Below, piece by piece: positions 1 through 64,000 of a DNA stretch of 64,000 nt. The notes under the pieces are model-generated. The model had not been told where the DNA came from. It worked only from the letters and a program-made list of their open reading frames with translations, and made no database searches. The position numbers were made by a program, and so were the translations under genes. This DNA is from Halichondria panicea (taxonomy: Eukaryota; Porifera; Demospongiae; Suberitida; Halichondriidae): assembly GCF_963675165.1 (NCBI RefSeq), contig NC_087377.1, positions 2,340,824-2,404,823 on the forward strand, read 5' to 3'. Each line of letters starts with the position of its first letter. The first letter of the stretch is position 1.

Positions 1-237
1 TATGGGATAGGGCTATTGAATGATACTTGATACTCTAAAATGGATGCTTTGTACAATAAATTATGTAACTAGTGAAATGCTTCCTCACACACAAACAGTG
101 GAGCCACTCTTAATGACCTCATCTGAAGAAAGGTTAACTGCAGGCTATGAGGTCCCAAATGAATAGTTTTTGTTATACATGCAGCCAAAATGTTGTTCCC
201 TAAACGTGTCTGTTATAAATAGTTCAATTGTACATAC

Positions 238-376
238 CTTGAGGTCGCGATGTATGATGGGTTTTGTCCGATGGTGTAGCCTAGCAACGGCCTTAGCAAC
301 GTCAGAGAAGATATGCAACACTTCACGTTGTCTCAGTCGAGTGCCCGCTGATTCAGCAAATCTATCACCGAAGTAC
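238..376 (-). CDS. Numb-associated (AAK1/GAK/BIKE-type) protein kinase, single internal exon
   Basis: One exon of a serine/threonine kinase gene that runs off the left end of the window. Read on the minus strand it is bounded by a TATTAG acceptor and a GTATGT donor. It encodes 46 codons containing EVLHIFSDVAKAVARLHH and ending PIIHRDLK. The spacing of the IF.D...AV.RLH helix before PIIHRDLK is typical of the Numb-associated kinase family, which phosphorylates clathrin adaptors in endocytosis. Only the alphaE helix and the start of the catalytic loop are present; the activation loop and C-lobe should lie to the left, outside the window. The upstream N-lobe exon was not recognised. C-lobe exons of a related kinase occur at 39334-40468. 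Family call is strong; subfamily is uncertain. Confidence 0.8.
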
Positions 377-603
377 CTAATAGAATAAATAATAATAATT
401 ATTATTAAAAGCTTAATTTATCACTAATTAGCTACATGCAGACAGTGTTTGTGATTCTCACTACTGTACATGATCAATGGTACCACTCCATTAGTATGAC
501 TAAGCAATAGACTACCATCATGCACGCAGGTACACTACCACCCACTCCACTCATCACACACCCACTCCATTAGTATGAGTACGCAATGGAGGACCATACA
601 TTA

Positions 604-823
604 TGCACCTATCAATGTGTCGCCCCACTCCCCCCAGGAGGGAGGTAGTGGGGCAACACCAGAGGAGGTCCGACATGCGTGCACGAATCACTATAAGTTC
701 AGTGCATTGTGGTAATTGGGGTCACGTGATATGTCCAGGCCAAATGTACTAGCATTTGTAGTGATTCGTGCACGCATGTCGGACCGGGCCTCCTCTGGGG
801 CAAAACATTGATGATAGGTGCAC
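604..823. mobile_element. 220-bp MITE with TA target-site duplication
   Basis: Imperfect terminal inverted repeats: the left end reads TGCACCTATCAATG and the right end reads the same on the other strand with a 3-nt insertion. Longer inner arms carry GACATGCGTGCACGAATCAC in both orientations. TA flanks both sides (602-603 and 824-825). The paralogous segment at 41759-41985 lacks the insert and keeps a single TA, so it is an empty site. A TA duplication fits Tc1/mariner-type mobilisation. No ORF inside. Confidence 0.85.
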
Positions 824-840
824 TACAACAAAGGGAGCTA

Positions 841-955
841 GAGAGCTAGTCTATAGATAGAGTATCTGGGTCCACTCAATAAAATCTGACACTGCGTACT
901 CACCCTAGCATTGTCCAGCTCCCTCTGCAGACTAGCCACCATATCCACCACCAGC
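841..955 (-). repeat. Repeated segment with an exon-like coiled-coil stretch, copy 1 of 3
   Basis: On the minus strand this reads MVASLQRELDNAR followed directly by a GTGAGT donor, so it resembles a real exon end with a heptad-like helix. The same block, with its downstream sequence, recurs at 22980-23085 and 41870-41985. Copies 1 and 3 share homology out to about 505-603 and 41759-41858. It is either a coding exon spread by segmental duplication or part of a repeat family. It cannot join directly to the kinase exon at 376 because the splice phases disagree. Confidence 0.6.
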
Positions 956-1140
956 AGCAATCAGTCAGGATACCTTGAGACAGTCACTCTCTGCTAGCTC
1001 CATCTCTCTCTACACTGCTTGTAGCCTCGTGAGCATGCCATGGAGCCATCTCATGTTAGCAACTGGAGCTATATATTATAGAGTAGATCTGTTTCAATGC
1101 TGCCTAGCTGTGAAGCTCTTAGTCTAGTCTATGGCAGAGT

Positions 1141-1968
1141 CTACGGTATAGGGTAGCCTCGGTCCCAGGCCGATTTTTTTTAATAGAACGAAGTTGAAAA
1201 ATACGGCCTGGTATTGATTGTATCTGGGCGTGACAGGAACCGGAAACAAAAGCAGTGATTCTTTACATTTTGTTTCCTGCTTTTTTTCTGTAATACTAAA
1301 GGTGTACGTAGAGGCATTTTACTCCCGTAAAAGTTACAGTAATTTAGCTCCGTGTCATGTTCTCAATTTATAGCTAGCTAGCTATGGCATGCAACTCGTT
1401 GTCTTGTTTGAAGCAAGATGGCCTCACTCTCATGGCAGAACAGGCCCAGGCTCTCAAGCTCCTGTTTGAGGGAAGGGACGTGTTTATCTGGTTCCCAAAG
1501 GGGTATGGCAAGTCTCTCTGCTATATCAGTTGCTACCCTTTTTAATGGACTACAAGCTAGGTAGGACCAAGGCTCCTCCTGTTGACAAAAGTGTTCTTGT
1601 TAATTGTCTCTCCCCTTGTATCTCTCATCATGAGACTCATGATTGACCAGATCAGGAGTCTAAACAATAGAGGTGTTTCTGCTGCCATCCTCAGTAGCAA
1701 TAAAGGAATTGACAAAGATTTGGTTGCCACTGCCAAAGAAGTGTCTTCTGGGAAGTATTTCCTGCTGTATACTGCCCCAGAGGCTGTTGTTGAAGACCAC
1801 TGTTGGAGGATTCATTTTTTGTTGTACCACGAGTCAATTTGTTTTATGTATTAAAAAACCACGCCCAGATCACACCCAAATACAATCAATACCAGGCCTA
1901 GTAGGCGACCTAGCGTTCAATTGGAGACGGATCGGCCGGGGGTCGAGGCTACGGTATAGGGTAGCTAG
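1141..1968. mobile_element. Inverted-repeat-bounded segment carrying a RecQ-like fragment
   Basis: The left edge (about 1141-1235) and right edge (about 1862-1968) are inverted copies of each other. Both carry a CTACGGTATAGGGTAG core, a TAGCCTCG(G/A) motif and GCCTGGTATTGATTGTAT. The arms surround a decayed helicase fragment. Short palindromes starting TAGCCTCGAG recur at 42032, 51962, 52194 and 59612, which suggests a widespread family. No clean target duplication was seen. Confidence 0.6.
1400..1830 (+). pseudogene. RecQ-type DNA helicase N-terminal fragment, decayed
   Basis: Contains a Walker A-like WFPKGYGKSLCY, then VSPLVSL, DQIRSL and YTAPEA in RecQ helicase order (motifs I, Ia and following). 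The reading frame is broken: an extra AT follows the Walker A region near 1525, there is another single-base change near 1600, and a 12-bp in-frame duplication precedes the DQIRSL motif. The DEAH box and everything beyond are absent. RecQ-like fragments of this kind are common in invertebrate genomes with many transposons. It is non-functional and lies between inverted repeats, which suggests capture by a mobile element. Confidence 0.7.
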
Positions 1969-1972
1969 CTCA

Positions 1973-2697
1973 GTAGGCCGTAGACTGGAAACCACGCCCC
2001 TTTCTTTAGGGAAAGAGACTGGCCAGTGACTATCAACGACTTGTCCCAACGGAATGCTTGGAATGTAGAATGCGTGGGAGATATCTAAACCACAATATTG
2101 CACACTAAGCAATACATTTTATTATAATTGATTTTATGTGAGTATTAGCTGTACAGTTGCAATAAATGTTATGTCTACCTAGCTAGCTGTTTGGATATAA
2201 GTTATCTATCAGTACTTCTCCAATGAAGCAATTCTAAAGTTGCTATAACCTGGCTGGCTACAAGGCCACTGCAAAAATAACAGACAGAAGTAGCAGAGAT
2301 GCAGAGATATATTTGTCTCTCTGCCAACTGGTTTATGGAAAGTCCCTTTGCTTTGCCCTATTGCCAGCAACATTTGAGTTTCTATTACAGCGGTATCATT
2401 GCCACAGACAGGACAAGAACTAGGTACATCCAGGTGACAGCTAGCTCCAGACTTGGACATAGTTTTGCAGCAGTTGACTTGTGATTGAAATTAAGTTTGG
2501 TAGGTGGCTGAGCTAGCTAGCTTGCTAGAGTACAGTAGATCTAGCCAAGTATACTAAACCGCAACACTGGTGACCACACCCTTTTCCCTGAACCACTTCC
2601 GCAAAATTCAGTACGCAATGAAGACAAGTCGTCGTTGATAGTCACCTGGCCAGTCTCTTTCCCTAAATAAAGGGGCGTGGTTTCCAGTCTAAGTAGG
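1973..2697. mobile_element. DNA element with ~70-bp terminal inverted repeats
   Basis: The left end (1973-2040) and right end (2628-2697) are inverted copies sharing GTGACTATCAACGACTTGT-type inner ends and CTGGAAACCACGCCCCTTT-type outer ends. The interior holds a minus-strand open frame (2209-2460) with a CPVCGNDTAVIE cysteine motif and further upstream cysteines. I cannot assign it to a family. The element abuts the RecQ-bearing segment on the left and the GGTGTCATAAAATTTT element on the right. Confidence 0.6.
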
Positions 2698-3342
2698 CCG
2701 GTGTCATAAAATTTTGGGCCCCCGGGCCTAGAATGTTAACAGTTTAGGCCCCCCAGGGGGTCCAAAATGTTAACATTCTGGGCCCCCACTGTGAGATTAG
2801 GCCCCCCTCTTCTGCTTTTCTGCACGATCGTACGATAGAAGGAAGTCAAAGAGATATAGGTAAGGTTAGCTCTATTAGTTGACAAAGCATCAAAGAGACT
2901 GCATGCATGCAAAGACTCTGTATCAAACTAGCAAAAATGTTTGCATTATTATTCTATCATGGAATTATAAAAGTGAAGGAAGATTTACCTTTCAAGTTAC
3001 TCATGCTTTACCTATAAGGCCACTCCAAGTGATACTCTGGTTTCTGGTCCTGAAGTTTTTCTAATTGCAAGCGGGCGGGCGGCTTTTCTCATTATGTCAT
3101 TATCAATTTCACCTTATGAATCTCATTATTTTTCAAATGAATATCATTATCACACTATTTTGTACCGCATGGACCATTCTGCGCATGCGCAGTAGAAATA
3201 ATGAGATAGAAATCCAATAATGAGATAGAAATCCAAGAATAAAATCTGATGCGGGCGGTGGACCAGAAACCAGAGTATTACTTGGAGTGGCCTAAGAGTT
3301 AAATGCTTTGATGCAGCTCTGCAATGTTGGATCTGCCTATAA
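2698..3342 (+). mobile_element. Left part of an older DNA transposon, split by the 10-kb insertion
   Basis: Begins CCGGTGTCATAAAATTTT and follows the complete element at 17772-18797 as far as GATCTGCCT. There the match jumps to 13439, after the 10.1-kb block. A 275-bp MITE (3018-3292) sits inside it. The right third and the right terminal repeat are missing from this copy. Confidence 0.8.
3018..3292. mobile_element. 275-bp MITE with TAA target-site duplication
   Basis: Long terminal inverted repeats begin GGCCACTCCAAGT and extend through TACTCTGGTTTCTGGTCC. TAA flanks both ends (3015-3017 and 3293-3295). The uninterrupted copy near 18113 has a single TAA and no insert. A GGCC start with a 3-bp TAA duplication is typical of PIF/Harbinger-type MITEs. 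Internal sequence is AT-rich and non-coding. Confidence 0.85.
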
Positions 3343-4283
3343 CCCTTTCCTTGCCATTCGTGAAATCTGGAACAGGAGCGTCTTTAGGTCGATCAATTAG
3401 TGTGGATCCGGCCTCACCACGCCTCCAAGTCATTCTATTAGTCTAGATCCGGCTAGCAATTCTAGCTGGGACTCCCAGTTCTAGCTCCTTTTGTTTAGCG
3501 TGTCAGAGACTGGGAGAAGATGATTGGCACTCCCTGGCTCCTTTGGATGTACAGCTGTCCAGATCCCTAGAACATACCCTCCATTCTGACGAGTTATCAG
3601 TGCATAGGGTGCTTACTAGATTCTTGCCAGCCAGTACAGTTCAAGCTACACACAGCACCGCTCAACTATTCTCTACCCCATTATCTAGCTAAATCTGGTC
3701 CAACTAGACAGCAGACACAGCTAGTTAATTCAGTAAAGCCAGGGGTAGCCCTACTTCTACGGTTGTTCAGTACCCACGGTAACAATTCCTCTGGGCTGGG
3801 CTAACTAGTTGAGCCACGCCTCCCAATTCTCAAGGCTAGGTACATGTCTCTGTCTAGCTGCTTCTTCAGCTTCTTGCTCAGTTTTGTGGCTTAGAGAAAG
3901 GCCAGCTACTCAGGGGGAAGAGTCCAGATGAAAGTCTGGCAGCCAGGTGACGTCCAAACGGTCAGTTATTCTTTCCACCAACTTTTTAATCTAGTCTAGT
4001 CCTGCTTGCACTGCTACTACTACTGCTGCCTACTGCTGCTACTCTTCCTAGCTAGTCAAAGGTTTCTTTTTTTTTTTTTTTTTTTTTATAACTACATATG
4101 CACAAAGAGACATCAAAGCTTACATCAAAGGACACAGATTTTTAGCCTACTTGACTGATAAGGCGGTTACCTAGACTACAGTTTGTTTGTCAGGGAGGAG
4201 CTCACATACAACTTCATCTAATTCATCATAACGATTCCTTACCCATTGTTGTAATTTCTACAACAGATTGCCAAGGAAAGAGA
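3343..4283. mobile_element. 940-bp inverted-repeat element, left copy
   Basis: Starts TAA-CCCTTTCCTTGCC and ends GGCAATCT on the opposite strand after TCTTTCCTT, so the ends are short inverted repeats. TAA lies on both sides. The copy at 12498-13438 has the same length and appears identical. A T tract near 4070 and tandem CTACTACTGCTGC are inside. No protein family was recognised. It could be a non-autonomous piggyBac or PIF/Harbinger derivative: the CCCT end resembles piggyBac, the 3-bp TAA resembles Harbinger. Confidence 0.65.
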
Positions 4284-4448
4284 TAATTACAACAGAATTT
4301 ACAACAGAGTGGGTTAGGGCCTCTCATATACAACTGAATTCTTTATCACAATTTTATTAATCATTGAAATAATACCCCTTTCCTCCCCTCTCCAAGGCCA
4401 ATTTAGACCAGGAGAGTACCATCTAACAAAAATCAGTCACACAGCACA

Positions 4449-7400
4449 TTAGCTAGCACATGTGTGTCCGATAACAGAGTGTCCTTTGCATATTCTTATG
4501 CGACAGTGGGGACATGCCATTGCAGTGTGTTGCTGCTCTCTGCTAGGGATCTTCTCCCGAACACACACTTGACAGCGCCCACGAGACACTCCGACACTAT
4601 TTGCACTCACACGTGCGCCCTGTGATGGGGGGAAAACGATATTTAGACTGGCCAGACCTGAGGCACTGCTACGAGTACGTGGCACACCCAATAGACTATG
4701 AATTAGTTCCAATCGAAACCCTTTCAAAGGCATGGCCTTTGAACCCACCCTGACACAGTTGTGCCTGTATAGAATGTATGCATTATTCACACTAACGTCA
4801 AGGAATTGAAAGAAAATCCTGAACCAATACCGCCGACACTTTCTATCGTACCCATAGGTTTTCCTCATACGCCCTGTATTGTCAACTCCTCCCATGTACA
4901 TGTTATATGCAGGGAGACAGGGGGGGACACTCTGAGAGCGTAGGGTACCGTCTTTGTGCATTCGCATTACAGTGTGGGGCATATGGTCAGGGAACACATT
5001 TGTTGCAAAGGACACAACTCTACGGTCGTTAAACATAGAGTAAGAAATATCACCAACAGTCATGGACGTATAGTCACCTTTGTCGAGTACCACATCCTTA
5101 AGACTTGCTGGGAAACCAGCAGCATTCTTCAAAATTGTGCCGACAGTAAACACATTTTGCTTAGCCAACTCTTCTATCAATGGACCGGACGTGTAAAAGT
5201 TGTCCATGTACACAACATGCTGATGACCATAAAAAGGAGTGAGTAAACGATGGACTACATTTTTCACAAGCCCTTTCACAGCTATCTTTTTCCCAGAGGA
5301 ATCGGTGAGCTTACCACTGTATACATCAAACACACAGAGATACCCACAGCATGAACATGAGCAGCACCATACCTTGAACCCCAGTTTAACAGGCTTCTTG
5401 GGCATATGAATTTTCCCGCTTTTACGACCCTTGTACTTTATCATCATCTCATCAACGGAAAGCTCCTGACTGGGATTATACCTCATGAAGTAGTTGGCTT
5501 TAAGAGTCTCTAAAACAGTTTTTAGCTTGCTAGTTACCTTACGTGCATCAGTGATGGACGTATTGTCCTCACAGTGCAGATACCGCCATAAACTTTGGAA
5601 CCTTTTGAGCGACATTACATTGCTCACACATTGTACACCTAAAAGGGGATCCTTGGACCAGTAGTCCGTAATTTCAGGGAGCCTATGAATGCCCATCTCT
5701 AGTACAATCCCCAAAAACACCCACAATTCGGCACTGTTTGTAGCTGACCAACCCTTAGCACCACACTGCCTAGCGTACAGGTTGGTCTGTTCGGCTATGT
5801 ACTCACACAAACTATCGGGCCAAAGTAACTTAACAAAATCTAGGCATGGAGTTACAGACGGATCAAGTTGATCGACAGGACCGACCACACCGCCAAAGAC
5901 GGGGTATCTTCCTGTGGACTTAGCTTTTTGGAGTCCATTGTCCCTCGCCAGCTTCCTCCGTTTGGGAGTCGGAGCCATGCCATCGACCATTTCGTCATCA
6001 TCCTCCACTGCAGCATCTGCACGGAAACAAAGCATGAATATCATTAGAGTACCACAAGAGTGCTCGCCAGTGCAGGTGGGGGACAGGCTATGAATGTCAT
6101 TATGTGGGCGTACCACACGCTAGTGGTGCTATGAATATCATTAACTACTGGGGGGGTTAGGGCGCATAGGTACAGTACAGCAGAGGAAAAGGCTCGTCCA
6201 CATCAAAGGCTCGTGGGAGGAGCCCAACAAACCACAACAACCATGAATGTCATTAGTGGGCGTACCACACGCTAGTGGTGCTATGAATATCATTAACTAC
6301 TGGGGGGGGGGGGGGGTTAGGGCGCATAGGTACAGTACAGCAGAGGAAAAGGCTCGTCCCCATCAAAGGCTCGTGGGAGGATCCCAACAAACCACAACAA
6401 CCATGAATGTCATTACGTGGGCGTACCGCACGCTAGTGGTGCTATGAATATAATTAACTACTGGGGGGGGGGGGGGTTAGGGCACATAGGTACAGTACAG
6501 CAGAGGAAAAGGCTCGTCCCCATCAAAGGCTCGTGGGAGGATCCCAACAAACCACAACAACCATGAATGTCATTATGTGGGCGTACCGCACGCTAGTGGT
6601 GCTATGAATATCATTAACTACTGGGGGGGGGGGGTTAGGGCACATAGGTACAGTACAGCAGAGGAAAAGGCTCGTCCACATCAAAGGCTCGTGGGAGGAG
6701 CCCAACAAACCACAACAACCATGAATGTCATTACGTGGGTGTACCACACGCTAGTGGTGCTATGAATATCATTAACAACTGGGGGGTGGGGTTAGGGCAC
6801 ATAGGTACAGTACAGCAGAGGAAAAGGCTCGTCCCCATCAAAGGCTCGTGGGAGGAGCCCAACAAACCACAACAACCATGAATGTCATTATGTGGGCGTA
6901 CCACACGCTAGTGGTGCTATGAATATCATTAACTACTGGGGGGGGGGGGGGGGGGGTTAGGGCACATAGGTACAGTACAGCAGAGGAAAAGGCTCGTCCA
7001 CATCAAAGGCTCGTGGGAGGAGCCCAACAAACCACAACAACCATGAATGTCATTACGTGGGCGTACCGCACGCTAGTGGTGCTATGAATATCATTAACTA
7101 CTGGGGGGGGGGGGGTTAGGGCACATAGGTACAGTACAGCAGAGGAAAAGGCTCGTCCACATCAAAGGCTCGTGGGAGGAGCCCAACAAACCACAACAAC
7201 CATGAATGTCATTACGTGGGTGTACCACACGCTAGTGGTGCTATGAATATCATTAACAACTGGGGGGTGGGGTTAGGGCACATAGGTACAGTACAGCAGA
7301 GGAAAAGGCTCGTCCCCATCAAAGGCTCGTGGGAGGAGCCCAACAAACCACAACAACCATGAATGTCATTACGTGGGTGTACCACACGCTAGTGGTGCTA

Positions 7401-8367
7401 TGAATATCATTAACTACTGGGGGGGGGGGGGTTAGGGCACATAGGTACAGTACAGCAGAGGAAAAGGCTCGTCCACATCAAAGGCTCGTGGGAGGAGCCC
7501 AACAAACCACAACAACCATGAATGTCATTACGTGGGCGTACCACACGCTAGTGGTGCTATGAATATCATTAACTACTGGGGGGGGGGGGGTTAGGGCACA
7601 TAGGTACAGTACAGCAGAGGAAAAGGCTCGTCCCCATCAAAGGCTCGTGGGAGGAGCCCAACAAACCACAACAACCATGAATGTCATTACGTGGGCGTAC
7701 CACACGCTAGTGGTGCTATGAATATCATTAACTACTGGGGGGGGGGGGGGTTAGGGCACATAGGTACAGTACAGCAGAGGAAAAGGCTCGTCCACATCAA
7801 AGGCTCGTGGGAGGAGCCCAACAAACCACAACAACCATGAATGTCATTATGTGGGCGTACCGCACGCTAGTGGTGCTATGAATATAATTAACTACTGGGG
7901 GGGGTTAGGGCACATAGGTACAGTACAGCAGAGGAAAAGGCTCGTCCACATCAAAGGCTCGTGGGAGGAGCCCAACAAACCACAACAACCATGAATATCA
8001 ATATGTGTGCGTAATGCACGCGTGTGGTGCTATGAATATCATTAACAACTGGGGGTTAGGGTACAGTACAGTACTGCAGTCAAGGCGACGCCAAAAAGAG
8101 GCTCACACAATGTAGGAGGAGCCACAAAAGGCATGCACATGACGCCTCCGCCAAAAAGAGGCCACATATCGTTAGGGCATCACAATGCTGCCTCCCCAAC
8201 CACTATTTAATGGTGCAATGACACAAACCTGAATCACTCTCCAGATCTGTCTCAAAATCGTCATCACTGGGCTCGTCATGGTCATAACAGACTTCCTGGT
8301 CCTCCTCAAGCTCTCTGACAGTGTGCTCAAGCTCGCTGACAGTGTCAAGGAGTCCAATCAGCTCCAT
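4449..8367 (-). CDS. piggyBac (PGBD4-like) transposase, two exons, copy 1
   Basis: Exon 1 is 8229-8367: ATG, then an acidic helix with ELEHTVRELEEDQE, ending at a GTTTGT donor. Exon 2 is 4449-6016, after a TTCCGTGCAG acceptor. The phases match and give 568 residues. An acidic N-terminus and basic KRRK stretch precede the DDE_Tnp_1_7 core. YMDNFYTSG (D about 318) and YMGGVD (D about 425) supply two catalytic aspartates. The position of the first aspartate, in GFKVWCCSCSCCGY, is cysteine (about 267), and the usual second D of GGVDxxD is glycine. A C-terminal Cys/His domain (CQVC, CPHC, about 527-566) is intact. The frame is open throughout. The ~2.2-kb intron contains the minisatellite. It may be catalytically dead despite the intact ORF. 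Confidence 0.9.
6089..8060. repeat. ~158-bp minisatellite in the piggyBac intron, copy 1
   Basis: About 12.5 tandem units with period 154-164 bp. Each has ATGAATGTCATT, an imperfect palindrome ACCACACGCTAGTGGT, a poly-G tract of very variable length (about G4 to G19), then TTAGGG and AGGCTCGTGGGAGGA. Variation in unit length is mainly in the G tract. It fills most of the transposase intron and begins within 100 bp of the exon 2 acceptor. Confidence 0.95.
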
Positions 8368-8555
8368 TTGGATTCAAAAGTTTTGAAAAATAATTACAAC
8401 AGAATTTACAACAGAGTGGGTTAGGGCCTCTCATATACAACTGAATTCTTTATCACAATTTTATTAATCATTGAAATAATACCCCTTTCCTCCCCTCTCC
8501 AAGGCCAATTTAGACCAGGAGAGTACCATCTAACAAAAATCAGTCACACAGCACA

Positions 8556-11500
8556 TTAGCTAGCACATGTGTGTCCGATAACAGAGTGTCCTTTGCATAT
8601 TCTTATGCGACAGTGGGGACATGCCATTGCAGTGTGTTGCTGCTCTCTGCTAGGGATCTTCTCCCGAACACACACTTGACAGCGCCCACGAGACACTCCG
8701 ACACTATTTGCACTCACACGTGCGCCCTGTGATGGGGGGAAAACGATATTTAGACTGGCCAGACCTGAGGCACTGCTACGAGTACGTGGCACACCCAATA
8801 GACTATGAATTAGTTCCAATCGAAACCCTTTCAAAGGCATGGCCTTTGAACCCACCCTGACACAGTTGTGCCTGTATAGAATGTATGCATTATTCACACT
8901 AACGTCAAGGAATTGAAAGAAAATCCTGAACCAATACCGCCGACACTTTCTATCGTACCCATAGGTTTTCCTCATACGCCCTGTATTGTCAACTCCTCCC
9001 ATGTACATGTTATATGCAGGGAGACAGGGGGGGACACTCTGAGAGCGTAGGGTACCGTCTTTGTGCATTCGCATTACAGTGTGGGGCATATGGTCAGGGA
9101 ACACATTTGTTGCAAAGGACACAACTCTACGGTCGTTAAACATAGAGTAAGAAATATCACCAACAGTCATGGACGTATAGTCACCTTTGTCGAGTACCAC
9201 ATCCTTAAGACTTGCTGGGAAACCAGCAGCATTCTTCAAAATTGTGCCGACAGTAAACACATTTTGCTTAGCCAACTCTTCTATCAATGGACCGGACGTG
9301 TAAAAGTTGTCCATGTACACAACATGCTGATGACCATAAAAAGGAGTGAGTAAACGATGGACTACATTTTTCACAAGCCCTTTCACAGCTATCTTTTTCC
9401 CAGAGGAATCGGTGAGCTTACCACTGTATACATCAAACACACAGAGATACCCACAGCATGAACATGAGCAGCACCATACCTTGAACCCCAGTTTAACAGG
9501 CTTCTTGGGCATATGAATTTTCCCGCTTTTACGACCCTTGTACTTTATCATCATCTCATCAACGGAAAGCTCCTGACTGGGATTATACCTCATGAAGTAG
9601 TTGGCTTTAAGAGTCTCTAAAACAGTTTTTAGCTTGCTAGTTACCTTACGTGCATCAGTGATGGACGTATTGTCCTCACAGTGCAGATACCGCCATAAAC
9701 TTTGGAACCTTTTGAGCGACATTACATTGCTCACACATTGTACACCTAAAAGGGGATCCTTGGACCAGTAGTCCGTAATTTCAGGGAGCCTATGAATGCC
9801 CATCTCTAGTACAATCCCCAAAAACACCCACAATTCGGCACTGTTTGTAGCTGACCAACCCTTAGCACCACACTGCCTAGCGTACAGGTTGGTCTGTTCG
9901 GCTATGTACTCACACAAACTATCGGGCCAAAGTAACTTAACAAAATCTAGGCATGGAGTTACAGACGGATCAAGTTGATCGACAGGACCGACCACACCGC
10001 CAAAGACGGGGTATCTTCCTGTGGACTTAGCTTTTTGGAGTCCATTGTCCCTCGCCAGCTTCCTCCGTTTGGGAGTCGGAGCCATGCCATCGACCATTTC
10101 GTCATCATCCTCCACTGCAGCATCTGCACGGAAACAAAGCATGAATATCATTAGAGTACCACAAGAGTGCTCGCCAGTGCAGGTGGGGGACAGGCTATGA
10201 ATGTCATTATGTGGGCGTACCACACGCTAGTGGTGCTATGAATATCATTAACTACTGGGGGGGTTAGGGCGCATAGGTACAGTACAGCAGAGGAAAAGGC
10301 TCGTCCACATCAAAGGCTCGTGGGAGGAGCCCAACAAACCACAACAACCATGAATGTCATTAGTGGGCGTACCACACGCTAGTGGTGCTATGAATATCAT
10401 TAACTACTGGGGGGGGGGGGGGTTAGGGCGCATAGGTACAGTACAGCAGAGGAAAAGGCTCGTCCCCATCAAAGGCTCGTGGGAGGATCCCAACAAACCA
10501 CAACAACCATGAATGTCATTACGTGGGCGTACCGCACGCTAGTGGTGCTATGAATATAATTAACTACTGGGGGGGGGGGGGTTAGGGCACATAGGTACAG
10601 TACAGCAGAGGAAAAGGCTCGTCCCCATCAAAGGCTCGTGGGAGGATCCCAACAAACCACAACAACCATGAATGTCATTATGTGGGCGTACCGCACGCTA
10701 GTGGTGCTATGAATATCATTAACTACTGGGGGGGGGGGGTTAGGGCACATAGGTACAGTACAGCAGAGGAAAAGGCTCGTCCACATCAAAGGCTCGTGGG
10801 AGGAGCCCAACAAACCACAACAACCATGAATGTCATTACGTGGGTGTACCACACGCTAGTGGTGCTATGAATATCATTAACAACTGGGGGGTGGGGTTAG
10901 GGCACATAGGTACAGTACAGCAGAGGAAAAGGCTCGTCCCCATCAAAGGCTCGTGGGAGGAGCCCAACAAACCACAACAACCATGAATGTCATTATGTGG
11001 GCGTACCACACGCTAGTGGTGCTATGAATATCATTAACTACTGGGGGGGGGGGGGGGGGGGTTAGGGCACATAGGTACAGTACAGCAGAGGAAAAGGCTC
11101 GTCCACATCAAAGGCTCGTGGGAGGAGCCCAACAAACCACAACAACCATGAATGTCATTACGTGGGCGTACCGCACGCTAGTGGTGCTATGAATATCATT
11201 AACTACTGGGGGGGGGGGGGTTAGGGCACATAGGTACAGTACAGCAGAGGAAAAGGCTCGTCCACATCAAAGGCTCGTGGGAGGAGCCCAACAAACCACA
11301 ACAACCATGAATGTCATTACGTGGGTGTACCACACGCTAGTGGTGCTATGAATATCATTAACAACTGGGGGGTGGGGTTAGGGCACATAGGTACAGTACA
11401 GCAGAGGAAAAGGCTCGTCCCCATCAAAGGCTCGTGGGAGGAGCCCAACAAACCACAACAACCATGAATGTCATTACGTGGGTGTACCACACGCTAGTGG

Positions 11501-12471
11501 TGCTATGAATATCATTAACTACTGGGGGGGGGGGGTTAGGGCACATAGGTACAGTACAGCAGAGGAAAAGGCTCGTCCACATCAAAGGCTCGTGGGAGGA
11601 GCCCAACAAACCACAACAACCATGAATGTCATTACGTGGGCGTACCACACGCTAGTGGTGCTATGAATATCATTAACTACTGGGGGGGGGGGGGTTAGGG
11701 CACATAGGTACAGTACAGCAGAGGAAAAGGCTCGTCCCCATCAAAGGCTCGTGGGAGGAGCCCAACAAACCACAACAACCATGAATGTCATTACGTGGGC
11801 GTACCACACGCTAGTGGTGCTATGAATATCATTAACTACTGGGGGGGGGGGGGGTTAGGGCACATAGGTACAGTACAGCAGAGGAAAAGGCTCGTCCACA
11901 TCAAAGGCTCGTGGGAGGAGCCCAACAAACCACAACAACCATGAATGTCATTATGTGGGCGTACCGCACGCTAGTGGTGCTATGAATATAATTAACTACT
12001 GGGGGGGGTTAGGGCACATAGGTACAGTACAGCAGAGGAAAAGGCTCGTCCACATCAAAGGCTCGTGGGAGGAGCCCAACAAACCACAACAACCATGAAT
12101 ATCAATATGTGTGCGTAATGCACGCGTGTGGTGCTATGAATATCATTAACAACTGGGGGTTAGGGTACAGTACAGTACTGCAGTCAAGGCGACGCCAAAA
12201 AGAGGCTCACACAATGTAGGAGGAGCCACAAAAGGCATGCACATGACGCCTCCGCCAAAAAGAGGCCACATATCGTTAGGGCATCACAATGCTGCCTCCC
12301 CAACCACTATTTAATGGTGCAATGACACAAACCTGAATCACTCTCCAGATCTGTCTCAAAATCGTCATCACTGGGCTCGTCATGGTCATAACAGACTTCC
12401 TGGTCCTCCTCAAGCTCTCTGACAGTGTGCTCAAGCTCGCTGACAGTGTCAAGGAGTCCAATCAGCTCCAT
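8556..12471 (-). CDS. piggyBac (PGBD4-like) transposase, two exons, copy 2
   Basis: Exon 1 is 12333-12471 and exon 2 is 8556-10123, with the same splice sites as copy 1. The exon 2 open frame is residue-for-residue identical to copy 1, including the cysteine in place of the first catalytic aspartate and the missing second aspartate after GGVD. The start codon is only about 26 bp inside the 940-bp element boundary at 12498, so that element would supply its upstream region. In copy 1 the upstream region is instead the 3' end of copy 2, so the two genes have different promoter contexts. Confidence 0.9.
10196..12165. repeat. ~158-bp minisatellite in the piggyBac intron, copy 2
   Basis: Same array as 6089-8060: about 12.5 units in the same order, differing in a few poly-G lengths. 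Each unit keeps the G-run followed by TTAGGG. Conservation of unit order shows that the whole array was duplicated together with the gene. Confidence 0.95.
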
Positions 12472-12497
12472 TTGGATTCAAAAGTTTTGAAAAATAA

Positions 12498-13438
12498 CCC
12501 TTTCCTTGCCATTCGTGAAATCTGGAACAGGAGCGTCTTTAGGTCGATCAATTAGTGTGGATCCGGCCTCACCACGCCTCCAAGTCATTCTATTAGTCTA
12601 GATCCGGCTAGCAATTCTAGCTGGGACTCCCAGTTCTAGCTCCTTTTGTTTAGCGTGTCAGAGACTGGGAGAAGATGATTGGCACTCCCTGGCTCCTTTG
12701 GATGTACAGCTGTCCAGATCCCTAGAACATACCCTCCATTCTGACGAGTTATCAGTGCATAGGGTGCTTACTAGATTCTTGCCAGCCAGTACAGTTCAAG
12801 CTACACACAGCACCGCTCAACTATTCTCTACCCCATTATCTAGCTAAATCTGGTCCAACTAGACAGCAGACACAGCTAGTTAATTCAGTAAAGCCAGGGG
12901 TAGCCCTACTTCTACGGTTGTTCAGTACCCACGGTAACAATTCCTCTGGGCTGGGCTAACTAGTTGAGCCACGCCTCCCAATTCTCAAGGCTAGGTACAT
13001 GTCTCTGTCTAGCTGCTTCTTCAGCTTCTTGCTCAGTTTTGTGGCTTAGAGAAAGGCCAGCTACTCAGGGGGAAGAGTCCAGATGAAAGTCTGGCAGCCA
13101 GGTGACGTCCAAACGGTCAGTTATTCTTTCCACCAACTTTTTAATCTAGTCTAGTCCTGCTTGCACTGCTACTACTACTGCTGCCTACTGCTGCTACTCT
13201 TCCTAGCTAGTCAAAGGTTTCTTTTTTTTTTTTTTTTTTTTTATAACTACATATGCACAAAGAGACATCAAAGCTTACATCAAAGGACACAGATTTTTAG
13301 CCTACTTGACTGATAAGGCGGTTACCTAGACTACAGTTTGTTTGTCAGGGAGGAGCTCACATACAACTTCATCTAATTCATCATAACGATTCCTTACCCA
13401 TTGTTGTAATTTCTACAACAGATTGCCAAGGAAAGAGG
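12498..13438. mobile_element. 940-bp inverted-repeat element, right copy
   Basis: Same sequence and length as 3343-4283, in the same orientation. It is bounded by TAA at 12495-12497 and 13439-13441. The right TAA is shared with the older host element, which resumes here with TAAGACAATCGATG. Confidence 0.7.
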
Positions 13439-13715
13439 TAAGACAATCGATGTTGTTGCATAGCTATCGCCATATTTGCAACTTCGTGCTTACTTTCTTA
13501 GTCAAATTTCAGGACAAAAAAGTATAAAACACACAATTTCAGTGCAAAGACAACAATTCATATCTTCCTCCTATGTTTTCCTATATAGAAGATGTAAATT
13601 GTTGTGGGGGTGCTCTAATAGCATCACTGGCTCAGCTCTCAAGTAATGTGGAATCATAGATAGAAGTCAAGAGAGAAACTGTTGTATCATGGTGGAATCA
13701 CAATAGCAGTTTCCT
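13439..13715 (+). mobile_element. Continuation of the older DNA transposon after the 10-kb insertion
   Basis: From TAAGACAATCGATG to AGCAGTTTCCTTT this matches 18163-18446 of the complete element. It then diverges, so the right ~350 bp of this copy, including the right terminal repeat, are lost. It shows that the 3343-13438 block was inserted into a pre-existing element. Confidence 0.85.
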
Positions 13716-14779
13716 TTTTTTATTTTTATAAAAGAGCAGATTCACAGAGGCTTACTTTGTTTTCAAATTGGCATTGTGGGTGGAGCTAAATCTACAAATA
13801 GGGGAGGCGCTACAATCAAAATAAATTTGGTAAAGGTCGACACAGTAACACTTAAAAGTGTCTTTTCATTACACCAACCATTGTAAAATTAATGTTCAAT
13901 AATGTTTGTATGTTCATTATCATAATTATCGTTCAGTTTGCAGTGCTCTTGCACACCAGAGAGAGAGAGAGAGAGAGAGAGTCCTCCCTCCATGCAGAGA
14001 GAGAGTCCTCCCTCCATGCAGTGTGACAGCCAGCACCGTCGCGAGTATGTGGCACTGCATCGCTGGCCCCCCGCCCATCCACCCATGGGACCATCTGGGA
14101 TATCTGTAGCAAATGGTTGTGATATCTCAATTGAATACAGTTAAGACAGCAATAACCAACCTAGAGGCTGTCCCAGTCCAGGTTATTAGAAGGTAGTCTG
14201 GCCACGAGACTAATTAGTTACATCCAGGTGGTTAGAATTTGCTATCCAATGGAGATTCTCATGTAAGAGTTGCTGTTGCCTACAGGGACAAAGCATCGTG
14301 TACATACATGTAGGGTATCATACGCACACCCACCTAACATGAGGGTGTGGCCATCATGTGGGTGTGGCCACAGTTGTAGTAGATGTGGTCTGACCACTCC
14401 CCCTCCACAGAACGAGTTCATTTTTCATTTACAGTATGACAAACGAAAAGGAAATGAAAAATGATGGGGCGCCCCAAAAGTATGATTGTGATGAGTTATG
14501 TATGATGGTTCATTGCAGCAGCTATATAGCTGTGGGTACAAGGGAGAGGGGTTAGCAACATGCATCATAATATTATATATACACAAAGGGACAATAAGAA
14601 GTTAGCAACTGCTGCCTCCTACAGATCAAGACACACAGCTATCTATAAGGAAGGACAGATTACACACTCACTCGTGGTTGAGGAGGACATTGTTGCTTAT
14701 TCCATCAGTGTTTGTGGGATTTGGTGATGTACATCAGTAGATATATGTTCCATGCTTGACTTCAGTATGTGACGTGGTG
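13716..14779. other. Non-coding stretch with a GA microsatellite
   Basis: No gene recognised. A (GA)n run lies at about 13960-13982, followed by a duplicated GTCCTCCCTCCATGCAG. The open frames here are short and overlap the low-complexity run. Confidence 0.6.
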
Positions 14780-16345
14780 GATACTCCCTCCAGTGCAGTA
14801 GGTCCCCCGGAGCCAGAACCATGTAGTGTGAAGGGTAGGGTTAGGACACATACGTAGTACTACCTCATACATGGAATTACACTACACAAGGCTTGAACTG
14901 TATAATTATATATAAAAGCTTAGAATTAATCATCAGACCACCACAACCGATACGTACATGTCACCAGCAGTCCCTCTACTGTCAGATGTAATATGGAGTT
15001 TTTTCTCTATATAGAAATTCCGCCAGTTGTCCTCCAGAGCAAGAACCATGTAGTGGGAGAAATAGATTATTAGGGGGTACATGCATGCATGGGGTTAGGT
15101 ACTCATGTCATGTAACACACAAGGCTTGTTACTGTATAAGGCTCAAATAAGAATAATTGTCAGACCACAACCGATATGTAGATTCTTGATAGTGAAATGC
15201 CAGTGTGTCGAATAAAAACGAGTTCTTTCTAGAGATTCTGCCAGTTGGTCCCCATAAGAGCCAGCTAGAACACTATAATGCATGTATGACACCAGGGGTA
15301 GAGGTTAGGACACAGAGCACACACATGTACACAAGGCTTGCTACGTAACTATAGCTGTATATAAGGCTCAATATTATTTTAAACTTGTTAGACCACAACC
15401 GATATGTAGATTCTTGTTTGAAATGCTGTCGATCCAGTGTCGGATATAAACGAGTCTTTTATAGAAGTTCCGCCAGTTGTGTCATCTAGAGCTAGAACCA
15501 TGTAGTGGGAGAAATAGATTATTAGAGGGTACATGCATGCATGGGGTTAGGTACTCATGTCATGTAACACACAAGGCTTGTTACTGTATAAGGCTCAAAT
15601 AAGAATAATTATTATTTAGAATAATTGTCAGACCACCACAAGCGACATGTAGATTCTTGATAGTGAAATGCCACAAGTAGTTCGTCCAGCGTGTCGAATA
15701 AACGAGTCTTTCTAGAAATTCTGCCGGTTGGTCCTCCAGAGCTAGAACCATGTAGTGGGAGAATTTGGTTAGAATAGGGTTATAGGAAGTATACTATAGG
15801 TACGTCTGAAGCACACAATACATGCAGCTGGTGAGTGGTTCTACAGGGATGCAAGGTTTGAAAGAGACAGACTATAGTAAAGCAGTTGGTTGTTGGGGTA
15901 GGACACATCAGTAGTAATCATACATGTACGAATATACACAAGGCTTGATAGAATGGTGTAAGGCTCAATATAATTATTAATCGTTAGACCACAACCGATA
16001 TGTAGGTTCTCGATATGCTGCCAGTATCCAGTATGTCGGACATAAAAGAGTCTTTTCTATAGAAATTCCGCCAGTTGGTCCCCTCCAGAGCAAGAACCAT
16101 GTAGTGTAAGAAATAGATTAGGACTCATCAATATAGTACCAGGAGTGCCTGATAGTACTCATACATGCCAATATACCAGGCTTGATTGATAACTATCTAA
16201 TGCCAAACTACAACCCATAATTATAATAATCATGTAGATTCTTGAAATGTCACCATCTGCAGTGCAGTGTGTCAGATCTGCCAGTTGGTCCCCCAGAGCA
16301 AGAACTATGCAGTGAAAGAAATAGATTATTAGGGGGTAGACATTA
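14780..16345. repeat. Degenerate tandem array, ~210-350-bp units
   Basis: About seven imperfect units, each with a CCGCCAGTTG..CC..AGAGC.AGAACCATGTAGTG block, an ACACAAGGCTTG block and CAGACCACAACCGATATGTAG. Anchors occur near 14815, 15045, 15255, 15493, 15742, 16092 and 16305. On the minus strand the conserved block reads YMVLALED.WRNF, but no continuous frame links the units. It is an old satellite-like array, or less likely a run of decayed exons. Confidence 0.7.
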
Positions 16346-16693
16346 GTAGACACGATTTAAGGCTTGATAACAGTACGTATAAGGCTCGTTATAACTATCA
16401 GACCACAACCAGCCTGTGCGTGAGTACCACCATCTGCAGTGTTGATAGCCATTGATAGCCAGTGTCAGTGTCAGTGATGTTAGTAGAAATGTTCCAGACT
16501 TGACTTCATAAGTAGTGGATAGACTTCAGTACTTCAATATAGTTCAGATAGACTTCATTAGTTCACAATAGTTCAGTAGTAGATAGACTTGACTTCAATA
16601 TTCCACCCAGTGGTCTCGTGTTGTCAGATCTGTAGAAATAAATCAGCATGTATTATTGAAAAGTCGCACAAGACAGCTCACATATAGACACAC

Positions 16694-17031
<338 letters not shown>

Positions 17032-17297
17032 ATGGCTAGACACACGTGCATGGCTCACTGCGTGCATGGCTCACTGCATAGCCAATTCTCACCATTTAAT
17101 TAGTCAGTGCTCAAGAGCAGATACTGCCACTTGTTGTGATATACTGCTGTCACAAAAATGAATAATTAACTACTGTGAGGGGCCCCTCTCTAGCATAATA
17201 ATAATGTCTGATATAAAATTAATGAGATGACTGTTGAGTGCTTTTTGTTGTTGTTGATCGTTCGTTTTCGAATTTCGTGTTGTGATGAACACTATAT

Positions 17298-17554
17298 CTA
17301 TTCGTGGCTGGGCGTATATAAGAATCGAATCGAATAAGAGCAATTGTTGAGCTTTAGTGGACATTTGCAGCTGTGAGAACAAGACAACACGAGGGTTAGC
17401 AATAATACATGACCAAGCAACAGCTCTAAACTATTACTGTGTACTGTAAAACATTATTTGGTGACTCCTTGATCCTATAGCTAGCACAGACACACACAGA
17501 CACACACCTGCAAGGTTTAGAGGTGGAGTAGCGCTTCTTGAGATGTAGAGACAT
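17298..17554 (-). CDS. Possible small cysteine-containing protein, two exons
   Basis: Exon 1 (17508-17554) starts with ATG and encodes MSLHLKKRYSTSKPC, then meets a GTGTGT donor. Exon 2 (17298-17370) follows a TTCTCACAG acceptor in matching phase and ends LYTPSHE before a TAG. The 39-residue product has four cysteines, three of them in CSCKC. A TATA-like TTTATATAAAT lies about 100 bp upstream of the start, at 17655. No homology is recognised. The support is the matched splice phase plus the TATA box only; it could be chance or a 5' fragment of something larger. Confidence 0.3.
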
Positions 17555-17771
17555 GTTGAAGAGATCACTTCACTTTTGTCAGAGATGATGGACAGTGACA
17601 TTGATACTGCAAACTTGCTGCAAATGTGAGGTTCAGCTTCTGCTTCAGCATTTATATAAATTAGTGCGCATGTGCCATAGATGTATAGGGGTGTGGCTAA
17701 ATTCTAGGGGAGGGGCTGTGAAGGTGCGCATCAAATAGAATTAGTAAACAAATCTGTTCGAAAACTGTTGG

Positions 17772-18797
17772 CCGGTGTCATAAAATTTTGGGCCCCCCCC
17801 TGTTTAGCCCACCCGGCCTAGAATTTTAAAATTTTGGACCCCCGGGCCTAAAATGTTACCAGGGGGTCCAAACTGTTAACATTCTAGGCCCCCCACTGTG
17901 AAATAGGCCCCCCTCTTCTGCTATCCTTTTCTGCATGATAGAACAAAGTCAAAGAGATATTATAATTATGGTAAGGTTAGCTCTATTAGTTGACAAAGCA
18001 TCAAAGAGACGCATGCATGCAAAGACTCTGTATCAAAGTAGCAAAAATATTCGCATTATTATTCTATCATGGAATTCAAAGTGTTACCTTTCAAGTTACT
18101 CATGCTTTACCTATAAGAGTTAAATGCTTTGATGCAGCTCTGCAATGTTGGATCTGCCTGTAAGACAATCGATGTTGTTGCATAGCTATCACCATAATTA
18201 TTTGCAACTTCGTGCTTACTTTCTTAGTCAAATTTCAGGACAAAAAAGTATAAAACATACAATTTCAGTGCAAATTAAGACAACAATTCATATCTTCCTC
18301 CATGTTTTCCTATACATAGAAGATGTAAATTGTTGTGGGGATGCTCCAATAGCATCACTGGCTCAGCTCTCAAGTAATGTGGAATCACAGATAGAAGTCA
18401 AGAGAGAAACTGTTGTATCATGGTGGAATCACAATAGCAGTTTCCTTTCGGGACAAGGGTAATATTGGAAAGTCCGGACCAATTCGGGACAGTTGGCACC
18501 TATGTGCTTCGTGCTGCATGAGGCCTGATTCATAGAATGACATGGTGCAGTGTGATGGCTGTGAGACCAGTGGTATACTACTGTACATGCATGAAATGTG
18601 TGTGTGTGAGGAGAGCTGCATTCAGTAACTGGCACTGCATAAACTGTGAAGACCATAGAAGACTGTATTGGTGTATTTTGAGAATGCACTGTCACATAAT
18701 GTTACCGCTGTTGCGCTGTTAATGGGGGGCCTAAAATGTTAAAATTCTAGGCCCGGGGGGGCCCAATCTCATGGGGCCTAAAATTTTATGACACCGG
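17772..18797. mobile_element. Complete 1.0-kb DNA transposon (GGTGTCATAAAATTTT family)
   Basis: Terminal inverted repeats read CCGGTGTCATAAAATTTT at both ends, followed by G/C-rich GGGCCCC tracts. The interior is mostly non-coding. Near 18510-18610 (plus) a stretch reads CDGCE after MVQ and is followed by further cysteines, like a broken PHD-type zinc finger, with a stop and frameshift. It is the intact reference for the interrupted copy at 2698-13715. The superfamily is not certain. Confidence 0.8.
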
Positions 18798-18799
18798 TA

Positions 18800-21700
18800 C
18801 CACCAAAATGTTAATGATATCCGCTGCTTAAGTATTGCAACACTCTTGCGACCGTATAGTTAATGGACAAAATGTAAGCTTTAAAGCACCAGAAAACACA
18901 TACATAGGAGAATATAAAACCAGTTATGGTAGGTAGGATTTGAAGGATACCCTTGCTGGCATACATAGAAGGGATAATGATGAGACAACAGGCAGGCTTT
19001 AATCAACCTCAGTAGATAGCAAACACATTAAAATCAAGACAGCAATCAAAATCCATGGCATATGCAATTACCGCGCCAATTTTTGTAACCTATTTATCAA
19101 TTGAAAACAACGTTGTCAAGTATACTATGCATATTGTATAGCGGGTGATGTGGTGTAAAATATTCGTTATTATCGTGGGAAAGCTTCATGGCCTACACGA
19201 AATTTTCCCCCACGAAAACGTAGGTATGCTTACAGTTACGCATACTAACGAAATGTATACTCGCGAAAATCACCATTTCCCATTCAGTTAAACGAATCTC
19301 ACGAAAATTTACCCACTATAATTACACGGTAGTAAGATCTAGACTTTTGCTCAGACGTAGAGATACACACACCTGTTCACATTTCTTAAGCTCAGATGGC
19401 ACCAATGCAAAACTGTGAAAATACTTTCAATGTAAGTACAACCAGAAGTCTCGAGGTCAGCTGTGCGTTTACCTCCTCGAGAGAAGGCCACACACAGATT
19501 GAAGTTAGTACAAGAGCACTGACTTATACTTGTACCTCTGCTTCAGATCAAAATGAGCAAAAATAAAATTGCTTCTCCTCCAAACACTCTGCTTATTCCA
19601 ATTAACTAGTCCGCCAATTCTTAATTTCATAAGCTAAATGAAAACATTCTCCCTTAGGTATTACAATAGATATAATATTATAATAATACAGTCCTACACT
19701 TTGCCCACTTTATGTGTTACCTCATTGAAATCAATTTAGCATTATTATAAATTAGGTATGGGCAAAGTGTAGTATCTGTTTTAATTTGTTTCACCTTATA
19801 ATTATCACGGTGCTCAGACAATGGATGATACCAGACTTGAGTTTCATTCTGATTTCTGTCACAGATCTTGATCCTTTGATTTCGTAGAAACGGGACTTGC
19901 ACGCATGCAGCAGTAATTCAGTCTGCAGATGTGATGCATGTGTAGTCAGTGGGAATCAAAGTGATAAGAACACATGCATGTTCAATGCTGTTAACAAGGT
20001 AGCCATATCATTGTGCAACAGAGAATTTCCTAACAGCAAAACCACAATAGATAATGATTTCTTAAGCCTAAACTTGCACTAAGCAAGAGTACTCTTGTGT
20101 ATAAATAAAACAGCCCCTATAAAGGCCACCTCTGTATAATGGCCAAAACATTGCTCCACAAATGTGTTCATTGCAAGCATTCTTCATGCAGATAAAGGTA
20201 CATACTTTAAGCCTTTCAACACTGCTATCACAGGTTTGGTTTGGCCCTAACGATATACTACATGGTACTTTTCTTTTGCAAGTGAAAGTCTAGTTCACTT
20301 TCCAATAAAGTTATAATTATGTTCCCAAGGCTGTTTTAGAGCTATTGGAACATGTAACATGTAAGCGTGCTGGTTATGACTACTATACAATAGGTATAGA
20401 CCTTGAAATATAAGTGAGTTGCACGGACTAAGCATGCACAGTTACTTAATTGTAGTTTATTATGCACTGGGTGTAGAAATAGATATTGTTGTGATGGCCT
20501 CAATTAAACCGCAGCATAGCGCGGATGTTACTCGAGATACCAACGTTTCCTATTCTATAACTCTTCAATCTATGGTTCAACTAACACTAAAAGTATTTTG
20601 ATCATATCTAACAATCTAATAGTGGTTTTGCTGTGGCATGCACTCTGTTGCAAGTCACTGTATACATTTCCCACTCTGCACAAAACCCACAAGTGTGTGA
20701 CTGAGGCAAAACAGTTGGTAAACCACAGACATAAGACACACAACTCCAAGGCATGGGGGTCTGGGTAACAACTGTATAGCTATAGAATAGAGGACTGCAA
20801 GTCTATCTGTACCAGCAAGCCTCTGTACCAGCTATCCTTGATATTGTAAGCAACCTACACTAGGTTTGTGAGCTGTATACTAGGAGCTATAAGAGAGAAA
20901 ATGTCTCCTCAGCGTCGGGGAAAGATACTTTAGATAGTTCTATATACTATTAGTTTTTTACATGTATAGTACTGGAAGATACACTCTAGACCTACTTTGA
21001 GTGTAACCAGTAATATATTCCCCATACACTCAGCAATACTATGCTCACCTGATGGGATGTTGTGGGGGGGGGGGGTCTGCATGGGGTAACTGGATTAAGA
21101 CTCTCATGCAGGGGGGGGTCTTGTACACCCTTGCAGCTGGAAGGCCTTGGAGAGAAAAAAAGGATAGTCACTTATATACTTAATAATTATTATGTTCCTC
21201 ACTTGCCTAATTGTGTGTTTGCTTCCAACATGCTGCACTGTTCAGTCCATCACCATAATTATACCGTCAGTGACACTCTCGCTGCACGGTTCGTGTAGAG
21301 TTGAAAGATTGAAGACATCAGCTGCAAAACCACAATAATTGTTAGCAAATAATTAAATTATTGGCTATTATATTTTCCCTCACTTCTCTATTTGAGAGCT
21401 TGCTTCCAACATAATTTATACTGCACTGTTCAGACCATCACTCGATCACTTAGCCTCGATTCCAGGCCGCCTTGTTGAGGCCTTGTGAAGGAGGCTCTAT
21501 CGATCACTGCTCGTCTCCCTGCATGATGCATGCCTTCAGAAAACCACTCTGAAAAGCACTCGACGTGTGCATGCTAGAAGGTCACAAGGAAGTTTTAAAA
21601 CCAAGTTGTCACTTAGAGTTGAAATGTGAAGACATCTGCAGAACAACAATATCACATTGATAGCATGCATGGTTGCTGAATACACTGTATAGTCTTAATA

Positions 21701-22975
21701 ATAAAATACTGAATAAAGTCCTCACTAGTGTAGTGCCTCCATGATATGCAGCCAGTCAGTGACATCAATCTCGCTCGCTGGTTTGAGTTGTCACTAAGAG
21801 TTGAGTCATCTCAAAACAGGCAATAATTGTTAGCTGGTTGCAGAATACAAACTGCAGAATTATTAATGCACAGAATAATAATTTATTATTGTGACAATGA
21901 CCTAACAGCAAAACTCATGCTTGCGCTTACTAGTTACATATACACAACTATAGGATTTTTATATTATACACAGCAATCCACTTACCAGTGCAGTTGCTTG
22001 GGTGGTTGGAAAGACACCATTTTCCTCTGGTGAGTTTCTTCATCCCCACGAGGAGGTTGCGCAATCAGATCTACGCATGTGCAGAAATAGTGAGCCCCAC
22101 CCCCCTTCTTGTTTTTGCACACATGGACTGTTTCCCATGTTAAATATAGCTTAGGCAGCTAGCTGTGGGCCTCAAGGATCCCACTTCTGTACATGCAAGC
22201 GAACTCCTGGAAGGAGGAGTAGGTATAATGTTTGACTCCCAAGTTTATTTTCAATAACATTGCTGCTAAATAATATTTAGCAAGAGAGGGTGCATGTGAT
22301 ACACAACTGTTACTAGACTAATAGTTGATGGTTTCAAAATTAATGTTCAAGACTATGGACTTTAGAGAACTGATTTCTCGTTCCCTCGTGACATCCCAGC
22401 AACTGGCTATCTTGTTAACTGCGACTTCTCTTTAGTTCACCTAAGAGAGAGAGAAAGAGAGAGAGAGGTTACCATGCAAACAATGTAGGAGGAGGGTGTA
22501 ATGTGTATAGAAATAAGTAAATTATCAATTTTCAAAAGGTATTGACTAAATATTGACCAGGTGCATGCTTCCTTTACCTTGTGAGGGACGGTATCACAAC
22601 TCTTTGAAATCGGATGTTCGTAGCACAACCTCAAATTTAGCTATAAAATTCTGAAAAGTACATGCACCCATTTATAATAATTATAATTATAGCCCAAGCT
22701 ATGGACAATTTGGGCCTGAAATAAATCACGGATCTAAAAACACCATTATTGGACGTTCCAAACACATTTAAAGCAGACAAGAGTAATATACTGTGTTTGG
22801 TCCTGCTTGGTCTAAATACAGTTACCATAAGACCTCAATTTAAAGTGACACTTTTAAGACCTCTGCCAGAGCTAGGTTGCTTTTTTTTGGAGGTGAAAAA
22901 TTATTCGCATTTAATTGGAGGTAGGTACACCTACTGTGGTTCTTTTGTGTGAAAGGGGGGTTCCATTAATTATCC
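18800..22975. other. Intergenic region without a recognised gene
   Basis: AT-rich DNA with short chance ORFs only. It holds a MITE-like pair near 19137-19325 (TATAGCGGGTGA against AATTTACCCACTATA). There is a degenerate ~250-bp tandem repeat with CTGCACTGTTCAG and GAGTTGAAA blocks at about 21160-21880, a TAGCCTCGA-type palindrome near 21453, poly-G runs at 21062 and a GA microsatellite at 22443-22467. Confidence 0.55.
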
Positions 22976-22979
22976 ATAA

Positions 22980-23085
22980 GATAAAGAGAGTATCTGGGTC
23001 CACTCAATAAGACCTGACACTATATACTCACCCTAGCATTGTCCAGCTCCCTCTGCAGACTAGCCACCATATCCACCACCATTAA
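22980..23085 (-). repeat. Repeated segment with coiled-coil exon-like stretch, copy 2 of 3
   Basis: Carries AGTATCTGGGTCCACTCAAT, then the minus-strand MVASLQRELDNAR stretch with its GTGAGT donor, as in copies 1 and 3. It lies about 500 bp beyond the stop codon of the ROC/Death gene. Together with the sequence to 23510 it is paralogous to 41870-42390. Confidence 0.6.
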
Positions 23086-23595
23086 TACTGGACTGCAATG
23101 CATGGTCCTTCAGCTCTCATGCCTTGAGACACTCTAGCTCTCTCTTAGCCTCCTTCACAAGGCCTCAGCCTCTCTTCTAGGAAGAGCGGCCTGGGATCGA
23201 GGCTAGCTCTCTCTGATCATGAGGTCATGTGGTTAACAAGAAGCAACTGAAGTGATCCCATACCCAACAAGAATGGTAAAGGGTCACTAGACTAGAAAAT
23301 TGGAAATGATAAAAATGTTATAAAATTAATAGAAGGTGATGGTATATATACATGTATGCACACACACACAGAACACAGAGCATTATAATAGTCAGTACTT
23401 ATAGTCAACACAGAGTTAGTTCTTTACTTAATATTCTTGCATGCTTCTTTACTTGACATCTTTATTCGTCCCTTTCAGTATCTGTATGAAAGCATGAGCA
23501 GCACAATCAACCAGAGTCTTCTAAGCTATAAGCAACATGACATAAGATTAGACTACTTAAATTACAAACACACGTACCTTGTCAGGTTCTCATGA

Positions 23596-26500
23596 TCAAT
23601 TGGTGGCACTATGAGCAACTGCAGTTGCTGTCCTCACATACTTTTCTTCAATTTTCTCGGCTACATCGTTACGCTCAACAGTAGGACTCCTTAGACATTC
23701 ACATATGTAAGGCCATGTCATCGGATGTTCTGGATCAGTGACTTCAAGACGCTTGACCACCATCTCTGTTAGGCGGCGTTTGTTACTAGCGTGTTGGTCT
23801 TCAATGTCTTTCAAGTCAGTAATATTCATTCCGAGAGCCAATCCTAAATCAAACCAATCTTTGCTTGCATTTTTGAGACTATCGCGAATTGTTTGGATAT
23901 CAGCTCCAGTCAGAAACAGTTTTGGAATTTCTACTGTTTGGTCAATTTTGCTAGGATGCTCCTCTGCTGACAATCCTCCTGTACACACATGTGAACATAA
24001 TATTAGGGAAAGTGACCAGCTTTATAGACAATGACATAAGATTACAAACATGTATAATTATGTAAGCCTTTTTTCGAATTCACTTAAATAGAAAAGGTAC
24101 GCTTGTAACAAAGGATGATGACATCACGTGACATCAGTCTCAAAGAATCAAGTTTATAGGGCAGGCCTTATGGGGGATTAAGCAAAGTTCAAAGTGCGCT
24201 ACACATTGCGTATGTGTGGTTGGGGTAACAATGTAATGAATGGTAGGAATGAGGACAATGGATTAGCAATACTGTAATAATGAAACTATGATCTGAGAGA
24301 AGTTTAATGGAATTATACGGCCAACACAGATACTATTATAGTTACTTGGGGTTAGATTGTTAGACAGTAGACGTATAATGTTGATCTAATTCACAATACA
24401 AACCAATGCACAGTATCTGCTACCTGACTGAGTGGTTGTGTGTGGAGTGGCTAGTGGAGTCACTGCATTACCTGTGAGGAGGATATGACAATATAACAGT
24501 CATGCACAAGAGTTATTCTGTACCACTAATTACAGTTGTTGTAATTGCACAATGTTACGATCAAGCTACGTATATTCAAATCATTTAGCTGAAGCTGGCT
24601 TATTCAATCAAGATTGACCTGTAGTCCTAAAATTCCAAAGTGGATCCCCTGATAAACCTTCAATGTATATTAGACTGGCTATGCAGTTGTAAGAGTTCTG
24701 TTGTCATTGTGGGGCAGAGGAAGTAAACACTGTATACATATAGGTTATAATATGTAAAGTTTTCTGCCCTATAAGACCCCCAAGACAGGAAGTGCTACAA
24801 GTTGCCTCATGAATATATCTTTGTGTGCGATAAAAAGCCTGGTTTTTAATGAAATATGTAATAAGAAGACAGTTTAAACATACGATAAACGCTTTAGAAT
24901 TTTAGCATAAACTCATAACTTAGCACCGAACCATGCTGTTCACTTTTTGAGGGTCAACAACTGAAGGTGCACTTAAAAACATACACAGATACGGCTATAC
25001 ACATAAACTGACTGCGGGGTACTGAGGAAAAAATAAGTTGTTAAAATCAATCAATGTTTGTGCCATACAAGTATCAGGACAGTATACATGTACAGGAAAA
25101 GTATTATCAGTAGATTACTTACAGCGAATACGTAGGGCCAAACGATGGCTCTCTTCGGTTCTCATCAGCCAAAATTTTACTGATTCAGAAACCAAATTTC
25201 CGTTCAGATTAAATCTATAATTGATGGCTGGAACAAGTCCAAGTTGTCTATTAGAACCCAACACTCTTGAGTATCCCTCAATACGATCTCTGGACAGCTA
25301 CAAGCAAGCATATACGTACACAGTCACATGTAATAGTCACACCAGTCCATTGTTTTTGCATGTTATCCTCCCCAAGAGTGTATGCTTTTTAATATTACTG
25401 CCTATATATTTATACATGTCTATCTATATACTATAATTATAACTCACAGTGGATGATCCTCTATCAACAGTCCAAAGCTCGGAATTCTCTGAACGCAGCT
25501 CCACCTCCACCACATTTTCAAATTGAATTTGATCTAGATCCGTTTCTTTTGTGAATCTATCTTTTTCTAACTCCTCTCTAATTACCTGTAATAATAAAAG
25601 CTCATAATTATGCATGTAACACTGTATGGTAGGCGTATATTATATATGCTTCCTTATCTATTACTGGGAAACCTACCTTTACATGAGTTGCTAGATCCTG
25701 ACATACCACACATTTCACGTCAATTGTGTGATGGGGGAGCGAGTTCTTTCTGAACAGCAAGGCACTGTACATCTTCTCAGTTGGAAAGCCAAATACTTTA
25801 CGAATGAAAACACCGAGGCGACTGAAACGAGTAAGCTGGATGGATCCATAGCGTTCACCAATAGGAAAGTGTCCACCCTCCAGGATCTCAAACTTTTTGC
25901 TCTGATCTGTTGCTCGAGCAAAGACAAACTTTTGTTGATGGTGGTCAGAGCTTAAACTCGCACAGTGTTGTATTTCCAAGGTGAGAGGCTTCTTAAACTG
26001 TACTTTGGGCTCACATTTCACACGATAAATTGAGCTGAGTAGTTTAAAGTTAGCGGGAGTCTCAAAGTCAGTGGATAACTCAAAGGATATGTGTAAGACA
26101 CACGTATCGATACCTTCAGGTAGCGAATTTTCCAGGACAGAAATCTTAATTCCAAAATTGATAAACTTCATAGATTTGTTACTGATTTCCACAAGATATT
26201 CTCCTATAGATATACGAAATATGTTATTTTTATATTCTGCCACAGAAATAAACACAAAGAGATCAAGGCCACGCATGGTTACATAATTATGTATAGCAAA
26301 ATTCTGTAAACCATGAAACAAATTCACAATTGAGAGGAAAATCATGCACATGAGAAGCATAAGTACAATGGTTTTAAAGTTGCATATTTTCACCAAAACC
26401 AGATGTATACGTTCTAATTGTATACGTTCTAATCTGACTAATGCAGTCTCATCATACCTTGTTTTAGACGGTTTGACAGAGTTTCAACTTCTTCACCTGA

Positions 26501-29500
26501 TCCCAATAATCTTTTGCGCTCTAGAAGATCTGTATATACGTATGCATTAGGAAATGTCAGCAATACCTCCAGTCCTACATGAGGAGGGAGGGAGACACAA
26601 GAGTCAGCAACTACAGCTATATATATAATTATACACTATATGGCAGTATGTGCTCATTTGACTACGAATTAAGCTCACAAAACTAATGATCAAAGTGTCA
26701 GTCAATTAGGTAAACTCACTGGTATGCTCCACACAGGCCTTGTGAATGCTGCGAACTGCCTCTCCGTCCTCAATCTCTGAGGCAATTTCCACTAATCGAT
26801 CGTAAGTAGCTGTTGAATTCGATGGATTGAATTGGAGAATATTTTTACTCTTCCACTTCTTTAGAGCAGCGAGGAATTTCCCTGGAATACCAACAATTGT
26901 CAGATCGATAGCACCAATCTCAGCATCACTGAGGCCCAGCCTGTGCTTGTATCTGTCATAGCCAGCAATCTCGGTAGACAACTGGAGAAGAGCTTCATCC
27001 GAGCACTCTTGACTCAACTGAGCTGCAGTCGCTGTCACTATCGTCTTATGTGGCTGAACTGTACAGATCACATTATTTCCAATGACACATACAACGCTAT
27101 ACTCTGAAATGTACACCAAATACTTTATCACTGTCACATGAGACCCCATACACAATACAACTGTCAAGGCTATAATTGAAGATTGCTTCAATTTAGATTG
27201 CTATACTTGTACAATAATTATGTCGTGAATAATTATAGTGATTACATTAATTCCCAAGTTGTTCCCTTAATTAGCTTATGCTAAAATCAATATTAAAGTT
27301 CCAACAAAGATGTGAAAAAATGGATTAGGCAGGTGAAATAAGCAAGTATAATTATAGGAGAGTCGTACCAATGACATGTACATGTACAATTATAGTACTT
27401 AGAATGCTGTATACTATTATTGCATGGCACAACTGCATGACGAGCAAGTTCACAAAGTTAATAAGGTAACTCACGTGTATCCTTGACACAGGCCTTGTGA
27501 ATGCTGCGAACTGCCTCTCCGTCCTCAATCTCTGAGGCAATTTCCACTAATCGACCGTAAGTAGCTGACGATTTCGATGGATTATCGAAAATGATGCTTT
27601 TACTCTTCCACTTCTTTAGAGCAGCGTGAAATCTCCCTGGGATATTATCAATGGTCTGATCGATATTCTCAATCTCAGCATCACTGAGGCCCAGCCTGAG
27701 CTTGTATTTGTCATAGCCAGCTATCTCGGTAGACAACTGGAGAAGAGCTTCATCCGAGCACTCTTGACTCAACTGAGCTGTAGTCGCTGTTGTCTCACGT
27801 TGTTGAACTGTACAGATAAAACATACACAGTTAAGTGACATCATTTCCTCTATAAAATGTACAGTACTGTTCGGATTTACAAAATAATACTACAGTCAAA
27901 CCAATGCACAGTATCTGCTACCTGACGGAGTGGTTGTGTGTGGAGTGGCTAGTGGAGTCACTGCATTACCTGTGAGGAGGATATGACAATAATTATAACA
28001 GTCATGCACTAGAGTACCACTTCATTACACAATGTTATGGTCAAACTACTCTTAGACCTAGGAGCTAAAGAATCCAAGGTGCCATAATAAAAGCTTCACA
28101 CTATATTATACATTTAATTTTTTGGGGCAGAGAACAAGCTGAAAATGACTTTCCAAAAAAAAAGCTCACTAAAATGTATGGTAAATGGAATTGGGCAGTT
28201 GTAAGAGTTCTGTTGTCATTGTGGGGCAGAGGAAGTAAACACTGTGTACACTGGTTACGGACAACAAAGAAAGTAGGTTAGACAACTATTACCTGTGAAG
28301 ATGACTAACAATAACAATCATGAGACATTCTTACACAATGCAACGACTGCTGCATAGCTTCAATCTATAGATTGACCACTTGTACATTTATGTATAGTGT
28401 TACTATAATAAAGCTTCACACTGCAATGTAAGTGGGTTTGCATGCATGCTCTTACCGATACTTTTTCTCAGGCAGTGGTACACGGTAAAGAAATGCTTCT
28501 GGTTCTTGGAGATCTCACAACTGATAAAGCCCTTGAAGTGACCATTTGACGAGGCTTTGAATTCCAATTTGTGTTCATCACAGTTAATTTCAGGTATTCT
28601 CTTGCTCCACTCGAAGGAGAGGCTCTTGTCCCTCAACTCTTGGTTAGAGGCAAAGGGCAAGGCCCGTAGAGAAACATCCTCTCCCAGGCTGACTTCCTGT
28701 ATACACACACCGAAAAAAACAATTGGTTAATACGAAGAAAACATATCATAAATGGAGGCATGCACACAACAATAATTATAGACTAACTTTTGCAAACCAG
28801 CATTCTTGGTGAGGGCTCAGAGAGACTCTGTGTGTGCAGCTAAAGCAGGGATCAACTCCTGTTGTGAGGAGGCAAAGCTTGGAACCATCTTCATGTTTGC
28901 CGCAGTAGCAGTCGAAGGCAATAATCGGAGAGAGTAGTGGACTAATATCCTTCATCACCAACAGGAGGGTTGAGAGGACGTAGGAACAAAGCTCGTGCAT
29001 CGTATGGTCCTTGCATTTTCGAATAATTCGTATTTCGTAGCTATCAACCTGAGAAATCAGGGTAACAAAATGCTTGGCAGATTCGTCAATGTGAAAGGAG
29101 ACGAGGTTTCTCTTTACTGGAGAATCAGTGGCAAGTTTCCAAGTCATGCCCAGAATGCCCTTGCCTTTACTCCCCCTTGAGACCAAATCACTGATCATGG
29201 CACAGAATATTCCAGTGGGAACGTATTGGGGGTCAAATGTGATCTTGATTGGAGAGGGTGTATCAATGCCAGTGGTGGGTGGTTTCGTTAGTTCCTCGGG
29301 AGATGCACACTTGAGAATGGCAGGGATGAAATACGTCGTTTCGATTTTTTCTGTGGTATGGCCTTCCTTCACCACTGCTGTGATTTTGGCCAAAAGATGG
29401 GAATGCTCGAGCAGTATGAGCAGCTTCTCAACAGGAATCAACTGGTCTTTCTTCACACCCTGGTTTTCTTCCGAATGGCATCGAGTGATTGTTTTCAGTG

Positions 29501-31391
29501 AGAATTGCCCCTTGAGTATCCAATTCTTTCTCTCAGCTTCCTTGAAGTGAATACTGCTCATTTCAGAATGGAGCTCCAGCAGCGGATTGACAACGAGAAC
29601 ACTGAGGCTGTTGAATACCACTTGGGGGTTGCAAATGACAAAGTTCCTAAACCATTTGTCCTTGATCTCTGGATGATAGATTAAAGCTCCAACATACCGA
29701 TCCAGGTACCAAACGGTGAATCGAACCTCCTCCTCTCTCATCTTTAACCCCTCGGTACCGATACGAATACATTCTTCCATAGACACAATGTCATACTCTT
29801 TTCTCAGTACAACTCCAAACAAAAGCTGTTGTGGGCGAATGCGAAGCTTGGCATCTTTGAAATAGCTACTGAATAAGCCATGAAGATGTTCACGAAGAGG
29901 TTCCATATCAGAATCAGTGCCTTCGTAGTTGTCCACTGCTATGAACCTCTTGTCCTTTGGGTTAGAAAGTAAATCCTCAAACTTGCTGGTAATCGTGCTC
30001 ACAGCTTCGTTTTTCTCCGTCAACTTTTGCTCTAACCGGTCTTGGACACATTTATTGAAAGGGTCTGAGTTGAGGTTTTGGCTGATTGTTTGCTCAATGG
30101 CAGCCGTGTCTTCTGCACTGACGTTAGCTTGCTTATCACTCTTTGTTTGAGTCAAAATATCCCGAATTGCTTTCTTTTGTTCGTGTTCTTCTAGGCTCTT
30201 GCTGGCAGTGGTACTATCGCTCTTGCAGACAATCGCTCTTGCAGACAGCTTTTGTTGAGGCACAATATTTCTCGTATAGAAGATCGACTTTGATTTGCAT
30301 TGCCAGTTCATCCTTGAAAGTACCTATGAGGGTAGCAACAGGCTTAGTAGAGCCTAGGTTGCCCAGTTTACTACACTGCTCTCTGTCAATATCCGAGTCA
30401 ATCTTAGTATGATGGTTGATACCTGAGAGGATTTGAGAGAGCGTTTCTCTGTTTGTGTAAGTTGAATGATCTTGTCCTTTCCTCGTTCGTAGGAGACTTG
30501 ACACATGTCATCGAGGTCTTTGTCCAGTCGAAAGAATACCAGAAAAATCCCTGCGCCTTTGCTTAGAAAAGGAAACATCTCCACAAATCCAGGCTGCCCA
30601 CCTATATCGACCAGATTGAGTAGGACTTTGTTCAGCAGCTCTTTAGTGTACTCTCCTGAACCCACAATACTCCGAAGTCTCGACACAACCTTTTCAACAT
30701 CTACAGTGGTCACTTTCCCGACCTTTTTCGGTGGTTCTGGTGTTTGCCTAGGTGTTGGTGATACCGTTTCTTTGGGTGCAGTAGCAGCTTCATCGATCTT
30801 GAGTTGAGTTTGCTTCTTTGGGTCAGTGGTTTCTTTTGTGGGCTGTTCCTTAGGTGGACTGACAGTGCTGTCTTCAATAGGTTCACAGGACATAAGGTAA
30901 GAGAAGATAAACTGTGTTTCTTCCTCTAGGCTTGAAGATGCTTTGAATTCAAGCTTTGTTCCAGATTTGTCAACAAAGGCCAATACTTGTTCACACTCGG
31001 CTAGTAATGTACTGCAGCGTTTCCTTTGATTTTCGGGCAGCAAAGACAGGTTAGTAATGGATCCAACAAGCCGCTGTCGAGTGGTCGTTTTTCCAAGACC
31101 CGAGGGACCAATGAAGTGCGTCTTGAGATAATGTAGCTCTATAGTGCCACTTGTGTCGGCCATCAGCTCATCCAGTTTTTTCAAGTAGGTTCGGTTTTGA
31201 GTATTGACTGTAAAAGAGCAAACAATCGGTCATACGTAATTATTTATTAAAGCAAAGTACTTAATTTCAGTAAATTGAGGTATATAAATTGTAACATTAG
31301 ATAAACGGTACTAACTACAATTGTGTTCAATGGTTCGGGAGCTGAATTTAGTAGTTCCAATTTTATGATTTTCTGAACAAGACATCTCCAT
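23596..31391 (-). CDS. ROC-type GTPase / COR-like / Death-Death-ZU5-UPA-Death signalling protein
   Basis: Twelve exons with consistent phases: 31316-31391, 28788-31207, 28456-28696, 27922-27969, 27475-27807, 26720-27058, 26458-26529, 25677-26203, 25448-25585, 25123-25297, 24424-24471 and 23596-23978, about 1600 codons. Exon 2 has Walker A GPSGLGKTTT (about 59-68), then a T/P/K-rich insert, switch DIGGQPGF (about 226) and IGTFKDEL, followed by a COR-like helical region with FVICNPQVVFNSLS. Exon 3 resembles a weak Ig fold. Exons 5 and 6 are Death domains; exon 8 is ZU5; exons 8-10 are UPA; exon 12 is a third Death domain. ROC-COR-Death recalls DAPK1, and ZU5-UPA-Death recalls PIDD and UNC5. It is presumably cytosolic, with no signal peptide or TM. 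Exon 2 has two frame breaks (near 30465, and a 16-bp duplication at 30216-30247). Confidence 0.85.
24424..24740 (-). repeat. Duplicated linker exon plus intron, downstream copy
   Basis: The 48-nt exon (NAVTPLATPHTTTQS) and about 270 bp of neighbouring intron, including GTAAGAGTTCTGTTGTCATT, match 27922-28250. The exon is a multiple of three and phase 1/1-compatible, so duplication inserts a Thr/Pro linker without breaking the frame. Confidence 0.8.
27922..28250 (-). repeat. Duplicated linker exon plus intron, upstream copy
   Basis: Upstream copy of the Thr/Pro linker exon (one Q-to-P difference) with its intron flank. It joins the Ig-like exon to the first Death exon, while the other copy joins UPA to the last Death exon. 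An internal segmental duplication probably helped build this gene. Confidence 0.8.
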
Positions 31392-31639
31392 GCACTGGCA
31401 AGTTTATGGTGAATGGTTGTCTATTTGGTGATACGTATAATTATATAGTATATAGTAGCCATCATAAGTTTCCGTTTCGTTTTTAAAGCTGGCATAACAA
31501 CACAACAGCAACGCAAGGCAACTTATTACAAATTTATACGACGTTAGAGCATAATAATACATTGTTAATGTAGCGTATGATACTATAAACGAGGCTATTT
31601 ATTAAACCTACCCAGTTGCTATGATACAGACCCCAAGTG

Positions 31640-31965
31640 GGGAATATGATACTTTGTTGCATTTTGAGTGGGCAGATCAAAGGAAACACTGTGCCAAAAT
31701 CTGCCATATGGCACAGGTCAAGCCTTGAACTGTGCCACTATCAGTATCTAGATACTGGCATAGTATGGCTGAAGTTACCTAAAGCCCACCATATGGCACA
31801 GGTCAAGCCACAGGTCAAGCCTTGAACTGTGCCACTATCTAGATACTGGCATAGTATGGCTGAAGTTACCATATGGCACATGCAGGTCAAGCCACAGGTC
31901 AAGCCTTGAACTGTGCCACTATCTAGATACTGGCATAGTATGGCTGAAGTTACCTATAGCCCACC
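31640..31965. repeat. ~105-bp tandem repeat, three copies
   Basis: Units contain CATATGGCACAGGTCAAGCC, CTTGAACTGTGCCACTATC and TAGATACTGGCATAGTATGG. The copies differ by short internal duplications. Located about 250 bp upstream of the start of the ROC/Death gene. Confidence 0.9.
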
Positions 31966-33068
31966 CTCCACCCAGTAACCTGAAACGGTCCCTTTTATAG
32001 TATAACACTGTTAAACAGATTCAGTGGTAGGCAGAAAACATTTTTCATGCGTCTGGAGCATTCCACAGCCACCACAAGTAGTTGAAACTAGTTGTCCTAT
32101 AAAAGGAGTGATGTGTACATGGAAAGGAATGCACAAGGAATGCAACAAATCAGTTGTTACACAGCTCACTCCTGCGCACATGGGATATATTGGCTCAGTA
32201 GTGCCTTTGCCCTCGAGGCCTGCGGCCCTAGGGACTAAGTCACTATTCTACTCTATCTATGTATGAAATCTTGAATCTTGGAGAATTCCGACAAGTCATC
32301 TGTTTAGGTAATGTTAAATTCGTACGGAATGACGCACAGGGAATGTCCCTTTAATCATTGGTAAGGTTTTACAATAAATCACTTAAACGTTGCAATCTGA
32401 TGAATTGCACAATTTCAGCAGTTGGAACGAACTATAACATAGACATACACTGCCCTAGCTCAGTGTATTTACTGCATGTTCTTAGGTGCTCTAGTACATA
32501 TCAATGTTTGCATGCTTCCTTGTTGAGGCTGCTGAGGAAGATATCCCATGTGTCGTACTTGAACTCTTCATCACTTGTAGCGATACTCTGATTTAACCAC
32601 ACCCATTATATAATAATATATGTTATCATAAAAAATTAATGTAGACACTATAGCTACTTGTTGTCTGGAATCTCCTCGCCCAGCTTTAGAGACATCTCAA
32701 TTTAGGTTGCTAGGCAACCAAAACACATTCAATATGAAACCTTAATGAATAAATTATAATTAGTGTGCAGTGAAAATTAATCTGACGGCAAAAATTAATT
32801 AAATAAGCTCAAAAACAGTCCGTACTCCATGCAGTCATCAACTATGGTGAATCAGAGGGTCATGTATGGTAACATGACTATAGTGTATACCATATTCCTG
32901 ACAACCCATGCAGGGTGTATGCACACACACACTACCATATACACATCGCTGTGCATGCGTGCCGAGGCATAATCATTCCATGCATGCATGGGCGCACAGT
33001 AAAACCCTTCAATCACATGTACAGGATCATGATAAAATGAGTATTATTATAACGTACAGTATAGCAGC
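31966..33068. other. Intergenic, with one short exon-like stretch
   Basis: Mostly featureless. On the minus strand 32501-32605 reads ATSDEEFKYDTWDIFLSS and ends in a stop after EACKH. The composition looks coding, and it may be a terminal exon of the ankyrin gene to the right, but the phase does not match its last visible exon. Not assigned. Confidence 0.25.
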
Positions 33069-33737
33069 CAATATAAAGTACCTGTTCCGTTTACATAGTA
33101 CGTCCGTAGTACGCTGGTAATAAACACTAAAAAAATATACGCTCAAGATACACTGTAATTTATACACTGTTACGTTTTTTTCTAATTCAACTGTTGTTAC
33201 ATTCGGCTATATACCCATGCAGCTCTGCACGCAGCTAGCTATTATGAACTTTTGCAGCAGTTACCTGTTGGATAATTATTACAGCTAGCTATAGCTCTGA
33301 CCTTGTAGAACAGAGATAGGACTCATAATTATAGAGCTGCAGACATCCTGTTTGATGAGAATATTGAAAAACTTTGGTGCGTTTTATGTCTTTGTTGTAG
33401 ATGCTTACAGCTAGACATAACATAGCTAAGTAACTAGTCAGCTATGACACACGAGTTGACTAGGATTGTCTCTTAAAAACTTTGGTACGTTTTATGTCTT
33501 TGTTGTAGATGCTTACAGCTAGACATAGCATAGCTAAGTAACTAGTCAGCTATAACACACGAGATGACTATATAGGATTGTCTCTTTGTTTGTTTTCTAA
33601 CACTTTTCTGTGAAAAGTATTTGCTTGCAACGTGCAACGGTAAATATAATACGGTGTGAAAACGGAAATGTTATAAACGTGTACTACGAACCTACTACAG
33701 ACTTACTACACGTAAACGGAACGGGTACTTTATATTG
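33069..33737. mobile_element. ~670-bp element with CAATATAAAGTACC inverted ends
   Basis: The left end reads CAATATAAAGTACCTGTTCC and the right end reads CAATATAAAGTACCCGTTCC on the other strand; both continue into GTTTAC. No target duplication is obvious. A 113-bp direct tandem duplication (about 33366-33475 and 33478-33590, beginning AAAACTTTGGT) lies inside. No ORF of note. Confidence 0.7.
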
Positions 33738-33908
33738 ACCACTATTGTATGTGTATAAAGAGAAGAGGGCATGCAACTCACTAAAAGTGTGAGGCTGTAT
33801 CAATTTACACATGAACGGCAGGTCTAAAAATAGCGACAGTATGAATTATTTTGGCTGAGTCTGAGCAGCACGCCCACTTCTCTTAATAATTAAGGAATTA
33901 TTACTCAC

Positions 33909-39138
<5,230 letters not shown>

Positions 39139-39333
39139 CGAAGTTTTGTTCAACACTCGCCTCTTAATGATCTTATTTAATTTCTCAGTAAACATAACAA
39201 AGCAAAGTGCCGCACCCTCTTTCTGGGGCCTTCCCCTACTAATTAAACTGATCTATTTTTAGATACATAATTATAATTATTTGAGTGGGTGTTGATAATG
39301 ATTCACAGCCACCACACTATAAACAATAGCACA

Positions 39334-40468
39334 TTAATGGTGGTGACCTAGGTAACTAGTAACTACACAGTTCTCTAGTGAGCAGCTCTTGAAATCCTCC
39401 AGCTCTTTGAAAGGACAGACATCCAGTTTAGCTCTCATATATACCTACAGTGGGAAAACAAGAGAGTCTCAAGTGGAATATTGTACTCTTGTGTGTGTGT
39501 GTGTGTGGGGGGGGAGTAGGTGGGTGGATATAAATATAAGGTGGGTGAATTTTTGTCCACCGTTCGTGTTACTAGCTCAAACGAAATGCTCACTTAAATA
39601 TACAGCCAACCTCAAAGTCTCCATTATAGACCTGTGCTAGCAGGCCACCCTCTATAATACAGCCGGCCTCAAAGTCCCTATAGCATGTGTTTGGACCTGT
39701 GTTAGCAGGCCACCCTCTATAATACAGCCAGGTTAATGGGCCTCAAAGTCTCCATAGCATGTGTTTGGACCTGTGTTAGCAGGCCACCCTCTATAATACA
39801 GCCAGGTTAATGGGCCTCAAAGTCTCCATACCATGTGTTTGGACCTGTGTTAGCAGGCCACCCTCTATAATACAGCCACTGTTGGTCTACCGACCACTAT
39901 ACATAAGGTTATACTAATAGTAAGGTACTCACAAAGACATTAGTGACATGGTTGGTGGTTCCTGTGATCCTGGACACCACCTCACACACTTGCCAGATAC
40001 TGGGACGCAGCTCAGGGTCAGAGGTCAACAGGTAGCCTACAAGGGAGGGGGAGAATACACGTATCATTAGAGTAATACACTTAAGGATGGCAGAGTATCA
40101 TAGCACCTGTAGCTAGTGTGTGTTCTTAAATAATTATAATTAGCTCTGAAAAAACAGGTCCAGTTCACAAAGAAAAAACCCCACTATTACAATAGTCTTA
40201 AACTAGATTTTATACGTATACCCAGTGGTACTGACTATAAGATGTGTGTGTGTGTGTGTGTGTGTGTGAGGGGATGGAGGGTGTGAGGGGGTGGAGGGTG
40301 TGTGTGTGTGTGTGTGTGTGTGTACATGTACCTCTCAAGTTATGCAGCTGGGTCTTGTGTGTAGGGAGAGTCTTCAGGAATGCTGTACTGAGCACTGACT
40401 ATGGCTAGAGGGTTGTCACCAAATGGAGTATCCATGAAGCACAGCTTGAACAGTAGTACGCCCAGTGC
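39334..40468 (-). pseudogene. Numb-associated kinase C-lobe exons, frameshifted
   Basis: Exons 40332-40468 (ALGVLLFKLCFMDTPFGD... YSIPEDSPYTQD), 39933-40036 (YLLTSDPELRPSIWQV ... NHVTNVF) and 39334-39444 (terminal 36 codons, ending YLGHHH and a TAA). The order ALGxLLxKLC, IPxxSxYxQD, DPELRPxIxQV matches the C-lobe of AAK1/GAK-type kinases. Between YTQD and LHNLRGYLL the frame is off by one base near 40350 (a CCC run), producing a TAA. The last two junctions are phase-consistent. No activation loop or N-lobe exons were found to the right, so this is a 3' fragment or the gene is broken. A sequencing indel is the alternative to a true pseudogene. See 238-376 for a related exon. Confidence 0.75.
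39590..39885. repeat. ~95-bp tandem repeat, 3-4 copies
   Basis: Units contain GGACCTGTGTTAGCAGGCCA, CCCTCTATAATACAGCC and CCTCAAAGTCTCCATA. They lie in the intron between the last two kinase exons. Confidence 0.9.
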
Positions 40469-40479
40469 CTGTGTGTGGG

Positions 40480-41039
40480 CAGGTGTGTGTTGTGTGAGGG
40501 TGTGATGATAATTATGGGTATTCAGTGTTCATTGAGAGCTTTCAAATGACTACCACTTAACATGGTTCAGTAAACGTGATTCAAGGAAATTCTCCACTCA
40601 TCCCCACATTCCACAGTCTTACACAGACAGACCACATTCACAAAATGCAAACCTTATTACAAAAAACATAAGTCAACCACTAGCTACAGTGTACACAGTG
40701 GGGACCACACATAAAGAGGAATTTCGCCCCTTTTAGCCTTGTTTCCCAGTAAACATAATCATTGCTCAGATCCTCCCCCTTTTCAGAGAGGTGTCACATT
40801 CCACCCCTTTCACAGTACACAAAGCAATTTGGTTGAATGTCATTGAAAGGTCATAATTAGTGAAAGGTCACCTCCAATAGTACTGCCACATGTCCATCCA
40901 TACATGCATGGATAAATAATTACACCATACTGTAGTTTAAAATACAATGACAAATGAAACCTCTCAGCCCATGCCAACTCAGCTAGCATATGGTTGCTCA
41001 ATATTGACCTCCCTCCACCAAAGGTCTAATACATTGGTA
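40480..41039. other. No gene recognised
   Basis: AT-rich, with no exon resembling the missing kinase activation loop (YRAPE) on either strand. Confidence 0.5.
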
Positions 41040-41074
41040 CAAGTCATCAACCATCTTTACCTGCACTTCCAGAG

Positions 41075-41535
41075 TTGAGCCAGCCTCCAGCTCATCAGTG
41101 TATGCATGGACTAACACACTAGAGCAATATCAGCAATCCCATCAAACTGCAGTCTGAAGGTGTACTCCATGCAGTGTATAGTTGCCCTCGTGCAGGGGTA
41201 GGCTGTAGAGTGGTCCCAGCTGGCAGTCCATCCACCAATATCACATTGATACTGCCCTTGTCATGAGTACACCAGTACAGCCTCTGGACCATAGATGAGA
41301 GGAGGGAAGTTAGCTGTATAGGTAAAGTTGACATGCAGTTAGCAATTGCAATAAGTATATACCCAAGTGGACTAAGTGGTGGTTTTAGAGGGCAGTACCT
41401 TGACCTTGTATAAGCCCTTATACCTGCACATACTCTTTCCTCAGATCAGGACATGAATTCTTGTGTACCATTGGGTACATTGCTAAACCTCACATGAACA
41501 ATCTCCTACAACTGAGATAAGCTAATTGCAAACCA
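41075..41535 (-). pseudogene. Coding-like remnant, unidentified
   Basis: On the minus strand several stretches look exonic but lie in different frames. These are NSCPDLRKEYVQ before a GTATAA donor (near 41430), NFTYTANFPPLIYGPEAVLV (near 41330-41280), SINVILVDGLPAG and YTFRLQFDGIADIALV. Stops and frame changes separate them. It could be a decayed extracellular or ciliary protein. No family could be assigned. Confidence 0.3.
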
Positions 41536-41758
41536 CATTAGTTATTATACACGTACTTGTATTATAGCCGACAATAACACACATAATTATACGTATCTTC
41601 ACAGCCCAACACTGCGTATACACTCTACGTATATGGAACAGATAACGAACATGCAAGCCTCTTATCAAACTTTATATTTCTCACAAGTTATGATGCAGGA
41701 TGATGCTGCCCACCCGGGGTACCTGTGTAGGGCTGAGGAATTGATGGACACAATAAAG

Positions 41759-41985
41759 ACAATAGACTACCATCATGCACGCAGGTACACTACCACCCAC
41801 TCCACTCATCACACACCACCCACTACATTAGTATGAGTACGCAATGGGGGACCATACATTACAACAAAGGGAGCTAGAGAGCTAGTCCATAGATAAAGTA
41901 TCTGGGTCCACTCAATAAGACCTGACACTACTCACCCTAGCATTGTCCAGCTCCCTCTGCAGACTAGCCACCATATCCACCAACA
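41759..41985 (-). repeat. Segment paralogous to 505-955, copy 3 of 3, with an empty MITE site
   Basis: Matches 505-603 and 826-955 without the 604-823 MITE. Ends with the same MVASLQRELDNAR stretch and donor on the minus strand. A TAGCCTCGAGACCAGCC palindrome follows at 42030-42080. Confidence 0.8.
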
Positions 41986-42139
41986 TTAATCAGGACTGCA
42001 ATGCATGATCCTCCATCGTTCGCGCTCTAGCCTCGAGACCAGCCGTTTGTTATAAGGAAAGGTTGGTCTCGAGGCTACTCGCGCTCATGCCTGCCTTCTC
42101 TGATCGAGGCTATGTGGTTAACAAGAAGCTGCAACTGAA

Positions 42140-43180
42140 GTGATCCCGTACCCAACAACAATCACTAAACTAGAAAGCTGAAATGAAATTTTGCCAAAAA
42201 AGTATAAAAATAGAAGGTGATGGTATATATACATGTATACACACACACACAGGACACAGAGCATTATAATAGTCAGTACTTATAGTCAACACAGAGTCAG
42301 TTCTTTACTTGACATTCTTGCATGCTTCTTTACTTGACATCTTTATTCGTCCCTTTCAAGTAGCTCCAGTATCTGTATGAAAGCATGAGCACAGCACAAT
42401 AAACTAGAGCCTTATAAGCAAAACATTGCAATAAAACACTGTGTGCAATGAAAATAGGGATCAGATTTATGAATATTCCAGTAATAATCTGTTTAAAAAC
42501 ATGAGTGCATGATTTAGGAGCCCTCAGGGCTAGTAGAACCATCAAGTACTTAGAATGCTGTATACTATTATGGCATGGCACAACTGCATGACGAGCAAGT
42601 TCACAAAGTTAATAAGGTAACTCACGTGTATCCTTGACACAGGCCTTGTGAATGCTGCGAACTGCCTCTCCGTCCTCAATCTCTGAGGCAATTTCCACTA
42701 ATCGACCGTAAGTAGCTGTTGAATTCAATGGATTGAATTGGAGAATATTTTTACTCTTCCACTTCTTTAGAGCAGCGAGGAATTTCCCTGGAATACCAAC
42801 AAATGTGTGATCGATAGCACCAATCTCAGCATCACTGAGGCCCAGCCTGTGCTTGTATCTGTCATAGCCAGCAATCTCGGTAGACAACTGGAGAAGAGCA
42901 TCATCCCAGCACTCACTACTCAACTGAGCTGCAGTCGCTGTCACTATCGTCTTATGTGGCTGAACTGTACAGATCACATTATTTCCAATGATATACAACG
43001 CTATACTCTGAAATGTACACCAAATACTTTATCACTGTCACATGAGACCCCATACACAATACAACTGTCAAGGCTATAATTGAAGATTGCTTCAATTTAG
43101 ATTGCTATACTTGTACAACAATGATGTCATGAATAATTATAGTGATCACATTAATTCCCAAGTTGTTCCCTTAATTAGCT
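42140..43180 (-). repeat. Partial duplication of the ROC/Death gene
   Basis: 42140-42390 matches the 3' flank of the ROC/Death gene (23235-23500). 42540-42660 matches the intron after its first Death exon (27397-27520), and 42960-43180 matches the intron before its second Death exon (27055-27280). Only one Death exon is present. Confidence 0.8.
42626..42964 (-). pseudogene. Isolated hybrid Death-domain exon
   Basis: 112 codons with acceptor and donor, phases as in the parent exons. The N-terminal part (VQPHKTIVTATAAQL, RYKHRLGLSDAEIGAID) follows the second Death exon at 26720-27058. The C-terminal end (YGRLVEIASEIED, KDT) and the flank beyond follow the first at 27475-27807. No start or partner exons are visible, so it may be untranslated, or used as an alternative exon. 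The open frame is intact. Confidence 0.75.
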
Positions 43181-43529
43181 TATTACCAATGCATATGATT
43201 TAATTAGATCTCACTTTTCATTGGCTAACTAGAGCTATGTGTACAGAGGACTTCTGCCAACCAACCTGAAATCCTCTGTACATGTATATGTAGAGAAGTA
43301 CATTTGTATCCTCAAGCAAACTATAGTTTGGGCAGAATATTGGCAGTACATGGAATGCTGTGGTGAACCCATACAAATGTTATTATTGCTTTCACTTCAT
43401 TTGAAATGCAAACCTTAATTATTAAAGTCACCACTAGCTATTTGCATTGTCCTAATACAAATCTATTTTGTAGCTCTTTATTAAAATATGTGTTTAAATT
43501 AGCGATCTATCACACTATAGGCTCTGTAC

Positions 43530-44265
43530 GCTAGCTACAGTGCACACAGTGAGACCACACTATAGGCTCTGTACACTAGTCTACAGTGCACACAGTGGGA
43601 CCACACTATAGGCTCTGTACACCAGCTACAGTGCACACAGTGGGACCACACTATAGGCTCTGTACACTAGCTACAGTGCACACAGTGGGACCACACTATA
43701 AGCTCTGTACACTAGCTACAGTGCACACAGTGGGACCACACTATAGGCTCTATACACCAGCTACAGTGCACACAGTGGGACCACACTATAGGCTCTGTAC
43801 ACTAGCTACAGTGCACACAGTGGGACCACACTATAGGCTCTATACACCAGCTACAGTGCACACAGTGGGACCACACTATAGGCTCTGTACACTAGCTACA
43901 GTGCACACAGTGGGACCACACTATAGGCTCTATACACCAGCTACAGTGCACACAGTGGGACCACACTATAGGCTCTATACACCAGCAACAGTGCACACAG
44001 TGGGACCACACTATATAGGCTCTATACACCAGCTACAGTGCACACAGTGGGACCACACTATAGGCTCTGTACACCAGCTACAGTGCACACAGTGGGACCA
44101 CACTATAGTCTCTGTACACTAGCTACAGTGCACACAGTGGGACCACACTATAGGCTCTATACACCAGCTACAGTGCACACAGTGGGACCACACTATAGGC
44201 TCTGTACACCAGCTACAGTGCACACAGTGGGACCACACTATAGGCTCTGTACACTAGTCTACACA
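43530..44265. repeat. 45-bp minisatellite, about 16 copies
   Basis: Unit GTGCACACAGTGGGACCACA then CTATAGGCTCTGTACACCAG then CTACA. Because 45 is a multiple of three, open frames (HTVGPHYRLCTPATV repeated) run through it; no promoter or splice context supports translation. One unit has a 2-bp insertion near 44015. Confidence 0.95.
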
Positions 44266-44392
44266 CTGCATGTCAATTAGAGTAGCATTTCTGCAAACAA
44301 GGTGAAAATGGTTTTTAGTGGAACAGCTGTCTACCCCTGGGCCCATACACGCAGACATTCTACTTTTCAAAGGACTATAGAATATTAGCATA

Positions 44393-44812
44393 TGTGACAG
44401 GCTCTAGGAAAACCAGACTATTGGAGCAGACTAAAATTTTGGTGATTAATGTACCAAGTGATAGAGCAGAGCATTGCCTACACAATGATATGCTTAGTTT
44501 TCACATACCTAGTTTCATACCCGAGTTATGCGCGTTGGAAACTCGAAGCCGTAAAATGTAGTATCGAGAAAAACGGCTCTCAAAGATTGCTTAATTAGGA
44601 AAAATAAGGTAATAGCGAAAGTTTGGACGAAGCGTTTCGATGGAAAGAGTTGGATTTAGAGCATCAGATTTTACAGAGAGGTAGTAGAAGGGCTGTAGAT
44701 ACTTATACATCAATAACATTTTATATGAGATTTTATACTGTAGGCATAAATTTAGCTGTAGCTCAATAATAAATTCTGCTCCAATAGTCTGGTTTTCCCA
44801 GAGCCTGTCACA
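44393..44812. mobile_element. 420-bp MITE with TA target-site duplication
   Basis: Terminal inverted repeats TGTGACAGGCTCT and GGAAAACCAGACTATTGGAG at both ends. TA flanks at 44391-44392 and 44813-44814. Non-coding interior. Confidence 0.85.
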
Positions 44813-44959
44813 TATACACTAAATTGGAATTCCATGTAGTGGGACAAGACAACAGTCTGGCTAGGCTACCGATCAAAATTATCTCCGTAAAAATACAATT
44901 ATTGGGGTCACAGACGTCACAGCTGAATGGAGAGTGGTGTGGGAGGGCTAGCTGAATGA

Positions 44960-45375
44960 ATGTGAGGGATGATGGGATCATTGTGACAGGGCAATGGACC
45001 GCTACTAAACCCTAGTTATCAGTCAACAGCTGGAGCTTTATTTCCTACAATGCATAGCGGGAAATTTTTGCGGGTGCAATTTGGCTCCAGAGCCCTCAGC
45101 AGAAAGTTACGTGGGTTCTAATATTCGCGGTTCAATGCCAGGAAACCACACCCACCAATAGCATTGCATGTGAAATACCGGTGCATGGGAGTTTATCCCA
45201 GTTTTAAATGCTCTGCCCTCGAAAAACGACGAAAATTTCCCGCTATACGGTACTTGTTATCAATACCCCATTTTTAATAATACATGTGCAATGTATGCTA
45301 GCTGTGACAAGGCAATGGACCGCTACTAAACCCCAGTAATCAGTCAACAGCTGGAGCTTAATTAATAATAATTAT
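44960..45375. repeat. Direct repeats around a TACCGTATAGCGGGA-type MITE
   Basis: GGCAATGGACCGCTACTAAA and CAGTCAACAGCTGGAGCT occur at 44988-45040 and again at 45310-45360. Between them (45053-45252) lies a MITE with ends ATAGCGGGAAATTTTTGCGG and TTTCCCGCTATACGGTA. Confidence 0.75.
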
Positions 45376-45548
45376 TATAATGAAGTTGATTGTTTCCCAG
45401 ATGCTTGTTATCAATAATTATCCCGTCTTTGCTATATATACAAAAGTACAGCTAGCATACATGTACATGTACATGTAGGTCCTAGGTGTGTTTTTTTACG
45501 TCAAAATCAGTACAGCTTAATTGCTTTTTTAATATTTATTTGTATGCT

Positions 45549-45605
45549 AGCTGTACGTTTGGATCGACGTCAAATGATATTTCGGTCTCCCTTATTCCAT
45601 TAAAT
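45549..45605 (-). pseudogene. Degenerate duplicate of CFAP299 exon 6
   Basis: Aligns over about 55 bp with 46055-46110 (CTGTACgTTTGGaTCgACgT against CTGTACCTTTGGGTCAACAT) but with a stop in frame. No splice function expected. Confidence 0.55.
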
Positions 45606-46058
45606 AACGTGTGAAAAATTGATTAACTATTATAGTGTGGGAAGTAGGGAGGAGGCACAGTGTACAATAATAATGCTTTTCTAACTCCCTAAAAATTCTA
45701 TTCACAAATTTTGAGACAGTTTGCTCAATATAATCTCAAAAGCCCAATGCTATGTCAACAGTTTATAACAAGAGAGCACAGTTAGCATACAAACAGCGTC
45801 AAATACAACAAATACAAGTTTTGCTGTTTTGGATGCTTCCATTAGAGGGAGTGTTAGCAAACGTGCTGTACAAAGTTCATTCTAATCTTCACTGTCAGCT
45901 TTGAATCTGAAGCCTCAATTCACTTATTAGTTCTACTGCACGCTATAGCTGTACCTTCATTTGTAATTATTTCCCCCCACACACACACAGCACACCCACA
46001 CACACACCCACACACACATACACACACCCCACACACACACACCCCACACAGCCTGTAC

Positions 46059-47934
46059 CTTTGGGTCAACATTAATAATCTTTCTGTCTCGTTTATTCTT
46101 AAACAGCAGACCTGAGGCGTTGTCTGCAATCACCTGTGTGTGCGTGCGTGGGGGGTGTGTGTGTGTGCGAGTTCGAGTTATATCAAACAAATACAAACAA
46201 AGTGTCCGTGTACAATAATCATGTCAACTAATTATGTACGACGAGACCAAAGGGAGCAACTGTATAATTGAGTAGTGCTATGGCGCCCTGCAGACTAGGA
46301 GGGCACTCACTACTGTAGTGTTCCAAACACACGTTATAGGCTATCAAACTTTGCTGTGAAAATAAATTATGTTCTGAAAAAACACACACTTTAATTATTA
46401 TAGCCCCACGCTTTCTTTTATAATTTGTGCTCGTTGATCTAAGTTATAGTTAGAACATGGGCATGAGGTATCTATGTGTTATAGTGTCCCAAAGCTCGAG
46501 GGCTTCTATTTAAACCTATTGGCTACTAGAAATGCACTAGCTTAGCAACAGTCAACCTATATAAACAGCCAACCTAGCAACTGCATCATTATTCTTTTGA
46601 AAACTAATATCTAAAGTTGACATCTCTGTGTCTCTACTAAATCTGTGGTCTCTATTCAAGTCAACCCTGTTCCTCCACCTCAGTTTGATGGACAAAATTA
46701 TAGTCCTAGCTCCACCCACAAAACGAAAACATCCAGCTCCTCCCCCACTTTTGCAGCAAACAAGCCCAGCACACTTCCCAAGAAACGAGCGACTCGTACT
46801 ACTCTCACAAAGCGAAAGGAAGACACCTATAAGCTATAATTTGCAGCAAACAAGCCCAGCAAACGAGCGGCTCCTACTCTTGAACAAAGCGAAAGGAACT
46901 TTAGGAGAAGAAGCCAAACCTAGAATCTCAGCACTTCCATACATCCAGCTCCTCCCCCATGCAGCCTTGCAGCAAAAAAGCACAGCACACTGCCCAAAAA
47001 ACGAGCGTCTCCTACTGCTTTCGAACAAAGCCAAAAAAAGAAACTAGAGCTTCTCTCTTTCATTCTAGTTCTGTTATTACAATTACTAGACAAAGCATCT
47101 ACATGTAGCTACAATAATTTTTACATGTGTATCTTCTTGTAAATCACAATACAATGTACAATGTTGTAGTTTGTAGCCCAGAGCAATCTATAGTACTGGT
47201 ACTATAGCTCATAGTTCCCTGCTAAATACACTCAAATGGAATCTAAGGACACCATAATATTATTGTAGCACTACCAAACAGCTACTAATAAAATAATTAG
47301 CTTTTTGAAATTGGACGTTCCCAACACAAGTTATAGCCCTTCAAAGAAAAACTACGAAAACATGACGACATGTAATTAATACATATTTTGGCAACCACCT
47401 CTTATATATTATACCCACGTACTTCATATTTCTCACACGTACCTGATAATTAGGAGTGGAGTTGGACGAGGAGAAGTTAGTGTCCCAGTTATAGAAGCTC
47501 AAGTCACTGTGTCTAGGGAGCAGCTTCTTCCGTGACGAGAATATGGGATCAAAATCATCCACCTACAATTATCATGTACATGTATAATACCTCATAGAAA
47601 GTTTTCGTATCAAACGAAAATTAAAACGACGGAATTATTCTACTGCAAGAGATTCAATGCGTCACTATCTAAGCTGTTGAGCTGTACTTAAAATACTAAA
47701 TTGGTAGTTACGAAAATTACCCGCTATACGGCAGTTAGATCATTGGGGTGAGGTATAATTTTATGTTATAAATACATGTTAGGATCAACCACCTTTATTA
47801 CTGGTAGTACCTTGAGTCGATGTGCGTAGTCAATGTATCCTGATATCTCCTGACCCTTGGTATTCCTGTCCCGAATAAATATAATTGACTGTGTGTGTGG
47901 TGTGTGTGTGTGTGTGTGTGTGTGGGGTGGTGGT

Positions 47935-47971
<37 letters not shown>

Positions 47972-49644
47972 GGGGATTGCTTATCATGTATTAAGAAGAC
48001 TTACTGAAATTTTCCCGTTTCTGTTAGTCTCTTCCCTCTGAGCCAGCCCCTCCAGGAACACTGATCCTTGCAGGTCCTTCCCAGCATTGCACAACACTCT
48101 GTACCATGGGGGGGGGGGACACTAGGTCAGCACAACACTCTGTACCACGGGGGGGACACTAGGTCAGCACAACACTCTGTACCATGGGGGGGACACTAGG
48201 TCAGCACAACACTCTGTACCATGGGGGGGACACTAGGTCAGCACAACACTCTGTACCATGGGGGGGACACTAGGTCAGCACAACACTCTGTACCATGGGG
48301 GACACTAGGTCAGCACAACACTCTGTACCATGGGGGGGACACTAGGTCAGCACAACACTCTGTACCATGGGGAGGACACTAGGTCAGCACAACACTCTGT
48401 ACCATGGGGGGGACACTAGGTCAGCACAACACTCTGTACCATGGGGGGACACTAGGTCAGCACAACACTCTGTACCATGGGGGGGACACTAGGTCAGCAC
48501 AACACTCTGTACCATGGGGGACACTAGGTCAGCACAACACTCTGTACCATGGGGGGGACACTAGGTCAGCACAACACTCTGTACCATGGGGGACACTAGG
48601 TCAGCACAACACTCTGTACCATGGGGGGGACACTAGGTCAGCACAACACTCTGTACCATGGGGGGGGGGACACTAGGTCAGCACAACACTCTGTACCATG
48701 GGGGACACTAGGTCAGCACAACACTCTGTACCATGGGGGGGACACTAGGTCAGCACAACACTCTGTACCACGGGGGGGACACTAGGTCAGCACAACACTC
48801 TGTACCATGGGGGGGACACTAGGTCAGCACAACACTCTGTACCATGGAGGGGACACTAGGTCAGCACAACACTCTGTACCATGGGGGGGGGGACACTAGG
48901 TCAGCAGCGATAAATTAATCTGTTTGCAATCGCATACTTACAATCAGTTCAGTATAATAGATTCTTTTGCAATCGCATATACAAACAAATCTTGTACAGT
49001 TCGTAGCTAAGAATCATTGCCAGTATACCTGAATTGTCCATAATAATTATTAGCAAAAGGGAGCGTTAATGTGACAAATACACACTCATCCCCCACACAC
49101 ACCACCCACACACCTCAGCTGGTCTCGACGTGCTAGCTTACTGGCTGCAGCCGCTTCTTTCCTGAGCTCAAAGTCTTCTCTCTTGAGCACTTCCCCTGAT
49201 CCACGATATCCTAGCTCTACTAGCTGACGTGCTAGTTCCTCGTCCTGTGTGTGTGTGTGTGTGTGTGGAGTGTGGTGTGTGAGTGTGGGTGGGTGGGTGT
49301 GTGTGTGTGTGTGGAGTGTGGTGTGTGAGTGTGGGTGGGTGGGTGTGTGTGTGTGTGTGTGTGAGGAGTGGAATGCAAACCACTAACTACGTAATACCGT
49401 AAAAATTACAAGCCACTGCAGATGTGTTTCTACTCGATATTTCATAATAAGTGTGTGGGGGTTGGAGAATCGTCACCCCCCACAGTCAATCAACCCTACC
49501 CCCCACCTCGAGCTATAACCTCACCTCCAGGTAGAACAGATCAGTTGGTGTTATTTGAGAGTCCAGGTAATCCTCATACGTGGCATACTCGGTGACTATA
49601 GTGTCTGCAGCGCTGTTACTAGCTTCCTCACCAGTAGCCGCCAT
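46059..49644 (-). CDS. CFAP299: Cilia- and flagella-associated protein 299
   Basis: Six exons: 49525-49644 ([23 protein letters not shown]), 49114-49244 ([18 protein letters not shown]), 48005-48098 (NAGKDLQ), 47811-47888 ([19 protein letters not shown]), 47443-47562 ([24 protein letters not shown]) and 46059-46133 ([18 protein letters not shown]). All junctions are phase-consistent, giving 206 residues against about 230 in vertebrate CFAP299. The terminal exon (about 25 residues) was not found; it may lie below 46059. CFAP299 is a conserved axoneme-associated protein, expected here in ciliated cells such as choanocytes. A minisatellite lies directly upstream of exon 3. The start is 110 bp from the divergent SRCR gene. 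Confidence 0.92.
46557..47047 (+). other. TATA-like site and a repetitive 119-codon open frame inside the CFAP299 gene
   Basis: CTATATAAACAGCC near 46558 is followed by an ATG at 46688 and an open frame to 47047. That frame has three imperfect repeats ([15 protein letters not shown] type). A second frame through the same repeats reads [10 protein letters not shown]. The DNA repeat (CAGCTCCTCCCCCA, AAACGAGCG) explains both frames. It could be a small nested gene; nothing else supports it. Confidence 0.25.
48100..48905. repeat. 37-bp minisatellite that repeats a splice acceptor
   Basis: About 22 units of GTCAGCACAACACTCTGTAC then CATGGGGGGGACACTAG, with G-run lengths varying from 4 to 10. On the minus strand each unit contains CATGGTACAG-AGTGTTGTGC, the acceptor and first ten bases of CFAP299 exon 3. 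The array starts exactly at that exon boundary. Confidence 0.95.
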
Positions 49645-49753
49645 CTTTATACAGTTCAGAAAGCTGGCGTTGTCATAAGTGGTAAGGTGTGTGTTTGTAT
49701 CGGGTAAAGATCGGCAGATTAATAATTGCATTATTGACGTCCACTATAATTCA
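49645..49753. promoter_or_regulatory. Short bidirectional promoter interval
   Basis: Only 109 bp separates the start codon of CFAP299 (minus) from that of the SRCR receptor (plus). Both 5' ends must be driven from here or from within the neighbouring gene. No canonical TATA box was seen. Confidence 0.5.
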
Positions 49754-57623
<7,870 letters not shown>

Positions 57624-57827
57624 AAGTAGTAAACTTTTAATAAGAGACATTGCAAATTGCAATTGACTGTATATAGCTGTTAGTGATATAGCAAACTTCT
57701 ATTATTTTTAAGTTTAGACAATGAGAATTTTGTTCCTCATTTTTTCACAAAATTTAATTATTTTCAAAAGCAAACTCTTCGGCTGATTTTAATGAATGTA
57801 TATACAGCGCGTATTATGGTTTTAGCC

Positions 57828-57833
57828 AATAAA
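57828..57833 (+). terminator. Candidate polyadenylation signal of the SRCR receptor gene
   Basis: AATAAA about 205 bp beyond the stop codon, in AT-rich 3' flank. Weak evidence alone. Confidence 0.4.
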
Positions 57834-58121
57834 CAATCGATTTCACACAATTTAAATGACATGTGCCATCGTAATAATACAAAATAATAGTTTATTCTAC
57901 TCTTCACACAAATAGAAATAATGTTCCCTATAATTATATTATTGCAACGAGTACTTGCACACCACGCCCTCGTCGAGCATATGCAGTATAATAGTCTTAC
58001 TGCCTAACAACGTACACGACCCAAATGTAGTTACTATGGAGCTATAGCATGGCCGGCCAACTGCACACAAACTTGGATGCTTGGTTCATAATAAACAGGG
58101 ACAATAATAATTATATTCTGT

Positions 58122-58510
58122 AGGAGGAAGGGAGGTTACTAGTGTAAACATGACAGTATAATATTATACGCGGGAGGAAGGGAGGTTACTAGTGTAAGCA
58201 TGACAGTACGCGGGAGGAAGGGAGGTTACTAGTGTAAGCATGACAGTACGCGGGAGGAAGGGAGGTTACTAGTGTAAGCATGACAGTACGAGGGAGGAAG
58301 GGAGGTTACTAGTGTAAGCATGACAGCACGCGGGAGGAAGGGAGGTTACTAGTGTAAGCATGACAGTACGAGGGAGGAAGGGAGGTTACTAGTGTAAGCA
58401 TGACAGCACGCGGGAGGAAGGGAGGTTACTAGTGTAAGCATGACAGCACGCGGGAGGAAGGGAGGTTACTAGTGTAAGCATGACAGTACGCGGGAGGAAG
58501 GGAGATTACT
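58122..58510. repeat. ~40-bp tandem repeat, about nine copies
   Basis: Unit GGGAGGAAGGGAGGTTACTA then GTGTAAGCATGACAGTACGC, with C/A and T/C variants near the end. Purine-rich start in each unit. Confidence 0.95.
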
Positions 58511-59760
58511 ATTTGGACCAACAAACATAGATCTACAGTGCATGCTATTAATTAAGATTGCTTATACCTCCTCATTCTTCCAATCCTCCCCCCGTATACC
58601 ATTTGCTCGGACATCTGTTTAATATAGACTGTATCCTTCCCACACAAAAACTACTTAACACACAAGCATGTTAGATCCTTACTTCTGTTGCAGTCGGCCA
58701 CATTTACATTTGTGCTGTTACTGGGGCTTTGGAGCGAGAGGTAGATGGTCAGGACTCCGGCATGCACACATCTATATTATAATAACTTTTGTTTCTAAAG
58801 TTGTCGGCTGTATTGGTGCACTGGTCGGGACTCCGACTTAACTGGGACTCCAGTTACTGGCTAGGACTCTAGCTTGCGCAGAAGGTCAAGACTCCAGCTA
58901 TTTTTTGTTTACCTATTTTTTTACTTAATTAGTTTAATCATCACAGATAAAGAGAGGGAGCGAGAGATCTAGTGTTTATTTAATACCTATTTCTTGAGGT
59001 TTACGGAAAGTAATTTGCTTTCCGGCAATGCCTATATCTTTCGTTTCCAAAGTTCTCAGTAATAATACTGTAGTAGACTTGGGACTCCAGCCTGCACTTA
59101 GCTCATGGGACTCCATGCAGTTACCGCGTATACTGGCTGGGACTACAGCTCACGCAATTTGATACCGCGTACTGGCTAGGAACTCATAGCTGAGACACCA
59201 GTTAAAGGTCAGGACGCCAATTAAAGGTCAGGACGCCAGCTGAACTCCTTTTTTACTTTTAGTTGGACATCTAGAAACTATGTGTATTGCCAGCTCACGC
59301 AAATGTAGGAAAACAAGTATATAGCTGTTATACCTAATAAAGCAATTAATCCCTTCCCGGCCCTTTTGATACAATGCCTTGCCATCACTCGTAAATGTAT
59401 TTTTTTATTGTTGTGAAGTCCTATTGCTACAATGGTCTAACTAGGTAGATGGTTCAAGTATTGTTAAGGAAGTGCAAGCTATTAATTATTATAAGCAGCA
59501 GAATTCTTACACCGACAGTAAAACTTAAGGTTTGTCTTTCTGGTGATTATAGACATGCAAAGCTATGCATAGCAGACTATAATTATGCAAGCAAATTCAG
59601 CAGCCCTCCCCTTAGCCTCGAGGGGCTGGAGTCGAGGCTACCTGCCCTCAAATGTGTTTGTTTGGTAAAGATCATTAATCACACAGATGAATAATAATTA
59701 TGATAAATAATGTTTATTATAGCAACAAAGAAAGAGTCAATGACTTTTATGAGCAAAATG
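58511..59760. other. Intergenic, no recognised gene
   Basis: Dispersed degenerate GGACTCCAG or GGACGCCAG words (58740-59240) suggest an old short repeat. A TAGCCTCGA palindrome lies at 59612-59640. Confidence 0.5.
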
Positions 59761-59815
59761 CATAATTATGGATTCGCTAGTTAAAGGTGAATTAGTCATT
59801 GCATGTGAGGGGGCG

Positions 59816-59960
59816 TTATCCCAACTCGTACTTCTTGTCCAGTGCGGCGTACGCCTACAGAGTATTGTGGAGCAGCTGGTCATAATATCTCAGATCCTTC
59901 ACAGAGGGAGGGAGTTTGGGAATGGTGGCCAACTTTGTTATAAATGTTCTGAGTTTGCAG
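59816..59960 (-). pseudogene. Coding-like terminal exon with an internal stop, unidentified
   Basis: Minus strand reads KLPPSVKDLRYYDQLLHNTL, then TAG (59855-59857), then AYAALDKKYELG and TAA. The stretch before and after the TAG looks coding in one frame, as if a glutamine codon had mutated. No family recognised. Confidence 0.35.
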
Positions 59961-60043
59961 CTTAGCTCTTGGTGAAACCCCCTCCTCATCTGTTAGCTGA
60001 TATCTGTACAATAATTATGAACAGTGATACGATCTTGTTAAAG

Positions 60044-60236
60044 TACCGTATATAGTGGGTTATTTTCGTACGGTAGGAATTTTCGTATCTTTCGTATTGA
60101 AAAGCATTATACGAAAATTGAAATTGCAATACATTCAACGTCACTATCTTGAGCTGAGTGTACGAATATAAAATACGAATGGGTATATAGTCTGTACGAA
60201 AATTTTGCACCAACAAAAATTACCTGCTATACGGTA
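60044..60236. mobile_element. TACCGTATA-ended MITE
   Basis: 193 bp with inverted ends TACCGTATATAGTGGGTTA and TACCGTATAGCAGGTAAT, of the same family as 36185-36540. Many TTTCGTA words inside. Confidence 0.8.
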
Positions 60237-60584
60237 TGCAGCATATAATTATGGATCTAATTTCAACGATTTTGAAAGCTTAGAAAGAGACCTTTCAAAA
60301 TATGGTGCCATCAAAGTTCAGATAAAAGTATATGCCAATTTTCCCATACCATGGATAATAATAGCCCATGGGTCCAAGGGAGAAAAATGACAAATTATGG
60401 CCCCGACTAATAAAAATGTTGATATTGATACTCGAGTTACGGCTGTTTAGATATAATGTTCAACTACTAAAATAGTCTATATAATACTATTCAACCATAA
60501 TTTTAGATATTCCTAACTCAAGTTATGGACCATCACAATAATTAAGATAGCTACTAAAGCACTCCCTCCACACACACACTCACT

Positions 60585-61141
60585 TTAGGCACAAACAGAA
60601 GATGATTTTTTCTCGTCATCAAACAAGAAATGGGAATGGAAGTCAGTGAGGCGGTCCTCATCCGTGGGAAACTTCTGTTCCCTTGTGAAGACATTATTCT
60701 GACACAGCTTCTCTACACGTGTGTGTTGAAACTGTGTGTGGGGGAGCATGTTTATAACATGCTCAACAATGGGAGATATTAAATCAAAAGCTTGTAATAG
60801 TGCATTCTGTAGCTATTGGAGAGGACTATAATTATATCACACGCCTGACAACTACACCACCACAATAATTATTACCTCACATTATAAATTAAAGCAATCG
60901 CTAATCTAAACACACCATTTGATAGGCCTTTCAAAGAGCTACAAAATGCATTCTTTAGAATTGTATAGGACAATCTCAACTCAAGTTATTGCCAATCAAA
61001 GATAGCTTCTGAAATAGTAATGTCTCGTATAATTATTTCATTAAATCACCTTTCCCCTGAGCTCAATGTCTGGTTCTAGACTGAGTGTGAGTAGTCGCTG
61101 GTCAATATTCTGTTCAGCGCTGGATATCTGACCACCGATAA
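60585..61141 (-). CDS. Last two exons of an unidentified gene
   Basis: Exon 61050-61141 (IGGQISSAEQNIDQRLL then SLEPDIELRGK) joins in phase 0 to 60585-60731 (FQHTRVEKLCQNNVF ... FHSHFLFDDEKK) ending SSSVCA and TAA. Splice sites are good (GTACAG acceptor, GTGATT donor, CACACAG acceptor). The product is hydrophilic and charged at the end. Upstream exons were not found; a 780-bp inverted-repeat element starts 70 bp further up. I do not recognise the family. Confidence 0.55.
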
Positions 61142-61208
61142 CTGTACGAGGAAAATAAATAAGACATTCTTTTATAGAGATGATTGATACTAGGTGCATG
61201 CAGAATAC

Positions 61209-61988
61209 AATGGCTGGTAGACTCGCAAGCCACTCCCTTTTCTCTGATTGGACGGGGGCGGGAGAAAAGGGACTGGTGACTCTGGGACACATTTTGTGTC
61301 TCTACCAGAATTTGGGTAGAGATTATTCATTGATTTTTCCACGTGATCCAAAAATTGCGTGAGGTTAAGTAGAATTGCGTAGCCTGCAAAAGTGATCGCG
61401 GGCTTCTTAGCTACAGTTTAAGAATGGATGCTAGTGCTAGAAAAGAGAAGATGATGGAGTAATAACATCATCAGGCATTCAGCTAGGATATAGTCATCTA
61501 AGACACCAGCAGAGATTAGCTTGTTTTAGTTTTACGTGATGAGAACTGGCAGCCGAAAGTCATTGGTTGCCTAAAGCTTTTAATAACCTGTACAATACAA
61601 GACAGATAATGGCAGACGGCAGCAGTTGAATTGAGAGTAGTCAGACTTGTACAAGCTGTCTTAAATCGCTGCCACTCCTCGGTTCAAAGAAGGACTGCCA
61701 AGATTTCTATGTTCATCAGCTGTTCCATGCTAATCCACAAGTTGTGGCACAACAGACACTGGTACAAGGATCTATAAAATCAAAAGGCTGGCTAGATAGA
61801 TCTGTATACTTGTCTTCTGTGTGTCTTTAACTTTTGACGCATCAGAATAAATTGGATAATTTGCACGTGACATTAATATTTAATAGCATTCCTGATTTAC
61901 ACAAGCTGTAGCCCAGAGTCACCAGTCCCTTTTCTCCCGCCCCCGTCCAATCAGAGAAAAGGGAGTGGCTTGCGAGTCTAAATGGCTG
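61209..61988. mobile_element. ~780-bp element with ~75-bp terminal inverted repeats
   Basis: Left end TAGACTCGCAAGCCACTCCC and right end the same inverted, continuing through TTTTCTCTGATTGGACGGGG and ACTGGTGACTCTGGG. AATGGCTGGTAG flanks both sides (about 61209-61220 and 61981-61992), which may be a long duplication or part of the element; a TA duplication is the other reading. The interior has a short coding-like stretch (61640-61800, plus). Confidence 0.75.
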
Positions 61989-62009
61989 GTAGATCTAGAC
62001 CTTTCTGTA

Positions 62010-63246
62010 GTGCAACAACCAAAGAGAGTAGATTTTTTTTTATATTATTTTTTTTCACATTTTGTGGCATATCTTCTGAAGTAAAAGTGATATGATCTAT
62101 TTGAGTGCAGGTACTGAAAGTTCAATTATTGGCGCTTCCATTGGACCACCACCTGTTACATCATATGACATCATCACTATGAAATGGCTGTCTGAAGATG
62201 TGTACCTCCGAAAATATGTTAGGAATAGAAGTAGCTTACTTGTTTGAGTTAAGATCTGAAATTTATTGTGTATGTACCTGACTATATTGCTCATCTTTTG
62301 AGCTTCAACAGAAGTCTGGGCTACTAGTAAGTTCTGAGAAATACTGAATTTTGTTGTTTTTTGGTGGCAAATATGTTAGGAATACAACTTTCGATTTTAT
62401 GCTAGTTAAGGTCTGATTTTTGAGGAGCATGTACTACAATAGCATAGAATTCATCTGTACTAACTTACAGGAGCTAGACAAGTCTCATCTTTGCTAGAGC
62501 GGCCCTTCTTGTCAAAAATGGTGATTTTGCTCCGTTTTGCTACTTTTGCTGACGTATGCAATGATATTCATTGATTTGTGACATCACAAATCATCTTGTT
62601 GTTATTTGCTACATCCAAAGGTCATGTGATGTCTACCTGCAAATACACAGTTGGTGTTAGTCATTCTGTGTCACAGGGGCGTGGTAATTGAGCTTTCTAC
62701 GTAGCCAAATCGCCCCAAAAGTCATAAAAAGCACTGTTTTTGACAAGATGGGCCGCTCTAGCAAAGAAGAGGCTAGCCTAACTCCTGTAAGTTAGTACAG
62801 ATGAAAAGTACACTATTGTAGTACATGCTGCTCAAAAATCAGACCTTAACTAATATAAAATCGAAAGTTGTATTCCTAACATATTTGCCACCAAAAAACA
62901 ACAAAATGCAGTATTTCTCAGAACTTACTAGTAGCCCAGACTTCTGTTGAAGCTCAAAAGATGAGCAATATACTCAGGTACATGCACAACAAATTTCAGA
63001 TCTTAACTCAAACAAATAAGCTACTTCTATTCCTAACATATTTTCGGAAGTACACATCTTCAGACAGCCATTTTATACTGATGATGTCATGTGATGTAAC
63101 AGGTGGTGGTCCAATGGAAGCGCCAATAGTTAAACTTTCAGTACCTGCACTCAAATGGATCATATCACTTTTACTTTAGAAGATATGCCACAAAATGTAA
63201 AAAATGTGTACCAAAAAAAAAAATCTACTCTCTTTGGTTGTTGCAC
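62010..63246. mobile_element. 1.24-kb foldback element with ~510-bp arms
   Basis: Left arm 62010-62520 and right arm 62740-63246 are inverted copies (TGCAACAACCAAAGAGAGTA, GGCGCTTCCATTGGACCACC, CTAGAGCGGCCC.TCTTGTC). TGTA flanks at 62006-62009 and 63247-63250. The spacer of about 220 bp is unique. Open frames in the arms (TYFRKYTSSDSHF type) are mirrored and probably not real. Confidence 0.85.
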
Positions 63247-63294
63247 TGTATGCATTAATTCCAACTGAAGGTAAACAAAAACAAATTAATTATT

Positions 63295-64000
63295 CTATTG
63301 CTGTGTATCTATTGAGTCAGTGTTTGGGTCAGAGTTCATTGGTTGCCTAGATGACTCTAACGGTATAATAGGTGAAGGGAAACGATAATTTGCTGGAGCA
63401 GGTGAAAATGGAAACATTGGGAAGGACACGGGATTCAAATTAAATCGTGATGACTGTCCCAGCATTGAGTTGTGTGAAGAAGGTCCAGTGAAATGGTTGG
63501 GGAGTGGTGTATTGAATGAACCACCCCCGGGTACAAAGGTTGATTGCCCTGTGCTCATTAAACCAGTAGCTGAGGGGTACATGTGTTGAGGGTACGCTTG
63601 TGATCCGTGAGTGGGCGGGGCTGACTGCATGGATTCCACTTGTTGGCGAAGAGAAGATATTGTATTCCAGAGTGGTGTCAAGAGTGGTGTCAAGTCACTA
63701 ATAGAGAGTGGAGCAGTAGAGCTTTGTGCTGTTTGTGATTGAGTATTGGGACCATTGCTGTCTTGAGATACATTGCTTTGATCATGTGACACTCCACTCG
63801 TATCATGTGATCTGTCCCCCTCCTGAGTGGTAGTATTAGTATTCGTTTGTACTCCTTTTTTCTTTCGTGGGTTAGTTTTGTTCTTGGATTTCTGAGCGTG
63901 TCCAGTTGAGGTCTTGTCAGAACTACAGAAATCTTTCCAACTGCCGTACACCAGAGGAGATTCAACAAAGCTCTCGGCCAGTCCGGAGGTGACAAACTTC
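63295..64000 (-). CDS. C-terminal part of an uncharacterised low-complexity protein
   Basis: An open frame enters from beyond 64000 and ends at a TAG at 63295 after SIDTQQ. From the right edge it reads GLAESFVESPLVYGSW, then a basic KSKNKTNPRKKKG patch, an S/T/Q/N-rich stretch, one short helix (LWNTISSLRQQVESM) and a P/S/F-rich tail (FPMFPFSPAPANYRFPSP). It is probably a nuclear or nucleic-acid-associated protein, or a transposon gene; no domain is visible. The stop is 49 bp from the foldback element. Confidence 0.5.
   Translation of the reverse strand, partial: KFVTSGLAESFVESPLVYGSWKDFCSSDKTSTGHAQKSKNKTNPRKKKGVQTNTNTTTQEGDRSHDTSGVSHDQSNVSQDSNGPNTQSQTAQSSTAPLSISDLTPLLTPLWNTISSLRQQVESMQSAPPTHGSQAYPQHMYPSATGLMSTGQSTFVPGGGSFNTPLPNHFTGPSSHNSMLGQSSRFNLNPVSFPMFPFSPAPANYRFPSPIIPLESSRQPMNSDPNTDSIDTQQ

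Follow-up and report, generated by a model that had tools for sequence, protein, structure and literature searches.

ROCO proteins such as DAPK1 and LRRK2 on the one hand, and ZU5-UPA-Death proteins such as PIDD, UNC5 and, with its FIIND, NLRP1 on the other, are regarded as separate signalling routes. In DAPK1, which also carries a kinase, the domains follow in the order ankyrin-Roc-COR-Death, and in UNC5b the ZU5-UPA part keeps the Death domain closed. According to the accessible part of PMC6337361, ROCO proteins include a Death group, and the accessible part of PMC11378527 describes the ROCO genes of brown algae as an expanded family with exon shuffling of N-terminal LRR exons and as proposed immune receptors. 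In sponges and other marine animals, TRADD-N and NACHT have been found fused with ZU5/FIIND (accessible parts of PMC8195603 and PMC12909245). A protein combining Roc-COR with ZU5-UPA is not mentioned in the literature searched, subscription papers being outside its reach.

Such a combination is present, as an order of exons, in the stretch of 64,000 nucleotides from Halichondria panicea analysed here (the window). On its minus strand, from 31385 to 23596, a Roc-like GTPase, a COR-like region, an Ig-like exon, a linker, two Death exons, a short exon, ZU5, a UPA-like part, a second linker and a third Death exon follow each other, which bears out the domain order, strand and coordinates claimed by an earlier note on this DNA. 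The features are, in order of transcription:

36731..37911, minus strand: upstream ankyrin exons (37911-37594, about 37229, and 36838-36731), phase-1 donors judged by eye
31316..31385, minus strand: candidate first exon with ATG, 23 codons plus one base, phase-1 donor
30357..31208, minus strand: open part of the Roc-like GTPase exon, with G1 GPSGLGKT and G3 DIGGQPG, followed by a shifted frame to TAG
30216..30247, minus strand: frame-shifting 16-base tandem duplication in two copies, single copy in L010-L014
28788..30215, minus strand: COR-like region in open frame, comprising COR-A and the C-terminal half, phase-0 donor at 28787
28456..28696, minus strand: Ig-like exon, from its splice sites and an L066 counterpart matching Ig_3
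27922..27969, minus strand: linker mini-exon 1, 48 bases, phase 1-1
27475..27807, minus strand: Death exon 1, phase 1-1, sub-cut-off Pfam Death match
26720..27058, minus strand: Death exon 2, phase 1-1, 81% identity to Death exon 1
26458..26574, minus strand: short exon of unassigned kind before ZU5, phase 1-1, recurring before ZU5 in L067 and L069
25677..26236, minus strand: ZU5 exon, Pfam ZU5, FIIND-like position TRF-SRLGVF
25448..25585, minus strand: UPA-like exon 1, from its position after ZU5 and 74-81% identity to post-ZU5 exons at seven other genome places
25123..25297, minus strand: UPA-like exon 2, from its position after ZU5 and 56-70% identity at the same seven places
24424..24471, minus strand: linker mini-exon 2, 48 bases, phase 1-1, donor the second-best candidate
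23596..23978, minus strand: Death exon 3 with stop codon, sub-cut-off Pfam Death match, identical stop in L010

The reading frame stays open for 793 codons from the Ig exon down to the stop codon at 23596, crossing nine GT-AG introns whose phases all agree, and 17 of the 19 selected splice sites are the best-scoring candidates in a generic matrix scan over ranges set by hand. The single phase-consistent chain proposed earlier holds over this part, but not for the Roc exon, the frame of which is broken by two indels. The two linker mini-exons (27922-27969 and 24424-24471) are nearly identical in sequence. Aligned with L010-L014, the candidate first exon is free of indels from ATG to donor, with indels flanking it on both sides; its donor scores weakly in the matrix scan. 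Further upstream, the first ankyrin exon (37911-37594) gives a Pfam Ank match. As in DAPK1-group ROCO proteins, a Roc-COR-like core is followed by Death, and ankyrin exons lie upstream. In contrast to that group, COR and Death are separated by an Ig-like exon in the window, ZU5-UPA is added and very many copies exist; moreover, the scanned window pieces, which cover part of the upstream sequence, contain no kinase, whereas the DAPK1 group has one.

The Roc-like exon of the window scores 17.9 bits with Pfam Roc (curated cut-off 27), and of 18 copies, 15 show the profile at E <= 0.1, the best E value of 0.0022 still being below the cut-off. G34/G39/K40/T41, D201/G203/G204/Q205 and G299/T300/K302/D303 are invariant in all 18 aligned copies, and the GTPase signature (P-loop, DxxG and a [NT]KxD-type motif) is present in the aligned family copies. 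In the window copy, the G4 motif is out of frame: a 10-base shortfall near 30467, seen against the five close copies L010-L014, and the 16-base duplication shift the Roc frame into a TAG at 30354-30356, ahead of G4. Since these two indels break the frame, the window copy is probably a degenerate family member, or at most gives a product beginning within or after COR. An AlphaFold model of Roc-COR (mean pLDDT 42) was too low in confidence for use.

Profile searches gave no direct Pfam match for COR within the window, and none for COR-A in L010, the COR of which is 99.6% identical. COR-A is reached via the relative L079 (E = 5e-7, 30.2 bits, cut-off 35.3), which shares 40% identity with L010 over the aligned part, and appears in L066 with E = 0.041, one scan of the whole COR stretch of L066 giving no match. 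Altogether, the COR-like region is matched by 90 stretches of the genome, a count that includes the window itself. The Ig-like domain, put forward earlier as a possibility, is supported by the exon at this position in L066, which matches Ig_3 (E = 8e-6, below cut-off), but the window exon gives no Pfam match of its own.

Three Death exons are indeed found in order, yet as domains two score below the Pfam cut-off of 22.6 bits, namely Death exon 1 (E = 5.6e-4, 20.4 bits) and Death exon 3 (E = 0.002, 18.7 bits), and Death exon 2 remains without a Pfam match despite its similarity to Death exon 1. A ZU5 domain is present, with 26.8 bits for the exon against a curated Pfam cut-off of 21; its structure model, of low confidence, aligns best to the ZU5 of ZO1 and ankyrin. 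Pfam UPA had no match genome-wide, where the control was also silent and exons were scanned separately, nor in the spliced window piece, and the UPA assignment rests on the position after ZU5 and on conservation at the seven other places. Of the domains named in the earlier note, ZU5 is the one confirmed by its profile, whereas Roc, Death 1 and Death 3 lie below cut-off and COR, UPA and Death 2 are unmatched in the window.

In the genome, 116 Roc-COR places were found, some of them partial, the window copy being one; this family, like the mosaic build of the window copy and its broken Roc frame, had been overlooked when the fusion was first pointed out. At 3 of the 116 places, the window locus included, ZU5 lies within 2.6 kb downstream on the same strand, compared with 0.067 expected, and this count was reached in 0 of 2000 shuffles, which placed ZU5 evenly along the contig with gene clustering outside the model. 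The combination of Roc-COR and ZU5 is not chance. L071 reads Roc-COR-Ig-Death-Death-ZU5 through 1358 codons without stop and seven introns of agreeing phases, its Deaths (26.4 and 32.5 bits) both exceeding the Pfam cut-off, and in L066 Roc-COR-Ig is followed by ZU5-UPA with phase-1 junctions; splice sites were picked by eye at both loci. The combination of a Roc-COR-like GTPase with Death and ZU5-UPA is a genuine arrangement of exons, found again at these two other loci of the genome; in the window copy, the Roc frame is broken.

Relationships differ between the two halves. Taking the L010 core for Roc-COR, identity is 73% to L071 and 41% to L066, while the ZU5 of the window is 34% identical to L071 and 80% to L066. 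This disagreement indicates that exons were shuffled repeatedly, for the most part at phase-1 introns, and tail modules appear to have been swapped among death-signalling modules. An expanded, exon-shuffled family is shared with the ROCO genes of brown algae, where, in the accessible part of PMC11378527, N-terminal LRR exons are concerned rather than C-terminal Death and ZU5 modules. Likewise, the TRADD-N and NACHT fusions join an NTPase or adaptor to Death-like and ZU5 parts, with lineage-specific expansion and variable architectures; their partner, however, is NACHT or TRADD-N, and Roc-COR with ZU5-UPA is unmentioned in the accessible parts of PMC8195603 and PMC12909245.

The window itself is a mosaic, in which a Roc-COR-Ig-Death cassette has ankyrin exons on one side and a Death-ZU5-UPA part on the other. 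The ankyrin exons with their surroundings (in patches, 41-33.7 kb) and the Death2-ZU5-UPA part (27.2-25.0 kb) keep their order at one other locus, C1:173-186k (L072/L069), to which they are collinear and in which no intervening Roc-COR was found; the stretch 31.7-27.2 kb matches the cassettes L010-L014 at 92-98%. Together with the broken Roc and the many-copy family, these segments make two interleaved genes a serious alternative, if a rather unlikely one. The cassette, starting independently, would have been copied into an intron of an ankyrin-Death-Death-ZU5-UPA gene, where splicing would skip it and it would decay as a passenger, and the phase-1 donor of the last ankyrin exon does fit the Death acceptors. 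Against this, the donors of the Ig, linker and Death exons of the cassette are still good and their phases carry on into the ZU5 part, L071 and L066 link Roc-COR and ZU5 in other ways, and some of the patches behind the collinearity are short sequences that recur in the window or in L072. A single giant gene, ankyrin-Roc-COR-Ig-Death-Death-ZU5-UPA-Death with a DAPK1-like core, would have the ankyrin-Roc-COR-Death order of DAPK1 and a phase-1 Roc exon acceptor that fits the ankyrin donors; it is very improbable, given the candidate ATG exon directly upstream of Roc, kept in L010-L014, and the broken Roc. An assembly artefact, with near-identical cassettes collapsed or mis-joined, two indels included, is scarcely credible: mis-joining is conceivable from the 99.6% COR identity to L010, about 82 kb from the window cassette, but L066 and L071 carry the combination in very different sequence.

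We consider it fairly probable that the window copy belongs to a large family of ROCO-type scaffolds, lineage-specific and modular, in which a core of Roc-COR-like GTPase and Ig-like exon bears exchangeable tails. The C-terminal modules behind the Ig exon (Death exons, linker mini-exons, ZU5-UPA) would be interchangeable, their outer borders being phase-1 introns, so that segments could be duplicated and joined with the frame kept. In the window, a Roc-COR-Ig-link-Death cassette stands ahead of Death-ZU5-UPA and link-Death exons. Judging from its relative L071, an intact protein of this kind would act inside the cell as a scaffold, and its nucleotide state and COR dimerisation may determine whether Death domains are exposed or clustered. 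ZU5-UPA would hold the Death domain closed, as in UNC5b; release might come from the protein cutting itself at an F-S or F-C bond, a mechanism known from CARD8, NLRP1 and PIDD. The proposed function in cell death or immunity is inferred solely from domain content. Bolder, and in our view unlikely, is the idea of combinatorial GTPase-controlled death or immune platforms, in which autoproteolytic ZU5-UPA and Death exons would be shuffled onto a Roc-COR-Ig core, one switch thereby feeding many, partly self-cleaving Death outputs. Such platforms would be to Roc-COR what NLRP1 is to NACHT, and a parallel to PIDD, and would have arisen on several occasions within a single genome. A family uniting both signalling routes, within more than 100 Roc-COR copies with swapped ends, would show early-animal diversification of death or immune platforms, and one chain would offer a direct test of Roc-COR gating Death-domain assembly and ZU5 self-cleavage.

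Like PIDD1, UNC5 and ankyrin, and like the FIIND of NLRP1 and CARD8, the window module comprises ZU5, a UPA-like part and Death, and has F-S at the aligned cleavage position. It differs in sitting behind a Roc-COR-like core, in the extra Deaths before ZU5, in a UPA-like part spread over two exons and in carrying R, not H or S, at position -2. Of the HFS-like site, for which the earlier note suggested a look at ZU5, the F-S pair is matched, R taking the place of H (RFS). In CARD8, the catalytic His H270 lies 27 residues from the cleavage Ser, and the cleavage peptides are ...SPSF and SLMGILLR (accessible part of PMC3210808); in the window ZU5, the candidate equivalent is a His 16 residues ahead of the Ser, as counted along the sequence. 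Putative autoproteolysis of the ZU5 part is possible. At the cleavage position, F is found in 13 of 13 copies, followed by S in ten, C in two and E in one, the last being L076, a 64% identical copy in which E replaces the S of the F-S site.

The 131-Mb genome (39 contigs, the window being C1:2340824-2404823) was searched, and exon order in the window was derived from stop-to-stop frames, Pfam scans and a splice-site scan. These recovered, on the minus strand, the domain order that the earlier note had claimed as one chain, ROC GTPase and COR followed by Death-Death-ZU5-UPA-Death, at 23596..31391.

Exons of the Roc-COR/ZU5 feature, listed 5' to 3' in window positions
31385-31316, minus strand, candidate ATG exon
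31208-28788, minus strand, Roc/COR exon
28696-28456, minus strand, Ig-like exon
27969-27922, minus strand, linker 1
27807-27475, minus strand, Death exon 1
27058-26720, minus strand, Death exon 2
26574-26458, minus strand, short exon between Death exon 2 and ZU5
26236-25677, minus strand, ZU5 exon
25585-25448 and 25297-25123, minus strand, UPA-like exons
24471-24424, minus strand, linker 2
23978-23596, minus strand, Death exon 3 with stop

From the Ig-like exon to the stop, all nine introns display GT-AG borders with phases agreeing at each junction, resulting in a spliced frame of 793 codons plus stop; seven of these introns are in phase 1 and the two inside ZU5-UPA in phase 0. The splice-site scan placed the COR-Ig junction in phase 0. 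Within the ranges set by the analyst, best-scoring candidates account for 9 of the 10 chosen acceptors and 8 of the 9 chosen donors, the Death exon 2 acceptor ranking third and the linker 2 donor second. A strong donor-like site at 23577 (minus strand), 19 bases past the Death exon 3 stop, perhaps marks an intron in the 3' UTR or is left over from a longer gene; its GT is also present in two related loci, L010 and L015.

The phase consistency claimed for the entire chain holds from Ig to stop, but the reading frame is broken within the Roc exon. Each of the five closest copies of the Roc-COR-Ig-link-Death cassette (L010-L014) carries an open frame of 812-935 aa. Compared with these, the Roc exon of the window lacks 10 bases near 30467 and contains a 16-base tandem duplication at 30216-30247, which jointly restore the frame downstream; between the two indels, the shifted frame meets a TAG at 30354-30356, upstream of the G4 motif. 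Hence, the window sequence as it stands cannot encode the proposed Roc-to-Death chain unless splicing or editing undetected here intervenes.

Profile searches bore out ZU5 but left the other domains of the proposed chain below cut-off or without a match. The ZU5 identification is firm, with a Pfam score of 26.8 bits (cut-off 21) and, for a modest structure model, ZU5-bearing chains of ZO1 and ankyrin in seven of the eight best structural alignments. Roc scored under its Pfam cut-off and its assignment is supported by motifs, the invariant residues of P-loop, DIGGQ and GTxKD occurring in 18 of 18 copies. COR gave no Pfam match in the window; COR-A matches the window's Roc-COR family at 14 places (of 70 genome matches, overlap with the Roc-COR search results being counted by eye), all under cut-off with E values of 2.4e-5 to 0.04, and L079, a relative that shares 40% identity with L010 where the two align, reaches 5e-7. 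Death exons 1 and 3 scored just below cut-off; Death exon 2 had no Pfam match of its own and is 81% identical to Death exon 1. For UPA, neither the genome scan, which took exons singly and in which the control likewise matched at no place, nor the spliced piece of the window gave a match. The Ig-like label was assigned because the exon in the same place of L066, another Roc-COR/ZU5 locus, matches Ig_3 (E = 8e-6, under cut-off).

Local alignment revealed that segments of the window occur in other combinations elsewhere. The region at 27.2-25.0 kb (Death 2, short exon, ZU5, UPA) is collinear, at 80-85% identity, with an ankyrin-Death-Death-ZU5-UPA locus at C1:173-186k (L072/L069), in which neither local alignment nor the genome searches placed a Roc-COR. 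Patches of the window at 41-33.7 kb, with ankyrin exons inside, are collinear with the same locus; several are short or repeated, and the firmest cover ankyrin exons, with 73% identity at 37.6-37.9 kb and 77% at 36.6-37.2 kb. The region at 31.7-27.2 kb matches the L010-L014 cassettes at 92-98% (whole in L014, otherwise partial). The region at 24.5-23.6 kb has its counterparts at the 3' ends of two of these loci, with 90% identity to L012 over linker and Death 3 and 85% to L010 over Death 3. The window is thus a mosaic of such segments, which makes two interleaved genes a serious rival to a single gene at this locus. A further Death-like exon lies upstream of the ankyrin exons at 42612-42956 (minus strand), 91% identical to Death exon 2 (Pfam Death E = 0.049). 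Two transposase frames of 556 aa, identical in translation, were also observed at 4449-6119 and 8556-10226 (minus strand), the former matching DDE_Tnp_1_7 (E = 9e-69). Outside this pair, a stretch of about 0.95 kb is duplicated at 3340-4285 and 12495-13440, and one copy lies in ZU5 locus L067 (97% identical).

Roc-COR was found at no fewer than 116 places in the genome, some partial, a lower bound since both protein searches score only their best candidates. Three of 74 ZU5 places follow a Roc-COR on the same strand within 2.6 kb, namely the window, L066 and L071. Shuffling 55 ZU5 places within contigs gave 0.067 expected pairs, and three were reached in 0 of 2000 shuffles. As the window had been chosen for this combination, the independent evidence is L066 and L071. 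In L071 the Roc-COR frame is complete, and the stretch from Roc through Ig, Death and Death to ZU5 runs for 1358 codons without stop across seven introns, picked by eye, with agreeing phases; its Death domains score 26.4 and 32.5 bits, both above cut-off, and its ZU5 18.2 bits (cut-off 21). L066 leads from Roc-COR-Ig to ZU5-UPA, its junctions being phase 1 as judged by eye; at E <= 0.01 it contains no match to the window's Death exons. With L010 standing in for the window's cassette, Roc-COR identity is 73% to L071 and 41% to L066, whereas for ZU5 the window shows 34% identity to L071 and 80% to L066. This disagreement indicates that the modules have differing histories and, therefore, that Roc-COR/ZU5 joins arose more than once, which phase-1 borders facilitate. 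A further combination is seen in L068:1152-6036 (plus strand), where ankyrin repeats and a protein kinase lie upstream of the same ZU5-UPA module and share its strand.

Regarding a mechanism, exon order, phases, recurrence and the window's broken Roc are observed, and the remaining steps are drawn from known families: Roc-COR would switch and dimerise with nucleotide state, and the Death domains would recruit partners. Death can be kept closed by ZU5-UPA, which may act in this way here and may also be cut before a Ser. Such cutting takes place in NLRP1, CARD8 and PIDD (PMC3210808, PMC8081665). The earlier note had proposed inspecting the ZU5 for an HFS-like site, and the FIIND-like cleavage position holds F-S (TRF-SRLGVF; SPSF-SLMGILLR in CARD8, PMC3210808), but with R at -2 (RFS). 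Since CARD8 tolerates changes at -2 (PMC3210808), this R is compatible with putative cutting. All 13 family ZU5 exons carry the F of the cleavage position, followed by S in 10, C in two and E in one; outside the window's ZU5 group, HF-C or HF-S occurs in 12 of 20 rows (one row all gap).

Among described systems, a ROCO review distinguishes three groups, with DAPK1 as the Death group, and its main text does not contain 'ZU5' (PMC6337361). Marine-animal expansions include TRADD-N fused to FIIND and UPA-Zu5, AP-GTPases being mentioned in other contexts (PMC8195603), and NACHT-Zu5 is named among the architectures of early diverging animals (PMC12909245). Exon shuffling is reported for algal ROCO genes, where, unlike in the window family, it affects LRRs (PMC11378527). 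No description of Roc-COR with ZU5-UPA was found in the literature text searched, subscription papers being outside its scope, and within that text the modular family is undescribed. The window copy is a real but broken mosaic member of this real family, and the significance is carried mostly by L071 and the family, less by the window copy. Another Roc-COR copy, L029 (C1:205417), lies within a 2394-aa open frame, of which the 968 aa scanned yielded no Pfam match below E = 0.1. Elsewhere in the genome, 25 places exceed the Pfam COR-A cut-off, and several of them are followed within a few kb, on their own strand, by a Death match (for example C1:3012951 after C1:3016824 and C6:731163 after C6:727262), which may be read as a broader ROCO-Death expansion.
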